The notes under the pieces: model-generated | The model's input: only the letters and a program-made list of their open reading frames with translations | Told to the model about the DNA's origin: nothing | Database searches by the model: none | Origin: Methanobacteriota archaeon | Lineage (GTDB): Archaea > Thermoplasmatota > Thermoplasmata > UBA10834 | Reading direction: 5' to 3' | DNA length: 64,000 nt | Assembly (NCBI GenBank): GCA_020347645.1 | Contig: CP070736.1 | Coordinates: forward strand, 176,626-240,625 | Part shown: positions 1-64,000 of the stretch, one piece after another | Numbering within the stretch: position 1 is the first letter of the stretch | Layout: every line of letters begins with the position of its first letter | Position numbers and translations under genes: made by a program

Positions 1-1
1 G

Positions 2-943
2 TTCGAAATAAAGAGCGGCAAATTCGCGGGCGTCGCCGTAGACGGACTGGAATACGAGACCCTGTACTCCCTTGGAGGCGCGTGCGGAAACGCAAGCATA
101 GAATCGGCAGCTCGCGGAAATGAGATATGCGACGTGCTCGGAATGGACACTATCTCTGCTGGAGTCGCGATTGGCTTCGGGATGGAGCTCGTCCAGAGAG
201 GCGTGTTGACGGAGGAGGAAGTGGGCATGAAGCTCACTTTCGACAACGCGGAGGACGCTGTGCCTCAGATGCTCGAGCTGATGGGGAGGCGCGAGGGCTT
301 TGGAGACATCCTGGCAGACGGAGTGAAACGTGCCGCCGAGAGGATCGGCAAAGGGGCTGAGCGATACGCGGTACACACCAAGGGCATGGAGCCGCCCGCC
401 TATGATGTCCGGGGCATGAAAGGACACGGGCTGGCATACATGACTTCGACCAGGGGTGCATGTCATCTGCGTGCTGGCTTCTACGCCCCTGAACTCGTGG
501 GGAAGTTCTGGCGTTGGGAAGGCATCGACAGGCAGTCTCCTGATGGCAAGGCCGCGATGGTTGCCACTATGGAGAATTTCATGTGCGTCTACGATTCTGT
601 CGGCCTATGCAAATTCTCGAGGGGTTTCTTCCTCATTGATAAGTTGTGCGAGGTCATCGAAGCCATCACGGGACTGAAGTTCACCGAGGAGGAGCTGCTC
701 GATATCGGCGAAAGGGTCCACAACATGAAAGGACACTTCAACTACAGAGAGGGCATAACCAGAAAGGACTGGCTCCTTCCGCCAAGGGTACTGGAAGACC
801 CCATACCCGAAGGACCGTCCAAAGGCAATCTGATAACGAGGGAACAGATGAACAATATGCTCGACGATTACATGGCGGTTAGGAAATGGACCGCGGACGG
901 CGAACCGACCCCCGAAAAACTCAAGGAATTGGATCTTGTCTGA
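2..943 (+). CDS. aor: Tungsten aldehyde:ferredoxin oxidoreductase, C-terminal half (cut by window start)
   Basis: The frame is open from base 2, so the gene begins before the window; 313 C-terminal residues are visible out of roughly 600 usual for the family. AOR enzymes oxidise aldehydes to carboxylic acids with ferredoxin as electron acceptor, using a bis-tungstopterin and a [4Fe-4S] cluster. Visible family motifs are CDVLGMDTISAG, YDVRGMKGHGLAY (about residue 134 of the visible part), STRGACHLR, and DSVGLCKF, whose cysteine (about visible residue 203) corresponds to the last cluster ligand of the family. The protein ends with an ordinary TGA at 941-943. The enzyme is cytoplasmic. Which aldehyde it uses cannot be told, and AOR versus the related FOR/GOR subtypes is not resolved. 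Confidence 0.93.
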   Translation, partial: FEIKSGKFAGVAVDGLEYETLYSLGGACGNASIESAARGNEICDVLGMDTISAGVAIGFGMELVQRGVLTEEEVGMKLTFDNAEDAVPQMLELMGRREGFGDILADGVKRAAERIGKGAERYAVHTKGMEPPAYDVRGMKGHGLAYMTSTRGACHLRAGFYAPELVGKFWRWEGIDRQSPDGKAAMVATMENFMCVYDSVGLCKFSRGFFLIDKLCEVIEAITGLKFTEEELLDIGERVHNMKGHFNYREGITRKDWLLPPRVLEDPIPEGPSKGNLITREQMNNMLDDYMAVRKWTADGEPTPEKLKELDLV

Positions 944-1009
944 GCTAGTTTCTGCACGACAATAGACGGCGAGCGCACGCATGATCGAGCTGCTATTGCG
1001 ACCTTGAGA

Positions 1010-1339
1010 TCAAATCAGCTTGATGGTCTCCGCGAGCTCCTCCAGCTTCTTTCGAGCGGCGTCACAGTCTACCTCGCGTGGCATGGCGGCGACTATAAGT
1101 GCCTTTCTTCCAGCTCCAACAATGATCATCATTGCGTCGTCGCTCTCGGCCACGATACCCTGTGGGGTGCCGACCTTCAGTTCGGAATGCGCTGTCGAGG
1201 CTGCACCGAGCAGCGTGGCGCACATTATGCCGAATGTCTCGGCCGAGATGTCGTCTGGGATGTCGCCTGCCATGATGAGCCCGTCCCGGCTCACAATCGC
1301 GGAGGCGAACGCTCCATATTCGTCCCTGAGCTGTCGCAA
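1010..1339 (-). CDS. Roadblock/LC7-domain protein
   Basis: A protein of about 110 residues with the alternating strand/helix pattern of roadblock domains (AIVSRDGLIMAGDIP near the start, MMIIVGAGRKALIVAAMP in the second half). Such domains dimerise and act as scaffolds or regulators of small GTPases (MglB-like). The only canonical start seen is TTG at 1339, but it lies inside the expected first helix: the frame continues upstream as ...GTDTELKPALRQL, which looks like roadblock sequence and overlaps the end of the V4R gene with no ATG, GTG or TTG. The true N-terminus is therefore unresolved. It follows the V4R gene on the same strand and is probably co-transcribed. The pairing suggests a sensor-plus-scaffold unit (inference). 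Confidence 0.75.
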   Translation of the reverse strand: MRQLRDEYGAFASAIVSRDGLIMAGDIPDDISAETFGIMCATLLGAASTAHSELKVGTPQGIVAESDDAMMIIVGAGRKALIVAAMPREVDCDAARKKLEELAETIKLI

Positions 1340-1358
1340 TGCAGGTTTGAGCTCCGTA

Positions 1359-1772
1359 TCAGTTCCCTCCCAATGGTTCCACCTTGAACACGCAATGTTT
1401 GTCGCCTCGACTTGTGCACTCTACCTCCTCGCAGTGCATACGCTTACGAAGGCGCCCCTCGTACATCTTACGGACAATACCTCTCAGCCGATGGCAGGTG
1501 GCGTCGTCGGATGAGGCGGTTATCTCGAAAGAGCCTTCGACAACGGCGCTTGTCTCCTGAAAGACAATGTTGTCTACCCATCCCTTGGCTCGCAGCAAGT
1601 TCGCACAGATCTCGAAGTATTTGTCAGGTTCCTGTAAGGCAATCTTAGATATTTCCTCCCCAAGTATCATGCCTTCCCTGAAGAAAAGACCATGGCATGC
1701 CTGTGCCATCACGCCCTCATAGAGCTTCCGTATCTCTTCAAACTCCGACTGAGAGTACTTGACGAATTTCAT
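1359..1772 (-). CDS. V4R-domain protein (small-molecule/metal-binding sensor fold)
   Basis: A 137-residue stand-alone V4R (4-vinyl reductase) domain. The C-terminal signature HCEEVECTSRGDKHCVFKV has the cysteine spacing and the final C-x-F-x-V strand typical of V4R proteins, which bind hydrophobic ligands or metals in sensors and in bacteriochlorophyll enzymes. The start ATG at 1772 is preceded by a GAGGAG ribosome site, and a TATA-like element lies at about 1798-1812 on this strand. The roadblock gene follows immediately, its frame overlapping the end of this gene. No DNA-binding or enzyme domain is attached, so the role is probably sensing or regulation; the ligand is unknown. Confidence 0.85.
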   Translation of the reverse strand: MKFVKYSQSEFEEIRKLYEGVMAQACHGLFFREGMILGEEISKIALQEPDKYFEICANLLRAKGWVDNIVFQETSAVVEGSFEITASSDDATCHRLRGIVRKMYEGRLRKRMHCEEVECTSRGDKHCVFKVEPLGGN

Positions 1773-1797
1773 TCAATTCTCCTCGTGGATTTGTATA

Positions 1798-1812
1798 GAG
1801 ATTATTTAATCT
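1798..1812 (-). promoter_or_regulatory. TATA box for the V4R/roadblock pair
   Basis: On the minus strand the sequence reads AGATTAAATAATCTC, an A/T-rich archaeal box A about 25-35 bases before the V4R start and upstream of its GAGGAG ribosome site. It is the only strong TATA candidate before these two minus-strand genes. Confidence 0.55.
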
Positions 1813-1905
1813 TTGGTCAATCACTAGCCCTATACGTTCAAGTCTGGAGACGGCGAGAGTCTCCGGTTGAAAGATACTTATTCAATCGGTGCCATATGGC
1901 GCGGC

Positions 1906-2532
1906 ATGAGCATGTTTTCCGATGACGAGGGCAAGATGGCGGTCGGAATCGCTAGATCAGCTATCGAGAATCACATTCGCAGCGATCAGCCGCCTGATTT
2001 CGAAGTGCCCGACGTGTTCAATAGAAGATCCGGTGTCTTTGTGACGCTAACGACGCATCCAGACAACGGCCTCCGAGGGTGCATAGGCTACCCTGAACCC
2101 GTCGTTCCTTTGATACAGGCGTTGATCGATTCTGCCATAAACGCTGCGTCCAGAGACCCGCGGTTTTCGCCGATCAGCGAAGCGGAACTCGATCGGATCC
2201 GCGTGGAGGTCAGTCTTCTAACGCCTCCCGAGGAGATATCAGTCAGTGACGTGGCTGACCTCCCAAAGCGAATCAAGGTAGGCGAGGACGGACTGATTGT
2301 GCAGCGCGACGGGGCAAGAGGCCTCCTTCTGCCCCAGGTGGCGGTCGAATGGGGCTGGGACTCAGAGGAGTTCCTGTGTCAGGCTTGTATGAAGGCCGGA
2401 GTGAGCCCTGACGCTTGGTTGATGCCGGGCACCAAGATATCAATCTTCAGAGCTGAGGTATTCTCGGAGACTGAACCTCAAGGGAATGTCGTCAGAAGGG
2501 AGCTCGATGAGCAGCATGGATGTAGTCGTTAA
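1906..2532 (+). CDS. AMMECR1-domain protein
   Basis: About 208 residues with the diagnostic LRGCIGYPEP motif, followed by the conserved RDPRF and the C-terminal LLPQVAVEWGWD segment of AMMECR1 proteins. The family is widespread in archaea and often linked to MEMO-like and radical-SAM partners; its biochemical activity is not settled. ATG 1906 is preferred over the upstream TTG 1867, because GATACTTATTC at about 1872-1882 looks like a TATA box whose expected transcript start falls at about 1905, giving a leaderless mRNA. The 3' end overlaps the start of the dihydroorotase gene, so the two are probably translated from one message. Confidence 0.9.
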   Translation: MSMFSDDEGKMAVGIARSAIENHIRSDQPPDFEVPDVFNRRSGVFVTLTTHPDNGLRGCIGYPEPVVPLIQALIDSAINAASRDPRFSPISEAELDRIRVEVSLLTPPEEISVSDVADLPKRIKVGEDGLIVQRDGARGLLLPQVAVEWGWDSEEFLCQACMKAGVSPDAWLMPGTKISIFRAEVFSETEPQGNVVRRELDEQHGCSR

Positions 2533-3805
2533 GGGCAAGTGCTATGTCGAAGGCCGATTGTACGACCGATGCATAGGAGTCGTAGACGGTAGGATAGCAG
2601 CGATCGGCGCGAACATAGACGGCGAGCGAGTTTACGACTTCGGCGGCAAATTGATACTGCCTTCGGCTGTCGACGCACACGTTCATATGCGCGACCCAGG
2701 AGCGACGCACAAAGAGGATTTCGCGACCGGCTCCCTCGCGGCGTTGCACGGAGGAGTGACCTGCGTGATGGACATGCCGAACACGGACCCACCTACAACC
2801 ACTGTAGCAGCGCTCAGGGAAAAGGCGAACATAGCCGCCGCCAAGAGCTACTCTGATTTCGGCCTGTTCGCTGGCGTTGCTCAAGGCTGCGACCCGGCAG
2901 CGCTCTCTGCAGGAGTGATCGGCTTCAAAATGTACATGGCAGGTACCACAGGGAATCTCCATGTGCCGTCGCTCGAATCCATAAGAAACGAGCTCGCGGA
3001 AGTTGCGTCAACTGGGAAGGTCCTCGCTGTGCATGCAGAGAACGAAGCTCTCAGGGGGAAGGGGGCGGAGAAATCCCTCGGCGACCATCTAAGAAACCGA
3101 CCAAACGAATGCGAGACGAGCGCGATAAGAAAGCTGAATAATCTCGCCGTGCCAGGCCTTAAGACTCACGTCTGCCATGTCTCCGCGAAGGAATCCCTTC
3201 GGTTCGTCTCAAAGTCCAAAGAACGGACTTTTGAGGTCACCCCGCACCACCTTCTTCTAGACCAGGATTCGAAGCTCTCGACCTACGGCAAGGTCAATCC
3301 TCCCTTGAGGAATAGGAGGGACAGGCAGGCGTTGTTCAATGCGCTCAAAGAGGATTTGTTCACCATCGTCGCCTCGGACCATGCTCCTCACACCATCGAG
3401 GAAAAGGAGGAGGATTTCGACTTCGCGCCCTGCGGCATGCCGGGTGTGGAGACGATCGTCCCACTAATGCTTCAGCTTGTTAGGGATAGACACATATCGA
3501 TTCAGACTTTTGTAAGAGTCTTATGCGAGAGGCCGGCGGAGCTGTTCGGTCTCAACAAAGGGAGACTGTGTCTGTATCGAGACGCTGACATCATGATAGT
3601 TGATTTGATGAAGAGCACGGAGATAAAGGCCGATAGATTGCATTCTAGATGCGCTTGGACGCCGTACGAAGGCATGTCTGGCATCTTTCCCAAGGCGGTC
3701 TTTTTAAGAGGGGAGATAATGATAGAGGACGGCGCCTGGATAGGAGAACGCGCGGGAAGGAACGTCGTTGAATCGCAGAGGAAACCGGTGGAAGCCGAAG
3801 CCTGA
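2507..3805 (+). CDS. pyrC: Dihydroorotase
   Basis: Catalyses reversible cyclisation of carbamoyl-aspartate to dihydroorotate, the third step of pyrimidine synthesis, in the cytoplasm. The amidohydrolase metal motif HVHMRDPG lies near residue 59, followed by FKMYMAGTTG, CHVSAKES (about 222), HHLLLD and ASDHAPH (about 289), all in family order. Length (432 residues) fits class I dihydroorotases. ATG 2507 is preferred because GAAGGGAG sits just upstream; ATG 2486 and 2516 are alternatives. The gene overlaps the AMMECR1 gene, and the YkgJ-like gene starts one base after its stop, so the three form an operon. Confidence 0.93.
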   Translation: MSSMDVVVKGKCYVEGRLYDRCIGVVDGRIAAIGANIDGERVYDFGGKLILPSAVDAHVHMRDPGATHKEDFATGSLAALHGGVTCVMDMPNTDPPTTTVAALREKANIAAAKSYSDFGLFAGVAQGCDPAALSAGVIGFKMYMAGTTGNLHVPSLESIRNELAEVASTGKVLAVHAENEALRGKGAEKSLGDHLRNRPNECETSAIRKLNNLAVPGLKTHVCHVSAKESLRFVSKSKERTFEVTPHHLLLDQDSKLSTYGKVNPPLRNRRDRQALFNALKEDLFTIVASDHAPHTIEEKEEDFDFAPCGMPGVETIVPLMLQLVRDRHISIQTFVRVLCERPAELFGLNKGRLCLYRDADIMIVDLMKSTEIKADRLHSRCAWTPYEGMSGIFPKAVFLRGEIMIEDGAWIGERAGRNVVESQRKPVEAEA

Positions 3806-3806
3806 C

Positions 3807-4931
3807 ATGACAGAGCTGCATGGAAGGACTTTCTCATGCATCGACGGCTGCGCCCTATGCTGTCTCTGTCAACCGGAACTCCTCTCCCATGAGCGGAGGG
3901 TCTTTCAAGGTGACCCAAAATTGAGCGCGGGTGTCGCGTCCACCCACATGTCCCCTGACGTCAATGGCGCGGCACTGCGACTCGTGGGAGGTCACGGAGC
4001 GTGCTACTTCCTGGACGGTAGACGATGTGGAGTTTACGAACATCGACCTCACTTTTGTAGGTCTTTCCCTCTGAACGTTTTCGTCGGCTGGAGGGTTCAG
4101 CTGAATGTCAACATGTCGTGCCGGGGGCTTGGTCGCCCTGGAGAACGGCTCGTGCGACTAGGCGAAATGCTCCTATCCGAATACGGAGAGGTGCAGCTCG
4201 GTCACGAGCTTTCATCGGCAAACGATTCGTTCACCCGATTCGAGAGCAACGCCCGCGAAGAGAGGGTCGCACAATCGTTCTCGTCTGTCCGACACACGGC
4301 CGAGATGCTCAAGGATGAGCTTACGGACGGGATAGGCCTAAGCCGCGTGATGACCCATGCCGAATACGGACAGGCGAACCAGGACTCACCCCCTGCGGAT
4401 ATTGCCAGATTAGTTAGAGAAACCGAGGCAGAGGCGGACATATCCGAACGGGCGCTCATGGACGGCGTCGAGTTGTTCGATCTGCCGAACCTCAGCCTCC
4501 TTCCAATCTACGTCGGCCCCGATCTTTCGTGGAAGATCTTCAGGTTGGAGGGCAGTTCAATAGTAGCGAGGAGCATTGACGATTCCGGTGAAGCACTGGA
4601 GTTCTGCCGGATTGACCCGGCTTCGGTAAACCTGTTGCCGATGACTGCCAGTGGCAGAAGATCGCTACAAGGGTATTTGGCAACATTGAATGCAAGGGAT
4701 TGCCTACTTGGTCATGCGGCATACTTGTGCGACATTGAAGGGTATGAATTCAACTTCGGCCAGGTATACCTCGGGACGCTCGCAAATAGCGTGATCGACC
4801 TGTGGTGGAGAGCTTCGTTACTGGCCCAGTTGGCCGGCGTCGAACAGCTCGGGCAGGAAGAAATCAAGGAGGGGATAGTCTTCTTCGACATGGACATCCT
4901 CGACCTCCCAACGATAGGATCGTTCATCTAG
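3807..4931 (+). CDS. YkgJ-type zinc/iron-chelating cluster protein
   Basis: A 374-residue protein. The N-terminus carries the family signature: SCIDGCALCCLC followed by CGVYEHRPHFCRSFPL and a later Cys in MSCRGL, the cysteine layout of the YkgJ (CxxxCxxCC) family, thought to bind a metal or Fe-S cluster. The C-terminal 240 residues show no recognisable motif and are longer than in minimal family members. It starts one base after the pyrC stop and belongs to that operon. The substrate or client is unknown. Confidence 0.82.
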   Translation: MTELHGRTFSCIDGCALCCLCQPELLSHERRVFQGDPKLSAGVASTHMSPDVNGAALRLVGGHGACYFLDGRRCGVYEHRPHFCRSFPLNVFVGWRVQLNVNMSCRGLGRPGERLVRLGEMLLSEYGEVQLGHELSSANDSFTRFESNAREERVAQSFSSVRHTAEMLKDELTDGIGLSRVMTHAEYGQANQDSPPADIARLVRETEAEADISERALMDGVELFDLPNLSLLPIYVGPDLSWKIFRLEGSSIVARSIDDSGEALEFCRIDPASVNLLPMTASGRRSLQGYLATLNARDCLLGHAAYLCDIEGYEFNFGQVYLGTLANSVIDLWWRASLLAQLAGVEQLGQEEIKEGIVFFDMDILDLPTIGSFI

Positions 4932-4947
4932 AGCCGGTCGAAGGCAT

Positions 4948-5196
4948 TCACTTCTTCTCCTCAATTCTGTCCAAGGTGAAGGACCCCTCCTTCACCTCCA
5001 TCTTCTTAGTCACGAAGAAGTATGGAATGCTGAGCAGAACTACCACTGCGACCGCCACTGCAACCAAGACTAGTATCACAAAGGCGGCCAGGCCTATCAG
5101 TGCCAGGACCGATGCGATCACTCCTAGCCATTCGAGCGCCAGAATCGCCAGAGCTATCAGCCCAAGCAGCAGGAGCAGCGCCGTGACCCTTCCCAT
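4948..5196 (-). CDS. Small two-helix membrane protein
   Basis: 82 residues, almost entirely hydrophobic: two transmembrane segments at about residues 5-28 and 32-62, then a short charged tail (KKMEVKEGSFTLDRIEEKK). It lies 11 bases downstream of the AIM24-family gene on the same strand and is likely co-transcribed. No family recognised. The tail probably faces the cytoplasm because it is rich in charged residues (inference). Confidence 0.72.
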   Translation of the reverse strand: MGRVTALLLLLGLIALAILALEWLGVIASVLALIGLAAFVILVLVAVAVAVVVLLSIPYFFVTKKMEVKEGSFTLDRIEEKK

Positions 5197-5207
5197 GATA
5201 TGCCGCC

Positions 5208-5915
5208 TCAGCGAAGAGTGAAGCCAGAACCGCTGCTCTGCTGGCTCGGCAGAAACGGAACGAGTGCGCCAGCGAGCTTAGGGAGAGTCAACGACTGCAA
5301 CACCACTCTTCCGGGACCCGTGAGCGTAGTCACGAACAGCCCCTCACCGCTGAACAACGCGCTCCTTATGGAACCCACGCTTTCAATGCTGTACTGCACC
5401 GTTCCCTCCCAAGCGACCACATTACCCGTGCTCACTCTGGTCACTTCGCCCGGCTTTAGATTCATCTCGATGAAGTCGCCAGACCCATGGACGAAGGCTA
5501 TGCCCTCGCCCGTAAGTTTCTGAATTATCAGTCCTTCCCCTCCGAAGAACACCGTCCCCAGCTTCTTCTGGAAAGCTATATCGAGTGTAACCGCTCCCTC
5601 GGCACAGAGGAACGCGTCCTTCTGGACAAGCCATACCTTCCCGCCTCGGAGGTCGAGTGCCTGTATCTTGCCAGGAACATTGCCCGCAAAGGCGACGACT
5701 CCGGGTCCTCCGGTGGTCGTGAATTCTGTGACGAAGAAGGATTCGCCTGTCATCTTACGCTTCAAGCCGGCCATCAGCCCGCCTCTGGCTCTTGCTGTCA
5801 TGCTGATGTTCGAACTCATATAGGTCATGGTTCCCGCCTCTGCGAAGACCAACTCGCCAGGCATGATCTCGCAGTTGACGAACTGGAGGTTGTCTCCAGT
5901 GATTGTATGCTTCAT
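5208..5915 (-). CDS. AIM24/TIGR00266-family protein
   Basis: 235 residues built of repeated beta strands with the family hallmarks: EIMPGELVFAEAGTMTYMS at the N-terminus, GGLMAGLKRKMTGESFF, and GEGLIIQKLTGEGIAFVHGSG in the middle. The fold is a trimeric double-stranded beta-helix; the function in prokaryotes is unknown, with a suggested association with membranes. The start ATG 5915 is preceded by TAGGAG and a TATA-like GTAAAATAAG at about 5943-5955 on this strand. It heads a two-gene unit with the small membrane protein. Confidence 0.9.
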   Translation of the reverse strand: MKHTITGDNLQFVNCEIMPGELVFAEAGTMTYMSSNISMTARARGGLMAGLKRKMTGESFFVTEFTTTGGPGVVAFAGNVPGKIQALDLRGGKVWLVQKDAFLCAEGAVTLDIAFQKKLGTVFFGGEGLIIQKLTGEGIAFVHGSGDFIEMNLKPGEVTRVSTGNVVAWEGTVQYSIESVGSIRSALFSGEGLFVTTLTGPGRVVLQSLTLPKLAGALVPFLPSQQSSGSGFTLR

Positions 5916-6169
5916 AGTAATCGGCTCCTACTACCACCTCGAGTCTTATTTTACTCTTCCGGAATCGATGCCATGATTGATAACAGATCTCGATGGCTAT
6001 TCGCGAAACAGACTTCGCATAAGAGATTGCATCAAATCGTAGGACGCTGAAGAGTGCATGGAGAGCACGGACGCAGTCGAACACTGTTCGATTCGAGCAC
6101 AAGGGCCCGAAAGCGTTAAGAATGCGAATTTCATGTACCCGTTTCGAAAGTTTTAGGGAGGGGAGGCAG

Positions 6170-6640
6170 TTGGACAGACAAGACACTGTGTCGCTAGACA
6201 AGAACGACGAGATAATATTGAAAATGCTTCAAGAAGACTGCAAGATAAGCCTCAAGGATATCGGCCTGAAGACTGGACTGTCATCGTCCACCGTGCATTA
6301 CAGAGTGAATCGGCTCCTGGAAGAGGGTGTCATAACCGGTTTCAAGGCATGCGTCGACCCCGTGAAGGTAGGCAAAAATATGCTGGCCATAGCATTGATC
6401 ACGGGCAGGTACGGACCGGATTACTCAAAGAAGATCGGCGAGAAGCTGTCCGAGATACCCGGAGTGTGGGCGGTCTATTTCCTGCTTGGCAACATCGATT
6501 TCGCCGTGCTGCTACGCGCCTCCTCGAGAGAAGAGTTGAAATCGATAGTCGATGCATTCATCAGGATAGACGAGGTGGAGAGGAGCAACACCTATCTGAT
6601 ACTGGATAGGCGAAAGGAAGATCTTACCGTCCAACTGTGA
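6170..6640 (+). CDS. Lrp/AsnC-family transcription regulator
   Basis: 156 residues: a winged helix at about 10-60 (NDEIILKMLQEDCKISLKDI then a recognition helix with SSSTVHYRVNRL) and a RAM ligand-binding domain (GVWAVYFLLGNIDFAVLLRA). Lrp proteins bind DNA as dimers or octamers and usually respond to amino acids. TTG 6170 is preferred to ATG 6122 because a strong purine-rich site, GGGAGGGGAGG, lies 4-14 bases upstream. A monocistronic gene convergent with the coiled-coil gene. Targets are unknown. Confidence 0.9.
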   Translation: MDRQDTVSLDKNDEIILKMLQEDCKISLKDIGLKTGLSSSTVHYRVNRLLEEGVITGFKACVDPVKVGKNMLAIALITGRYGPDYSKKIGEKLSEIPGVWAVYFLLGNIDFAVLLRASSREELKSIVDAFIRIDEVERSNTYLILDRRKEDLTVQL

Positions 6641-6665
6641 CTGCGGTTCCGACAGAAGATGAGAA

Positions 6666-7799
6666 TCATCGTGCCTTCCTAGCCCTCGAAACGGCCACGA
6701 GGTAGTCCTCTATCCTCTTGACGCGTCCTGAGACGTTTTCCAGGCTCTGCTTCAAACCGGCGACGTCGCCTACGACCTGCACCTGCGGGACGGGCTCAAT
6801 GGTAGAGTTGGCTGACTCGGCGATACTGGCTTTGATATCATCCAGGGCACTCTTCAGAATCTCTATCTCATCGCTCAGATCATCAACCCTGGGATCGATT
6901 GGAGCGTCCTGCACCTCCGCAGGCAAGCTTGACATCGCCTCCCTGAGTTTTCTGATCTCTGCCTCCTGACGGGAGCAGCTCTCCACTGCTTTGTCCACCT
7001 TCCTGTCGGTCGTAGTGAGAATGACCCCCAAACCCTTGGCCATCTTCTTGTCCAGCTCTGATTTGAAGCTCCTGATCTCCCGATGAAGTTCTCCTTCGAT
7101 AGCTTCGACCTGGGATTCTTGGGTCTTCGCCAGCTGGATGGCTTCGTCGAGACTCTCAAGCCTATCCGCCACTTCCACGAGCGTCTTCATTCCGTCGGAA
7201 TCCAGTGTGACCTGTACGGGTACAGGAGGGTATCGCTTCACCGACTCGATCATAGCCATTGTGTCGACGCTCGGGCCTGAACGCAGTACATTCTGCCTTA
7301 TCGATTCCAATCTAGAAACGGCGTACTCTGCGGTCTTCGTGGGGTTCTTGGACCACTTCGCGGTGTTCTTCAGCTCTTCGACGAGCTTCTCCAGCTCCTT
7401 TGCCGAGTCGACCACGCCGGACGCCTCGAGGGCGCAGATGTCCCTTATTGCGTCTCGCCTCCCCCTTGCCGCTGCATCGTCGACACTCACGCCCTCATAG
7501 GAGTATACAGTGGCGACATAGCTCACACCGGACATCAGCCTCGCCATCACGTAGCCCCAATCGTTGTTGCTGACGGCGATGGATGGTCTGTCAGACCTCT
7601 CGAAAAGCATGCAGAAACAAGAGTTTGGCATTCGACAAATCTCGATGCTGTATGGACGGTTTCTATAGAACGATGGCACATGCTCGGGACTCTCGCTTTC
7701 GACGGCCACCACGTACGATCGCAGATACGCTCTGCCGTATTCTGCTAGATCGATGGGAGGAGAGGCCGTTCCGGGCTGGTTCTTCTCCGACGCGTTCAT
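6666..7799 (-). CDS. Coiled-coil protein of unknown function
   Basis: About 377 residues. The N-terminal 130 residues are globular, with Cys and aromatic residues (ICRMPNSCFCMLFE); the rest is heptad-rich helix (for example LESLDEAIQLAKTQESQVEA and the last 80 residues), predicting long coiled coils. No membrane segment. ATG 7799 is chosen; GTG 7838 is also possible, and neither has a clear ribosome site. A TATA-like ACATATTTCC lies on this strand at about 7885-7895. Family not recognised; a scaffold or structural role is only a guess from the coiled coils. Confidence 0.7.
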   Translation of the reverse strand: MNASEKNQPGTASPPIDLAEYGRAYLRSYVVAVESESPEHVPSFYRNRPYSIEICRMPNSCFCMLFERSDRPSIAVSNNDWGYVMARLMSGVSYVATVYSYEGVSVDDAAARGRRDAIRDICALEASGVVDSAKELEKLVEELKNTAKWSKNPTKTAEYAVSRLESIRQNVLRSGPSVDTMAMIESVKRYPPVPVQVTLDSDGMKTLVEVADRLESLDEAIQLAKTQESQVEAIEGELHREIRSFKSELDKKMAKGLGVILTTTDRKVDKAVESCSRQEAEIRKLREAMSSLPAEVQDAPIDPRVDDLSDEIEILKSALDDIKASIAESANSTIEPVPQVQVVGDVAGLKQSLENVSGRVKRIEDYLVAVSRARKAR

Positions 7800-7965
7800 G
7801 ACAGCACCAGGCAAGTGATGCGCCGTGGCTCCCGACACATGGATGTGTGAAAGGCAGGTAGCGGAAGGGCATCCTCAGGGTTATGGAAATATGTTTCCGG
7901 TCAAATTTCGAGAATGATAATCAGTTTGGCATCTATATTCTTTCCGTGCACTGGATGGTTTGGCT

Positions 7966-8307
7966 TCACACGACCGCGTTGGCTTCCCAATCGTCGGACC
8001 AAAGCACTTGGCCCGTCTTCAGCTCGATCCTCATCCGAACCGTTCCATTATCGAACATTATCTGAGCCCTCCTGATCTGGGAGACGTAGAGCTTGGTCCA
8101 CTTGCCCTTCTGCGTGAGGACTCTCCCCTCGCAGCTGAGGAGTCCTTCCGCGACGAGGCTATGAACGTGGCGGTACCCTTGCGTAACCGGGATGCCCAGG
8201 TTCCTGCACATCTCCTGCACGGTCCGCGGTCGGTCTCCCGCATATGTGAGTATCTTAGCAGAGTACTCGTTAATCAGAAGTTTCGAGAGTTCGTAGGCGT
8301 TCATCAT
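7966..8307 (-). CDS. Winged-helix protein A, divergent paralogue next to the archaellum
   Basis: 113 residues: a helix-turn-helix at about 30-60 (TVQEMCRNLGIPVTQGYRHV), a wing (GRVLTQKGKWTKLYVSQI) and a C-terminal beta hairpin (DNGTVRMRIELK). The gene at 8614-8982 encodes a protein that aligns over its whole length (ILTDQYNMNIL, IPLASCYRKL, DGKRYKVYRSRI, MLHLKLDLN), so the two are paralogues transcribed away from each other. A TATA-like CTCTTTATGAG lies at about 8346-8357 on this strand. Archaellum genes start 1 kb away; archaeal winged-helix activators such as EarA control archaella, so a regulatory link is plausible but unproven. Confidence 0.78.
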   Translation of the reverse strand: MMNAYELSKLLINEYSAKILTYAGDRPRTVQEMCRNLGIPVTQGYRHVHSLVAEGLLSCEGRVLTQKGKWTKLYVSQIRRAQIMFDNGTVRMRIELKTGQVLWSDDWEANAVV

Positions 8308-8511
8308 GATTGAGTCAACTACACGGCCATCCGTCTAGCTTTGAGAACTCATAAAGAGTCGCGCTCAATTCCAATCGGAGAATATCAAACGCGATTCTCT
8401 GCATCAGCGGATACGCACGCGTCGCACAGCATTGAATGAGAGTTATGATGTCGGTGCATGTGCTCTGCGATAATGCGCAACTCTGATTCTCACGAGTTGT
8501 AAGCATGTGGT

Positions 8512-8526
8512 CAAATATATATAATC
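8512..8526 (+). promoter_or_regulatory. Strong TATA box upstream of winged-helix protein B
   Basis: CAAATATATATAATC is the most A/T-rich stretch in the 300-base divergent region between the two winged-helix genes. A transcript start is expected near 8545-8550, which leaves a 5' leader containing GGGAGGG (8583-8589) before the first usable start. Confidence 0.6.
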
Positions 8527-8613
8527 ATAAATTATTCACCTTCAGATAGAGGGAAGGGACGGGAACCATCCGCACCTCTGCTGGGAGGGAAATCCATAAC
8601 CCGCGAGGCTTCA

Positions 8614-8982
8614 GTGTATGGCACAGCAGACCAAGAGCTCGGCATCGCTCAGATTCTGACGGACCAGTACAACATGAATATTCTAGCAGCGACGAGCTAC
8701 AAGGCAAGGAGCGCCAGAGAACTTGCCTTCATGTTCGACATACCGCTAGCGAGTTGTTACAGGAAGCTGAGGGAACTATCTGCCGCCAACCTGGTGGAGC
8801 AGGACGGAAGCGAGCTGACTGCAGATGGTAAGCGATACAAGGTGTACAGGTCTAGGATAGGAAGCGTCACCCTGATCTACGAGAAGGGCATGCTCCATCT
8901 GAAGCTCGATCTTAACCATAGGTCGGCTCCGGTGGAGATCTCACAGAACATGGCCACTCCCAAGCCGAGAGAGATATTATAG
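8614..8982 (+). CDS. Winged-helix protein B, paralogue of the 7966-8307 gene
   Basis: 122 residues with the same layout as protein A: N-terminal helices, HTH (ARELAFMFDIPLASCYRKL), wing, and a C-terminal strand pair (MLHLKLDLN). The start is uncertain: GTG 8614 is the first conventional start in frame, but the frame is open further back, and a purine-rich GGGAGGG lies at 8583-8589. The next genes downstream are the archaellin and the rest of the archaellum, so this is a candidate local regulator. DNA target unknown. Confidence 0.75.
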   Translation: MYGTADQELGIAQILTDQYNMNILAATSYKARSARELAFMFDIPLASCYRKLRELSAANLVEQDGSELTADGKRYKVYRSRIGSVTLIYEKGMLHLKLDLNHRSAPVEISQNMATPKPREIL

Positions 8983-9386
8983 GCATTAGGCCGTTTGTCC
9001 ATTGAGGACGCGTCGCAACAGACCGTTCACCATCGCCATCGCTCAGCCTGAGGCATCGAAGTACAGATCAGACCAGGTCATTTTCTGCGGAGACAATCAC
9101 GACGCAACCCTTTTCTATCGAGCATGATAATCAATCATTGCTTTCAAAGGTGCGAATATTCCTTTGAGCGCAACGTCAGGACTATCCACAGGGCATGTAG
9201 GGTTCTCTCGGGAGTGAGAGAGCCAGAAGAACAGTGCAGGTAGGCCGGACGCGGTTTCTTACATACAGGCGTTCGACGGAATCCCCAAGGATTTCTGCTA
9301 CGCCAGCGAAGGCATCGCAATCCGTGAATATCGATACATCCATCGATTCCGGCCATTAATCCGCGAACAAATAGAGGAGGAATGAG
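8983..9386 (+). other. Intergenic leader before the first archaellin
   Basis: No convincing gene. It holds repeat copy 1 (9181-9200) with its hairpins, a weak TATA-like TTCTTACATACA at about 9256-9267, and a strong ribosome site GAGGAGGAATGAG just before ATG 9387. Short open frames on the minus strand have no family features. Confidence 0.6.
9144..9224 (+). repeat. Archaellin-upstream repeat, copy 1 with flanking hairpins
   Basis: The core ACTATCCACAGGGCATGTAG occupies 9181-9200. It is followed directly by a 9-bp stem, GGTTCTCTC (9201-9209) with GAGAGAGCC (9216-9224), loop GGGAGT, one G-T pair. Upstream, CAAAGG and CCTTTG (about 9145-9166) can form another stem. The same 20 bases recur at 10731-10750 and, inverted, at 12764-12783, always before an archaellin-type gene. 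Could be a structured leader RNA, a regulator site or a recombination site. Confidence 0.85.
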
Positions 9387-10001
9387 ATGGAGAAGATTTC
9401 CAAGCCGAGGAAGGCAAGGATGGACGAGAGAGCAGAGATGGGAGTGGGAACGCTTCTCATCTTCATCGCAATGATCCTAGTCGCAGCGGTCGCTGCGGGC
9501 GTGCTCGTTCAAACAGCCTATCAGCTTCAACAACAGGCGGAGACAACGGGCGAACATGCGCTGATGGAGATTGCGACAGGGCTGAGAACGCTGGCGACGT
9601 ACGGTGTTACCGACGCAAACCTGACGACTATAACGGACTTGTATCTAAAGGTCGCCTTGTCTGCCGGTAGTCCGGTGATAAACCTCGCAGACGTCGTGAT
9701 AGAGATATCCACGGGAACCGTGGACGACACTTTGTCGTTCTCAAACAACGGCTCTGCTGCTGGAACATACGAGGCGTCCCAGCTTAGAGACACATACCCA
9801 TCGGACATATGGACTTCGACCGATGCTGGAATAACGCAGGGAGATATTGCCCTTATACACGTAAACCTAACGGCTAATGGGATGGGGCTGGTAACGCAGC
9901 AAACTGTTAATCTCCTAATCATCCCGAAGCACGGCATTCCGACATACGTCGACATAACCACGCCTTCCGTGTACTCGAACATATATGAGATACTGACATG
10001 A
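9387..10001 (+). CDS. arlB: Archaellin (archaellum filament subunit) 1
   Basis: 204 residues. The class III signal peptide ends ...[16 protein letters not shown], cleaved after Gly by the prepilin peptidase ArlK/PibD, followed by the hydrophobic assembly helix (about 16-45) ending [12 protein letters not shown]. The outer beta domain follows, with [20 protein letters not shown] and the C-terminal [16 protein letters not shown] shared with the archaellin at 13122-13754. Subunits are assembled by ArlH/I/J into the rotating filament. GGAGG lies 8 bases before ATG. Its stop overlaps the ArlE-like gene (ATGA), so the two are translationally coupled. Repeat copy 1 precedes it. Confidence 0.95.
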
Positions 10002-10507
10002 ACGACCAGTATGAATCAGAAGAGGAAGAGGACGAATTTGTAGAGCAGCCTCCTTCGGTCCTAGAGAGGATTGTGGTCGACTCCAGGACCAACTTGGTCA
10101 CGATGAGGTGGATAGGGTTCCTCATCGACAAGGCTGGTCTGGAGGCACTCCCCGAGCTCTTCCGATATTACTGCAGCATAGGCTGGATCAGTGAAGAGGT
10201 CGAGATTCACCTGTCGACGGTGGCGGACGGATTGAAAGCCCCGATACACGAGGACGAACCGGAACTCGTCTACGAGGAGATAGAGGATCGGAACATACTG
10301 GTGACGAAGACCGGTGTCAAGAAGAAGCCCAAGAAGGGTGAAGTCGATTCTGCCGATGACTGGAGACTGACGCCTGAAGACCATCTGAAGTCATGGCTGT
10401 TCATACTCGAGATAGCCGGAATCGGAACCGATAAGAACCTCTGGTACGAACTCAGACAGAAGATGGATTTCCTCGAAAGAGGGCTTGACGAGTATTGCCA
10501 GATATGA
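9998..10507 (+). CDS. ArlD/E-domain (FlaE-like) protein, second copy beside archaellin 1
   Basis: 169 residues: an acidic N-terminus ([14 protein letters not shown]), then the FlaD/E domain with [22 protein letters not shown] and the C-terminal signature [20 protein letters not shown]. The same signature ends the ArlC/D/E fusion at 13868-15016. ArlC/D/E form the cytosolic ring that links the motor to chemotaxis (CheF) in euryarchaea. The start ATG overlaps the archaellin 1 stop by four bases. A stand-alone ArlE copy paired with one archaellin is unusual. It may form an alternative ring component or be a duplicate in transit (inference). Confidence 0.88.
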
Positions 10508-10674
10508 GATTTCCATATGCATATGTTGACAAGCGGTGATGGAACTTGCGAGAAGGGACGGACACAGGGCATCTACAGTGTTGGAAGCGGGGGCATGGTG
10601 TTTTGACACGCCCTCCCTCGCTCATCCATGCTTGTCACAACGAGATTTTCTCGTTTGAAAATCACGGCTGATGG

Positions 10675-10688
10675 TCTTAAATAAACAT
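10675..10688 (+). promoter_or_regulatory. TATA box before repeat copy 2 and the FN3 archaellin
   Basis: TCTTAAATAAACAT is a good archaeal box A. The expected start near 10705-10710 coincides with the first arm of the hairpin (GCCTC 10710-10714) that precedes repeat copy 2, so the repeat and its hairpins would sit at the 5' end of the FN3-archaellin mRNA. Confidence 0.55.
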
Positions 10689-10709
10689 CACGCAGATAAG
10701 TTGTCAGAA

Positions 10710-10801
10710 GCCTCCAACGCATCTCGAGGCACTATCCACAGGGCATGTAGACTGTAGACTCTCGTCTGCCGGACGAGAGTCAAGGCCGCCTCCGAAGGCG
10801 G
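10710..10801 (+). repeat. Archaellin-upstream repeat, copy 2 with three hairpins
   Basis: The order is: stem GCCTC/GAGGC (10710-10714 with 10726-10730), core ACTATCCACAGGGCATGTAG (10731-10750), a perfect 10-bp stem GACTCTCGTC/GACGAGAGTC (10757-10766 with 10772-10781, loop TGCCG), then CCGCCT/AGGCGG (10786-10791 with 10796-10801, loop CCGA). Bases 10726-10752 are the exact reverse complement of 12761-12787, giving a perfect 27-bp inverted repeat around the FN3-archaellin gene. The remaining stretch to 10884 holds only the ribosome site AGGAGAG (10871-10877). Confidence 0.9.
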
Positions 10802-10884
10802 ACCGTTTCTGATAGCGCCTTAGCTTTGGGGACTCATTGAAAGGAGCGCGTACAGTCCCATGCCCTATGCCAGGAGAGATATGG

Positions 10885-12603
10885 ATGGGGCTTGTGAAGC
10901 TCAGCAGGGATTTGCGCAAAGATGAAGAGGCCGACATAGGTATCGGCACACTGATCATTTTCATAGCTATTGTCCTGGTCTCCGCTATCGCTGCGTCGCT
11001 CATGTTGTACGCCGCAGCGCTTCTGCAACAGCAGGCACAAAAGACCGTCGATGATTCTGTGTCCGAAGTGTCAGGTGGGATATCAATCGTAAACGTCGCC
11101 GGAGACAGGAATCCGGACGGTGCAGACACATCCATCGTATCTGGCTATATGCCTGCAAGAGATAATCAGGAGCCTATCGGCGGAGTGCTGCGGAACACGA
11201 CCGTAACAAGCGACGGCGTCTCGCCTCTTGGCGTTATTCTAAACTGGACTTCGGCAATGGACTACGGCTCAGGCCTTGCGGAGGAGATAGTTTACAGGAC
11301 TTCTGTCTACGACCCTACGAATCCGGACACATTCAATGAGCAAGTGGCGAGGAATAGGTTGCTGACCATCGAGCAGTTGGGTCCGACGTATGAGTTGGCG
11401 CGTCTGAGTCCCGAACCAGGGGCCAATGTACAGTACATCGATTATACAGTGCGAGACGACAACTCGACATCCTATGCCTACTCTATCGTCGGCGTGGACC
11501 GTGCCGGTAACAGAGCCCTATATGCCTCAATCGACAGTTCGGCGTCAACTGACGACACGACCCAGGACGAGGACCTCACTGTCCCGATAGGAGGATCGAT
11601 GACCAACACCGCAGCCGTTGACGACTATAGTGTAATAGTATTCTGGGTCCCTGCGTCTGACGCAGACAGTGGTATATCGAAACAAGAACTGTATCGGGGA
11701 GAATACCCACTGGCTCCGACGACTACCGCAATTCAGGAGGGAAGAACGGTTCTGTCACTCCCCACCTCAACATTACTGTTAGTATTCAACGACACTGCAT
11801 CTAGCTATGTAGATGCTCCGCCTGCACCGGGCAACTATGTGTATTTCGTGATCTCATACGACAAATCCGGCAACGAGCTGATGCTCGGAACGCTGTCGTA
11901 CACGTCTTCAACCGCCGATCAACTTCCTCCTACTGCTGCTGAAGAGGTGGCGGCACGGCAGGACGTCTTGTCCGTCGCGATCACCTGGGATGCGGCGACT
12001 GATGCGGAGACCATCGTTGCCACGTATCTTGTGTTCAGAGGTTCGACATGCTCTCAGCTAGACAGTGTCGAGGAACTCATGGCGATGACCCCTCTAGCGG
12101 AACTTGACGCAGGACAACGCGCATATTCGGACTACGCTGGAGCGACGGGCTGCCTATACTACTACGTCGTTGTCGCAGTAGATCTTGCTGGCAACTACGC
12201 GTTGCCTGTCACGCCCTCGAACACCGTCCAGATGATAGAGGTCAAGGTGGAGACCGTGCCTGGCAGCAAGCCGATACTATTCACATCCCTGATGATAGAG
12301 ATAACCGACGGAGAGACTGATGTGACTCTGTCGTTCAACGCCGGGACGTGGGGCCCTGAAGGCGCGGACTCGTATAGGTACTCGGTCGAGATACTGAGGG
12401 ATTCCGACGGCGTCTTCGCCGACACCTATTCGCTATGCGACAGCGGTCTTGTGAAGATATTCATCGACGCCGGCGAAGTCGGTTTGAACCTATACGCCCA
12501 ATCCTCTTTTTCCATGAAATTCATCCCCACGATAGGGCAGCCAACTCTGGAGGAGTGTCAGATCCCGTACCTCGGATCGTATCGGTACATCAACTTGGTC
12601 TGA
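10885..12603 (+). CDS. Archaellin-like protein carrying three FN3-like units
   Basis: 572 residues, almost three times an archaellin. The N-terminus is a class III signal and assembly helix (EEADIG/IGTLIIFIAIVLVSA). The C-terminal 120 residues (from VKVETVPGSKPILF at about 452) follow the outer domain of the two neighbouring archaellins strand by strand (LMIEITDGETDVTLSF, GLVKIFIDAGEVG, SFSMKFIPTIGQPTLEECQI). Between them lie three fibronectin-III-like units, each starting with a V-I/V-x-W strand and ending in a Y-x-V-x-D-x-AGN-type strand: about 110-206 (VDRAGNRA), 240-330 (YDKSGNEL) and 350-437 (VDLAGNYA). ATG 10885 follows AGGAGAG. Possibly a decorated minor filament, cap or adhesive archaellin (inference). 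Confidence 0.88.
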   Translation: MGLVKLSRDLRKDEEADIGIGTLIIFIAIVLVSAIAASLMLYAAALLQQQAQKTVDDSVSEVSGGISIVNVAGDRNPDGADTSIVSGYMPARDNQEPIGGVLRNTTVTSDGVSPLGVILNWTSAMDYGSGLAEEIVYRTSVYDPTNPDTFNEQVARNRLLTIEQLGPTYELARLSPEPGANVQYIDYTVRDDNSTSYAYSIVGVDRAGNRALYASIDSSASTDDTTQDEDLTVPIGGSMTNTAAVDDYSVIVFWVPASDADSGISKQELYRGEYPLAPTTTAIQEGRTVLSLPTSTLLLVFNDTASSYVDAPPAPGNYVYFVISYDKSGNELMLGTLSYTSSTADQLPPTAAEEVAARQDVLSVAITWDAATDAETIVATYLVFRGSTCSQLDSVEELMAMTPLAELDAGQRAYSDYAGATGCLYYYVVVAVDLAGNYALPVTPSNTVQMIEVKVETVPGSKPILFTSLMIEITDGETDVTLSFNAGTWGPEGADSYRYSVEILRDSDGVFADTYSLCDSGLVKIFIDAGEVGLNLYAQSSFSMKFIPTIGQPTLEECQIPYLGSYRYINLV

Positions 12604-12722
12604 GGCTGATGAGCCGGTCTGAGCGCAGTAAGTCACGTCGCATCAGTCAGGTCCAGATGTCGTGCGCGAATCAGGCATGAGAATCAAGCATAGTAATCCC
12701 CATGGATATTTGTATAATAGTC

Positions 12723-12737
12723 TTTAAGATATATTTA
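12723..12737 (+). promoter_or_regulatory. Strong TATA box before repeat copy 3
   Basis: TTTAAGATATATTTA is one of the best box A matches in the window. The predicted start at about 12755 lies at the first base pairs of the outer stem (12753-12760) of repeat copy 3, suggesting the element is transcribed as the 5' end of an RNA on the plus strand. Confidence 0.6.
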
Positions 12738-12752
12738 CTGGATAGTAGGAGT

Positions 12753-12821
12753 CGAGAGAGGTCTACATGCCCTGTGGATAGTGCCTCCCAAGCCCGGTTC
12801 TTGGGAGGTACATCTCTCTCG
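12753..12821 (+). repeat. Archaellin-upstream repeat, copy 3 (inverted) in a nested stem structure
   Basis: The core is the reverse complement of copies 1 and 2, extended to 27 bases (12761-12787) identical to copy 2. On the plus strand it lies inside a closed structure: outer 8-bp stem CGAGAGAG (12753-12760) with CTCTCTCG (12814-12821), inner 9-bp stem CCTCCCAAG (12784-12792) with CTTGGGAGG (12800-12808), loop CCCGGTT. The conserved bases span the unpaired strand and the first arm. Transcripts of copies 2 and 3 would be complementary over 27 bases. Confidence 0.9.
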
Positions 12822-13121
12822 CTCCCCGCCTTCAGCGAACGGCGGAGGCCACGATGGGAGGTGAGGTGCAACAGCCAAGCTATGAAGGATGGGATTGGTC
12901 CAAATCAAATGAAGTATAGCTTCTATGGTGCGCTACTGATGTAGCTGCGGACCAGCAAACGTGTGGTTTTTGACAACCTTCGAGTAGCGGATGCTCTCGA
13001 AGCCCGGTCGCTTGGCTGGGGAGCTTGGATTGGCTCGGAAAATCTCCTCTCCGGGTGGATGAACTCGGACGTTCACCCAGGTACGGAACCTGGCAGAGAT
13101 GCAAAGTTGGAGGAAGAAAAG

Positions 13122-13754
13122 ATGAACAAACTAGCGTGGAACAAGAGAAGAAAGGACGAGAGGGGTGAGATGGGCGTCGGCACTTTGCTCATCTTCATCG
13201 CTATGATCCTTGTGGCGGCAGTCGCAGCAGGTGTCCTTGTTCAGACTGCATACAAACTGCAGCAACAGGCGGAGAGCACAGGCGACGAGGCACTGCAGGA
13301 TGTCGCAACAGGATTCAAGGTGCTTACGGTATGGGGCACGACGGATGGTACGCCGGCGATAGACACAATATACATGAAGATCGCCTTGACTGCTGGCAGC
13401 CCAGGAATAAACCTCGACAACACCAAGATTGAGGTTGTCCAGACCATTGGCGGTGGCATTGCAGATGAGATAACACTGGATGCTAATGCGGCCTACGACG
13501 GCTCTGCTGATGCCACCACTTTTGGAATGGAAGAACTCAGAGACATGGCTCCCACGACGACCGCGGGTATGATGACCTCAGGCGACGTGTTTGAGATAAC
13601 CCTCGACCTGAACTCCACGGATGGCTTCGACATGCCACTCGATCCGCAGGAGCAGCTCTCGGTTCTGCTGTTGCCAAAGCACGGCATACCAACATACTGC
13701 GAGATAACGGCCCCTGCGACTCTCGAGGCAGATAGCGTCGTGGTCCTGAAGTAG
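13122..13754 (+). CDS. arlB: Archaellin (archaellum filament subunit) 3
   Basis: 210 residues, close to archaellin 1: class III signal [18 protein letters not shown], assembly helix ending [12 protein letters not shown], outer beta domain with [17 protein letters not shown], and C-terminal [18 protein letters not shown] 13122 is chosen because GGAGG lies 10 bases upstream and the signal peptide then has normal length; the frame is open further upstream but encodes nothing signal-like. It is followed after 113 bases by the ArlC/D/E gene. Probably a major filament subunit given its promoter strength (inference). Confidence 0.95.
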
Positions 13755-13867
13755 AGACACTAGCCTCAGCAAGGTCTCTGTCAGGGAAAATCCCTTAGCC
13801 TTCTCCTTTCTTTGGAGGCAAGGGTGAATCCCTGAGATTGGATGCACGGGGACGAAGGTGTTGAGAT

Positions 13868-15016
13868 ATGGCAGGCCTGTTCCGTAAGAAACCAGCAAAG
13901 GGCGATTCCTCCCGAAGGAGGTTGAAGGATTTCGAGGAGGATGCGGAAGAGGAGGTCTACGACGAATTCCAGCCAGTTGGAGGCGAGGATGATGGATATC
14001 AAACCTTTGGCGACAATGATGAGTTGGTGCAGACAGACGACTTCGATGACGTCGGTATGTCCGGTGTCAAGGAGTTTTCCGAGATCCTCGGCCGACTTGA
14101 GGAGATCGAGGACAAAATCGGACGCATAGACTCCGCACTGACGACCGAAAAGAACGAAGGCAGCAAGGACCGAGAACGGCTGAACCTAATGGAGCAGGAC
14201 ATCAGGAAGCTGCTTTCAGTCTACGAGATCGTCTCCGCCAAGATCAATCCATTTATCGATGTCTCCGACCGTGAAGCTCCTGACAAGGAGGCTCAGCAGC
14301 AGGCTCTGCCTGAACTAGAGTTGCCAGAGTCAGGATTGGACGAGGATCTGCCCGAATTCAGACCTTTCGGAGAAGGAAACGACGAAGAGCTATTCGAAAG
14401 AATGACGACCTCCAGAACCGACCGAGGCACCTCCCCGTGGGAGCCAGGAACGCCGACCGAATCCGATGAAGTAGCGAGGACCAAAGCAAGGATGTTATCC
14501 CAACAAGTCCGACGAGACTTTTCGTCTGCAGACGAAAGAGGAGAGCAAGAGGTTAGAGCCGCAGCCAGGAGCAAACACAACAAGAAACCGCTCCTGGCGT
14601 ACGTATGCCATGACTACCTCACACTCGTGCTCGTAATGCGATGGATAGAATTCCTATTCGAACGCGTGCCACGAGACAGAATCTCTCTCGTCTTAGACTA
14701 CTATGTCGACGTCGGATGGATAAGCGAGGACGTGAAATCTGAAATCATGTCCTATGCCCGTGGTGAAATGCAAGATGTCAACAAGTATATGGAATACGAG
14801 GAAGCGCGCGAAGAGGTCTTCAAAGACCTCCCCACTCCAGACGCAGCGACCTACAAGAAGGTAGAGGACTGGAGACTCACTGCGGACGACCATCTGAAAT
14901 CCTTGCTCTTCATACAAAAGATCGCAGGGTTCGAGATCGACAAGGATCGGCTAAACTCCCTAGAACAGAACATCTCGAAGTTCAAAGAGAGCTTGGAGGG
15001 CTTTCATGGGGTTTAG
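13868..15016 (+). CDS. ArlC/ArlD/E fusion protein (archaellum cytosolic ring)
   Basis: 382 residues. The N-terminal acidic linker (to about 70) is followed by the ArlC-like coiled-coil region (FSEILGRLEEIEDKIGRI, then MEQDIRKLLSVYEIVSAKIN), an acidic Pro-rich linker, and a C-terminal ArlD/E domain (YLTLVLVMRWIEFLFE, YVDVGWISEDV, DWRLTADDHLKSLLFI). Fused ArlC/D/E proteins are typical of euryarchaea; they form the cytoplasmic ring around the motor and receive the chemotaxis signal. The 3' end overlaps the arlF start by 11 bases. Between 13755 and 13867 a GC hairpin (CCTT-GCC/GGC-AAGG, about 13791-13826) precedes it. Confidence 0.92.
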   Translation: MAGLFRKKPAKGDSSRRRLKDFEEDAEEEVYDEFQPVGGEDDGYQTFGDNDELVQTDDFDDVGMSGVKEFSEILGRLEEIEDKIGRIDSALTTEKNEGSKDRERLNLMEQDIRKLLSVYEIVSAKINPFIDVSDREAPDKEAQQQALPELELPESGLDEDLPEFRPFGEGNDEELFERMTTSRTDRGTSPWEPGTPTESDEVARTKARMLSQQVRRDFSSADERGEQEVRAAARSKHNKKPLLAYVCHDYLTLVLVMRWIEFLFERVPRDRISLVLDYYVDVGWISEDVKSEIMSYARGEMQDVNKYMEYEEAREEVFKDLPTPDAATYKKVEDWRLTADDHLKSLLFIQKIAGFEIDKDRLNSLEQNISKFKESLEGFHGV

Positions 15017-16199
15017 TGTCTCAGCAACAATGGCGATATTCTTCGCCACCTTTCTCTTTCTTTTTTCTATCCTGTACAATTCGGTTAATGAGGCTTTCGA
15101 CTCAGTCTCGGAATCATTCGACGACAGATACGAATACATGAGTGAAAGGGCTCAGACGAGCATTGAAATCACGAGCCTAACGTACGACGAGCACAACGAC
15201 CGGCTCGAAATCGCAGTCCACAACACGGGTAGCGTGCCGTTGGAGATCGACAAGACCAGCATTCTCATAGGTGGGGTAACAGTCGACCCTCAGATGATGG
15301 AAATCGATGATGTATCGACGGACATCTGGCTTCCGCTCGAGACTCTGACTATAACTATTGCAGACCCGAACATGACCTTTGACGCATCGGTGAATCCCAG
15401 AACATTCGCCCATAGCGATGCAGGGCTGTCCAGTCCATCGAACATCTCGGTCGGGGAGTCCGTCTATGTTATAGACGGAACAAGCGTTGATGTCATGTCG
15501 CGCGAAGGACTCCTTGAATTTACGATAACGGATCCGACCAACCTCGTCTCGCCTGTTGATCTGAAGGTGAGCAGCGATTATCTTTACATTCTTGACGAAA
15601 GTGCCCATGTTGACAGATACAACCTCGACGGAAGATGGGTAGACAAGTTCATAGACGATTCGGCAAACACGTCCGCTCCAAAATCTCTATCGGTTGATGA
15701 TGAATACGTTTACCTCATCGACGGCTATTCTCATTTGGACAGATATAACAGGACGACTGGCGCGTTCGTCGATCAACTGATAGCTAATGGAGGGACTATG
15801 ACCGCTCCCCAGGACGTCTTTGTTGGCGCGTTCATATTCGTAATCGATAGTGCTTCGGGCAGTTTTCATATCGATAGATATTCATTGGATGGGAGCAGCG
15901 GAACAGAGATCGTGTCCTCTGACAGGTTGTCTGCTCCAGGGGACATCGCAGCTAGCGCGGTGAATCTTGAGGAGCGATGTCTCTACGTCCTCAACAACAG
16001 CAGAGAAATCCTCGTCTTGGACGAGGACGGTTCATCTATTGGAACGGTCAGCAGCAGTCTGAGCAGCTCTGTGATGGGCGTCGACGTCTCGGGAAAAATC
16101 TTTGTCTCTGACCAAGCGAATGGGCTCGTTGTCGAGAACCTCGGAACGAGCGTCAAGGTGGTGACGGAAAATGGCGTATCAGATATCATTATGCTATAG
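15006..16199 (+). CDS. arlF: ArlF (FlaF) stator protein with an inserted beta-propeller
   Basis: 397 residues, against about 130-170 usual. A transmembrane helix (about 5-26) is followed by the ArlF beta-sandwich (LEIAVHNTGSVPLEIDKTSI, WLPLETLTITIAD). At about residue 135 the sandwich is interrupted by six tandem repeats of about 40 residues, each with a strand pattern like LKVSSDYLYILDESAHVDRY (15550-16130), which read as a six-bladed propeller. The last ArlF strand then returns at the C-terminus: VKVVTENGVSD, the same ending as in ArlG. ArlF anchors the motor to the S-layer outside the membrane, so the insert faces outward. It probably enlarges the contact with the cell envelope (inference). 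Confidence 0.88.
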   Translation: MGFSVSATMAIFFATFLFLFSILYNSVNEAFDSVSESFDDRYEYMSERAQTSIEITSLTYDEHNDRLEIAVHNTGSVPLEIDKTSILIGGVTVDPQMMEIDDVSTDIWLPLETLTITIADPNMTFDASVNPRTFAHSDAGLSSPSNISVGESVYVIDGTSVDVMSREGLLEFTITDPTNLVSPVDLKVSSDYLYILDESAHVDRYNLDGRWVDKFIDDSANTSAPKSLSVDDEYVYLIDGYSHLDRYNRTTGAFVDQLIANGGTMTAPQDVFVGAFIFVIDSASGSFHIDRYSLDGSSGTEIVSSDRLSAPGDIAASAVNLEERCLYVLNNSREILVLDEDGSSIGTVSSSLSSSVMGVDVSGKIFVSDQANGLVVENLGTSVKVVTENGVSDIIML

Positions 16200-16214
16200 A
16201 GGGAGAGGAGCAGA

Positions 16215-16652
16215 ATGAGTGCGAGCGGCGGAGCCACTGAGTTGATATTCTTCGTTTCTGCAGTCATTGTAGCGACCGCAGTTGTCGCGGTCGCGGCCAA
16301 CGGCATCTACGACCTGACGGAAGGGATAGATGATAGGGGCGACCAGGTCAAGGACGAGATGTCGACTCGGATTGTCATCATAAACGACCCGTCAGCAATC
16401 CCGAACGATCCCGTTCTAATCTACGTGAAGAACATCGGAACGACTACACTGAACCACAACTATATCAGTGTGATGTTGGATGGAGTTTCAAGAACCGACC
16501 TTACGCTGTCGTTGAGCGGGAACAGGACTTCGTTCTGGGAACCCACTAGCCTGCTGACGATATCAATCGACCAGAACCTTTCATCAGGTGACCACACGGT
16601 ACAAGTGACCACCGAGAACGGAGTCTCAGACACGCTCAGCTTCCGCATGTAG
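16215..16652 (+). CDS. arlG: ArlG (FlaG) stator protein
   Basis: 145 residues of normal size: N-terminal transmembrane helix (LIFFVSAVIVATAVVAVAAN, 9-29) and one beta-sandwich domain (VLIYVKNIGTTTLNHNYISV, TVQVTTENGVSDTLSF). ArlG forms a filament-like cap with ArlF in the pseudoperiplasm and is part of the stator. It follows arlF by 15 bases with GGGAGAGGAG as ribosome site and precedes arlH by about 20 bases. Confidence 0.93.
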   Translation: MSASGGATELIFFVSAVIVATAVVAVAANGIYDLTEGIDDRGDQVKDEMSTRIVIINDPSAIPNDPVLIYVKNIGTTTLNHNYISVMLDGVSRTDLTLSLSGNRTSFWEPTSLLTISIDQNLSSGDHTVQVTTENGVSDTLSFRM

Positions 16653-16671
16653 GGAGGAGGTGAACTCCCCG

Positions 16672-17370
16672 TTGGGCGACATCTACAAGCTTCAGATAGC
16701 CAGGGATGACCTGCACGACCAGCTTGGCCAGGGGCTTCCAACGGGAACTATTACTCTGATTGAAGGAGCCAAGGGCTCTGGGAAGAGCGCAATCCTTGAA
16801 CGCATGATCTTCGGATTCCTAAGCAACGAACACTCCGTGACCTGCATCTCGACGGAGTTGACAGTCAAGGACTTCATAGACCAGATGTACTGCCTCGACT
16901 ATCCCATCGCGTCTTGGCTGCTTAACGGCAGACTGAAGTTCGTCCCCGTCTATCCTCTCATAGGAAACAGCCGCAACAGGAAGGATTTCCTCGGTATGCT
17001 GATGAGTTCGAAAGAGCTCTTCAACAGCGATGTCATCATAATAGATACCTTCTCGAGCCTCGTGAGCAATAGTCTGCGCGGGGAGGAAAACAGCATCAAC
17101 GTGCTGGGATTCTTCAAGAAGCTCACGGGAATGAACAAGAGCGTCGTCGTCTCTGTCGACCCGGATGAGGTAGAGGGCGAGGCGCTTTCGCCATTCGAGT
17201 CGGACAGCCATGTGTACCTGAACCTCGTAGTTTCACAGGTTGGAGGTATAATATCGAGGAACATAATGGTTAAGAGATTCGCCAACACACAGTACAGAGT
17301 ATCGCCCATGATAGGATTCAGGATAGAGCCAAATGTAGGAATGGTCATTGAGATCACTTCGGTAGTGTGA
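16672..17370 (+). CDS. arlH: ArlH (FlaH) KaiC-like regulatory ATP-binding protein
   Basis: 232 residues. Walker A GAKGSGKSAI near the N-terminus and Walker B DVIIIDTFSSL. RecA/KaiC-fold ArlH binds ATP, forms a hexameric ring and regulates the ArlI motor ATPase. TTG 16672 is chosen because GGGAGGAGGT (16653-16662) lies 9-10 bases upstream; GTG 16660 overlaps that site. Length is typical. It sits 10 bases before the first arlI gene. Confidence 0.93.
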   Translation: MGDIYKLQIARDDLHDQLGQGLPTGTITLIEGAKGSGKSAILERMIFGFLSNEHSVTCISTELTVKDFIDQMYCLDYPIASWLLNGRLKFVPVYPLIGNSRNRKDFLGMLMSSKELFNSDVIIIDTFSSLVSNSLRGEENSINVLGFFKKLTGMNKSVVVSVDPDEVEGEALSPFESDSHVYLNLVVSQVGGIISRNIMVKRFANTQYRVSPMIGFRIEPNVGMVIEITSVV

Positions 17371-17380
17371 GGGAACGCCG

Positions 17381-19012
17381 ATGGCCACGAAGCTCAGCAG
17401 AGTACTGGAGCGAAACCCGCATCTCAGTATATACATGCAGGAGTACGCCCAGAGAACCAGACAGACGCCTCAGTTCATGGACACGCTATCCAAGGACATC
17501 GGCAAGGAAAGTCAGGTCGACATCGTATATCCAGTAGGAGATCCGATATTCATACATATCCATGGGTCCAAAGACGAGGGACAGCACTACGACGTAGTGC
17601 AGCCGGAGATGGATGAGCACGTCGAGAAGCACTACGACAGAGTTGTGGACAAGATATTCGTGCTGTCCGGCAAGGAGAAGGTGCATGTCACAGATGCGGA
17701 ATTCAACGCGGTGCTAGACGGGCTGTTGGAGAGCATTGTAAAGGTATCGGACAGAGGAGCGCCGTCCAAGCTGACACAGTTGTTCGCACCGACCTCCAAG
17801 GTATATTTGACCGATGAGGAGGCGAGAATAGTCGAGTACTATGTAAAGCGCAACATACTTCAGAACGGTGTTCTGGAACCAGTTCTGAGAGACCCGTACA
17901 TAGAGGACATTCATTGCGTGGGCACCAGGGAGATCAACCTCTATCACAAGATCCTCGGAATGGTGGAGACGAACATCAGATTCAATGATGTCCGGGAGCT
18001 CGACGACTATACAAAATCCATGAGCGAGAGGATGGGTAGGCCTGCATCGATTTCGAGGCCTATAATCGATGGAGCGCTGCCCGATGGCTCACGTATAAAC
18101 ATAGTCTATGCCGACGACGTGAGCGTCAGCGGTCCCACATTCACCATCAGGAAATTCTCTACCGAACCGCTGAGCTCCGCTCAACTGGCCGGATGGAACA
18201 CGATATCGTCTCAGGAAGCGGCCTATCTTTGGCTCTGCCTTGAGAATGGCATGAGCGTGTTCGTATGCGGCGAGACGGCGTCTGGAAAGACAACTCTGTT
18301 GAATTCAATATTCCCGTTCATAAGATACGACCAGAAGATCTTCTCCGCGGAGGACACTCTCGAGGTGCAGCCGCCGCACTCTGTATGGCAACAGCTGTCG
18401 ACGAGAGAGTTCGGGCCTGAGGACAGCAAGGTCGACACTTTCGCCCTGCTTCGGTCAGGTCTGAGATCGCGTCCGAACTACATCATAGTGGGCGAGATAA
18501 GAGGGAAGGAAGGCAACGTAGCGTTCCAGGCTATGCAGACGGGCATACCAGTCATGGCTACATTCCATGCGGCTTCCATCAAACGGATGATACAGAGGTT
18601 CACCGGCGCACCTATCAGCGTGCCCGTCACCAGCATGGACAACCTGAATGTGGCGGTGTTTCTTGCGGGAGTCTACAGAAGTGGCAAGCTCATCAGACGC
18701 GTGCTGTCTATCGAGGAGATCCTCGGATACAGCGAATCCATGGGCGGGGTAATGACGAGAGCAGTCTTCGTGTGGAACCCCGTCAACGATCAACACATAT
18801 TCAGAGGCATGAACAACTCGTACATCCTGGAGGAGAGGGTTGCCGTCAAACGGGGATACAAGGACAAGCGCGACATCTATAAGGAGTTGGCGCTAAGGGC
18901 AAAGATCCTCGACAGAATGATCGAGATGAATATGACGAACTACAAGACCGTCAACGACATCCTTAGGGCGTTCCAGAAGGAGGGCGTGTCTGGACTGCCA
19001 TTCACCGTATGA
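17381..19012 (+). CDS. arlI: ArlI (FlaI) motor/assembly ATPase, copy 1
   Basis: 543 residues. Secretion-superfamily ATPase: N-terminal domain ending QVDIVYPVGDPIF; Walker A GETASGKTTLL (about 297-307); the Asp box EDTLEVQPPHS; Walker B IIVGEIRGKEG; the His box MATFHAAS. ArlI hexamers power both filament assembly and rotation. All catalytic motifs are intact. A second complete copy follows at 19220-20866, aligned along its full length. Copy 1 is in the polycistronic run arlF-G-H-I. Confidence 0.95.
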   Translation: MATKLSRVLERNPHLSIYMQEYAQRTRQTPQFMDTLSKDIGKESQVDIVYPVGDPIFIHIHGSKDEGQHYDVVQPEMDEHVEKHYDRVVDKIFVLSGKEKVHVTDAEFNAVLDGLLESIVKVSDRGAPSKLTQLFAPTSKVYLTDEEARIVEYYVKRNILQNGVLEPVLRDPYIEDIHCVGTREINLYHKILGMVETNIRFNDVRELDDYTKSMSERMGRPASISRPIIDGALPDGSRINIVYADDVSVSGPTFTIRKFSTEPLSSAQLAGWNTISSQEAAYLWLCLENGMSVFVCGETASGKTTLLNSIFPFIRYDQKIFSAEDTLEVQPPHSVWQQLSTREFGPEDSKVDTFALLRSGLRSRPNYIIVGEIRGKEGNVAFQAMQTGIPVMATFHAASIKRMIQRFTGAPISVPVTSMDNLNVAVFLAGVYRSGKLIRRVLSIEEILGYSESMGGVMTRAVFVWNPVNDQHIFRGMNNSYILEERVAVKRGYKDKRDIYKELALRAKILDRMIEMNMTNYKTVNDILRAFQKEGVSGLPFTV

Positions 19013-19219
19013 AAGGGTGAATGGCCCCATGCGCGCGAGCGGCCGCTTCGTAACGGTGATAGTCAGCCATGAGAATTGTCTGCGAACGCTTATAACGAAC
19101 AGGTCAGGATGAGCATAGGAGGCCGCCGAGCATGAGCTCCGCATGTCAAAGACGATTGACATGATGACCGAGTCTGCCAAAGAGGGACGCCGCTGCCCGC
19201 GCCTCAGGGATGGGCGAGG
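19013..19219 (+). promoter_or_regulatory. Promoter and leader before the second ArlI gene
   Basis: CGCTTATAACGA at 19087-19098 looks like a TATA box; the expected start is near 19118-19124, at AGGAGG (19117-19122). From there two very short frames open (ATG 19132, 10 codons; ATG 19143, overlapping the arlI copy 2 start) before ATG 19220. The leader shows that arlI copy 2 and arlJ may be transcribed separately from the upstream operon. Confidence 0.5.
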
Positions 19220-20866
19220 ATGCCTGATTACGATGTGGGTCTCAAGAAAGCCTTCAAAAGGAATCCACATCTGAGAGACTACATCGGTAGATTCGTTACC
19301 GAGCACCATGCGACCCCGGAGTTCAAAACGGAGCTTTCAAGGGCGATGGAAGACGTTGAAGCGATAAACATCATATACCCCATCGGCGACCCTCTTTTCG
19401 TACATGTATTCTCTACTAAGAGCGTGCCCATAAGCTACACATCGGTGCAACCCACGCTCACGGACGACCTGCAGATGAAGTTCAACAGGATAATGCGTCG
19501 GGTCTACGACAAGGCAGTCTACAAAGCACCTCATAAAGACATAAAGGAATTCGAGGAGAACCTGACTAAGCTGATAGAAGAATCCACCGTCACCGTCGAG
19601 GAGCAACGACGGGAGAGAAAGGCATTGTTTGGCGATATGTTCTCCGAGCCGAAGGTGCCAGTCACAGACGAGGAAATTGACCTGATTAGGTATCATGCCG
19701 TGCAGAACATAATACTGAGTGGCCCTCTGCAGCCCCTCCTCAGAGATCCCTACATAGAGGATATTCACTGCATAGGCCACGACAACGTCTCAATCGTTCA
19801 CAAGATCTTTCAATCCATGCCCACGAACATCCAGTTCGAGTCGATGGAGGAGCTCGACAACTATGTCAGAGCACTGAGTGAGAGAATCGGACGGCCTGCC
19901 TCGCTGGCCCGACCGATAGTCGACGGTACACTCGCGGACGGATCCAGGATCAATCTGATCTACGCTGACGACGTCAGCGTAAGAGGGCCTAGCTTCTCGA
20001 TCAGAAAATTCGCAGAAGAACCTATCAGCATCACGCAACTGATACAGTGGAACACACTAAGCTCGAGAGAGGCCGCCTATCTATGGCTCTGCCTTGAGGA
20101 GGGCATGAGCGTCTTCTTCTGCGGTGAGACCGCGTCTGGAAAGACCACCACCATGGGAGCCGTTCTCCCGTTCATAAAATATGACAGCAAGGTCTACACG
20201 GCGGAAGACACCATCGAGATGCAGGTGCCGCATAAGGTTTGGCAGAGGCTGGCCACCCGCGATTTCGGACCGGAAGATAGCCGCGTGGACACTTTTGCCT
20301 TGCTGAAGGCGGCGCTCAGGTCTAGACCCAATTACATCATTGTCGGAGAGATAAGGGGGAAAGAGGGCAGCGTGGCTTTCCAGGCTATGCAAACCGGGCA
20401 CCCCGTATTGTCTACTTTCCATGCGGCTTCGACAAGGAAGCTGATTCAGAGGTTTACGAGTGATCCGATAAATGTTCCGATAACATTCATCGATAACCTG
20501 AATGTGGCGTTCTTTCAGGCTGGCATCTATCGGGAAGGCAAGTTCCTCAGGAGGACTATGCTCATAGACGAAATCGTCGGGTTCAACGAAGCACTCGGAG
20601 GCATAATGACTAGGACCGTATTTCTGTGGAATGCGGCGGACGACACCCATGTATTCAAGGGGATGAACAACTCGTACATTCTCGAGGAGAAGATCGCAGT
20701 CAAGAGGGGCTACGGCGACAAGAGGAAGATCTATGATGATCTTGCGCTCCGGACGACTATCCTCGATGAGATGATTGCCAGGAAGATATTCAAGTACGAA
20801 GCGGTGGAAGGAATCTTCAAAGAGTTTCAGAAGAAGGGGGTGAGTGGTCTACCCTTCCCTGTATAG
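19220..20866 (+). CDS. arlI: ArlI (FlaI) motor/assembly ATPase, copy 2
   Basis: 548 residues with complete catalytic equipment: Walker A GETASGKTTTM (about 302-312), EDTIEMQVPHK, Walker B IIVGEIRGKEG and LSTFHAAS. Same domain order as copy 1 and the same C-terminal ending (EFQKKGVSGLPFPV against AFQKEGVSGLPFTV), so the two are a tandem duplication that has diverged, mostly in the first 130 residues. The nearby ArlJ (20876) presumably works with either. Two motor ATPases could serve different filaments or form mixed hexamers (inference). Confidence 0.94.
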   Translation: MPDYDVGLKKAFKRNPHLRDYIGRFVTEHHATPEFKTELSRAMEDVEAINIIYPIGDPLFVHVFSTKSVPISYTSVQPTLTDDLQMKFNRIMRRVYDKAVYKAPHKDIKEFEENLTKLIEESTVTVEEQRRERKALFGDMFSEPKVPVTDEEIDLIRYHAVQNIILSGPLQPLLRDPYIEDIHCIGHDNVSIVHKIFQSMPTNIQFESMEELDNYVRALSERIGRPASLARPIVDGTLADGSRINLIYADDVSVRGPSFSIRKFAEEPISITQLIQWNTLSSREAAYLWLCLEEGMSVFFCGETASGKTTTMGAVLPFIKYDSKVYTAEDTIEMQVPHKVWQRLATRDFGPEDSRVDTFALLKAALRSRPNYIIVGEIRGKEGSVAFQAMQTGHPVLSTFHAASTRKLIQRFTSDPINVPITFIDNLNVAFFQAGIYREGKFLRRTMLIDEIVGFNEALGGIMTRTVFLWNAADDTHVFKGMNNSYILEEKIAVKRGYGDKRKIYDDLALRTTILDEMIARKIFKYEAVEGIFKEFQKKGVSGLPFPV

Positions 20867-20875
20867 ACCCGTCTC

Positions 20876-22534
20876 ATGCCAAGCGGTAACTTCAAGCGCC
20901 TGTACCAATCAATCGAGATGCCTGTCGCGACTTATTTTACAAAGTACGCCCTCCCGCTGGTTATCGCGGGGATAGCCGTGGCAGCTGCCCTGGTGTATCT
21001 GTTTCCTGAATTGGCGACAGACGGCATCTTCAGATACGTCTTCCTCGCGATACCGATTCTCTTCTCCGTCCTTGCCATCACATTTCCGCTGCTTCAGGGG
21101 GAGAGGAGGAAGATGCAGATCGATAGGAACCTTCACCTGTTCCTCATCCGGATGAGCGTCCTCTCGACTTCCAAGCTACCGCGCAAGAAGATGCTGGAGA
21201 TCCTGTCAAAGGTGAAGGAATACGAGGCGTTGAGCGTTGAGATCGAGAAGATCTACAAACTCATGGAGTTCTGGAATATGGGCCTAGCCGACGCTGCGAG
21301 AACCGTCGCTAGAAAGACCCCGTCTCCGGCGCTGGCGGACTTCTTGGACAGGCTCGCCCACTCGTCGGACGCGGGAGAGGACATTGAGGAGTTCCTCTCC
21401 AAGGAGAGGGATGTTGCGGTCAACGTGTACCTGAACAAGTACGAGACAGCGCTGAAAGATCTCGACTTGCTCAACGAGATCTTCGTTGCGGTATTGATCG
21501 CCCTCATGTTCATGCTGGTGTTCATCGCGCTTCTTCCGGTGTTTGTCGACGTCTCGATAACACTGATCCTACCAGGAGTTGCTCTCCTATTCGTGATAAT
21601 CGAGGTGCTGGTACTGTACCTCGTCAAGTCGCTGTTGCCGTCGGACCCTATATGGCACAACATGGAAGAAAGGACAGAGGTGGATGAGACTCTAAAGACC
21701 GTACTTCCCGCGACCTACGCCGCCTGCGTTGCGCTAGCGATATTCGGATTCTACGCAAGGGTTCCGCTCACCGCTGTTGTCGCACTTGTCGTCACCCCTC
21801 TGCTGTACCCGGGTTTCCTCATAAGGAGGGAGGAAAAGAAGGTTCGCGCAAGAGATGAGAACTATGACGCATTCATGAGGGCTGTCGGGAGCTACGCCGC
21901 TTCCGCAGGTTCAGCCGTCACCGACGGTGTCGGGAGGTTGAGCAAACATGATTTTGGCGAGCTCACAACGGGCATCGAGGTGCTCTTCAAGCGGCTATTG
22001 ACGCGCATTGACCAGATCAGGGCTTGGAACTTGTTTGCTGCGGAAACCGGCAGCAACCTCATATCGAAGTTTACCGAGATGTATGTAGTCGGCCTTTCGG
22101 TCGGGGGAAAGGTAGATAGAGTCATCGATATCATCAGCACGAATTTCGTCAAACTCATGGGCGTTCGACGCAAGAGATACCAAGCCTCGGACAACATGCT
22201 TGGCACACTGTACGGAATGTCGATCGGCATCACATTCACGCTATTCTCCGCACTCAGCCTGATGAATCTTTTGAATCAGATGAACGAGCAGTTCGCCCTG
22301 TCGCAGACGACCATAGTGCTGCCCATAGCTCTCCAATCGTTCGACCTGAGCCTCGCAGAGGCCATATTCCTGCTCATAGTCTTCGCACATGCTCTCATCT
22401 CGGCGAACCTCATCGCATTCTCTGGCGGCAGCCACAAACACAGTTTCTACATCAACTTCGCCGTCATCATTTGGATGAGCACCGTGACGGCCTTGGTTAC
22501 GCAGATGATGCTTGACAAGGTTCTCAACCTTTAG
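20876..22534 (+). CDS. arlJ: ArlJ (FlaJ) archaellum membrane platform protein
   Basis: 552 residues of TadC/GspF-type platform: two hydrophobic segments near the N-terminus (ALPLVIAGIAVAAALVYLF and VFLAIPILFSVLAI), two T2SF helical domains on the cytoplasmic side (for example MRAVGSYAASAGSAVTDGV), and clusters of hydrophobic helices at about 205-250, 275-320 and 440-550. It connects the ArlI hexamer to the growing filament. It starts ATG nine bases after arlI copy 2. End of the archaellum cluster. Confidence 0.93.
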   Translation: MPSGNFKRLYQSIEMPVATYFTKYALPLVIAGIAVAAALVYLFPELATDGIFRYVFLAIPILFSVLAITFPLLQGERRKMQIDRNLHLFLIRMSVLSTSKLPRKKMLEILSKVKEYEALSVEIEKIYKLMEFWNMGLADAARTVARKTPSPALADFLDRLAHSSDAGEDIEEFLSKERDVAVNVYLNKYETALKDLDLLNEIFVAVLIALMFMLVFIALLPVFVDVSITLILPGVALLFVIIEVLVLYLVKSLLPSDPIWHNMEERTEVDETLKTVLPATYAACVALAIFGFYARVPLTAVVALVVTPLLYPGFLIRREEKKVRARDENYDAFMRAVGSYAASAGSAVTDGVGRLSKHDFGELTTGIEVLFKRLLTRIDQIRAWNLFAAETGSNLISKFTEMYVVGLSVGGKVDRVIDIISTNFVKLMGVRRKRYQASDNMLGTLYGMSIGITFTLFSALSLMNLLNQMNEQFALSQTTIVLPIALQSFDLSLAEAIFLLIVFAHALISANLIAFSGGSHKHSFYINFAVIIWMSTVTALVTQMMLDKVLNL

Positions 22535-22864
22535 AGAATGGGGAAGGACGCCCGCCGATCATCGCTGGTTCTGTTTCTCCGCACAAGAATTCGGCCACCG
22601 AATCTGCCTTTCCATGCTATTCCCGTAATAGGGAACATCGACGTAAACTATAGGACCGGATGCTCCGCGGGCGCTGGACGATTACATGCTGGCGCTCGGA
22701 GATAAGCATTTGGACAGGAGTCTCTTCTGTGAAAATCAGACGAGATTCTCTTCGCGTCGGCAGAGTCTTCTTCGGCTCGTCTCAACAACGCTTACAGCGT
22801 ATGATAGTCAGAGTCGAGAATTGGGGGCCAAGCCTTATGAGCGTACGCGCGTGATTCTTGCACA
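22535..22864 (+). other. Intergenic region after the archaellum
   Basis: No gene seen. Two small hairpins follow arlJ: ATTCGG/CCGAAT (about 22588-22602) and TTCCC/GGGAA (about 22619-22634), possible transcript-end structures though no long T-run follows. A TATA-like AGCCTTATGA (22831-22840) lies 25 bases before ATG 22865 and probably gives a leaderless mRNA for the next gene. Confidence 0.5.
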
Positions 22865-25800
22865 ATGGCCACCGTGAGTAGGGCTGCGCTCACGTGCTGC
22901 ATGGCAGGCGTTTTGCTCATCCCGGTGACGCTTGTGCTCTTCCTTCAGGGAATCAGTACGTCGCCCGCTCACGCGCTGCCGACGGACGATTTTGGCGATG
23001 GAATTCGGGTAACCTTCGACCCGGCGGCGTCAGTGAACATCTCATCGGTAGTAGACGACGAGGGGGACATTCATGTCGTCTGGGAGGATTTTAGGTCTGG
23101 TAACGGGGATGTTTATTATGTCAAACTGGACGAAGAAGGGAACAAACTGACCAACGACGCCAAGATCTCCAACGACTCTGCCATGTCACGGCATCCATCG
23201 GTGGCGGTGGACGACTCGGATCATATCTTCATCGTCTGGGAGAGCGTCGAGAACGGCTCCGCAGAGCTGTATTTCGCCAAGCTCTGGTACTACGCAGGCA
23301 ACATTACCTTCGAATACAATGGCTTGAGAGTATCTGACGCCGACCCCGCGAACTCGACGGAGCCGGAAATCAGCATTTGCACCGATGGATCTCTGGCAGT
23401 TGTGTGGACTGATGCCAGGGATGATGTCGGCGATGGAAACCGCGAAATCTACTACAAACGACTCAGTACGACGGGGGCGGCAATAACAGCCGATGTCAGG
23501 GTGACGGGAGATTTCGGGGTCTCGGAACGTCCCCGCATGGATATCGATTCCGCGGGGAATGTTCACATAGTGTGGTACGATTTCAGAGATTCGGATAACG
23601 GGCAGGTCATCAACCACGGCGTGTTCTACCGGAAGGTTACACCGAACGGAGTCCCGATGACCAATGAAACCAGGATAACTTTCGCATCACCGTCTTCGAG
23701 CCCGGACGTGGCAGTCGACACTGACGGGAATGTACATGTCGTATTCGACGATGATAGGTATGCCGCCTTCGATGTGTTCTACACTCTCCTGGATAGTAAC
23801 GGCATGACTCTTGTCGACGACAGAGTGGTTTCGGCGAAGGACGACAACGAGTCGCGTTTCCCTCGCATTTCGTTGAGCGATTCAAGGGTTGTCGATACAG
23901 TTTGGCAGGACTCTGCCTCCGGCGTCTGGGCGATTCATTATTCGGCGATGGTCTACAATGGTTCGCTAGAAGTGTTCGACCAACCCATCTCAGATATGGG
24001 CTCACGCAACGCGACAGGGCCGATCGTAATGTGTGCGAAGGACAACAACACCTTGGTCACGTTCGTCGGGGGAGTGCCCAACGAAGAACTGTTCTTCCTG
24101 AGGACGCACAGAGCAGATATCGCGATTACGGGAGGCGACGTGTCGCTATCGGACACCCAACCATTGGAGGGTTCGACGATACTTGTGAACTTAACCGTTC
24201 GTAATCTAGTTGGGGAAGCCGCCTCCGACCTTGTTGTTGGATTGCTGATCGATGGCGAGTACATCGCCGAGGAGAGCATAGACTCTCTGTTGGCGGGCGC
24301 CACGGCCGCAGTATCTTTCAGCTACACTGTCAAAGCGAGTGATTCGTCCGTGACGGTTGTGCTTGATCCATACCAGTCGATAAGGGAAACCGACGAGTCG
24401 AACAATGCAGTAACGATTCCAATCACCGTGAGGATTCCAGGTGTAGAATTGAGCGCCGATCCCATCAGTAGATCGGTCGAACCGGGGCAAAGCGCCTTGT
24501 TCAACCTCACAATCGAAAACACTGGCTCCTACGCCGCGGATTACAATATAGCCAACTCTGCAATCGGCGACGGATGGAGCGTAGATCTCGAAGCTGGCAG
24601 TGTCTTGACTATTCCACCGACGAATTCGACGAGCTTCCTAGTCAATGTGAGCGTGCCCGAAGGAGTCTCCCCAGGAGTGAGAACCCTAAACATCTCGGCC
24701 ACCTGCACCGACAGGACATCCGTCAATGATACATTGACGCTGATGGTCGACGTCAGACGAGCTGGTGCAATCACTGTGATCGCGCCCGCCGGATGCGCGC
24801 TCGAGCCAACCGTACCCATCAACCTCACATTCCTCGTCACGAACGCTGCCAACTCAAACGAGAGCTTCGAAGTCGAGGCAATCGATGACCGCGGGTGGAT
24901 AACTTCTGTCTCCCGAACCGACCTGACCCTCGTTCCCGGGGAGACGGTGGAAGTTGGAGTAATCGTCACTCCATCCCGCTACGATCCTCCCGGTACGCTT
25001 GACACGCTGACCGTTAGGCTCGAATCCAAGAACCTGTCGACAAACACTGGAGAAGGAAGCGTCCTGTTGATGGCCAGTCATCACAGGGAGATAGATCTGA
25101 GCCTGTCGCAGCAGGCATTTGTCAACTACTCCCTTCCTGAGGATCGGCAAATCATATACTCAATCGGGGTGAGCAACCTGGGCAACTCCGACGAGACGGT
25201 GAAGGTATGGCTTTCCGGTCTAGATTCGTTCTGGGCAGTGCTCAATACGTCATATGTGTTCCTTGATCCGGGACAGAACGATACTGTCCGCCTGACTATG
25301 ACTCCTGGACTCTATGTTCTCGCAGGCGCGTACATTTTCAACGTGAGCGCGTCGTCCGAATCAGACCCGACCGCCAACGACACCTTAGTGATGGGAGTCA
25401 ACGTTCAGCCGTTCTACGACATTGAAACCTACCTTGACCTGCCGGTTGTGTCGCCCGACGGAAGCGAATACTTGACAGTTAACATGACTGTGGAGAATTG
25501 GGGCAACAGCATAGACGTGGTTGACTTCTATGGCTATTCGGAGACACTGAATGGTACGATCCTCGTAATAGGCGGCAATGAGTACGATATCGCCACCGAA
25601 TTGCCCCCACCCTCGACTCTAGAACCGGGCAACCGCGAGGTTGTCAAGATAATGCTGCAGGTCCCAAAGGACGCAGAACCGGGATTGTACACATTCCTGG
25701 TCGATGTATATTCACTGAACGATCCGACCGCAGTTTCCTCGGAGGTGGTAACACTTCTCATACCCGAGAGGGAATCTTTCTTCAACATCTACACAATATT

Positions 25801-25996
25801 GGCGATCGCAGGAGCAGCAGCTACCGCAGCAGCGATGGTGGCTTTCTTGATCCTGAGGAAGAGGGTCAAAGAGCGAGAGGCCGTCGCCGCGGAGCAGAGG
25901 CGGCGAATGCAGCAGAAGAGGGGTTCCCGTCAGGGCAAGCGCCCGATGCCCAAGAACAGAAGGCCCGCTAGCGAGGTGCGGGAGCGCAATAGGTAG
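22865..25996 (+). CDS. Giant secreted, membrane-anchored propeller/CARDB protein
   Basis: 1043 residues. Signal peptide (about 1-37, ending SPAHA). Residues 40-400 contain about seven repeats of the type DEEGDIHVVWEDFRSGNGD (S-x-D-x-x-G-x-x-H-V-x-W-x-D-x-R), a sialidase/WD-like beta-propeller. Then a CARDB-like domain at about 415-520 (LTVRNLVGEAASDLVVGLLI, ETDESNNAVTIPITV), and three or more NEW3/Ig-like domains (LFNLTIENTGSYAADYNI, ISVSNLGNSDETV-like strands). A C-terminal helix (about 975-995) is followed by a 45-residue Arg/Lys-rich tail, so the protein is anchored with its ectodomain outside. No catalytic motif recognised; adhesion or envelope role likely. Not in an obvious operon. Confidence 0.85.
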   Translation: MATVSRAALTCCMAGVLLIPVTLVLFLQGISTSPAHALPTDDFGDGIRVTFDPAASVNISSVVDDEGDIHVVWEDFRSGNGDVYYVKLDEEGNKLTNDAKISNDSAMSRHPSVAVDDSDHIFIVWESVENGSAELYFAKLWYYAGNITFEYNGLRVSDADPANSTEPEISICTDGSLAVVWTDARDDVGDGNREIYYKRLSTTGAAITADVRVTGDFGVSERPRMDIDSAGNVHIVWYDFRDSDNGQVINHGVFYRKVTPNGVPMTNETRITFASPSSSPDVAVDTDGNVHVVFDDDRYAAFDVFYTLLDSNGMTLVDDRVVSAKDDNESRFPRISLSDSRVVDTVWQDSASGVWAIHYSAMVYNGSLEVFDQPISDMGSRNATGPIVMCAKDNNTLVTFVGGVPNEELFFLRTHRADIAITGGDVSLSDTQPLEGSTILVNLTVRNLVGEAASDLVVGLLIDGEYIAEESIDSLLAGATAAVSFSYTVKASDSSVTVVLDPYQSIRETDESNNAVTIPITVRIPGVELSADPISRSVEPGQSALFNLTIENTGSYAADYNIANSAIGDGWSVDLEAGSVLTIPPTNSTSFLVNVSVPEGVSPGVRTLNISATCTDRTSVNDTLTLMVDVRRAGAITVIAPAGCALEPTVPINLTFLVTNAANSNESFEVEAIDDRGWITSVSRTDLTLVPGETVEVGVIVTPSRYDPPGTLDTLTVRLESKNLSTNTGEGSVLLMASHHREIDLSLSQQAFVNYSLPEDRQIIYSIGVSNLGNSDETVKVWLSGLDSFWAVLNTSYVFLDPGQNDTVRLTMTPGLYVLAGAYIFNVSASSESDPTANDTLVMGVNVQPFYDIETYLDLPVVSPDGSEYLTVNMTVENWGNSIDVVDFYGYSETLNGTILVIGGNEYDIATELPPPSTLEPGNREVVKIMLQVPKDAEPGLYTFLVDVYSLNDPTAVSSEVVTLLIPERESFFNIYTILAIAGAAATAAAMVAFLILRKRVKEREAVAAEQRRRMQQKRGSRQGKRPMPKNRRPASEVRERNR

Positions 25997-26061
25997 CTTT
26001 CGGACAACCGGAAAGCTTTAAGTACAGTTTTCGATTATCAGGAGTCAGGTGATTTAGTTTG

Positions 26062-26274
26062 ATGAAACCTCTGGCTGTTCTTAACAAAGCGATTAACCGC
26101 CAGGTTATCGTTGAGCTCAAGGGCAAGAGGGGATATCGAGGAATCCTCGACGGATATGACCCCCACATGAACCTCGTGTTGAAGAACGCCGAGGAGATAC
26201 AAAACAACGAGGTCAGGCGCAAGCTGGACTCTATAATAGTCCGCGGAGATAACGTTATATACATCTCGCCGTGA
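26062..26274 (+). CDS. Sm-like archaeal protein (SmAP1/Lsm)
   Basis: 70 residues. Sm1 motif [26 protein letters not shown] and Sm2 motif [11 protein letters not shown]. Forms heptameric rings that bind U-rich RNA. ATG 26062 (TTG 26059 just before it is in frame). Located 10 bases upstream of the L37e gene, a pairing that is highly conserved in archaea, which supports both calls. Confidence 0.96.
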
Positions 26275-26284
26275 GGTAAATAGA

Positions 26285-26452
26285 ATGACCAAGGGTACTC
26301 CGTCGATGGGAAAGAGAGGCGGCAAGAAGACTCACATCGTATGCCGCAGGTGCGGGAAACGCGCTTACCATGTGAGGCACAAGTCATGTGCTTCATGTGG
26401 CTTCGGCGCGACGGCGAAACGGAGAAACTTCAATTGGGCGAAGGCGCATTGA
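26285..26452 (+). CDS. rpl37e: Ribosomal protein L37e (eL37)
   Basis: 55 residues, complete. Reads [20 protein letters not shown] at the start, followed by a zinc-binding CRRCG and CASCGFG pair (Cys-x2-Cys ... Cys-x2-Cys) and an Arg/Lys-rich tail ending in NWAKAH. A small basic protein of the large ribosomal subunit. It starts 10 bases after the SmAP stop with GAGGT upstream. Its stop is 27 bases before the apparent purF start. Confidence 0.96.
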
Positions 26453-26479
26453 AATCTGCGTCGGAAGGGGGGTTGAGGT

Positions 26480-27889
26480 CTGGAGCCTGAGCACCCGCAG
26501 GATGAGTGCGGAGTCATTGCTATAGCCTCTGTCGCCAATGCCACCATCGAGATATTCTACGCATTGAGAGTGCTACAGCACAGGGGACAGGAGTCGGCTG
26601 GCATAGCAGTGCACAACGGCGGCATCAATACCATCAAGGGCATGGGTCTGGCACACCAAGCTCTTAGGCCAGAAGATCTAAGAGAACTAAAGGGGAATGT
26701 CGGCATAGGTCACGTTCGATACTCTACTGTCGGCTCATCCAGCCCTGAGAATACACAGCCAATAGTCATGTCCACCAAACACGGAGATATAGCGGTTGGG
26801 CACAATGGAGAGATAGTGAACGCCGACAAGCTGAGGAACGAACTCAAGAAGAGGGGATGGGCCTTCGCCACCACCAGTGACTCCGAGATCATAATCAGAC
26901 TCCTTGCCAACGACATCTCTGACACCGACGACCCTGTAAGGTCAATAAAGAAGGTCATGTCTGTCCTCAACGGTTCGTACTCGCTGACTCTTATGGTGGA
27001 CGATCGCGTCTTCGCAGTCCGCGATCCCTACGGCTTCCGACCACTCTGTATCGGCAGGACTGGAGAAGGATATGCGGCTGCGTCCGAGAGCGTGGTCTTC
27101 GACACTCTCGGCGGAGAGTTCATTCGGGATGTCGAGCCAGGCGAACTGGTGGAGTTGCTGCCGGGCGAGGTCAAGTCGACAAAGACTGGCCTCGCAAAGG
27201 GCAGGGCGCATTGCATGTTCGAGTGGGTCTACATAGCGAGGGCCGATTCATGCCTCGATGGAAGGCTTGTTTACGATGTCAGAAGGAAGATAGGTCGAAG
27301 GCTGGCCATCGAACAGCCGGTAGATGTCGACGTCATCGTTCCTGTGCCAGACTCTGGAAGGTCTCATTCGATGGGCTATGCCGAGCAATCAGGCATTCCT
27401 TACTCAGAGGGGCTGATGAAGAACAGGTATGTCGAACGCACCTTCATCATGCCTGAGCAGACAGACAGGAGCACGGGTGTGATGCTGAAGCTCAATCCGT
27501 TAAAGAGCGTCATAAAAGACAAAAGGGTAGCTCTTGTCGACGACTCAATAGTACGCGGGACGACCATGAGGAAGATCGTGCAACTCGTAAGGAACGCGGG
27601 GGCGAAGGAGGTGCACGTCCGCATAGGATCGCCTCCTATCCGTTCACCCTGTTATTTCGGCATAGACATGAAGACACGAGACCAGTTCGCCGCGACTGGA
27701 AGGACTGTCGACGACATTGCGAAGATGCTGACGGCGGACAGCCTAGGGTACATCTCGATAGACGGACTCGTAGAGGCGATAGGACACAACGCCACCGACC
27801 TGTGCCTGGGATGTCTCAATGGCGAGTATCCTCTGCCTGTGGAAGGTGAGAAGGTACGGTTCCAGAAGAAGCTGGACTCGTTCACCTGA
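26480..27889 (+). CDS. purF: Amidophosphoribosyltransferase, [4Fe-4S] type, apparent CTG start
   Basis: First step of purine synthesis: glutamine + PRPP to phosphoribosylamine. The Ntn glutaminase needs a Cys exposed near the N-terminus; it is in DECGVIAIASVANAT, encoded from 26507. In that frame a TGA stands at 26474-26476 and no ATG, GTG or TTG lies between it and the Cys, so CTG 26480, behind GGAAGGGGGG (26463-26472), is the best start; TTG 26564 would lose the catalytic Cys. PRPP loop VALVDDSIVRGTT is near residue 350. HCMFEWVYIARADS, SPCYFGID and DLCLGCLNGEYP supply the four Cys ligands of the Bacillus-type Fe-S cluster. 469 residues, cytoplasmic. Confidence 0.93.
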   Translation: MEPEHPQDECGVIAIASVANATIEIFYALRVLQHRGQESAGIAVHNGGINTIKGMGLAHQALRPEDLRELKGNVGIGHVRYSTVGSSSPENTQPIVMSTKHGDIAVGHNGEIVNADKLRNELKKRGWAFATTSDSEIIIRLLANDISDTDDPVRSIKKVMSVLNGSYSLTLMVDDRVFAVRDPYGFRPLCIGRTGEGYAAASESVVFDTLGGEFIRDVEPGELVELLPGEVKSTKTGLAKGRAHCMFEWVYIARADSCLDGRLVYDVRRKIGRRLAIEQPVDVDVIVPVPDSGRSHSMGYAEQSGIPYSEGLMKNRYVERTFIMPEQTDRSTGVMLKLNPLKSVIKDKRVALVDDSIVRGTTMRKIVQLVRNAGAKEVHVRIGSPPIRSPCYFGIDMKTRDQFAATGRTVDDIAKMLTADSLGYISIDGLVEAIGHNATDLCLGCLNGEYPLPVEGEKVRFQKKLDSFT

Positions 27890-27909
27890 ACGTCTGGGAT
27901 CCAAACAAG

Positions 27910-27920
27910 CTTTATTTGCA
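27910..27920 (+). promoter_or_regulatory. TATA box of the tRNA-Ala gene
   Basis: CTTTATTTGCA lies 28-38 bases before the first base of the tRNA, the usual position for archaeal stable-RNA promoters. Confidence 0.55.
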
Positions 27921-27947
27921 GCTATCGCATACGACGCAACCCGCAAT

Positions 27948-28019
27948 GGGCCGGTAGATCAGCGGAAGATCGCCCGCTTGGCATGCGGGAGGTCGCGAGT
28001 TCAAATCTCGCCCGGTCCA
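27948..28019 (+). tRNA. tRNA-Ala (anticodon GGC)
   Basis: A 72-base cloverleaf without encoded CCA. Acceptor GGGCCGG pairs with CCGGTCC and contains the G3:U70 pair, the alanine identity element; discriminator A. D arm GATC/GATC; anticodon stem CCCGC/GCGGG with loop TTGGCAT, anticodon GGC (27980-27982 region); T arm GCGAG-TTCAAAT-CTCGC. No intron. The sequence right after its 3' end is the start of an integrase remnant on the other strand, so this gene probably served as an integration site. Confidence 0.97.
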
Positions 28020-28022
28020 CAC

Positions 28023-28229
28023 TCACGCATAGCCAGACAAGTATTCTTTCGATTCAATCATATCGTTTTTGCCCGAATTGATTTCTCGAGGTTTATTGGA
28101 GGCGATGACAGAGCCCCAAGCCCGATCTATCCCCTCCCGCACCATGGCGTCCGACTTCCGGCAGTAGTACGTCTCTGTGGTCTTTGTCGATGAATGGCCC
28201 ATTCCCTTCGAGGCGGCGTCTGCAGGTGA
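28023..28229 (-). pseudogene. Tyrosine recombinase (integrase) C-terminal remnant
   Basis: On the minus strand 68 codons end at TGA 28023-28025. They include KGMGHSSTKTTETYYCRKSD, which is the last catalytic block of tyrosine recombinases: GH with the second active-site His, S-S-x-x-T-T, and the nucleophile Tyr. A stop (TAA, 28230-28232) interrupts the frame just upstream, and nothing resembling the R...K...HxxR part is seen further upstream, so only the tail of the gene remains. Its position, four bases from the 3' end of tRNA-Ala, is where integrases of tRNA-targeted elements usually sit. Confidence 0.75.
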
Positions 28230-28303
28230 TTAGAACCGCGCTGTCCGACCCAGAAGGATACAAGTTCATTTTGACCCCCCGACATCCGAGGTGATTTGAA
28301 CCG
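28224..28303. repeat. Short direct repeat AGGTGATTWGAACCG
   Basis: AGGTGATTAGAACCG at 28224-28238 and AGGTGATTTGAACCG at 28289-28303 differ at one base. On the minus strand both read CGGTTCWAATCACCT, reminiscent of a tRNA T-arm, but the stems do not pair. They lie between the integrase remnant and the pilin remnant and could be end points of a past rearrangement. Confidence 0.45.
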
Positions 28304-28587
28304 ACTTCACCGTGATTCTCCAGTCAGGTGTGAACTGGGCGAAGTGGAACACGGCTTCGCAGGAAGCCCCGACAGGCACTGGCGTGCAGGTGCAGGCCCT
28401 TGGCCCGCAGATGCTTGAGATGACAACATTCTATGTGGCCGTGACTGACCTGAGCGGCAACGGAGTAGTCACAAACGGCGACTGCTTCACCATCACCGGT
28501 GACTTCACTTCTGGCACACAGTACACCGTGATCTTGATCTATGAGCCTTCTGGCGGCCAGATGGTCCAGCAGTCGTGGACAGCCTAG
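28300..28587 (+). pseudogene. Archaeal type IV pilin C-terminal fragment
   Basis: The frame opens after a TGA (28297-28299) and gives TDFTVILQSGVNWAKW, then FYVAVTDLSGNGVVTNGDCF and YTVILIYEPSGGQMVQQSW. The D-x-x-G-x-G-x-x-x-x-GD-x-F pattern and the final SGG-strand are those of the C-terminal beta domain of archaeal pilins (DUF1628-like). The class III signal and N-terminal helix are absent, and no start with a ribosome site is seen (GTG 28312 is the first). Probably a broken gene left by the event that also left the integrase tail. A short intact protein cannot be fully excluded. Confidence 0.55.
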
Positions 28588-28627
28588 GCACGGAGACACT
28601 GGCCTCGGTCCACTGGGGACCGCAGAA

Positions 28628-29332
28628 TCAGCTTTCCTGCTCTGCCCATTCGACGAATTCGGAGCCGCACGCAGAGCATCTCGAAGCCGACAGAGGTGAG
28701 ACCGCTCCACACACGGGGCATTTGCCCATCTCTTCTCCTTCCTGATCCTCTTCCTCGGCTGCGGAAGAGGAGCCGCCTGTCTTCTGCTTGCTCCTTCTCC
28801 GAAGGCTCAATTTGATGATCTTGACCTTGTCCAAATACGTGATAACCAGCACAGCGCAGAAGATGATCATCGAACCCACAACCGCGATGTAAACGATGGC
28901 TATTGGCAGCACGGGCAAGTATGGGAGGGCAATGACTCTGTCGTTGACATAAGCGCTCGCAAAGAACAAGAGGCTCGCAGTAGCCGGAACAGGAAGAGCC
29001 GTGCCGAACAAAACACTCTCGACCATGACGGATTTCTTTGTCGGATCGGGCTGTCCTAGGAAGAGGTAGAGGTTCAGTCCTATCAAGCTCGCCAAGGCGA
29101 TCAATGCGAAGCAGACGCAGTAGTAGAACTGAATTGCGTCTCCCATCTCTTCCAGATACTCCGGCCCAATCAGCAGTTGTGAGAATCCCACGAAGCTGCC
29201 GATGATCAAGATGTAGGGAATGGCCTTGGGGAACCGCTCTTCAAAGATTATCGTGGCTATGGAGCCGGCCAAGAAGAAGTCGATTCCTAGGAGGAGAAAG
29301 AACTGAGCCGGAAAGACCGCGATCTTCAACAC
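28628..29332 (-). CDS. Six-helix membrane protein with C-terminal zinc ribbon (fibre locus)
   Basis: 234 residues. Six hydrophobic segments (for example FFLLLGIDFFLAGSIATIIF, ALIALASLIGLNLYLFL, IAIVYIAVVGSMIIFCAVLV), then a charged linker and a zinc ribbon with two C-x2-C knuckles (KCPVCGAVSPLSASRCSACG). It is the last gene of the minus-strand locus with the signal peptidase, whose end it overlaps (GTG 29332 or TTG 29329, behind GGGGGG). It may assist secretion or assembly of the fibre proteins encoded upstream (inference from position only). Confidence 0.78.
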   Translation of the reverse strand: MLKIAVFPAQFFLLLGIDFFLAGSIATIIFEERFPKAIPYILIIGSFVGFSQLLIGPEYLEEMGDAIQFYYCVCFALIALASLIGLNLYLFLGQPDPTKKSVMVESVLFGTALPVPATASLLFFASAYVNDRVIALPYLPVLPIAIVYIAVVGSMIIFCAVLVITYLDKVKIIKLSLRRRSKQKTGGSSSAAEEEDQEGEEMGKCPVCGAVSPLSASRCSACGSEFVEWAEQES

Positions 29333-29901
29333 CCCCCTTCTTGAACGGGCTCTTGAGGCTTCTCTGCCTGAGGTTCTTCAGAGTCACTTGCCTTGTCTTT
29401 CCTTGGTCCGAAGAGGAAGATCACCAACACCACGATCGTGATGGCCAGCACCACGAGCAGACCGCCAGTGCCCCAGAGGGACGGGGAGATGTATCCGGCA
29501 GCGGGGATTATCAGAATGGCCTTGGATATGTAGTCCTCCTCAGTCACCTCCCACGGGTCGATTGTCGGGTTCGTGAGGTCATTATCCCCCTTGGTCAGAA
29601 GGTACCGGTGACTTCCTTCGGTGTCGACTTCGACGACCCTGTGGATTACAGTCAGAGGGATTCCTCTCGGGTCTTTGAAGACTATGATGTCTCCGACATC
29701 AAGACTGTCGAAGGAAACCTTGTAAACCATGACGGCGTCCCCGTAGTCTATCGTCGGGGACATGCTGCTCGGATTGTCAGAGACCACGAAGAACGGCGGG
29801 GTGCCTTTAGCATAATCTATTGCCGAGAAGATGAGGAGGCTCAGTATGACTGCGGCGAAGCCGTAGTTCAGATACTTCAGGTAGCCTCTCAAGTCTTTCA
29901 T
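29326..29901 (-). CDS. Signal peptidase I, archaeal SEC11/SipW type
   Basis: 191 residues. N-terminal helix (about 14-32); catalytic Ser in DNPSSMSPTIDYGDAV; the His of the ER-type dyad in TVIHRVVEV; KGDND box; C-terminal helix (LLVVLAITIVVLVIFLFGP) and charged tail. The Ser-His arrangement (His instead of the bacterial Lys) is that of archaeal, eukaryotic and Bacillus SipW peptidases. ATG 29901 directly follows the stop of the upstream secreted-protein gene. Its place next to a small TasA-like secreted protein mirrors the Bacillus sipW-tasA arrangement, suggesting a dedicated peptidase. Confidence 0.92.
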   Translation of the reverse strand: MKDLRGYLKYLNYGFAAVILSLLIFSAIDYAKGTPPFFVVSDNPSSMSPTIDYGDAVMVYKVSFDSLDVGDIIVFKDPRGIPLTVIHRVVEVDTEGSHRYLLTKGDNDLTNPTIDPWEVTEEDYISKAILIIPAAGYISPSLWGTGGLLVVLAITIVVLVIFLFGPRKDKASDSEEPQAEKPQEPVQEGGC

Positions 29902-31524
29902 CTAAATCACCGTGATATCCATGACATAGTACGAGAATGGATTCGTTCCAGGACTGATTGACACGTACACAACGACGCTCGAGCTTCCGTGTGCGTTCGC
30001 GCTGGCCTGGATTTGAACGTAGAGCGTGGAGCTCGCCGACAGGGTCATGGTTGCCCCAGAAGACTGGGTCACGTCACCGTCGGCTATGACAATCTCGGCG
30101 GTACTCGGGGAGTAGAGATAAACAGTCATGCTGACGATCCTGCCGATCGAGGAGTAGCTGTACACGGAAAGGCTTACAGAGTAGTCTACCAACCCAGAGT
30201 TGATTAACCTGAGAACATAGTCGTAGTCGCTCGTAGTCTCGAAGTAGGTGACCTGCCCGGTCCCCCAGTAGATGGTGAAGGTTATGCCGCTACCTGTAGG
30301 GTTGGTGAGCACTGCAAGCAAGCGGTCGCCTGATGGGACAGTGGTCTCAGGTGCAGCAAATGTCGATATCACCTCGGACTTCGAAGTGGGAATGGCCTCG
30401 GTGCTACCACTTGCGGCCAGCGCTATCACGGAGTCGCCAGACAGCACGAGAAACAGCACGTCCATCGATCCCTGAGATGTCGCGGAGGCCCAAAGGTCGA
30501 GAGTCCAATCTCCAGAGTATATCGTCGCTGCGCTTGAATAGGTTGGCGACCAAAGGAAGGCGGAGGAACCTGCAGCCACTGTAAACGAGCCGCTGGAGGC
30601 GGGATCGGCGAGGTCCGTGTTGCTCGAAACCGATGGTAGAACCCCCTGGACGGCGTCCCCGATCATTGCCCAGGTGACGCTCGTGCTCGTCGAGAAATCT
30701 ATTGTGGTCGATGTCTGGGGCGATGTTACCTGTTTGTACTCCGCTGCACCACCCAATGTAGTTTCGTTCGTGCTTTGGATTGTTGTGTACCCCGTCCCTG
30801 CCGACGGGGCTGGAGCGCCTCCACTAGGAACCTTCACGGCTATCGCCCCGATCAGCAAATCATTCGGATTCACAGTCGAGAGTGTCACAGACTGTGTCGT
30901 ACCGCTCCCCGAACCGGTCACTGGTGATCCGAGGTTGGGGTCAAAGGGTTCGTCAGTATTGACGCCGCTAATCCCAAAGGCGACGACTATGAACGTATTG
31001 CTGCTGGCGAAGCTCACAGTTATGTCCCTCGTATCAGCTGTTGGTGCTATCGCCCACCATGTCTCGATCCTCTCGTCCGAGCCATCTGTTAGCGCTCCTC
31101 TTTGGCTCCACGTCAGCGCGGTTCCGGAGTTGGTCACAGAGGATACAGAATCGGTGCCTATAATCGAGACGGACACATAGATGAGGTCGTCCGCATTGCT
31201 CGTAGTGAGACCGACCACTGTCGCAGAGGTCCCGGTGGCAGACACCACTCCCGAACCATCGATGGCAGGCGGTGCCAACGCAGACACCGTCGCGTCTGCA
31301 ATCTCGTTGAACCTGAGGCCGGCACCTACCGTCACGTCGCCATAATCCCAGGTGGACGAAACGGACGAACTCCCTGCGATGCCGGTTCCAAGCGTAATAG
31401 GAGATGCCTGAGCGGTCGACGCTGCAGAACAACCGTACTCTTCAACCGCAATAGCGCTGGATAGGCCTACGGCTAGCAAAATCGATATCACTACGACTAC
31501 CATCGAGTGCGGACACTTCCCCAT
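29902..31524 (-). CDS. Large secreted Ser/Thr-rich beta protein of the fibre locus
   Basis: 540 residues. N-terminal hydrophobic signal (MVVVVISILLAVGLSSAIAV), then a Ser/Thr/Gly/Val-rich ectodomain with no Lys-rich or catalytic segment. Residues 85-290 contain two similar units with strands such as DLIYVSVSIIGTDSVSSVTN and DLLIGAIAVKVPSGG, typical of adhesin-like beta sandwiches; 295-540 is a second beta-rich region. No C-terminal membrane helix. Lies between the TasA-like gene and the signal peptidase with tight spacing to the latter. Likely a second fibre component or anchoring/adhesive protein (inference). Confidence 0.72.
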   Translation of the reverse strand: MGKCPHSMVVVVISILLAVGLSSAIAVEEYGCSAASTAQASPITLGTGIAGSSSVSSTWDYGDVTVGAGLRFNEIADATVSALAPPAIDGSGVVSATGTSATVVGLTTSNADDLIYVSVSIIGTDSVSSVTNSGTALTWSQRGALTDGSDERIETWWAIAPTADTRDITVSFASSNTFIVVAFGISGVNTDEPFDPNLGSPVTGSGSGTTQSVTLSTVNPNDLLIGAIAVKVPSGGAPAPSAGTGYTTIQSTNETTLGGAAEYKQVTSPQTSTTIDFSTSTSVTWAMIGDAVQGVLPSVSSNTDLADPASSGSFTVAAGSSAFLWSPTYSSAATIYSGDWTLDLWASATSQGSMDVLFLVLSGDSVIALAASGSTEAIPTSKSEVISTFAAPETTVPSGDRLLAVLTNPTGSGITFTIYWGTGQVTYFETTSDYDYVLRLINSGLVDYSVSLSVYSYSSIGRIVSMTVYLYSPSTAEIVIADGDVTQSSGATMTLSASSTLYVQIQASANAHGSSSVVVYVSISPGTNPFSYYVMDITVI

Positions 31525-31572
31525 TTGCCCATCCCCGGCCGTGCACCTGACTATGGTGCTCTCTCGGACAGG

Positions 31573-31608
31573 GCCGCCAGTGAGAGGATTATTGCCGCCA
31601 CTGGCGGC
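31573..31608. terminator. 10-bp hairpin between the TasA-like gene and the next gene
   Basis: GCCGCCAGTG (31573-31582) and CACTGGCGGC (31599-31608) pair perfectly around a 16-base loop, in the 93-base gap after the TasA-like stop. No T-run follows on the minus strand, so it is more likely an mRNA-stability or partial-termination element that raises output of the first gene. Confidence 0.5.
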
Positions 31609-31617
31609 TTATGTGGT

Positions 31618-32247
31618 CTAGGCCCACTGAATGGCTATGTCAAAGGTCACTGACTGTCCAGATGTGGCAGTGGAGGTCGCGTACGCGACTACCTCGATGT
31701 AGTGGGTAGCGCCAGCCCCAATTGCCTGACTCGATCCCAGGACCGATCCGCCGGTCGTGCTCGTTATGTAGAAGACACCTACGTTGCTGGAGGCGGGGTC
31801 GTCCGTCTGGCTGGTGCAGTAGTACACCGTAATATTCCCAAGGACGCTGTTCGTGTCCGTTATACCCGATATCGTCACGGAGTTGATTGTACGGGCCGTG
31901 GCGCTTGGATTGTCAATCTGCAGAAGGTCCGTGTAGTACGTCGCAGGCTGAGGCGAGCTCGTCACCGACGGGAACATGTCGATGGCTATGGAGGCGGAAT
32001 CGAATGTGCTGGCAACAGTGACTGTTGCGCTCGGATATCCGGAGCCGCCGGAGTCAGAGCCGGCAACCAGTTGTATATCAGGTGTCCGGACGGTCGCAGT
32101 AGCATCTCCATAGTAGTTCACGAAGACCGTGGCGCTTGCACTTGCCATGAGCATGCATAAAATCAGCACGCCCAAGATCCTACCGGTCTTCGAGTTCAGT
32201 TTCCCAGCCTTCTCTTGGAGCCGGGCTATTGTGTCTAGCAGTTTCAT
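31618..32247 (-). CDS. TasA/CalY-like small secreted fibre protein
   Basis: 209 residues. Cytoplasmic N-terminus (about 22 residues, Lys-rich), signal helix ILGVLILCMLMASASATVFV, then a compact beta domain: NYYGDATATVRTPDIQLV, TDLLQIDNPSATARTINSVT, NITVYYCTSQTDD, QSVTFDIAIQWA. Layout, size and neighbouring SipW-like peptidase match the camelysin/TasA family, which forms donor-strand-exchange biofilm fibres in Bacillus, with archaeal relatives forming bundling pili. ATG 32247 follows AGAGGT; a TATA-like TTTTATACTG lies at about 32296-32305 on this strand, and GCCCGC/GCGGGC-like bases (32265-32280) can fold in the leader. Sequence identity to TasA is not obvious, so the family call is tentative. 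Confidence 0.65.
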   Translation of the reverse strand: MKLLDTIARLQEKAGKLNSKTGRILGVLILCMLMASASATVFVNYYGDATATVRTPDIQLVAGSDSGGSGYPSATVTVASTFDSASIAIDMFPSVTSSPQPATYYTDLLQIDNPSATARTINSVTISGITDTNSVLGNITVYYCTSQTDDPASSNVGVFYITSTTGGSVLGSSQAIGAGATHYIEVVAYATSTATSGQSVTFDIAIQWA

Positions 32248-32349
32248 ATTTCAACCTCTTGCCCAGAAAGCGGGCATAATTCAATTGTGATGAACAGTAT
32301 AAAACCACATCGTATGATTCGCAAATCTGATAATCAGCTGGCGGCACCC

Positions 32350-32362
32350 AGTATTTATATAG
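32350..32362 (+). promoter_or_regulatory. Strong TATA box without an intact downstream gene
   Basis: AGTATTTATATAG is an excellent archaeal box A. On the plus strand it faces only the remnant of a PLP enzyme (below) and then the end of a convergent gene. It may drive a small RNA or be the leftover promoter of a lost gene. Confidence 0.5.
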
Positions 32363-32443
32363 AACCTCTTACGGTTGTGCAAGAAGCGCCCTTTCATGGA
32401 TTTGGACCGTCTTCTCTGCAGAAGAATCCAATGGCTCATGAGG

Positions 32444-32542
32444 AGGAACTGCGGCAATCCTTCAGGGTCGATTAAGACTCAAAGAAGGCGAAAAGGTCGC
32501 CGTCGTGATATCAGGTGGAGACATCGACCTCGAGAAGACCTG
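32444..32542 (+). pseudogene. Threonine dehydratase-like C-terminal remnant
   Basis: In the frame after a TGA (32437-32439 region) the plus strand reads GGTAAILQGRLRLKEGEK and then VAVVISGGDIDLEKT before TGA (about 32540-32542). The strand VAVVISGGxID is the well-known end of fold-type II PLP enzymes such as threonine dehydratase/serine racemase. Only about 33 codons survive, and the body of the enzyme with its PLP lysine is absent. It lies downstream of an orphan TATA box. Evidence of gene decay; the fragment is short, so the call is moderate. Confidence 0.5.
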
Positions 32543-32650
32543 AATGCCGGATTAGATGGGTGAGATCCCGAAGTGCAGTTCAAGAGACGAGCGCCCTTCA
32601 TGTCGGCGAAGGAGCTCGCAATGGCACTGTACCTCATAATGCAAGAGCTT

Positions 32651-33691
32651 TTAGCGCGCGAACGCGCCATCTGGAATTTGCTGCGTAATGCAGTGAATGC
32701 CGCCACCGCCGATTTCCAGGGCGGAGGTTCGGACAAAGACCACCTGGCGGTCTGAATAGAACGATCTGAGAGTCTCGGCGGCCAATGCATCCTCAGGGAT
32801 ACCGAACTCGGGAGCCACGATGCCGTCGTTCGCCACGTAGTGGTTGATGTACCCTGGAGTAATTTGAAGGCCGAGGTAGTCTCGGGGACCAGGCTGCACA
32901 ATGTCGACGATTTCGATTGATCTGCCTTTGCAGTCGGTGGACGTCTCAAGAAGTGCCCGATTCTCCTCAAGCGTATCGAAGTTGACGTCCGATTCGTTCT
33001 TCGTTCGTGCAACCATTACAGTCTTCGGCGCGCAGAAGCAGGCTACACCATCGACATGCCCATCCGTTATGTCGTTTGCCTGCCCCCGTCCGAGCCATAT
33101 GACCTTCTTCACTCCGAGATACTCTCTGAGGTTTTTCTCGATCTCATCTTTTGTCAGGCCGGGGTTGCGATTCGGATTGAGAAGACATTGCTCTGTGGTC
33201 AACAGAGTCCCCTCGCCGTCGACGGATACGGAGCCGCCCTCCAGCACCATTGGGGCTTCATATCGTCTAATACCGAACTCGTCCGAGAGAATCCGGGGAA
33301 CTTCGTTGTCTTTTAAGAATGACGACTTCTTGCCCCAGGCGTTGAAACCGAAATCGACGATCGATACTTCCTCGGTCGGTGATGAGACGAATATGGGACC
33401 ATTGTCTCGAATCCACGAGTCGTCAAGATTGATTGGCATCAATCTCGGATTGCCTTTGAGGTTCGATCTTGCGCTCGGCAAAGTGGAGGGATCGACAATC
33501 ACCGTTACCTGCTCGAACCTGCCTATCGCACTTATGATGGAAGCGTACGCCTGCTCGGCCTCCTTGATATAGTTTCGGAATGTGCGGCTGTTGCATGGCC
33601 AAGAGACCAAACACCCTCTGTGAGGGCTCCATTCTGCAGGCATCGAAAAACCATCCTGAAAGGGTCTGGTCGAAACCTTCAATCCATTCAT
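32651..33691 (-). CDS. aguA: Agmatine deiminase (peptidyl-arginine deiminase family)
   Basis: Hydrolyses agmatine to N-carbamoylputrescine and ammonia, in polyamine synthesis. 346 residues; guanidine-modifying fold with the motifs MPAEWSPHRGCLVSWP, LDDSWIRDNGPIFV (Asp and Arg of the active site), VLEGGSVSVDGEGTLL, ITDGHVDGVACF (catalytic His) and, near the C-terminus, the nucleophile Cys in GGGGIHCITQQIP. ATG 33691 is chosen (GAGGGG just upstream); the frame is open to 33766. A monocistronic gene, convergent with nothing intact on the other side. Confidence 0.93.
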   Translation of the reverse strand: MNGLKVSTRPFQDGFSMPAEWSPHRGCLVSWPCNSRTFRNYIKEAEQAYASIISAIGRFEQVTVIVDPSTLPSARSNLKGNPRLMPINLDDSWIRDNGPIFVSSPTEEVSIVDFGFNAWGKKSSFLKDNEVPRILSDEFGIRRYEAPMVLEGGSVSVDGEGTLLTTEQCLLNPNRNPGLTKDEIEKNLREYLGVKKVIWLGRGQANDITDGHVDGVACFCAPKTVMVARTKNESDVNFDTLEENRALLETSTDCKGRSIEIVDIVQPGPRDYLGLQITPGYINHYVANDGIVAPEFGIPEDALAAETLRSFYSDRQVVFVRTSALEIGGGGIHCITQQIPDGAFAR

Positions 33692-34136
33692 TCCCCTCTT
33701 CCACCGCGAACTCACAAGGTTGCCGAATCTCCTAACATGCTGATGAACCTTCCTGGACAGCGTCAATCCTCATCGGTCCTACAAATCAATCTTCTTCTGA
33801 CCGCACAAGGTTCACCATGCAACGCACGCGATGACGAATCATACCGCAGGAGGCGCCCAAGAGATATCGGATTGTGCGCATAGGCATTCGAACTATGCAT
33901 CGTGCAGGTCGCGGATAGGTCGGCCGAGCCTCTGAACGAAGGGCGTCGACAAGTGCCAAAGAGAACTCTTCGGTGATGCGTGACTTGCCAGTTTGTGAAC
34001 AGTGTGAACTATTTATATACCCAGGTGTACCAAAACGATTTCGGGAAATCTCATATATATCAAAAGGTCATCTTCACATGTCTTTAACATCCCTTGTGAA
34101 GACGCGTGGGGGAATTGAACGGGAGGTAAAGGAGAA
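33692..34136 (+). promoter_or_regulatory. Upstream region of the peptide transporter with two TATA boxes
   Basis: No gene in these 445 bases. Two strong box A sequences, CTATTTATATAC (34009-34020) and TCATATATATCAAAA (34051-34065), point at the substrate-binding gene, with expected starts near 34045 and 34088. TTCACA (34072-34077) and TGTGAA (34095-34100) form an inverted repeat overlapping the second start, a possible operator. Ribosome sites GGGAGG (34121-34126) and GGAG (34131-34134) precede ATG 34137. Two tandem promoters plus a dyad suggest strong, regulated expression. Confidence 0.6.
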
Positions 34137-37100
34137 ATGTATAGACGTATAGTGTTGGCTGGATTGGTTATGTCGCTGATGGTCGTCTCAGCATTTGCGG
34201 CACTGCCCGCAAAGGTTGTGAGCGCTGCAGCGGATGAAGATGTGTTTTACATCGCTATGCAGGAAGACCTGCCGGACTTCAATGACTGGAATATCGGTAC
34301 CAACAGTGTCTGGAAGTACTATACCATTGGCATGGGGTTCGAGAGCCTATCCACTGCGGACTACGACCTGAGACCGGTTCCACTTCTGGCCGAGAGCTGG
34401 GACTTCAATGAGTCCACTCTGACGGTGGACATAACCCTGAGACAAGGAGTGAAGTTCCACGACGGAGAGGAGATGACAGCTGATGATGTCCTTTTCACAT
34501 ACATGATGGCGAGGGACGGCACGACCAGGGCTGACAACATCATACCAGCTTTCGACGCGAACGATGACAATGTCGTGAGCGAAGATGAGCTGAACGCCGG
34601 CATCCAAGTGACGGGCACCTACACCCTGACGATGACGATGGCCAAGCCATTCGGGCAGTTCTTCTCGAGTACGCTTGGAGTACCCATCGCTCCCAAGCAC
34701 ATATGGGAGGACCATGTGGACTCCGAGGGACGAGTCGACGTTAACTGGGGCACTGATCCAGATGCGGCAATCGGCACAGGACCGTGGTACTACGCCGGTG
34801 GCGTAAGAGATTCCAATAGAATCATGAAGAAATTCGATGACTACTGGGGCAAGGATGTTACCACGCCCTATGGCATGCCTCTATTCCCGAACACCGTGGA
34901 CACAGTATACTATAAGATATATGCTAGCATAGACACGGCGATTCTCGCCCTCCAGGGGGGACAGGTCAACTACATTGCATGGGCGGTCACGGCTGGTCGT
35001 GTTCCGGGGCTGCAGAGCGACCCGAACATCGACCTCGAGTACATGTCGGACGCGGGTTACTTCTACATGGCATTCAACATGAAGAAGGAGCCCATGAACA
35101 ACCTGTCGTTCAGGAAGGCTGTGTCGCACCTGATCGATAAGGATCAGCTCGTCGACGTGTACATGGGAGGCTTCGGCATGGCCGGTTCGGCCGCGGTGTC
35201 GCCATTCTTCGACGTGTGGCACAACGATGCTGTGACGAAGTACGCATTCGACATTGAACTTGCGAAGGACATCCTGGACGATGCGGGATACACAGACAAG
35301 AACGATGACGGATGGAGGGACCTGCCCGACGGCAGGATCATGGAGAAGATTACCCTCATGACTCCGCCTGCGGACTATGACCCGATACGGATCAGAGCCG
35401 GGCAGATGATAGCCACGAACATGAGAGCTGCCGGTATCAACGTTGAGGCAAAGCCTATCGATTTCAACACGCTGGTCGCGAAGCTAGTGGCGTTCGACTA
35501 TCAGATGCTCATCATCGGATGGAACTTCAGCGGATATACCGAGTGCGTGAGTGTCCTCTACGACATATACGGACCTGCCACGGCGAGCAACAACTGGGCT
35601 TTCTGGTCGGAGACCAACCCGAACCCGCTCTACGAAGACATCGGCGGTGTTAGCACGCTCGCTGACGATGCGACCAAAGCCATGGTCGACGAGTTCGCTG
35701 AGTTAGAGGAGGATGCTAGAGCCACTTTCGAGGTCGCCGAACAGATAGATTTAGTGAGACAGGGCCAGGAAATCATTGCAGATGCGGTTCCGTGTAACGT
35801 CTTGTACTACAGGGTGAACGTGGAAGCACACGACAAGGTCTGGGGCAACTGGACGCAGTTCGATGGCACGATGATGAACCCGTACAACCTGTGCACGCTC
35901 GAGTACTCTGGCACTGGCGGTGCTGAGGGTGGAGGAGCTGTTACGACGACCCTCAGTGCGGGCCTGACCATGCCAGGCAAGGTCGAGGCTGGGGAGAGCG
36001 CAACTGCATATGTGAAGGCCATCAACAACTTCGGAGCGCCGGTCTCCGGTGCGTCCGTTGAGATCAACGTATCCGATGGTGCGACGCCTTCCGTACTGAC
36101 TGGGACGACCGATGCGAACGGCGTCTTCGAATTCACCGTTACGGGAGACGCGGTTGGTGTGTCGACTGTCTCCGTCAACGTGACAGATGGTACACTGGAG
36201 ACTACGGACACCGCGAACATTATCGTTGCATCGCTCGGAGGCATCGGAGTCGAGATCATGCCGGCAAAGACCGTGTTGGACCCGGAAGAGGCCATCTCGG
36301 TGAACCTGGCTGTGACGGACGTAAATGGCGATCCCGTTCAAGGAGCGACTGTGACAATCGATCCCTATCTGCTCGGTTACGGTACAATCTCCCCGAGCGT
36401 GCTGGTAACTAATGCCGCCGGCACAGGGACGATGACCTATACCGCGCCTGAAGAGGATCTGAACCAGCACATGTTGGTGACGCTTGCAGCTTCAGTCTCG
36501 CATCCGATGTACTCGCTGTCCAACCTTGCGACGAGTTCGATCATCGTGTACAACGAGGCGGCGCCGGATTGGGTTCTGACCTCGATCGAATCTGTCACCA
36601 CGACGGCTCTCAACCCATCTGCCAACGAAGCGACCATAACGGTCCTCCTCACGGACGATGAAGGAACTCCGATAGGCGACGAGACTCTCGATGTTGTGTA
36701 CAGCAACAATTCCATGGTCGTAGACCCGGATATGGAACTGACAACGGCTGGGGACGGCACTGCGGACTTGACCGTCACCTTGGCGGACACCGGGGAATCT
36801 GGCGCTCTGAGAGTCACGGTGGGGAAGCTAACCATCGCGAACAGTGTGACCGATACCGTGACGCTGACCTATGTGGACCCGGCTGACCCGCCCGCGGAGG
36901 CGATGTACGGCGGATACATCCAGTTCGACATGGAGAAATACGTCGGCCCGCTCGGATCGATTGACTTGACAGTCAATGTGTTCGACAGCGATGGAGCAGC
37001 GGCGGACGGTGTGAACGCGACCGTCATAGTCCCGGCCACCGCATACGGCCAATTGGTGGACTGGGACGAATCGGAGCTGAACTCGTTGTGGGAGTACGTC

Positions 37101-38615
37101 GGCATATCGATCACTACTGAGGCCGATGAACAGGGCGTTGCCACGGCAGGTTCGTTCTCGTCGGCTTTGACCGGAAGAGCCGCGGACTACACGGACTTCT
37201 GGTATGAATTCATACCTGCGGGAGTGACCATAACGGCCGGAACCTACGACATGACCCTGAACGGTGTCGGTTTGGCAACACTGGACCAGATCAATGCCAT
37301 ATACGTGCTCCCCGAATCGTGGGGCACAGCGGAGTTCGATGGCGATGAGGACTTCGGCACTAGGGACGATTGGGGACCGTGGCCAACGAACTTCTTCTTC
37401 TGGGGCCAGACTCTGATCTCCAGCAACATGGCATACGGTCGAGCGATGGAATTCGCGACGGTGATCTACGACATCGAGAAGCCGGTGTTGAGGGCAAAGA
37501 GCGCTGAATTCGACATGACCGATGTCGACGTTTCCGCGTATGACGAAACGAACGCCGCTATCGATGCTGCGGATGTGTCTCTGTATACGCTGGGCGACTA
37601 CGGCGTGGTGGATGAAGAAGACGGTCCCGTGATCATAGGCGGCGGTGTGGCGACCAACGCCACGAACACCGCGGGAATGGCGACCTTCAACGTGACGGCT
37701 GCAGCGGAGAACCCGTATACCGGTGAATTCACCGAAGTAACCTATGCTACCAACCCAGACATGTATGTGGTCGCGGAATCCGGCGATGCAATGAGCATCT
37801 TCAGCCAGACGCAGCTCGTTATCGAGAGCATCAGAGAATCGGTCTACCTCGAGTTGGACCCAATGCTCGATGTCTACAGGATCGGAGACATGCTGCACAT
37901 AACGGCCACGGTCGTCGACGGCGCAGGCGAACCCTATCCGAACCTGCCCGTTAGAATAGGGGCTGGTGGCGGTGCCAATGCGGTGACCCCGACCGTTATG
38001 ACCGATGAGGATGGCGTGGCGACGATGGTTGTGGACACCTCAGAGATTGCGGACGCGTCGGCGGCGCTCGTCTCGATATCGCTCATGACTGGCGGCGCGC
38101 CTGAGGGTGCAGGGGCGAAGATGATGGTCGCCATTGAGAACATGGGTCCGGAAGTGGAGATAACATCGCCTGCAGCCAATGGCGAGGTAATCGGGCCGGA
38201 CGCGACGGTCACAGCAGCCATATACGACAACAACGGCATCGAGACGGTGACCGTCAAGGTTGACGACGCGGCGGCGCAGAGCGTGTCCATAACCGCGGGA
38301 TCGATTGCGGCGGCCATCTCGGAGGTCCTCGAGGATGTCGGTAACGGCGACCACACGGTGGTCATAACGGCGACGGACTCGCTCGGCATATCCAGCCAGG
38401 CGACCGTTGAATTCACAGTGGTCGAAGGCGACGGAGATGCGGACATGCTCGCCTGGGGTCTAGCAGCGGTAGGATGGATCGTGGCGGCGATTGTCCTAGC
38501 TCTCATGGTCATGAAGATGAGACCCAAGAAGCTAGCGGCGACCCCCTCGGAGGAGCTTGAGCCGGAGGAACCCGAGCTGGAGCCGATCCCTGAGCCCGAG
38601 GAAGAGAAGCTGTAG
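34137..38615 (+). CDS. Peptide-type ABC substrate-binding protein fused to Ig-like repeats and a membrane anchor
   Basis: 1492 residues; family 5 binding proteins are usually 500-600. Signal peptide (1-29). Residues 30-590 are a family 5 (Dpp/Opp) binding domain: LTVDITLRQGVKFHDGEEMT, ADDVLFTYMMARDG, NNLSFRKAVSHLIDKDQLVD. From about 600 follow several Big_1/invasin-like units with the pattern GxPVxGAxVxI...TDANGVFEFTV (for example 630-700, 720-800, 840-910, 1280-1350), then an Ig-like unit (GPEVEITSPAANGEVIGPDA). A transmembrane helix (WGLAAVGWIVAAIVLALMVM) and an acidic Pro-rich tail anchor it. First gene of the dpp cluster; captures peptides or similar solutes outside and is held on a long stalk. 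Confidence 0.93.
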   Translation: MYRRIVLAGLVMSLMVVSAFAALPAKVVSAAADEDVFYIAMQEDLPDFNDWNIGTNSVWKYYTIGMGFESLSTADYDLRPVPLLAESWDFNESTLTVDITLRQGVKFHDGEEMTADDVLFTYMMARDGTTRADNIIPAFDANDDNVVSEDELNAGIQVTGTYTLTMTMAKPFGQFFSSTLGVPIAPKHIWEDHVDSEGRVDVNWGTDPDAAIGTGPWYYAGGVRDSNRIMKKFDDYWGKDVTTPYGMPLFPNTVDTVYYKIYASIDTAILALQGGQVNYIAWAVTAGRVPGLQSDPNIDLEYMSDAGYFYMAFNMKKEPMNNLSFRKAVSHLIDKDQLVDVYMGGFGMAGSAAVSPFFDVWHNDAVTKYAFDIELAKDILDDAGYTDKNDDGWRDLPDGRIMEKITLMTPPADYDPIRIRAGQMIATNMRAAGINVEAKPIDFNTLVAKLVAFDYQMLIIGWNFSGYTECVSVLYDIYGPATASNNWAFWSETNPNPLYEDIGGVSTLADDATKAMVDEFAELEEDARATFEVAEQIDLVRQGQEIIADAVPCNVLYYRVNVEAHDKVWGNWTQFDGTMMNPYNLCTLEYSGTGGAEGGGAVTTTLSAGLTMPGKVEAGESATAYVKAINNFGAPVSGASVEINVSDGATPSVLTGTTDANGVFEFTVTGDAVGVSTVSVNVTDGTLETTDTANIIVASLGGIGVEIMPAKTVLDPEEAISVNLAVTDVNGDPVQGATVTIDPYLLGYGTISPSVLVTNAAGTGTMTYTAPEEDLNQHMLVTLAASVSHPMYSLSNLATSSIIVYNEAAPDWVLTSIESVTTTALNPSANEATITVLLTDDEGTPIGDETLDVVYSNNSMVVDPDMELTTAGDGTADLTVTLADTGESGALRVTVGKLTIANSVTDTVTLTYVDPADPPAEAMYGGYIQFDMEKYVGPLGSIDLTVNVFDSDGAAADGVNATVIVPATAYGQLVDWDESELNSLWEYVGISITTEADEQGVATAGSFSSALTGRAADYTDFWYEFIPAGVTITAGTYDMTLNGVGLATLDQINAIYVLPESWGTAEFDGDEDFGTRDDWGPWPTNFFFWGQTLISSNMAYGRAMEFATVIYDIEKPVLRAKSAEFDMTDVDVSAYDETNAAIDAADVSLYTLGDYGVVDEEDGPVIIGGGVATNATNTAGMATFNVTAAAENPYTGEFTEVTYATNPDMYVVAESGDAMSIFSQTQLVIESIRESVYLELDPMLDVYRIGDMLHITATVVDGAGEPYPNLPVRIGAGGGANAVTPTVMTDEDGVATMVVDTSEIADASAALVSISLMTGGAPEGAGAKMMVAIENMGPEVEITSPAANGEVIGPDATVTAAIYDNNGIETVTVKVDDAAAQSVSITAGSIAAAISEVLEDVGNGDHTVVITATDSLGISSQATVEFTVVEGDGDADMLAWGLAAVGWIVAAIVLALMVMKMRPKKLAATPSEELEPEEPELEPIPEPEEEKL

Positions 38616-38717
38616 GACGCGCGGACACAATCAAAACCCTTTCGCAAACCATTTCATAATTTCCATATTTCAAGACCATCGTGGAACCCACATAGCCTCG
38701 CCTGATTCATTTCGTCT

Positions 38718-38730
38718 AAAACTTTAATAC
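38718..38730 (+). promoter_or_regulatory. TATA box before the permease genes
   Basis: AAACTTTAATACT lies 37-49 bases before ATG 38767 in the 150-base gap after the binding-protein gene, so the permease/ATPase genes may have their own promoter. Confidence 0.5.
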
Positions 38731-38766
38731 TGGCATATACGATGGTATCGCAAAATCCTCTTCCGA

Positions 38767-39753
38767 ATGTGGGTATGCAGAGGCTTTAAAATGGCCGGCA
38801 TGTCGAGGTATGTGGCAGTACGGAGTATTCAGACCTTCATCACCCTACTAATCATCCTGACACTCATATTCATCATGTTCGAGGCTCTGCCGGCTAAGCC
38901 GCAGGACCTCCTGGCCACAACCCCAAACATGCAGCCGTCACAAATCGAGTACATGGTGTCGTTGTTTGGGTACGACAGGCCCCTGTCCGAACGGTACCTC
39001 TCGTATATGGTCAATATGCTGACCTTCGATTTCGGCATATCGTTCAGCCAGGCAGAGCCCGTATCGGAGATACTCTCCGAGCGAATCCCGAGGACCATGC
39101 TGTTGTTCGGTGGCGCTACGGTACTCGCATATCTGGTTGGGATATACCTCGGAGCACTCATCGCGTGGCGCCGGGGAGGCGTACTCGACGGTAGCTCGGT
39201 GGTTATCAGCCTCGTGTTCTACAACATGCCATCATTCTGGATAGGCCTGATATTCCTCGTTGTCTTCGCCTCCGAACTCGAATGGTTCCCCCTCACCGGA
39301 TGGTACGACCCCACTGACAACCTGCCGTATGTGATCGACATCTTGTGGCACGTCTGCCTACCCATGATAGTCCTATTGCTGCTGTCCCTAGCTGGGACGG
39401 TACTGCTCATGAGGACCGCTATGCTGGACGTTATAGGGGAGAACTACATGGTGACCGCTAAGGCGATCGGGCTGCCTGAGAGCAAAGTCCTGTTCAAGCA
39501 CGGCGCGAGGAACGCCATGCTGCCTGTGGTCACCTCGTTCATCATCGCGTTCGTGTTCTCCATAGGGGGAGCGGTCGTCCTGGAGAACGTGTTCAGCTTC
39601 CCCGGCATGGGGGCGCTCTACATCGACGCGCTCTTCCAGTTGGACTTCCCAGTGGCCCAGGCCACCCTGTACATCATCACGCTAATGGTTCTGCTCGGTA
39701 ACTTCGCAGCGGATCTGATATATGGATATCTCGACCCGAGGGTGCGGATTTGA
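38767..39753 (+). CDS. dppB: Peptide ABC transporter permease DppB
   Basis: 328 residues (ATG 38767; ATG 38791 or 38800 also possible since no ribosome site decides). Typical DppB/OppB: first helix (TFITLLIILTLIFIMFEALP), large external loop with the family sequence YDRPLSERYLSYMVNMLTFDFG, then five more helices; the EAA loop for contact with the ATPases includes DVIGENYMVTAKAIGLPESK. It is the only subunit of this transporter with normal size. Its stop overlaps the dppC start. Confidence 0.95.
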   Translation: MWVCRGFKMAGMSRYVAVRSIQTFITLLIILTLIFIMFEALPAKPQDLLATTPNMQPSQIEYMVSLFGYDRPLSERYLSYMVNMLTFDFGISFSQAEPVSEILSERIPRTMLLFGGATVLAYLVGIYLGALIAWRRGGVLDGSSVVISLVFYNMPSFWIGLIFLVVFASELEWFPLTGWYDPTDNLPYVIDILWHVCLPMIVLLLLSLAGTVLLMRTAMLDVIGENYMVTAKAIGLPESKVLFKHGARNAMLPVVTSFIIAFVFSIGGAVVLENVFSFPGMGALYIDALFQLDFPVAQATLYIITLMVLLGNFAADLIYGYLDPRVRI

Positions 39754-42002
39754 AGACGAATGATGCTGTTGAAGACAAGGCGAAGAGGCCGGACGCCAAG
39801 GAGCTCCAGGAGGCCTCAATCAAGACCTTCCAGAGGCTTGCCAGTGGGTTCTTCGTCACTTGGAAGATCTACCGACGTTCCTTCACCGGCGTCGTCGGAC
39901 TCGGCATCGTTTTCGGGTTTTTCCTCATAGCGGTCACCGCGCAATGGACGGCGCCGTATGATGCTGATTTCAAGGCCCCCGCGATAGATACTTTCATCGC
40001 TGACTACGCCTCCAGAGATCTACCTACTGACGTTAACTGGTCGAAGGTCATTGGCCTCACTTCAAGCATAAAGGAGAGGCCGCTGGAGAGAGTCATGGTA
40101 TATTCCTTTGAAGAGGGTCAGACCATAGTCTACCCCGTCACCAGAGGCATTGGCGAGTTGGGTGAGATCGGAATCGAGATAGGGAGCCCGACCACGTATG
40201 TCTTACCTTCAGGCGCAGAGTACCTAGACTATGCTCACTTCTACAGGTCCTTCTTTTTCGCCCTCTGCCCTTGCGAGGACGGATCGAACGCAACATTGAT
40301 GGAATACAACTACGACTTCGCATACCTTCGCGAGCACGAGGTGCCCTTCGTGCCGCTCTATCATTCGAACCTATGGAACGGTTTTTCACCCCTATACCAG
40401 GAGGGAAGACTCGCCCTCGCGTTCGCAGACGAACACAACGTGTGGATGATCAACAAGAGGCCACCTGAGATAACCGAGCCGGGCATCGACAGCGTTACAT
40501 TCACCAACAGCCTGACATTTCCCAACGCCACGATAGTGGGCAATCCGCTCGTGGTCGATGGCGACTTCACCAACGGTAGCATGTTGCTGGTTCCCACGGA
40601 TGAGGGCATCAAAGCGTACTCCCTGGTGTTAACGAGGGCCAGCCTGACGCTTAGGGTGTTGGACATCTCGATTGACAAGCTCGAATGGGAGACCAACTAC
40701 ACGATTGACGACGAACCGTTCGAGCCTGTGACCGGTAACAACATGCTTAAATTCCCATATCCGTACTCTCCGACGACGGCGTTGGGGAAGGAAGTCGTGG
40801 CCGTCGGGTCCACGGACGGACGACTGGTCGCCTTCGACCGCGTAAGCGGCAACCAGACTTGGTGGTCGAAACCGATACTCCCAGGAATAAGGGAGTTCGA
40901 CATCTTAGACCTGTATTCATCACCCGACTACATCGTGATGGTCGGCACGACAGGGGAGAAGGGGCTGATCGCAAGTATCGATCCTGACACGGGGAGAATC
41001 GGGGGGAACAACAGCTACTTCTCGACGGTGGACAGCTACCTAAACAGTGAACCCCAGTACGTCAGAGGGCAATACAGGTATGTGTTCAGCACCGACATGG
41101 GAACGATATACCTGGCAACGAACGAAATGAAGGTCAACGCCACATTTAGCGCGCCCGGAGGGGGCGCGGTGACGCCGGCCTCTTTCCTCGGCAATATATA
41201 CATCGAAGGGTCGAGGACGGGCAACTACTTCGGCGTGATTAACGCCGAGGGGGCACTCTTCGTAGAGACGCTCACCGGGGTGAACATCGCACCGCTGCCA
41301 CCCGGCACCTATCCCTCAGGCAATTACTACCCCTTGGGAACCGACTACGAAGGGCACGACATCCTCACCCAAGTGATGTTCGGCACGAGAGCGGAGCTGC
41401 TGGTGGGGGTGTCCGCGGCGTTCTTCTCAGTCGTGATAGGCACAATCGTGGGCCTAGTAGCAGGATTCTACCCCGGGCTGGTGGGGGAGCTGCTGATGAG
41501 AGCGACCGATGTGATGCTGAGCCTTCCGTACCTCGTCATCATGCTCCTGTTCGCCGCTGCCTTCGGACCCTCCCTGTTCAATATCATCATCATATTCGCG
41601 ATTTTATCTTGGGCAGGCATCGCCAGAGTGATTAGGTCGGTGACTCTGACTACAAGAAAGAGGGCGTTCGTCGATGCCGCAAGAGTCTCGGGCGCATCCG
41701 ACACGCGTCTCATCTTTAGGCACATAGGTCCTAACGTGATTCCTTATACTTTCCTCTACATGACCTTCATGATAAGTGGAGCCATCGTCACGGAGGCAAT
41801 ACTCGCATTCCTTGGCTTCGGCGACCCCAACGCCATCACATGGGGGATGATGCTTCAATTCCTGCAGATCAGCGGCCACTCGCTCGATGCGCCCTGGTGG
41901 CTTCTACCTCCTGGCATCGCCATCACACTGCTTTCGCTTGCGTTCTATCTTATCGGGAGAGCTTTCGACGAGGTCGTGAATCCACGCCTTAGGAGGAGAT
42001 GA
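39750..42002 (+). CDS. dppC: Peptide ABC transporter permease DppC with a ~455-residue extracytoplasmic insert
   Basis: 750 residues against about 300 usual. Helix 1 (GVVGLGIVFGFFLIAVTAQW, about 48-68) is followed by the usual APYDADF, but the family sequence GTDYEGHDILTQVMFGTRAE, normally about 40-50 residues on, comes only at about 530. The insert is beta-rich, with PQQ/propeller-like units (VVAVGSTDGRLVAFDRVSGN-QTWW, YIVMVGTTGEKGLIASIDPD). From 550 the five remaining helices and the EAA loop (AFVDAARVSGASDTRLIFRH) are normal. TTG 39750 overlaps the dppB stop (TTGA). The insert is on the outer face, where it could contact the binding protein. Confidence 0.93.
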   Translation: MKTNDAVEDKAKRPDAKELQEASIKTFQRLASGFFVTWKIYRRSFTGVVGLGIVFGFFLIAVTAQWTAPYDADFKAPAIDTFIADYASRDLPTDVNWSKVIGLTSSIKERPLERVMVYSFEEGQTIVYPVTRGIGELGEIGIEIGSPTTYVLPSGAEYLDYAHFYRSFFFALCPCEDGSNATLMEYNYDFAYLREHEVPFVPLYHSNLWNGFSPLYQEGRLALAFADEHNVWMINKRPPEITEPGIDSVTFTNSLTFPNATIVGNPLVVDGDFTNGSMLLVPTDEGIKAYSLVLTRASLTLRVLDISIDKLEWETNYTIDDEPFEPVTGNNMLKFPYPYSPTTALGKEVVAVGSTDGRLVAFDRVSGNQTWWSKPILPGIREFDILDLYSSPDYIVMVGTTGEKGLIASIDPDTGRIGGNNSYFSTVDSYLNSEPQYVRGQYRYVFSTDMGTIYLATNEMKVNATFSAPGGGAVTPASFLGNIYIEGSRTGNYFGVINAEGALFVETLTGVNIAPLPPGTYPSGNYYPLGTDYEGHDILTQVMFGTRAELLVGVSAAFFSVVIGTIVGLVAGFYPGLVGELLMRATDVMLSLPYLVIMLLFAAAFGPSLFNIIIIFAILSWAGIARVIRSVTLTTRKRAFVDAARVSGASDTRLIFRHIGPNVIPYTFLYMTFMISGAIVTEAILAFLGFGDPNAITWGMMLQFLQISGHSLDAPWWLLPPGIAITLLSLAFYLIGRAFDEVVNPRLRRR

Positions 42003-42006
42003 TAAA

Positions 42007-43200
42007 ATGGTCCTGCTCGAAGTCGATGATCTCAAGGTGCATTTCGAGATCCAAGACGGCTGGGTCAAGGCCGTTGATGGCGTTAGCTTCTCCATCGATT
42101 CCGGAGAGACGATGGGGCTTGTGGGCGAAAGCGGCTGCGGCAAGACCACTGCTGCATATGCTATAACACAGCTTCTGCCACCAAACGGCCGGATAATTGG
42201 AGGACGCATATTCTTCAAGGAGCCACCTCGAGTCGCAGCATACAGGAAGGAATACGACGAGAAGTTGAAGGAATCACCAAAAGCGCGTCAAAGAGAGTTA
42301 TCTAGAGTGAAGAGGAAGCTCGACCGAGTAGATCAGGCCATAGGGGGCTCGGCTCCGGAGGTGGAAGAGCTGAAGGACCGACTAGCCGCACTCAATTACT
42401 CGTTCGACCTTATAGGATTGTCCAAGCGAAAAGATGGCTCGCTGGACGACTACAACGAGGAGATACGCAAGATTCGATGGACACAGATCTCAATGATATT
42501 CCAGGGAGCGATGAACGCCTTCAATCCCGTGTTCAAGGTGGGCGACCAGATCGTCGAGGCTATCACGCTGCACGAGGACGTCGAAGAGAGCGTCGCCCGT
42601 GAGAGGGCCAGGGAGTTGTTCGAGTTCGTAGGAATCGCTCCGGACAGGATAGATAACTATCCGCATGAGTTCTCGGGAGGGATGAAGCAACGAGCGATGA
42701 TTGCCCTCGCACTCGCCTTGAATCCCTCGTTCATCATCGCAGACGAGCCGACGACGGCGCTGGACGTCATCACACAGGACAGGATACTCGCGGAAATAAA
42801 GAGGCTGCAGGAACAGCTTAAGATGGCCATGATGATAATTACCCACGACGTTTCAGTCGTGGCGGAGGTTTCGGACAAGATCGGAGTGATGTATGCAGGG
42901 CTGATCATGGAAATAGGGCAGGCGTCTCAAGTGTTCAAGAACACCGCCCACCCTTACACCGCGGGCCTACTTGGGTCATTTCCTTCCATCAAAGGTGAGA
43001 AGCGACGATTGGTGTCCATACCAGGATTCCCCCCCGACCTGGTTTCGCCGCCGACCGGCTGTCCGTTCCACCCGAGGTGCCAGTACGCGCAGAAGAGGTG
43101 TCGGGAGGAGCGCCCCGAAGGCGTCACGATAGAGCCTGGCCACGTATCATACTGCCACTTCGCCAACAAGCTTTGGGAGAAGCTCAGGAGGACTGCGTAG
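42007..43200 (+). CDS. dppD: Peptide ABC transporter ATPase DppD with a helical insert
   Basis: 397 residues. Walker [10 protein letters not shown] (about 42-50), Q loop MIFQGAMNAFNP (Gln near 167), signature FSGGMKQRAMIAL, Walker B FIIADEPTTALD, His loop ITHD, and the C-terminal GCPFHPRCQYAQKRC. Between Walker A and Q loop there are about 70 residues more than usual, rich in Lys/Glu/Arg (YRKEYDEKLKESPKARQREL), predicting a helical hairpin. Starts five bases after dppC with AGGAGATG. Confidence 0.93.
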   Translation: MVLLEVDDLKVHFEIQDGWVKAVDGVSFSIDSGETMGLVGESGCGKTTAAYAITQLLPPNGRIIGGRIFFKEPPRVAAYRKEYDEKLKESPKARQRELSRVKRKLDRVDQAIGGSAPEVEELKDRLAALNYSFDLIGLSKRKDGSLDDYNEEIRKIRWTQISMIFQGAMNAFNPVFKVGDQIVEAITLHEDVEESVARERARELFEFVGIAPDRIDNYPHEFSGGMKQRAMIALALALNPSFIIADEPTTALDVITQDRILAEIKRLQEQLKMAMMIITHDVSVVAEVSDKIGVMYAGLIMEIGQASQVFKNTAHPYTAGLLGSFPSIKGEKRRLVSIPGFPPDLVSPPTGCPFHPRCQYAQKRCREERPEGVTIEPGHVSYCHFANKLWEKLRRTA

Positions 43201-43202
43201 CC

Positions 43203-45101
43203 ATGTCCGAAACGAACACGATCGTCAAAGTCAGGAACCTGAAGAAGTACTTCGAGCTCAGGAAGGGATTCCTCTCAATCGGCAAAGACATCACCTATGT
43301 CAAGGCCGTGGATGGTGTGGACTTCGACATGCGCTCAGGCGAGATACTCGGCCTTGTAGGAGAGAGCGGTTGCGGCAAGACCACGGTCGGCAGATTGTTG
43401 ACTCGTCTGGAGGATCCCACGGACGGCTTTGTGTTCTTCCTTGGCAGGGACATCGCGCTCATTGAAGGGCAGGACGTGAAGGTGTTCCGAAGGAACATCC
43501 AAATGGTGTTTCAGGACCCCTATGAATCGCTGAATCCTCGGACGACCGTTACCCAGACCATAATGGAGCCGCTGCTGAACCACCACATAGGAGAGTCTCC
43601 CGAGGAGAGACTAGAGATGGTGGTGCAGGCAATGGAGGATGCCGGGCTCGCTCCGGCGAAGGAGTATCTCAATCGGTTTCCGCACGAACTCAGTGGCGGT
43701 CAGAGGCAGCGAGTGGCGATAGCTAGAGCACTCGCGGTAAAGCCGAGGGTCATCGTTGCGGACGAGCCAGTATCGATGCTCGACGTCTCCATCCGAGCGG
43801 GTGTGCTCAACCTCATGCTCGACTTGAGAGAGAAGTACGGAATACCGTACTTGTTCATCACGCATGACATAGCAGTCGCGCGGTACATCAGCGACAGAAT
43901 GGCGGTCATGTATCTCGGTAGGGTGGTGGAGTTAGCAGAGACAGACGAAGTCATATCCAATCCGAAGCACCCGTATACTCAGGCCCTCCTATTGGCGGTA
44001 CCAGTACCCGATCCCGATGCCAAGCATGGCCGGATCGACATCAAGGGAGAAGTGCCGAGCGCAGCAGACATACCACTCGGTTGCCGATTCAGACCCAGGT
44101 GCCCCAAGGCATTCAAAGGTTGCGGGTGGGAAGCGAGGGATTTCATTGATTGGCTGGGGGAGAAGGGCTACTTGGCTGAGGACAACAAACTCCGCCAAGC
44201 CATCGCGAGCTTTCACCCTGACGGGTTCGTCCTCCGCATGACCGTGAATGATGGCGCCGATCCGAACGCAGTCGTCGACTTGGTCAAAGACCTTGTTGCG
44301 GAAGGAAGAAGAGCCCATCCATTACTCGACTCCGTGGAAGTAATTGACACACTGATGACCGACAGAGTGATCGAGATAGATTGCAGGCCGGCACCCATAT
44401 CTGCGGACGCGCTTGCTGCCGAACTGTTCACCCTGCTGGAATCCACGGTTGCGTACGAGGAGCCTGATCATCCGATGCATGGCATCATAGCTGACATGCG
44501 CCTAGAGAAGAACCGATTGATCGTCTCCGTGGGCGATGACGCCCAGAATCTCAAGTTGGCAGAGGCCTTCCTTGAGGACTACATCAGACACCACCGACGC
44601 AGGAACAGACCGGAGTTCAAAGGAGTGAAGAGCATCTCGGCTAGCCCAGCGAACATGACCGTTACTCTGACATGCGTAGCCTCCAAGGAACCTGCTGTCA
44701 AGACGGCGGAGGACGTTGCCGCTCACATTGAGAAGCGCCTTGCAGCTGAAGGCACGGGGGACTTGGCTAAGTCCACCCTTCCAATCGAGACTAAGAAGAA
44801 GAGAGTCAGAGTCAGGATTTTGGGACCCGAAAGCAATTGGTCTCGACTTTTAGAGGCGCTCAAAGAATTGGTTACTGCGAACAGAAAGGAAGACGAGGGC
44901 TTCGCACAACGAGTATCCAGGATAAGAATCAAGACCGTGAAGAAGCCTCAGAAAACCGTGGCGACGAAGTTCATCAGAGCCGAGGAGCCACCGCTGTTCG
45001 ATGTAGGAGAGGGGCATCAAGTCGCCTGTTACCTGTTCAAGGGGGGTCGGCTTGGTCAGCCCCCTGCGACTGAACGCGGAAGTGGGCAGCCATGGGCGTA
45101 A
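43203..45101 (+). CDS. dppF: Peptide ABC transporter ATPase DppF with a split C-terminal domain
   Basis: 632 residues against about 320-340 usual. Residues 1-280 are a standard ATPase: Walker [11 protein letters not shown] loop [12 protein letters not shown], signature [15 protein letters not shown], Walker [17 protein letters not shown]. The C-terminal oligopeptide-transporter signature is cut in two: [18 protein letters not shown] at about 295-312 and [19 protein letters not shown] at about 593-611, normally adjacent. The ~280 residues between hold two or three alpha/beta units with similar openings ([40 protein letters not shown]). ATG 43203 follows the dppD stop by two bases. Confidence 0.93.
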
Positions 45102-45691
45102 TGAAAGACTTTCGTAGGAGATGGTTCGTCGCGGCTCTCTCTATTGTAGCAGCGCTCTTCTTCACTGGGTCCCTCATCTTCTCTTCACTCACCTATGTGA
45201 GCGTGCTGAGTGCGAGACAGAACGTGACGCTCGCGAATGCTGCGGAGCATGCGGAGATGCTGTCCAACGGGTCGCTGTCAATCTCTCTCGCAATAGACCT
45301 TGACAACCCGTCACGGGAGGTTCTCAACATCGTCAGCATAAGCTGGTCGGTGAAGGTCCTAAATTCCACCCTTCCTCTGGAATACATCCCCGTGATAAGC
45401 GTGTATACGGTGCCCACTGAATACGCTGAGGTGGGAAGACACCAGGTCAAGAGCTTCGAATATGAGCAGTGCATCTCCGACCCGCAAGCCCTGTCTCGCC
45501 TGCTAGGTTTCATCAATCACTCCACGTCAGAGGGGACCGACTACACCTTGGAAAGCATCCCTTACATTCACGATTTCAGAGTCGTTGCGTGGCTTGGGGA
45601 TTACGAGCACGACTACGATTACTCCAAGGAATTGTACCTGAACGACATGGTCAAGATAGAGAGGAGATACCACGGAGGTGAGTACAACTGA
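45092..45691 (+). CDS. Membrane-anchored protein of unknown function
   Basis: 199 residues. One N-terminal hydrophobic segment (FVAALSIVAALFFTGSLIFS), then an extracytoplasmic beta domain (LSISLAIDLDNPSREVLNIV) resembling LEA14-type strands. ATG 45092 overlaps the dppF stop by 10 bases, so it is translated with the transporter. Its end overlaps the next gene. May be an accessory to the peptide transporter (position only). Confidence 0.72.
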   Translation: MGVMKDFRRRWFVAALSIVAALFFTGSLIFSSLTYVSVLSARQNVTLANAAEHAEMLSNGSLSISLAIDLDNPSREVLNIVSISWSVKVLNSTLPLEYIPVISVYTVPTEYAEVGRHQVKSFEYEQCISDPQALSRLLGFINHSTSEGTDYTLESIPYIHDFRVVAWLGDYEHDYDYSKELYLNDMVKIERRYHGGEYN

Positions 45692-46140
45692 GGATTCGTA
45701 CGGAGGACTGGACTAGGATCTTTGCGCTTTCGTTGATATGTGCGCCAGCCATAGCGTTCATGACCTTCGACTTCGTCTTTCCCAATGTCGCGACACCTTC
45801 CCTTGAGAAGAATCTACTTGTCGCTTTCCTGCTGTCCGCCCTATTCGGAACGCCAGCAGGATATTTCCACAGTAGAACTGACTTGGCTATCGGGACTGTA
45901 TTGCTGTACATCACAATAGGATACTTGCTAGCCCTTGTGGCGTACTCAGCACCGTTCCTCTTCTATGACTTCGAGGCTGTATTCCCTGGTCTGTACGTTA
46001 TGTTCTTCCTGAACATGACGGTGATCTTGGTTATGCTCTTTGTATTCGGAGGAATCATCGGCGTGATTCTCGGACAGATTCTTCGGGAGACTTTCGAGAT
46101 GGATGAAACATCTCAGACTTTCACCAGATGGCGCTCTTGA
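45688..46140 (+). CDS. Four-helix membrane protein, apparent CTG start
   Basis: 150 residues with hydrophobic segments at about 12-30, 42-60, 65-95 and 103-130 (for example LYVMFFLNMTVILVMLFVFG). In this frame the TGA at 45679-45681 region is followed by CTG 45688, which overlaps the previous stop (CTGA) and stands eight bases after a perfect GGAGGT (45674-45679). The first conventional start, TTG 45733, has no ribosome site and would drop charged residues before helix 1. Function unknown; last gene of the dpp transcription unit. Confidence 0.7.
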   Translation: MRIRTEDWTRIFALSLICAPAIAFMTFDFVFPNVATPSLEKNLLVAFLLSALFGTPAGYFHSRTDLAIGTVLLYITIGYLLALVAYSAPFLFYDFEAVFPGLYVMFFLNMTVILVMLFVFGGIIGVILGQILRETFEMDETSQTFTRWRS

Positions 46141-46168
46141 ATCGCGTGCCAGCTCCCATTCTCGACAG

Positions 46169-46180
46169 TTATTTATATCG
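46169..46180 (+). promoter_or_regulatory. TATA box of the ECF-transporter cluster
   Basis: TTATTTATATCG, 48-59 bases before ATG 46228. It marks the start of the transcription unit that runs to 52559, all of whose genes are tightly spaced or overlapping. Confidence 0.6.
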
Positions 46181-46227
46181 CCATTACATCCGCGATATGC
46201 TCGGTCGAGCATAACGGGGTTGTGAAC

Positions 46228-47751
46228 ATGTCTGCTGACGATGAGCATCAAGCGCCAAGCACCACGCCTGGCGGAGCTGCCATTCCCGAGCCACGAAACG
46301 CGCAGACCCTCGGAACGAAGAAGGCGGTTGCTCTTATAATTGCTGCAGCGCTCCTTGTGGGGATACCGCTCGGGTACTTGGCGTTACAGGAGAACGAGCC
46401 GGGAGAGGAGGAAGAGGACGTCGTTGTGACGGTAAATGGTGACGACGACACCGTCGGACTATCGATGACGCAACTTGAAGACATGGACATCTATTCTGGC
46501 TCTGGCTATTTCAAAAAGTCGACCGGGACGATTGTGGGCCCGCTCAACTACACGGGCGTGCCAGTCAGAGACCTCGTTGACCTTGTCTGCGACACGAACA
46601 ACTACAGTCTGACAGTAATGGCCTCTGATGGATACGAAATGACATACACCTCGGGCCAGGTGGAGAATGGCACGTTCCCCACTTATGACCTCGAAGGCAG
46701 TCTGCTGGGACCCGAGAACCTGATGCTCATGTTGGCGTTCTTGGAGGATGATGAAAGAATGCCCGTTGACGACCTCAGGATCGTCATCGTAGATGACGAA
46801 GAAACCCCTGTGACCGATGGGCACTTCTGGACGAAGATGGTAGCATGCATCAATGTGGGAAAGTATGCCGAGGATTGGTCTATCCAGCTCAGCGGCATAG
46901 AGAACATGGAGATGGACAGACAGACCTACGAGTCGCTTGCTTCGTGCTATTATCACACGACTTACTACAACTACAGCGACGACGGTGAGGACTACTCGTT
47001 CGAGGGAATCCCACTCTGGATCCTCGTATCCGCCGTTGATGGAGGGGATGTCGAGGATGGGCATTACATGTTCAACGATGCCCTTGCTGAGGCGGGCTAC
47101 TCGGTAAATGTAACGGCTTCGGATGGATACTCCACGAACTTCGCGGCTGAACAGGTGGCTAGGAACGACAGCATCATTGTTGCCTACAAGCTTGATGGCG
47201 AACCGCTGTCTGAAGGAGACTGGCCATTAAGAATTGTAGGCGATGAACTGACTGGGTCGCAGAAGGTTAGAATGATAGCCAGCATTGCGCTCGAAGGGTA
47301 TGAGGGCTCGCCAGCGTGGGAACTTTCGCTAGTCGGGTTGACAAATGCAACCCTGACGGAGTGGGACTTTGTCGCTCTGTATAATTGCGACGAAGGGGCC
47401 CATTTGAGCTACTACAATTTCACGGAAGAAGAAGTGAATCACAGCTACGCTGGAATCCCTCTTTGGGTACTCATAGGCATGATAGACGGGACAGAGTTAA
47501 ATCATTGGGAGTTCAACGACACGCTCGCCAACCTCGGATACAACGTTACCGTCACTGGCTCGGACGACTACAACAAGACAATTTCAATCGACGATATCGA
47601 GTACAACAACAGCATAATAGTGGCGCTGACCTTCGACGGAGAGTATCTGACCGGTGACGAGTATCCACTGATGCTCGTGGGCGAGAATCTGCCAGGATCG
47701 CTCAGGATAAAATCGATCGCATCAATCGAGCTCGCGGACCTTCCAGTGTGA
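46228..47751 (+). CDS. Membrane-anchored protein with three sulfite-oxidase-like (molybdopterin-fold) repeats
   Basis: 507 residues. Cytoplasmic N-terminus, one helix (AVALIIAAALLVGIPLGYLA, about 33-52), then three repeats of about 145 residues outside. Each has the order: L-x-x-hydrophobic strand, Y-x-G-(I/V)-P-(L/V)-x-x-L (NYTGVPVRDLV; SFEGIPLWILV; SYAGIPLWVLI), V-x-V-x-(A/G)-S-D-x-Y, I-I-V-A-x-x-x-D-G-E-x-L, Y/W-P-L-x-(I/L)-V-G. This is the core of the oxidoreductase molybdopterin-binding fold, without the catalytic Cys usual in sulfite oxidase. Two further copies are in the next two genes. Ligand unknown; a capture protein for the transporter downstream is likely (inference). Confidence 0.82.
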   Translation: MSADDEHQAPSTTPGGAAIPEPRNAQTLGTKKAVALIIAAALLVGIPLGYLALQENEPGEEEEDVVVTVNGDDDTVGLSMTQLEDMDIYSGSGYFKKSTGTIVGPLNYTGVPVRDLVDLVCDTNNYSLTVMASDGYEMTYTSGQVENGTFPTYDLEGSLLGPENLMLMLAFLEDDERMPVDDLRIVIVDDEETPVTDGHFWTKMVACINVGKYAEDWSIQLSGIENMEMDRQTYESLASCYYHTTYYNYSDDGEDYSFEGIPLWILVSAVDGGDVEDGHYMFNDALAEAGYSVNVTASDGYSTNFAAEQVARNDSIIVAYKLDGEPLSEGDWPLRIVGDELTGSQKVRMIASIALEGYEGSPAWELSLVGLTNATLTEWDFVALYNCDEGAHLSYYNFTEEEVNHSYAGIPLWVLIGMIDGTELNHWEFNDTLANLGYNVTVTGSDDYNKTISIDDIEYNNSIIVALTFDGEYLTGDEYPLMLVGENLPGSLRIKSIASIELADLPV

Positions 47752-47762
47752 GCTGGTAACTG

Positions 47763-49253
47763 ATGAGGAAGAACCTGCTAGCGGCTGTTTTGGTGACTGC
47801 AATCGTTGTCGCTAGCTGGGCTCTCACCGCATACTGGCTTGATGCGTCTTCATCGAGGGATTTCTCTGTCGAAGGAGGCGTAATCCTCTCTGAATCAGAT
47901 GGAATGCTCACCGTCTGGAGCTACAAACCCGAGGTCAGGGTGGGTTTCCCAGATTTCGATGGGACTGTGCTGGTACGCAACTGCGTTTCCGACGCAACCG
48001 TGGAGGGAGTGGGTGATTTCGAACGCATAGGAAACACAACGATAACCTTTGACGCGAACGGAATCGATGAAGAAGTCATTATCGCGCCGCCATCGAAGGC
48101 GAAATTTACCTTTGCGGTCATGGGCGATAGTCATGGACACAATTACGTGCTATCAGAGATCCTGTCCAGGTTGAAAGGATGCGAGTTCGCATTGATTTGT
48201 GGCGACGTTACACCCTCAGGGGCGGCGGAGGAATTCAACGGGTTCTGGGAGACTATTGCTCAATCTCCGGTACCCGTTTATTGCACTATGGGAAATCACG
48301 ACGCGAAGAACGGTGGGGCTAGTGAGTATGCTGCGCGATTCGGCAGTTCTCAATACAGTTTCGACTACACAGACGTCAGATTTACCGTGATAGACTCATC
48401 TGACCTCAACATCTCAAAGGACGATGTGACTTGGGTCCGTGAAACTCTCGAAGGGGCTATGTCCAAAGTGATGTTGACTCATGCGCCCGCATACGACCCG
48501 TTTGGCGGCGACCATATCCTGCATCCGGATTCGTGCGATAGAGTCGTAACGCTTGCGAAATACGAGGGAATTGATGCGGTGTTCGCGGGTCACATTCATG
48601 CTTTCAACCGAACCACAGTCTCTGGGACTGATTTTATCATATCAGGAGGAGCCGGCACGACGATGATAGATGGCGAACGTCATTTCGTGAATGTCACGGT
48701 CGACAAAAGTGGCGCCTTCAGCTTTGACAGGCAAGTTGTCGTTGTGGACGATCCTTCCATGCCCCATGTCAATCTCATAGGAAGGGAGGGCAACTCGACG
48801 AACTTAACAGTCGGAGACCTTATGGCGATGCCCCGACAGAACGGCCTCTCGGCTTTCGAGAACTACTACGGAAATATCGGGGGGCAGGGCAACTACTCGG
48901 GAGTGACAATTGATGACCTCATAGCATGTGTGGGAGGAATGGAAGTAGGAGACCTGCTCAGAGTAACGGCAGTGGACGGCTATCGTCAAGACTTCGGTTA
49001 TCTGAACGTCTACCCTAACGATATTTGGCTTGACCTGCAGGGGAGTATGATTCTCGCCCTGTCTATGGACTCGGTTGTTGTACCAGATTGGCAAGATGGC
49101 CCGAAACTACTCATGCTAGCTCCGGACGGACTCTATAGCAACTCCGACTGCGAGGCGACATCATACGACGGTCAGGGATACTCGGTGTACCCATCGGCAG
49201 GTGCGAGATGGGTCAAGAACGTCGCGACGATACGGGTGATGCCTTGTTCGTGA
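47763..49253 (+). CDS. Secreted metallophosphoesterase with a C-terminal sulfite-oxidase-like domain
   Basis: 496 residues. N-terminal signal or anchor (LLAAVLVTAIVVASWALTAY). Calcineurin-type metal motifs in order: AVMGDSHGHN, ICGDVTPSG, TMGNHDAKN, LTHAPAY, FAGHIHAFN, all complete, so the domain (about 118-310) should be an active phosphoesterase. Residues about 340-496 repeat the domain of the preceding gene (NYSGVTIDDLIACVGG, LRVTAVDGYRQDF, KLLMLAPDGLYSN). Presumably removes phosphate from an external compound. Starts 11 bases after the previous gene; the end overlaps the S-component start (GTGA). Confidence 0.88.
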   Translation: MRKNLLAAVLVTAIVVASWALTAYWLDASSSRDFSVEGGVILSESDGMLTVWSYKPEVRVGFPDFDGTVLVRNCVSDATVEGVGDFERIGNTTITFDANGIDEEVIIAPPSKAKFTFAVMGDSHGHNYVLSEILSRLKGCEFALICGDVTPSGAAEEFNGFWETIAQSPVPVYCTMGNHDAKNGGASEYAARFGSSQYSFDYTDVRFTVIDSSDLNISKDDVTWVRETLEGAMSKVMLTHAPAYDPFGGDHILHPDSCDRVVTLAKYEGIDAVFAGHIHAFNRTTVSGTDFIISGGAGTTMIDGERHFVNVTVDKSGAFSFDRQVVVVDDPSMPHVNLIGREGNSTNLTVGDLMAMPRQNGLSAFENYYGNIGGQGNYSGVTIDDLIACVGGMEVGDLLRVTAVDGYRQDFGYLNVYPNDIWLDLQGSMILALSMDSVVVPDWQDGPKLLMLAPDGLYSNSDCEATSYDGQGYSVYPSAGARWVKNVATIRVMPCS

Positions 49254-50332
49254 GGCCAAAGAGCTATCTCAGCACTAGAGACCTCGTAGTCATTGCGCTG
49301 CTATCCTCCCTTGGCGGAGTCCTCTCGACATATGTTGGCTACCTCGGCAATCTCATGAACCACGTTGTCGGGGTCCCTTTCGGGGCTGGGCAGTTCCTTG
49401 CAGGATTGCACGTGGTGTGGATAATCCTCGCGATGGGGCTAACCAGGAAGAAGGGGGTGGGGACGGTGACCGGTCTGGTCAAGGGGACCGTCGAGCTGTT
49501 CACAGGTAGCACGCACGGAATCGTCATAGTTGTCGTTTCCTTAGTTCAGGGGATTGTCGCTGATACGGTCCTATTCAGTGACCGGGCCAAAGAGAGGAGG
49601 GACTACACTTCATATGCTATGGCAGGTGGGTTATCAGCGGCAATGAACGTTCTCGTATTCCAGGCCTTCTTCTTTTCAGGAGTTCCCTGGGTGCTGATAG
49701 GAATGCTGTGCATGCTCGCCTTCGCTTCTGGAATGATTTTCGGTGGCTGGCTTTCGATAGAGATGCTTGAGACAATGGAATATTCGGGCATGCTGACGGG
49801 AAAGAGAGAAATCATTGTTGATGACGAAAGCAGTAACATAGAGCACCTTTGGAGAAAAAGCCGCGAACGGAAGAAAAGGCGCAAGATATCCATCGCAGTC
49901 GTGGCATCGTTTCTTGTCTTGTTCTCAATTGGTGCAGTTTACTACTTCGCGTTCATCTACGTCCTACCCGGAGAAGACACCATAGAGGTGAATGGAGTGG
50001 TATCCAGCCCGTTCGACTTCGCCTACGATGACTTCACCGACTACGAGACGACTATCATAGCAGAACTTGTAGGGTCCATCACTTATGTTGAACCCAGAGA
50101 ATACACCGGCGTTCCCCTGAGAGCCATCATTACTGAGGCCGTTCCGCTTCCCAGTGCTTCCGAGGTATTGGTGCGAGGAACCGATGGATACCACGTAACT
50201 TTCTCGCTGGAAGAGGTGCTCGATGACGACGAGTTGTTAGTGGTGAAGGAGAATGGGTCGTTCAGAATAGTCGGAGCGAACTACGAAGGAGGCTACTGGG
50301 TCGAGCAAATCGCTGTTATCGAAGTGAGATAG
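49250..50332 (+). CDS. ECF transporter S component (YkoE-like) with a sulfite-oxidase-like ectodomain
   Basis: 360 residues. Five or six helices at 8-175 with a YkoE-like pattern (LVVIALLSSLGGVLSTYVGY, GTVTGLVKGTVELFTGSTHG, IVVVSLVQGIVADTVL). A charged linker (about 185-215) and one more helix (ISIAVVASFLVLFSIGAVYY) follow, then a fifth copy of the domain found in the two previous genes (YTGVPLRAIITEA, VLVRGTDGYHVTF). GTG 49250 overlaps the phosphoesterase stop by four bases. YkoE proteins carry thiamine precursors such as hydroxymethylpyrimidine; whether this one does is unknown. The attached domain faces outward and probably hands over the ligand. Confidence 0.83.
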   Translation: MRPKSYLSTRDLVVIALLSSLGGVLSTYVGYLGNLMNHVVGVPFGAGQFLAGLHVVWIILAMGLTRKKGVGTVTGLVKGTVELFTGSTHGIVIVVVSLVQGIVADTVLFSDRAKERRDYTSYAMAGGLSAAMNVLVFQAFFFSGVPWVLIGMLCMLAFASGMIFGGWLSIEMLETMEYSGMLTGKREIIVDDESSNIEHLWRKSRERKKRRKISIAVVASFLVLFSIGAVYYFAFIYVLPGEDTIEVNGVVSSPFDFAYDDFTDYETTIIAELVGSITYVEPREYTGVPLRAIITEAVPLPSASEVLVRGTDGYHVTFSLEEVLDDDELLVVKENGSFRIVGANYEGGYWVEQIAVIEVR

Positions 50333-51817
50333 ATGCTCAAGATAGAAAATCTCAATGTCAGGTACCTAGGGCGGTCTAAACCAGCTGTCTCCGACCTGAG
50401 CATGACTATCAACACAGGCGAGATCGTACTTCTAGCCGGAAGTAGCGCCTCGGGCAAATCGACAATAATGCAAGCGGCGTGCGGGTTCATACCGCATATC
50501 ATACCTGCGGAGATAAGTGGCGTCATTAAACTCGATGGGCAAGTCTACGACGACCCTTCTACCATCGCTGGTGTCGCGTGTATGGTGCAGCAGGACCCTG
50601 AAACTCAGTTCTGTACGGAGACCGTTGAGGAGGAGGTCGCGTTCGGGCCAGAGAATTTCAGGTACTCAAATGAACGCATCAGAGAAAGCGTAGACAAGGC
50701 CCTCGCGAGTGTCAAAGCTGATCACCTCAAGGACCGAACTCTTTCGACGCTATCCGGAGGTGAGAAACAGAAGGTTGCGATTGCCTCGATGTTGGCTCTG
50801 AGCCCAAGGCTACTCATACTTGATGAGCCCACTGCAAGCCTCGACCCGAGATCGATTGGTCAAGTCGTCAGTGCAGTGGAATCCATAAAGAGTGTCGCCG
50901 ATATCACGGTTATTGTTGTTGAGCACAGGATAAAGGATTTCATAGACCTAGTGGACAGGTTGATAGTGATTGACGAGGGCAAACTCTCGCTGGATTCCCA
51001 CAGAGGAGAGGAAGGGTTCATGGTTGAGAGAGATCGCGCTCGCGTCCCTCCTGATTATCCGAGCCCAAAGGACAGAGAAGATGTTCCCATCATAACGGTT
51101 CGCGGACTTTCACTGGAGATTGGAGGCTGGCAGATCCTGGACGATGTCAGCCTCGACATAAGAAAGAACTCGGTGATGGCGTTGATGGGAGAGAACGGAT
51201 CGGGGAAAACCACTCTCCTTCGCCACATCATAGGCCTCCAACGAATCCAGGAGGGAGAGATTACCGTCTGCGGGCATCGGATGACGCGTTCCTCGGCCAT
51301 CGACGCGTGGACTCTCGGTCGCGATGTCGGCTTCGTCTTCCAGAACCCGAATCATCAGATATTCGAGGACACCGTTGAGCAAGAGGTGCTTTTTGCTGCG
51401 CGCAACTTCCTCACCCCAGTTACGAAGGCAGAGGAGGCAATCACTGAATTTGAGGAGAGGGAGAGGTTGAAACGATTCGTTCACCCCCATTGCCTCAGCT
51501 TCGGACAAAAGAGAAGAGTCAACATACTCTCAGCGTACTCTCACGAACCTCAGGTACTGCTTATGGACGAACCGTTCGCGGGTCAGGACCAGGCGAACGT
51601 CGACGCTATCGCGTCAATGGCGAACGATATTCATGGCATGGGGAAGACCCTGGTAATCGTTACGCACGACCCTGATTTTGCGCGACGATTCTGCACGGAT
51701 GTCGCGGTACTTCATGAGGGCAGAGTGGTGGCTGCGGGCCCTGTTGAATCGATTTTGGATGCAGTCTGGAGAAATCTGCGTGGAGAGGCGAGAGATGATT
51801 ATCAAGGACAATCGTAG
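50333..51817 (+). CDS. ECF transporter ATPase, two fused nucleotide-binding domains
   Basis: 494 residues with two complete ABC ATPases. Domain 1: GSSASGKSTIMQ, Q loop MVQQDPETQFCTETVEEEVA, LSGGEKQKVAIAS, LLILDEPTASLD, VVEHR. Domain 2: GENGSGKTTLLR, FVFQNPNHQIFEDTVEQEVL, LSFGQKRRVNIL (signature Gly retained), VLLMDEPFAGQD, VTHD. This is the YkoD layout, where one chain provides both EcfA halves. ATG follows the S-component stop directly; the end overlaps the EcfT start. Confidence 0.95.
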   Translation: MLKIENLNVRYLGRSKPAVSDLSMTINTGEIVLLAGSSASGKSTIMQAACGFIPHIIPAEISGVIKLDGQVYDDPSTIAGVACMVQQDPETQFCTETVEEEVAFGPENFRYSNERIRESVDKALASVKADHLKDRTLSTLSGGEKQKVAIASMLALSPRLLILDEPTASLDPRSIGQVVSAVESIKSVADITVIVVEHRIKDFIDLVDRLIVIDEGKLSLDSHRGEEGFMVERDRARVPPDYPSPKDREDVPIITVRGLSLEIGGWQILDDVSLDIRKNSVMALMGENGSGKTTLLRHIIGLQRIQEGEITVCGHRMTRSSAIDAWTLGRDVGFVFQNPNHQIFEDTVEQEVLFAARNFLTPVTKAEEAITEFEERERLKRFVHPHCLSFGQKRRVNILSAYSHEPQVLLMDEPFAGQDQANVDAIASMANDIHGMGKTLVIVTHDPDFARRFCTDVAVLHEGRVVAAGPVESILDAVWRNLRGEARDDYQGQS

Positions 51818-52559
51818 GGCTCTCAAACTGAACCCCGTGACTAAACTCAGCATCCTGGTCACCGTGTCAGTTCTCGTCCTCCTCACCAGTTCTCAATTTA
51901 CCATTCTGGTAATCGTGGTCTCAGTTCTGGCCGCCAAACAATGGACAGGCACTAAAGGAAGGTTTACCAAGGGTGTGATGGGGTTCGCGCTCGCAATCTT
52001 CATCACGCAGATGTTGTTCAACCGGACGGGCGATGAGATAGCTTCCATGTGGATTGTGTCCATTACGACAGGTGGAGTGGATTCCGGGGTGACGATAGCG
52101 GGCAAGTTTCTTATTCTGATCATGATGTCGTGGATCTTCGTCGCCACGACGAAGCCTTCAAAACTTTCATCGTCTCTCATAGGAATCAAGGTGCCATATC
52201 GGTACGCCTTCCTGCCCGCTTTGGCCATACGATTTGTTCCTATTTTCGAATTGGAGCTCAACTCGGTTCGAGAAGCGCAGGTGGTTCGTGGACTCAAATT
52301 AGATCGGAGCTTCAAGGGGCTGATACGCTCGGCTAGATACACCGTTTTGCCCATGTTCTTCTCGGCAATGCACAAGGTGAACTCCCTCGCAGCATCAATG
52401 ACAGGCAGAGGGTTCGGGGTCAGCAGAAGGCGGACTCAGCTGCATCAGGAGAGTTTGTCTATGTGGGACATGGCGATAACCGCGCTTGCTGTCGTAATCG
52501 CAGCGCTGCTGCTACTTCTCGACAGATGCTACGAAGTGCCCACGTCATTCTTCGTCTGA
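51795..52559 (+). CDS. ECF transporter T component (EcfT/YkoC)
   Basis: 254 residues. Hydrophobic segments at about 15-45, 58-75, 90-115 and 225-250. The two coupling-helix motifs that contact the ATPases are VREAQVVRGL and SMTGRGFGVS. ATG 51795 is chosen; GGAGAGGCGAG lies just upstream, and the gene overlaps the ATPase end by 23 bases. Completes a four-component ECF importer (S 49250, A-A 50333, T 51795). The last 15 bases overlap the convergent kinase-fold gene. Confidence 0.93.
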   Translation: MIIKDNRRALKLNPVTKLSILVTVSVLVLLTSSQFTILVIVVSVLAAKQWTGTKGRFTKGVMGFALAIFITQMLFNRTGDEIASMWIVSITTGGVDSGVTIAGKFLILIMMSWIFVATTKPSKLSSSLIGIKVPYRYAFLPALAIRFVPIFELELNSVREAQVVRGLKLDRSFKGLIRSARYTVLPMFFSAMHKVNSLAASMTGRGFGVSRRRTQLHQESLSMWDMAITALAVVIAALLLLLDRCYEVPTSFFV

Positions 52560-53309
52560 CCAAATGCCCATTGACCTGATTTCAGCCGCTTTCTTGACCA
52601 TTGACTCTCCATCAGATCGGTATGATGCGTAGTGCTCAAGCGCGTGAGCGGTTGACTCGCCAAGCTCCGTCGTCTTCGTGAAACCCATGGCTGTGAAGTA
52701 CTTCTCGGCAAGAGTCCTGCAGAACTTGGCCTTATCTCGGGTGAACATCGGTCGCATACTGAGTATGCTGGAACATGCCTGCCCGATGTCATTGATGATA
52801 TCGCCCTCACCAGATTCCTCGAAGTCTATTCCAGTGACACCTCTCCTGTCAATAAGGAAATTCCTCATGTTCGCGTCCCCTCTGCACAACCGGTTGCCGA
52901 AACTGGAATGGAAATCGGAAAACCATCTTCCCAATGATGATGCGGCAGAATCGAGAGCGATGCGGTCAGCTAATTGGCCGTCAGTGCTTCCGAGCCATAT
53001 GGAGTCGAGGTGTTCGGAGAGAGTTGAACCCTCTACATACTCCATAACGATGAATTGATCAGCAAGTTCCAGAGGTATCGGGGCTGAAACACCCACACTC
53101 TGACACTCTTGTAGCATAGAATACTCCTTTCGTGCAGCATCGGTCACACCTTCAGGGAAGACCTTTACCACGACCGTCTCTTTCCCGAGCAGGCTCTTGA
53201 AGACCGTATTCCTGCGGCTGAAAAACCCATCACCGATTCGCGTCATTTCCAGCTCTCGGAGGCTGTAGGGCATCGAACACCAAACTCCCTCTGAAGTCAC
53301 CCGTCCCAT
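52545..53309 (-). CDS. Kinase-fold (APH/Bud32-like) protein
   Basis: 254 residues. Kinase-like motifs: Gly-poor first loop, VVVKVFPEG (ATP-binding Lys), hinge FIVMEYVEGS, catalytic loop CRGDANMRNFLI (Asp and Asn present) and metal site TGIDFEESGEGD. This pattern fits aminoglycoside-phosphotransferase/lipopolysaccharide-kinase-like small-molecule kinases. ATG 53309 is used; ATG 53273 is as plausible, because a TATA-like CATATCAAAT (about 53327-53336) would start transcription near 53304. Substrate unknown. Convergent with the ECF cluster. Confidence 0.78.
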   Translation of the reverse strand: MGRVTSEGVWCSMPYSLRELEMTRIGDGFFSRRNTVFKSLLGKETVVVKVFPEGVTDAARKEYSMLQECQSVGVSAPIPLELADQFIVMEYVEGSTLSEHLDSIWLGSTDGQLADRIALDSAASSLGRWFSDFHSSFGNRLCRGDANMRNFLIDRRGVTGIDFEESGEGDIINDIGQACSSILSMRPMFTRDKAKFCRTLAEKYFTAMGFTKTTELGESTAHALEHYASYRSDGESMVKKAAEIRSMGIWSDEE

Positions 53310-53459
53310 GATTCGGCGAACACTATTTGATATGCGCTTCGAGGAGATAAACCCAGCCTTCCAATAGCTCGCCTGACGGGGACTATCCGAGAATCGCCAA
53401 AAGCGTTAAGTCGAATACGGATGTTCTCCTATCGAGCTCTGTGCAGAGCGGTGATCTGA

Positions 53460-54995
53460 TTGAGGAGGTCTAGAGGAGGTTCGCGCGCGGTTTCGGTCGC
53501 GTTATTGGGAGCCTGTATTCTTATGGGTCTCTTCGTTGCCTCGGCACACGGAGACGCGCTTCAGACAGAATTCGTTCAAATCTTATCAGTGGACGACTAC
53601 TCCAAAGATGTCAGAGCGGGACAGACGGCGATATACAATTGGACCATCATGAACATCGATTCAGATGCGGAGCTGAATATCACCATCCAAGCGAGCATCG
53701 CAGGCGATGGCTGGACCAGTCACGTCGACCAATCTGAATTCACCCTACAGCCTGACGAACTGGGTAAGGTTTCGGTATCAGTCATTGCACCTCTCGAGGC
53801 TGGTGACGAGGCGTCCAACCTAAGCGTAGTCGTCAATGTATATCGAGGCGCGTACCTCGTCCAGGTGTCCACTGCCGGAGCGGAAACGGTCATCATCGGC
53901 CCATTCGCAAGCGCAAACAAAGTGTTGGGATTTTTCGATAATCCATTACCGTCGCCCTTGAACAATGAATGGGGCGTCTTCTTGCTCGATGTGGTTATTT
54001 GGCTCGCAATTGCGTACACGATAGCTTACGTCATGGATGGCATCGCCTGGGCGTTCACTAGGAAGACCACATCCATGCTGGATGATATCATTCTGGGAAT
54101 CATCAGGACTCCAGCGCTTCTGCTTATTTTCGTCTTCGGGGTCGTGCAATCTTTAGATGCGCTTCACATGCACATCCCGATGGATCTGCGCGAGAACATC
54201 ATGTCCCTATATGGAGTCATCATTGTTCTGATAATGTTCTATCTGGCCTACAAGCTGTTCAAGAAGATTCTCGTCTATTACGGGAAGATCGTGGCGAAGA
54301 AGACTGCGAGCAAGATCGACGATGTGCTCATTCCGGTTGTCGAGAAGATGGGCGTCGTCGTGATTGCAGTAGCGGCATTTGCCTACGCACTTGGCGCGTT
54401 GAATGTGGATCTCACGATGTTTGTGGCTGGCGGCGTTGTGGTGTCAATGGTTTTAGCCTTCGCTGCACAGGAAACAATATCCAATTTCTTCAGCGGCATA
54501 TTCCTGCTGCTCGACCGGCCGTTCGCGGAAGGTGACATGATAATATTGAACGACGGCGACTGGTGCGAAGTACGCCGCATAGGCATGCGGACGACTCGGC
54601 TCTACCGTTATACGGATGCATCCATAGTATCACTCCCAAACAACCAGCTGGTCAACGAAAAGATTGTCAGGATGACCAACGTCACCGACCCCGGGAGAGT
54701 CAACGTCAATGTGGGAGTGGCATACGGATCCGATCCGACTGCAGTTCGAGAAACGATTATGAAAGCCATCAGGGATAACCCCCACTCACTCCTAGATGAC
54801 GAGAACAGGCAGCCGATCATCATCTTCGACGAGATGGGCGATTCCGCTCTGATATTCAAGATCATTCTCTGGATCAACGACCGGGGAATGCGCATAGCAG
54901 CTAGGGACAAGCTCGTGGAAGACGTCTACCGCAGGCTCAACGAGGCAGGAATTGAAATACCGTTTCCGCAGAGGGTGGTTTACCTTAAGAAATAG
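53460..54995 (+). CDS. MscS-family mechanosensitive channel with an extracytoplasmic Ig-like domain
   Basis: 511 residues. Signal segment (about 9-31, ending ASAHG), then a NEW3/Ig-like ectodomain to about 150 (AIYNWTIMNIDSDAELNITI, LGKVSVSVIAPLEAGDEASN). Four helices follow, the last (MFVAGGVVVSMVLAFAAQET) being the pore helix, then the MscS beta domain (FAEGDMIILNDGDWCEVRRI, SLPNNQLVNEKI) and the alpha/beta vestibule. Releases osmolytes when the membrane is stretched. The start (TTG 53460) is uncertain since GAGGAGGT lies inside it. Confidence 0.92.
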   Translation: MRRSRGGSRAVSVALLGACILMGLFVASAHGDALQTEFVQILSVDDYSKDVRAGQTAIYNWTIMNIDSDAELNITIQASIAGDGWTSHVDQSEFTLQPDELGKVSVSVIAPLEAGDEASNLSVVVNVYRGAYLVQVSTAGAETVIIGPFASANKVLGFFDNPLPSPLNNEWGVFLLDVVIWLAIAYTIAYVMDGIAWAFTRKTTSMLDDIILGIIRTPALLLIFVFGVVQSLDALHMHIPMDLRENIMSLYGVIIVLIMFYLAYKLFKKILVYYGKIVAKKTASKIDDVLIPVVEKMGVVVIAVAAFAYALGALNVDLTMFVAGGVVVSMVLAFAAQETISNFFSGIFLLLDRPFAEGDMIILNDGDWCEVRRIGMRTTRLYRYTDASIVSLPNNQLVNEKIVRMTNVTDPGRVNVNVGVAYGSDPTAVRETIMKAIRDNPHSLLDDENRQPIIIFDEMGDSALIFKIILWINDRGMRIAARDKLVEDVYRRLNEAGIEIPFPQRVVYLKK

Positions 54996-55043
54996 GAAAG
55001 GGTCTGACAACAGACCATAAGCGGGTTTAGGAGGATGAGAATT

Positions 55044-55511
55044 ATGGACGAAAAGCCGATCAGCGACATCCGGGTGTCGGATGTTATCGAAGGGACGGGC
55101 AAGAAGACGAAGCCGGCCACCGTTAGTATTGACGCGCGCCTGCGCGACGCAGTTGTCTCAATAGTCGAAGACAGCGAGACGCGGAAGGTCTACGTCGTGG
55201 ACAAGGACGGAATACTCAAGGGGACGATAACCCTCGAGACGCTACTGAGATATGCCGGCTACACTCTCGGGGTGAGAAAAGTGGGAGTTACCTCGCTCCT
55301 GAGATGGCTTGCGGAGATAAATAACGACAAGGTCACCGATGTAATGACGAAACCGGTCAGAGTCCTTCAGAACGAGATGATCGTCAATGTGACTCGACTG
55401 ATGGTGGAGAACCACCTGAACGACCTGCCAATCGTCAACGACGAGAACAAGCTAGTGGGCGAACTGAACGGTCTGGACATCTTGAGAGCTAGTATGAAAC
55501 ACTGGTCGTAG
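55044..55511 (+). CDS. CBS-domain pair protein
   Basis: 155 residues with two CBS motifs (VSIDARLRDAVVSIVEDSET...VVDKDGILKGTI and VTDVMTKPVRVLQNEMIVNV...IVNDENKLVGELNGLDIL). Such modules bind adenine nucleotides and regulate partners. ATG 55044 is preferred (AGGAGG 8-13 bases upstream); ATG 55035 touches that site. It follows the MscS channel by 48 bases and may regulate it or a neighbour transporter (inference). Confidence 0.9.
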   Translation: MDEKPISDIRVSDVIEGTGKKTKPATVSIDARLRDAVVSIVEDSETRKVYVVDKDGILKGTITLETLLRYAGYTLGVRKVGVTSLLRWLAEINNDKVTDVMTKPVRVLQNEMIVNVTRLMVENHLNDLPIVNDENKLVGELNGLDILRASMKHWS

Positions 55512-55543
55512 CTAAAACCCATTTCGGGCTTAGAGGCACGCGT

Positions 55544-55894
55544 TCAGTGTGGTCCAAGCACTCTGCTGTCCACGGGGAGGACCGCGACATCGAACTTGGT
55601 CAACTCACGCTCCATACCAGCGACGTATTCTGATCCCATGGGTGTTTCTGCCTTGTCCCAATCTTGAACCGTGCGCGCCAACACGACCAAATCCGGAGCA
55701 GTCTTCTCGATCACGTCTCCGAAGTTCATGGCGGTCACGTGTGCGACAACGTCGACCTTATCAATCACTCCCTCCTCCACGGCCAAAGGGCGTTCTCGCC
55801 TCTCCGCGACGAGCATTTCGATGCCCTCTATCTTGCTCAACTGTCTTATCACCAACATCCCAAGGCGCTCAGCGCCGATCACCAACACACGCAT
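55544..55894 (-). CDS. Small Rossmann-fold (TrkA-N-like) protein
   Basis: 116 residues: MRVLVIGAERLGMLVIRQLS is a dinucleotide-binding first strand and loop, then IEMLVAERRERPLAVEEGVI, DVVAHVTAMNFGDVIEKTAP and DLVVLARTVQDW, the alternation of TrkA-N/KTN domains. ATG 55894 is chosen over GTG 55903 because AGGGGTGAT lies six bases upstream. It follows the SLC13 transporter gene by 12 bases on the same strand and could be its regulatory subunit. Confidence 0.75.
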   Translation of the reverse strand: MRVLVIGAERLGMLVIRQLSKIEGIEMLVAERRERPLAVEEGVIDKVDVVAHVTAMNFGDVIEKTAPDLVVLARTVQDWDKAETPMGSEYVAGMERELTKFDVAVLPVDSRVLGPH

Positions 55895-55906
55895 AGATAT
55901 CACCCC

Positions 55907-57400
55907 TCATATCAAACCGAACTCAACCATAAGGTACACCAGAAATGTCGTCAGGAATATCGCTGGCAGCGATATTCTCAATCCGCTCCTCCACAAATCC
56001 TTCCGCGATATGATGCCTGTGGAATAGATGAGCGTGAATGGCGGGGTCCCGATGGGAGTTATGAACGAAATGGAAACCGACAACCCGCAAACGAGCACGA
56101 GAAGCTTCGGGTCTATCATCAACTCATCGGACATGCCGATGAGTATCGGTGCGAGTATTGCGGCGGTGGCGGTATTGCTCATGAAGTTCGAGAAGGCGAT
56201 CGAAACCGCTGAGACGACCAGCATTATAATCAGAATATGAAAATCTCCCGTGAGAGATACGAGTATTTCCGCCATCCACGCCGCTGCGCCGGACTGCTGG
56301 AGACCCTCCCCCAATGCCAAGCCCGCTCCGATGATAAGGAATATGTCCCATGAAATGGACCGGGCGTCTTGCCAGTCTAGCGTTCTGGTGGCGAACAGCA
56401 GCACGGACGCACTGAGCGCGACGATCGCTGCGCTCATGAAACTGGCATGAAAGCCTAGCATAGCCCCAATTTCCGCCCCTGCGATCCACAATACGACCGT
56501 GGGAAGGAATATCCCCAGAGCCTTCTTCTCCCCGGGGTTTAGCGATCCCATCTCCTTCAACTCCTTGACCACAGCAGTGATGTCGAGGGTTGCCGTGTGT
56601 ACCGGGAATACCTTCCTGAGCATCACCCAGGAGGTGCCCAGAAGGATTATGCTTGCGGGAAGGCCTATTGTCATCCAGTTAAGGAATGTCCAGTCCATCT
56701 CCCTCGCAAGGAGGCCTGAAACGACTGCGTTTGGGGCAGAGCCAGTTATCGTAGCCATGCCTCCAAGAGCTGATCCGATCCCGATTCCGAGGAGGAACAG
56801 TACCGATAACTTCTTCTTGTCCTCTCCGGCTCTGGAGGCGATCCCCAGGACTACCGGTATCAGCAGAGCAACGGTTGCCGTGTTCGATATCCACATTGAC
56901 AGCACAGCAGCCACGAGCATGAATGATAGCAGCACTTTTCCGACGTCACCGCCTGAACGGGCAACAATAATGTAAGCCAGACGACGGTCAATTCCGTGCT
57001 TCCTGAACGCCTCCGCCATAATCAAGCCACCCATCAATAGATAGACAACAGGATCCGCGAACGGCTGCAACGCGTCAGCAGTCGGGAATATGCCGTAAAA
57101 GGTCAAGAGGACAGGTACTAGCAGGGCGGTCACGGGAAGGGGTAACCCTCCGAAGGTCCAGAGCATGGAGACGCACGCGAAAATCGCGAGCGAGTACTGA
57201 ATTGGGTCATCCATCGGGAGAGGGACGATTGTCAGCACCAGAAGCACCAAGAATGGCAGCACAATCTTTATCGATCGCTGCATCAACCTTGGCAACCTGG
57301 CGAAGAATTTGAAGAACGTCGGAGTCAGATCGATTATCTCATGGCCAATAGTGCCAATCGCGCTGGTTATGGGCGTCTGCTTCCGCTTTCCCGCTCTCAT
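55907..57400 (-). CDS. SLC13/DASS-family anion symporter
   Basis: 497 residues, about 11-12 hydrophobic helices. The two inverted-repeat Ser-Asn-Thr motifs that bind sodium and substrate are present (MWISNTATVALLIPV and NFMSNTATAAILAP), as well as the family ending ITPIGTPPFTLIYSTG. Members import dicarboxylates, sulfate or similar anions with sodium. A TATA-like AAATATCATAG (about 57420-57430 on this strand) lies where a leaderless start is expected. Co-transcribed with the Rossmann protein. Confidence 0.93.
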   Translation of the reverse strand: MRAGKRKQTPITSAIGTIGHEIIDLTPTFFKFFARLPRLMQRSIKIVLPFLVLLVLTIVPLPMDDPIQYSLAIFACVSMLWTFGGLPLPVTALLVPVLLTFYGIFPTADALQPFADPVVYLLMGGLIMAEAFRKHGIDRRLAYIIVARSGGDVGKVLLSFMLVAAVLSMWISNTATVALLIPVVLGIASRAGEDKKKLSVLFLLGIGIGSALGGMATITGSAPNAVVSGLLAREMDWTFLNWMTIGLPASIILLGTSWVMLRKVFPVHTATLDITAVVKELKEMGSLNPGEKKALGIFLPTVVLWIAGAEIGAMLGFHASFMSAAIVALSASVLLFATRTLDWQDARSISWDIFLIIGAGLALGEGLQQSGAAAWMAEILVSLTGDFHILIIMLVVSAVSIAFSNFMSNTATAAILAPILIGMSDELMIDPKLLVLVCGLSVSISFITPIGTPPFTLIYSTGIISRKDLWRSGLRISLPAIFLTTFLVYLMVEFGLI

Positions 57401-57746
57401 CAGACCGTTAACAGATTTTCTCTATGATATTTCAACTTCGCGTGGCTTTGACACGACCATCGTAAATACGAGCACTATGTGGGTTTCTCCGAACAGGACC
57501 ATCAAATTCGTACAATGCTGTCTGTCTTTATTGCGATTGAATGGGTCCGTCACGCTTATCCTTGAAGCACCCATGCATTTGATCTGTATCTTATTCATAT
57601 CGAGATTCAGTCCTATGAGCGCGGACTCGTCACGATTCTGCCTCTTGTGAAGTCTGCAAGGTTTCTTATACTGACTCATACTTATCACGGAGCTAATGCG
57701 CATTCCAACGGACTGCGCAGCAAGGACAAATCGGGGGAGATAGCAA
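57401..57746 (+). other. Intergenic region before a secreted-protein gene
   Basis: No gene. Contains the minus-strand promoter of the SLC13 gene and, on the plus strand, a TATA-like TTTCTTATACTG (about 57662-57673) and the ribosome site GGGGGAGAT (about 57733-57741) of the next gene. Confidence 0.5.
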
Positions 57747-58691
57747 ATGAGATGGAGCGCAATTTCAGCTATGGCGGTAGCCGTTCTGTTTGGCACAACG
57801 GCTCTTGCCTGTGTAGTAAGCGCACATGAGGATGAGGGTGAGCCGCTGATTATCACGCTTCCTTCGGGCGATGAGCCCATATCATGTGCAGTGTTCTACG
57901 CGGACAACATGGTCTACGCACCACAATGGCGTATAGGCAACTACGTGCGCCTTGAGGCGATGGTTCTGGACATGACGGACTACGACTCTGCCAAAGATTT
58001 GACGACTACCGACACGGACCTATACCCGGACCCGGAAGTCCCGGATCCGAATCTGCCGTATTTGGATGGACTTGAGCAGCAGGCCGCAATCATAGCGGAC
58101 TCGGCGACGGTCCTTCCGATGACGAGAATGGTCTCAGTATCGTACATCCAGATGAGCATCACCGGGCCTGGCTACAATGACGACAATCCGTACGTGCTCG
58201 AGGCTGGCTGGGACATAGAGACGGGGGAGAGTATTAGCGTCAACGGACTTGGCCGCGAGGTGAACAAAGCGGGACATTTGATATACGGATGCCTCTGGGA
58301 TACATATGGTTTCGAAACTGGCTTCTACACCGTCACGACCAGACTTGGCGTTTTGGCGGATGGAGTGGTAACCATTGGGGATGCGTACAGCGTGGACTAC
58401 GCCATCTGTCACCTGTATATCGGAGAGGGTGAATATGTAGATCCAGAACACCCCTACGCCGACCTCGCAGCGAGTGGGGATGATCCGATCTATCAAGTCT
58501 ACAAGAACGGCTTGGGCAACTGCACCAGTGATGGGGGAGGCGCTTGGGTCGAACTCGGCCAGCTGATACCGCAGGGATCCGGCGGAGGCAACGGAGGAGA
58601 CAGCGGCAACGGCGGAGAAGGCGGCAACGGCAACGGACAATGCGGAGCGGGTGGCAACTGCAACGGTGGCAGCAAGTCCCGTTCTAAGTGA
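57747..58691 (+). CDS. Secreted protein with a Gly/Asn-rich tail
   Basis: 314 residues. Signal peptide (about 1-26, ending VVSAHE). A mostly beta domain of about 240 residues (VSVSYIQMSITGPGYNDDNP, GFYTVTTRLGVLADGVVTIG) and a 50-residue low-complexity tail of Gly, Asn and Ser (GGNGGDSGNGGEGGNGNGQ). Five or six Cys in pairs could form disulfides. No known family recognised. ATG 57747 with GGGGGAGAT upstream. Confidence 0.78.
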   Translation: MRWSAISAMAVAVLFGTTALACVVSAHEDEGEPLIITLPSGDEPISCAVFYADNMVYAPQWRIGNYVRLEAMVLDMTDYDSAKDLTTTDTDLYPDPEVPDPNLPYLDGLEQQAAIIADSATVLPMTRMVSVSYIQMSITGPGYNDDNPYVLEAGWDIETGESISVNGLGREVNKAGHLIYGCLWDTYGFETGFYTVTTRLGVLADGVVTIGDAYSVDYAICHLYIGEGEYVDPEHPYADLAASGDDPIYQVYKNGLGNCTSDGGGAWVELGQLIPQGSGGGNGGDSGNGGEGGNGNGQCGAGGNCNGGSKSRSK

Positions 58692-58952
58692 TTAGCCAAA
58701 CCGCGCGATGACGCGAGCAAAGGAAACTTCTCAAACCACTTATCCATTTCTCCACTTTCTATTTAATAGAATGGCGTGACTTTGCGGGGACGCTGCTGGC
58801 GTTCGTTCACGTTCTGGATCGAGTGATCTCCGATGATTCCTGGCTCAATCATCGAGGATTGTGCTAGCTTTTGATTCCTGTACCATAAACCATTTATCAA
58901 CAGCCTCGAGATTGCATATAGCGCGGGCGGGAACCCCGCTTGAAAGAGAGGC
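58692..58952 (+). other. Intergenic region before a Cys-rich secreted peptide
   Basis: No gene. TCTATTTAATAG (about 58758-58769) and TTGCATATAGCG (about 58912-58923) are TATA-like; the second is 30-40 bases before ATG 58953 and is the likely promoter. Confidence 0.45.
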
Positions 58953-59228
58953 ATGAAAGATATGTTGGCAAAGACATGGATTGCGCTGGCGCTAGGCGCA
59001 ACGATGCTCGTCGGAGGCGCTGCTACCGTTGCTGTTGCGGCAAACATGAACGGCGATTGCACACAGGACAAGCTGCAGCTTAAGGACGGCAGCTGTGACG
59101 ACTGTCCGTGCGACAGCCTGGGCGACGAGACGGAAGAGGTCTGTGATTCGTGCAACGAATACTTGTACGACTGGGACTTCCTCTATGGAGAACCTGGACC
59201 ACACTCATCTGCGTGTGGACAGGAGTAA
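58953..59228 (+). CDS. Small secreted Cys-rich protein
   Basis: 91 residues. Signal peptide (about 1-30, LALGATMLVGGAATVAVAAN), then 60 residues with seven Cys (DCTQDK, SCDDCPCDS, VCDSCNE, ACGQE) and many Asp/Glu. The C-x2-C-x-C and C-x2-C pairs suggest disulfides or metal binding. AGAGAGGC precedes ATG. Family unknown. Confidence 0.7.
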   Translation: MKDMLAKTWIALALGATMLVGGAATVAVAANMNGDCTQDKLQLKDGSCDDCPCDSLGDETEEVCDSCNEYLYDWDFLYGEPGPHSSACGQE

Positions 59229-59386
59229 CTGGACTGATACCGACCCGCGTTGTCTCCCCCGAGCCGACGCTGTGCCCGTAACGAGCACCTTGTCCACGAC
59301 AAACCCCTTCCCATATCTATCTGAATCATATCAGGCACCCCGTCTTGCGTTAGTTTAAATCAGGTCAATATCCATACCTATTGCCC

Positions 59387-60676
59387 ATGAAAATCGATTC
59401 TAGGTTCCTGTCAAGAATTCGAAAGCAGTTTCCAGCTGTCGAGGCGACTCCCTCTGGACGCAAGAGAGCTTTTCTGGACAATGGCGCGGGAACTCTCGTG
59501 ACGAAGCGGGCAGCGGACAGGGAGTACGATGCCAGGATAGACTGGAGCGCGAACGTCGGAAACCACTTCACGGAGTCGATTGGGGCAGAGGAGAGGATCA
59601 TGGAAGGAAGGTCTGCCGTTGCGGATCTTCTGAACGCCGAAGGACCTGGAGCAATAATTTCTGGAGAGTCCGCGACAAGCTTGATGTTCAGCCTCAGCTA
59701 CGCTCTTGGCAGAGAGTTTGCTGGGAGCGAGAATGTTGTGACTACCGGCTACGAGCATTACACGAACATCAACCCATGGGTCGAGCTGGGCTCTTACGGA
59801 GAGATAAAGGAGCTTAGATTCGCAGAATTCGACAAGGACTCGGGCAAGCTTGACCCAAGCGGAATTCAGGAGATGATCGATAGTAACACCAAGGTCGTCA
59901 CAGTCACTGGAGCATCTAACGTTCTGGGAACCAGAACGGCCCTCGTGGAGGTCGGAAAGATAGCCCGGGACGCCGGTGCATTCTACATAATCGACGCTGT
60001 TCATCACGTACCCCACGAGCTGACAGATGTGCGTAGAATCGGTTGCGACTTCCTGATATTCTCTGGGTATAAGCTGTTCTCAAGGCACGGTAGCTTCATG
60101 TATGCCAAACCCGAGCACATCAGGAAGTTGACACCTTACAGAGTACACTCCGCCCCAAAGCGTGGACCTGGGAAGTGGGAGTGGGGCACAAGAGACCAGG
60201 CGATGTTCGCTGCGATAACCGGAGCAGTCGATTATCTTGCCTGGGTAGGCAACCCCTCCGCTAAGCGCCCGCCCAAGGAGGGAAAGCAACGGCGCACGAG
60301 GCTAGCGATGGCGTTCAAGGCGATCGAGAGATACGAAAAGGAGCTAATGGAAATCGCGCTACACGGCAAGGGCAAGGTGCCCGGGCTCAACGACATCCCG
60401 GGATTGCAGTTGTATGGCCCCCCCGATATTGACAAGAAGACTGGGCGAGACCCTACGTTCTCGTTCAAGCTGCGCGGTTACGAGGACAGGCCGCTCTCCA
60501 AGGTGCTATGGGATAAGTACAGGCTTGCGTTGGGAGCAGAGGACTTCTTTTCCCGGGTGCCTGCGCTATACAACAAGAAGACCATGTTGAGGGCCACATT
60601 TGTACATTACAACTCAAGAGCCGAGGTGCTAAGCTTGCTTTCGGCTTTGGACTACCTAGCAAGAAAGAAGAAATGA
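59387..60676 (+). CDS. Class V aminotransferase / cysteine desulfurase-like PLP enzyme
   Basis: 429 residues. Fold type I: FLDNGAGTLVTKRA near the N-terminus, GYEHYTNINPW, VTVTGASNVLGTRT, IIDAVHHVPHELTDV and the PLP lysine in FLIFSGYKLFSRHGSF (about 227); WEWGTRD follows. Resembles SufS/CsdA-type enzymes, but the usual active-site Cys loop is not evident, so substrate (cysteine or another amino acid) is open. TATA-like TTTAAAT (59354-59360) fits a leaderless start at ATG 59387. Monocistronic. Confidence 0.88.
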   Translation: MKIDSRFLSRIRKQFPAVEATPSGRKRAFLDNGAGTLVTKRAADREYDARIDWSANVGNHFTESIGAEERIMEGRSAVADLLNAEGPGAIISGESATSLMFSLSYALGREFAGSENVVTTGYEHYTNINPWVELGSYGEIKELRFAEFDKDSGKLDPSGIQEMIDSNTKVVTVTGASNVLGTRTALVEVGKIARDAGAFYIIDAVHHVPHELTDVRRIGCDFLIFSGYKLFSRHGSFMYAKPEHIRKLTPYRVHSAPKRGPGKWEWGTRDQAMFAAITGAVDYLAWVGNPSAKRPPKEGKQRRTRLAMAFKAIERYEKELMEIALHGKGKVPGLNDIPGLQLYGPPDIDKKTGRDPTFSFKLRGYEDRPLSKVLWDKYRLALGAEDFFSRVPALYNKKTMLRATFVHYNSRAEVLSLLSALDYLARKKK

Positions 60677-60929
60677 GGTGCTAGATCGAGAATCTTCTAA
60701 AGCACCTCGAGGAATGTCCTGACTCAGCCAGTTAACGGTTCTATAATCGTATCATACTTTGAATTTTGTACCACAACGGCTAAAGATGGTCTAATCGGGT
60801 GAGCTTTCGACGCAAGCTGAAGGGCGGACATAAGGAGCGAACACCACGGCGTTGAACTTCTTGTGTCGCCACCGCAGTTGAAATCAAAACAGAGAGGTAG
60901 TCCCAAAGATAGGAAGCCTGTCTTTGGCT
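60677..60929 (+). other. Intergenic region
   Basis: No gene recognised. Only the AGGAAG ribosome-site candidate (about 60911-60916) before ATG 60930 stands out. Confidence 0.45.
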
Positions 60930-61712
60930 ATGTCTGACAAGAGAGGTGAGAGGTTGGAACAGAGATTCGAAAGCAGTTTGGCAAGAAGGGTCGCGGACCG
61001 AGGGACAGGTAAACCCTGGAAGAAGAGGGGGATTCTATTTGGAGCCGTGGCTGTGTGCGCTATATTGAGCGTTTCAGCGCTGTACTCAGTAGCGATGACG
61101 AGGGAATCGGGAGCGCCAGTCTTGGAGGATATTATCTTCCACGCGGAGAAAGCCTATCTGACGGAAGAAGTCAGCGACGGTGACACGGTGGTGTATAACA
61201 CTCTGGCAATTAGAACTATGAATCTGAAAGTCAAAGGCGACCACCTATATGCTGAAGAATACTCTCCGCTCCATTACGCCAAGTTCGTATACAGCCTGAG
61301 CGTTGTTATAGTCGACTCCGCCGAAGAAGCGTGGGAAGGCATGACCCTTGGGAATCTGACATTGCCTGATGTCGGAGGAATCAGTGGATCTATGGTACTC
61401 ACGGTGGCCGCCTCGGTAACGAGAATTGTTGATGAGGTACCAACTACCATTGATGTTGATGAGAACACAGTCGCAGAGACAGATGGTTGCGACGTGATTG
61501 TCAAGATACCGGAGTTGACGAACGACGGCGACGTATACGCTAGTGGAGACTCCATTTCGATATCGGTCGCAATAGAGACGGACGCAGACTTGCAGGACGA
61601 ATTGAATCCCGACTCCTCAGAAGCAGACCTTGACGGAGGACTTGTGACCGAAACCGCATGGGACGACCCGCTAACAGAGATTTCGACGGAAATCGATGTA
61701 GGTGGATACTGA
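60930..61712 (+). CDS. Membrane-anchored beta protein of unknown function
   Basis: 260 residues. A 33-residue basic cytoplasmic N-terminus, one helix (GILFGAVAVCAILSVSALYS), then a Val/Thr/Asp-rich beta domain (AKFVYSLSVVIVDSAEEAWE; GSMVLTVAASVTRIVDEVP; SISISVAIETDADLQDELN). Size, topology and acidity are reminiscent of pilus- or TasA-like ectodomains, but no family motif is seen. ATG 60930 (TTG 60924 in frame before it). Confidence 0.7.
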   Translation: MSDKRGERLEQRFESSLARRVADRGTGKPWKKRGILFGAVAVCAILSVSALYSVAMTRESGAPVLEDIIFHAEKAYLTEEVSDGDTVVYNTLAIRTMNLKVKGDHLYAEEYSPLHYAKFVYSLSVVIVDSAEEAWEGMTLGNLTLPDVGGISGSMVLTVAASVTRIVDEVPTTIDVDENTVAETDGCDVIVKIPELTNDGDVYASGDSISISVAIETDADLQDELNPDSSEADLDGGLVTETAWDDPLTEISTEIDVGGY

Positions 61713-62385
61713 AGGCAAACACAAATCGGCATGCTCACGAATCCCAGTCAGGGAGTCAGTGGGCATGCCAGCATTTTAACATAACACTCACGATTCAGTC
61801 TATACGAGGTAGCGACTGAAGGATGGGAGAGGTGGTCTCCGGATAGTTTGGATGTGCTACCCAAGATTCATCACCTCTATACTATCTGAATACCCCCATA
61901 CGCCACTCTGGAGTTGAGGCGCCGCATTCCGCAATAAAGACCGCTCATTCTTCTCTGCCGATAGGGGCAACCGGTATCAGTACTGACGGTACCTCGCCAA
62001 CGGCTATTGACGATATGGGGAGGGGCCCGACACTATGATCGCCGCCATGGCTAAGACTCTCCCATATCTCACTTTCTGCACAGCGGCGCCCCATGCCTTT
62101 CTGGCTTCGCGGCTATCAAGGGCAAAGGGTCTCTCCAAGATGCAAATGAAGCAAGTTCCTGACCGATGTTCGGGATAGCGATATTGAACCGGCGGTTCAA
62201 CCTCCAGAACTTGCACCAGAACCTTCAGTCTTTTCCCTCTCTCATGACCTCTCTTTTAGTGGTTCAAAAATGAGAATGGTCAGGCACAGTAGATCAAAGA
62301 GGAGAGGCACCCAAGAGCGGGTCCATCAACTTCTATGTGTGTACCAAATTGCTTAATAGAGACCAGCGAGATTGTGTGATTAGAA
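61713..62385 (+). other. 673-base region without a supported gene
   Basis: No open frame with a family feature or good start. A minus-strand frame at 62004-62216 has no homologous pattern. The last 40 bases hold a TATA box, ATTGCTTAATAGA (62348-62360), about 26-38 bases before ATG 62386, consistent with a leaderless transcript of the next gene. A decayed gene cannot be excluded. Confidence 0.5.
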
Positions 62386-63585
62386 ATGACTAACGTTCGC
62401 CGCCTCTTGGCAATCTTAGTTTGTACTCTATTCTTAATCGCGATACCGACCGCTTCTGAGAGCTCTGACGCGTCGCAACAGAGTCTGTCATACTCAGAAA
62501 CGACGGATTATGTCCTGGTCGAAACGGGAGAAATGAACATTGCCATCTCCAAGGATTTTCCAGCAGTCATAGTGGCGCCCGCCAACCAGACGGATGAGAA
62601 GGGATACGGCCTCGTAATCTCGTCAGCCCTGGGATACAATGCTACTCCGGAAGGTGAGTTACTGCTGGAGGACGTGCCGTACCACGCGTCCTTCGAACAT
62701 TCGACTTGGACTTCAAGCATAGATAGCGAATACAGCGAAGAGAAGGGAGAGACAATCACTGTAGAACTCGCTAGCTCTGTCAATATGAACAAGAAGAATC
62801 CCTCATCTCCTGGAAATATCATAATAGACGATTGGGCGGACGTCACCGTGCGCTTCCAGGTTACCAACAATAACTACTCAGCTCGATACGAAGATGTGGA
62901 TTCGTCTCCCGACTACCACGTCAACGGCACAACGGAGCTCAAGTTCGATATTGTGACGGATATCAACGAAGCCATAGATGCGGAGGACCTCGCCATCGAC
63001 ATAGGCCTGATGATGACCGAGGGTTACACGTTCTCGCCTACCTCCATGCCCGAGCCGTATGTGTTCCACGGCTACCAGGAGGATGAAGTGACTGAGAGCA
63101 ATCCCATGGAGAATGAAACTGACGGAGATGTCAAATTACTACATGAGTTCTTCCCGCGGGAGGAGCTCAAGCAGCTCTTTGCTTTCGTCCAAGACGATTC
63201 AGCGGAGAGCTATTTTGCCTGGGCAAAGCTGGCAGAGCTCGGCTATGATGAGTTGGAGGATGAGTTGACTGACATCTCAACTTTCTACAGAACTGATGGC
63301 GATTCGTTGCGTATCTACCTGTCCACCTCAGTCAACCACAACACCACATCCGTTCTTCACGATCCTAGCCTGGGCATATTCGTCACTGATGTGGGGTATG
63401 TAGACTTGCCGGATGATGGCATGAAGATCGGTTTGTCCGGGGAGTCAGTCATATTAGGATTGGTTTTCGGAGCTATTGCAGTAGGAGCTGTCGGGACATA
63501 CGCTATCATCCGCGGGAGAGGTGAGGAAGACCCTGGCGAAATCGTTAGCCTCGAAAAGAACAGATACTACCGCAAGAAGCCCTGA
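62386..63585 (+). CDS. Secreted, C-terminally anchored protein of unknown function
   Basis: 399 residues. Signal peptide (LLAILVCTLFLIAIPTASES), acidic beta-rich ectodomain (TVRFQVTNNNYSARYEDVDS), and a C-terminal helix (VILGLVFGAIAVGAVGTYAI, about 350-372) with a basic tail ending NRYYRKKP. Leaderless start at ATG 62386. Convergent with the winged-helix gene at the window end. No family recognised. Confidence 0.75.
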   Translation: MTNVRRLLAILVCTLFLIAIPTASESSDASQQSLSYSETTDYVLVETGEMNIAISKDFPAVIVAPANQTDEKGYGLVISSALGYNATPEGELLLEDVPYHASFEHSTWTSSIDSEYSEEKGETITVELASSVNMNKKNPSSPGNIIIDDWADVTVRFQVTNNNYSARYEDVDSSPDYHVNGTTELKFDIVTDINEAIDAEDLAIDIGLMMTEGYTFSPTSMPEPYVFHGYQEDEVTESNPMENETDGDVKLLHEFFPREELKQLFAFVQDDSAESYFAWAKLAELGYDELEDELTDISTFYRTDGDSLRIYLSTSVNHNTTSVLHDPSLGIFVTDVGYVDLPDDGMKIGLSGESVILGLVFGAIAVGAVGTYAIIRGRGEEDPGEIVSLEKNRYYRKKP

Positions 63586-63610
63586 AACACTGCTTTTCTG
63601 ATGTTAACGG

Positions 63611-64000
63611 TCATTTGTGCTCTATATATCTGGCAACGAACTCATCTACGAGCTTGTCGAAGAATGTCCGCCGGTATACGATAAGCAGGTCTGCCACTTT
63701 GTCAGGGTCAGTTACTCTGAGATACGATTCCCGTCCGCGTTTCTCAGCGCTCACAACGCCTCTAATCGTGAGCTTCTTGACGTGGTAGGAAAGAGTCCCA
63801 CCCGAAATGGTGAAGTTGTCGAGCAGCTCGGTGTGGGTCGCGCCCGGGTTCCTCAGCAGATACAACACGATGCCGCGCGGTATCTCCTGACGGAGAACCG
63901 ATAATATCTTTTGCTTCTCCTTGCTCAGCTGGCCGCTAGGGTAATATCGGGAGAAGTTGTCGTGCCTCTCCACGCTTAGCAGCTCCTTTCGAACTAGATA
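63611..64000 (-). CDS. Winged-helix transcription regulator, cut by the window end
   Basis: The frame is open to the last base, so the N-terminus may lie outside; GTG 63973 is an internal candidate start. The visible part has a winged helix (IVLYLLRNPGATHTELLDNF, then GGTLSYHVKKL as recognition helix, wing VSAEKRGRESYLRVTD), as in archaeal MarR/ArsR-like regulators that carry extra N-terminal segments. The C-terminal helix (TFFDKLVDEFVARYIEHK) may mediate dimerisation. Confidence 0.85.
   Translation of the reverse strand, partial: YLVRKELLSVERHDNFSRYYPSGQLSKEKQKILSVLRQEIPRGIVLYLLRNPGATHTELLDNFTISGGTLSYHVKKLTIRGVVSAEKRGRESYLRVTDPDKVADLLIVYRRTFFDKLVDEFVARYIEHK

Follow-up and report, generated by a model that had tools for sequence, protein, structure and literature searches.

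How the stator of the archaellum grips the cell envelope is an open question, and the locus described here bears on it because a large, conserved domain appears to be built into the proposed anchor itself. The window, i.e. the whole stretch of 64,000 nucleotides that was analysed, contains at positions 15006-16199 an open reading frame of 397 amino acids, which an earlier note had read as the stator protein ArlF interrupted by a six-bladed β-propeller. Is the protein an ArlF, where does the additional domain enter it, how old is the arrangement, and what might such a domain do in a motor?

A genuine ArlF in a complete archaellum operon

The frame at 15006-16199 encodes a genuine ArlF, as established by its NCBIfam score and its place in the operon, and its boundaries proved to be exactly those reported earlier. 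The NCBIfam ArlF model (NF052590) matched residues 1-120 of the 397-residue protein over model positions 1-121 of 137 with 112.9 bits, above the cut-off of 110. The archaellum operon is complete, comprising archaellins and the series arlCDE-arlF-arlG-arlH-arlI-arlI-arlJ, with arlF between arlCDE and arlG:

13868..15016, forward strand: arlCDE fusion, sharing an 11-base overlap with the start of arlF (Pfam FlaC_arch and Arch_fla_DE)
15006..16199, forward strand: arlF, 397 aa, ArlF with inserted propeller (open reading frame and NCBIfam ArlF equivalog)
16215..16652, forward strand: arlG, 145 aa, without the insertion (NCBIfam ArlG as best model; Pfam Arch_flagellin, 65.6 bits)
16660..17370, forward strand: arlH (NCBIfam ArlH, 239.8 bits; cut-off 215)
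17381..19012, forward strand: arlI copy 1 (NCBIfam archaellum ATPase, 721 bits; cut-off 550)
19220..20866, forward strand: arlI copy 2 (NCBIfam archaellum ATPase, 722 bits; cut-off 550)
20876..22534, forward strand: arlJ (NCBIfam ArlJ, 552 bits; cut-off 550), entered in the motor tree

The arlG product scored 97.6 bits on the NCBIfam ArlG model, below the cut-off of 110, though this was still its best model. Homologues of the window's ArlF from the DHVE2 group and from G446, a genome of another class (see below), scored 42-59 bits on the NCBIfam ArlF model, below its cut-off of 110.

Other features of these operons are recorded here in their own right. The two tandem arlI genes are both full-length, score above the archaellum-ATPase cut-off and have an intact Walker A motif; the pair is also present in G002, G006, G007 and G019, members of the window's order, and DHVE2 operons have a single arlI. 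According to reviews, one ArlI does assembly as well as rotation. A 588-aa archaellin (10837-12603) has its archaellin parts, at about residues 33-99 and 461-587, split by a long insert that is kept across the window's order and has fibronectin type III-like repeats as judged by eye, with no Pfam match. A separate second gene of ArlD/E type (9998-10507) lies near the operon start, apart from the arlCDE fusion. The propeller-type operons of DHVE2 (L113, L108 and L028) have no recognisable arlCDE beside arlF and an archaellin directly upstream of it, and about 7 kb of other genes separate arlH from arlI in the propeller-type operon of G446 (L133, 5148-12199).

The insertion precedes the terminal hairpin of one sandwich

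The insertion point was located by scoring every possible excision against a profile built from 12 short stator proteins of ArlF/ArlG type (mostly ArlF). With the best splice, which kept residues 1-124 and resumed at residue 381, 256 residues were removed and the score went from 102 bits to 121; the top values in the controls were 108 bits with 230 propeller 18-mers as tails and 116 bits with 500 shuffled tails. Upon excision of the insert in silico, the match to Pfam Arch_flagellin increased from 25.7 to 39.9 bits and covered positions 2-160 of the 162 in the profile, and NCBIfam ArlF was matched with 126.3 bits over its entire length (1-137 of 137). Because the spliced protein restores complete ArlF and archaellin models, the two ends can be taken as halves of a single domain, with the insert placed before the terminal hairpin. 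As judged from these sequence matches, the carrier protein is a helix followed by one complete archaellin-like sandwich, interrupted before its terminal hairpin:

15006..15377, forward strand: ArlF residues 1-124, N-terminal helix (5-49) and first sandwich strands (AF2; ArlF model match)
15378..16145, forward strand: ArlF residues 125-380, insertion, six-bladed NHL-like β-propeller as predicted (splice search, AF2, Foldseek, profile search, blade leave-one-out)
16146..16196, forward strand: ArlF residues 381-397, terminal β-hairpin completing the sandwich (spliced-sequence match; alignment with ArlG TVQVTTENGVSD)

The splice search, the six blades of the structure prediction described below and the assignment by sequence of both halves to one domain thus uphold the proposed reading, in which a six-bladed propeller interrupts an ArlF. 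A large insertion near the C-terminal end is indeed present, although at about 256 residues it exceeds the 245 that had been counted, and the sandwich resumes after it, with two strands (382-386 and 392-396) and not the single one expected.

The inserted domain is predicted to be a six-bladed propeller

An AlphaFold2 (AF2) model run on ten homologues (pLDDT 82, pTM 0.71) placed a helix at residues 5-49 and sandwich strands at 53-119 and 382-396, with five four-stranded blades and a sixth of three strands between them. The AF2 strand list put the blade starts near residues 143, 182, 226, 267, 312 and 355, and a closing strand near residue 133, by which blade 6 is apparently completed from the N-terminal side. 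Ring closure by an N-terminal strand is usual for such propellers. A second AF2 model, of a DHVE2 ArlF homologue, had the same six-blade plan with its closing strand at 121-125, so that the lists of both homologues give 23 strands plus a closing strand, equivalent to six blades of four strands. Closure of the six blades into a ring is therefore predicted by these strand lists taken together with the fold matches. Confidence was low over the linker at residues 120-140, with blocks of 66 and 53, which makes any modelled angle between propeller and sandwich uncertain.

The best solved structures matched by Foldseek were NHL propellers (1q7f, 4zlr, 5ex7 and 7nyq), with target TM scores of 0.69-0.73, and a sequence-profile search of solved chains retrieved the NHL domains of TRIM2, TRIM3 and Thin at 1e-5. 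Single-sequence searches of PDB and Pfam missed the propeller, and a profile was needed to recognise it. Since no Pfam NHL match was obtained in 10 homologues, but solved NHL chains were matched at 1e-5, we refer to the domain as NHL-like and not as NHL. In a leave-one-out comparison, in which each blade was scored with a profile built from the rest, blades 1-5 all outscored the 300 shuffles, and blade 6 was not recognisable from sequence. No tandem repeats were found at the DNA level, suggesting that the blades are old.

Distribution, origin and conservation of the propeller-type ArlF

A search of 400 genomes from the class gave matches over the full length in 8 members of the window's order and in 13 of one family (f14), which comprises Aciduliprofundum-type archaea of the DHVE2 group; in the other ArlF-bearing families of the class the match extended over the short ArlF part only. 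Elsewhere in the phylum, a propeller ArlF (408 aa, profile match 1 to 392) is encoded by a single genome from another class, G446, and one scan of genome contigs beyond the phylum yielded no further lineage with this form. The search of related archaella suggested in the earlier note was thus productive, the same insertion being present in 22 genomes (8 of the order, 13 of the DHVE2 family and G446). In a set of 60 relatives, the genomes with the propeller form were exactly those with a true ArlJ, namely 8 of the order and the genome G032, and a Thermoplasma-type genome had a short ArlF. For the window's order, true ArlJ and propeller ArlF coincide in these 8 genomes, and its remaining genomes have no motor.

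In a tree of 39 ArlJ proteins, all 17 from propeller-type operons fell in one clade with support of 100/99; outside it lay the second motors of G446 and of G205, a DHVE2 genome. In comparisons within the order, conservation is higher in the propeller than in the surrounding sandwich, at 77 versus 59% (propeller versus N-terminal sandwich) for the nearest relative, 62 versus 38% in a further comparison and 46 versus 34% for the other family. These values suggest that the propeller has a function of its own. The insertion is old and under constraint, and apparently of single origin. That it reflects a chimeric assembly or a fused neighbouring gene can practically be dismissed, as the same frame of 355-411 aa without internal stops was found in 22 genomes; two of these, G032 and G074, are single contigs, and the operon of G032 was inspected. 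The window's own genome is estimated to be 65% complete.

Two stator types in one genome

Two genomes contain both forms of the protein. In G205, the propeller-type operon is on contig C17, and C13 carries another operon whose ArlF is 144 aa long; in G446, C14 holds the propeller-type operon and C117 the short-type one, likewise with an ArlF of 144 aa. The loci are L107 and L108 in G205, and L120 and L133 in G446. Tetranucleotide distances within the pairs were 0.114 (G205) and 0.152 (G446), compared with about 0.21 or more to the other archaellum loci examined, which argues against contamination; both assemblies are fragmented. If the pairs are real, one envelope serves both stator types and hence does not demand the propeller. 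A suspected second archaellum in G374 was discarded because the extra contig holds a propeller-type motor. Genomes with both stator types offer a natural comparison. One tentative and rather doubtful reading is that the propeller gives its motor lineage an anchor of its own, through a dedicated partner or a shaft collar, and that a cell of the G205/G446 type runs two archaella, each held by a different type of stator.

Proposed role of the propeller

The identity of the protein, the insertion point, the propeller fold by prediction, its conservation and its restriction to a single clade are established by the results above, and frame any proposal for its function. We consider it reasonably probable that this true ArlF acquired an NHL-like propeller once, before the terminal hairpin, in the ancestor of its motor lineage, and that the propeller serves as a stable, envelope-gripping head at the tip of the stator. 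ArlF has been reported to cap the ArlG filament and to bind the S-layer, with motility ceasing when this binding is lost (PMC12024892, PMC13319060), and recent reviews state that the position of ArlF and ArlG within the intact motor has yet to be established (PMC12024892, PMC8978795). By analogy with this published work, the helix and sandwich of the window's ArlF would do the ordinary job of pairing with ArlG and capping the ArlG filament in the pseudoperiplasm, and the propeller would enlarge the tip of the stator into a stable head for binding. Such a head would grip an envelope protein, either the S-layer or another surface glycoprotein, and would thereby let the motor push against the envelope. 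Envelope binding by the propeller is put forward as the simplest reading, as propellers can bind many things, sugars or the filament among them. A change in how the stator is anchored, which the earlier note had anticipated, would be plausible.

A gene for a 1043-aa surface protein (22865-25996), with a BNR-like N-terminal part, CARDB and NEW3 domains and, as judged by eye, a C-terminal membrane segment, is found after arlJ in the window's order; G002 and G006 have the whole gene, and in G019 it is truncated where the contig stops. This protein was considered as a general partner and rejected, given that G032 has a DNA polymerase gene after arlJ and that no relative was present in the other DHVE2 loci.

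The earlier proposal of an unusual envelope as the reason for the propeller is weakened. Compensation for an unusual or missing S-layer would be in line with the existence of cell-wall-deficient relatives among the Thermoplasmatales (PMC5155288, PMC12448462), but the ArlF of S-layer-less Thermoplasmatales is of the ordinary, short type and lacks any special motif (PMC12448462; short forms were also found here), G205 and G446 each hold a propeller ArlF together with a short one, and the propeller form spans two classes, following one ArlJ clade from one into the other. We regard this explanation as improbable. The tracking of a motor clade and not of an envelope is, in turn, what would be expected if the propeller contacted the motor's own parts, for instance if the propellers of several ArlF copies formed a collar that guides the shaft where it crosses the envelope, acting as a bushing and not in S-layer binding. 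Published models in which stator proteins scaffold the motor (PMC8978795) are compatible with such a bearing, which we nonetheless hold to be unlikely, the filament proteins differing between the orders (the extra long-insert archaellin occurs only in the window's order).

The propeller might instead face outward as a ligand-binding or adhesive domain for a sugar, a surface or a signal, with the stator reaching the cell surface and the sandwich still acting as the anchor. NHL propellers do act as extracellular sensor domains, e.g. in PknD (1rwi, among the matches), and other lineages have added surface-adhesion domains to the stator, namely PKD in ArlF or ArlG (L116 and, as judged by eye, L165) and DUF2341 on an ArlF-like helix (L118). 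That a highly conserved insertion was retained by every archaellated member found in the two orders is more in keeping with a core mechanical role than with a variable adhesin, and an adhesive or sensory function thus appears somewhat unlikely. A domain of about 27 kDa per ArlF might be visible by cryo-tomography and would then mark the place of the stator in the motor.

Comparison with known systems

No description of a propeller in ArlF was found in the literature searched, which was mostly without subscription journals. Other enlarged stator proteins were noticed elsewhere in the phylum. In G408 (L116), an ArlF with three C-terminal PKD domains (2364-3614) adjoins an ArlG with apparently three tandem archaellin-like sandwiches (3604-4650). 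In G580 (L118, 6926-8116), an arlF-arlG pair of ordinary type is followed downstream by a gene, truncated at the contig end, that fuses an ArlF-like N-terminal helix to a DUF2341 domain, and G462 encodes an ArlG-like protein with a PKD-like extension, as judged by eye. Together, the PKD, DUF2341 and propeller cases indicate that the stator has been enlarged in more than one way. The ArlF of L116, from another class, resembles that of the window in being enlarged by extracellular domains, and differs in that its three PKD domains follow a complete sandwich, whereas the propeller lies within one.

The Thermoplasmatales (Oxyplasma, Thermoplasma) belong to the same phylum and have the same motor protein; unlike the window's ArlF, theirs reportedly departs little from other ArlF, and a 2025 study that set ArlF models from archaea with and without an S-layer side by side detected no distinct binding motif (PMC12448462). 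With the NHL propellers of Brat (1q7f/4zlr), Mei-P26 (7nyq), TRIM2, Thin and PknD (1rwi), the domain shares a plan of six four-stranded blades in one closed ring, predicted in the present case, but it sits inside the sandwich of a rotary-motor stator, with about 14% identity and no Pfam NHL match. Finally, the protein shares with ArlF/FlaF (PDB 4p94, 4zbh, 5tug and 6pbk; NF052590) the N-terminal helix, the single archaellin-like sandwich and the neighbouring arlG, and is set apart from them by the 256-residue propeller before the terminal hairpin and a length of about 397 versus about 140 amino acids.
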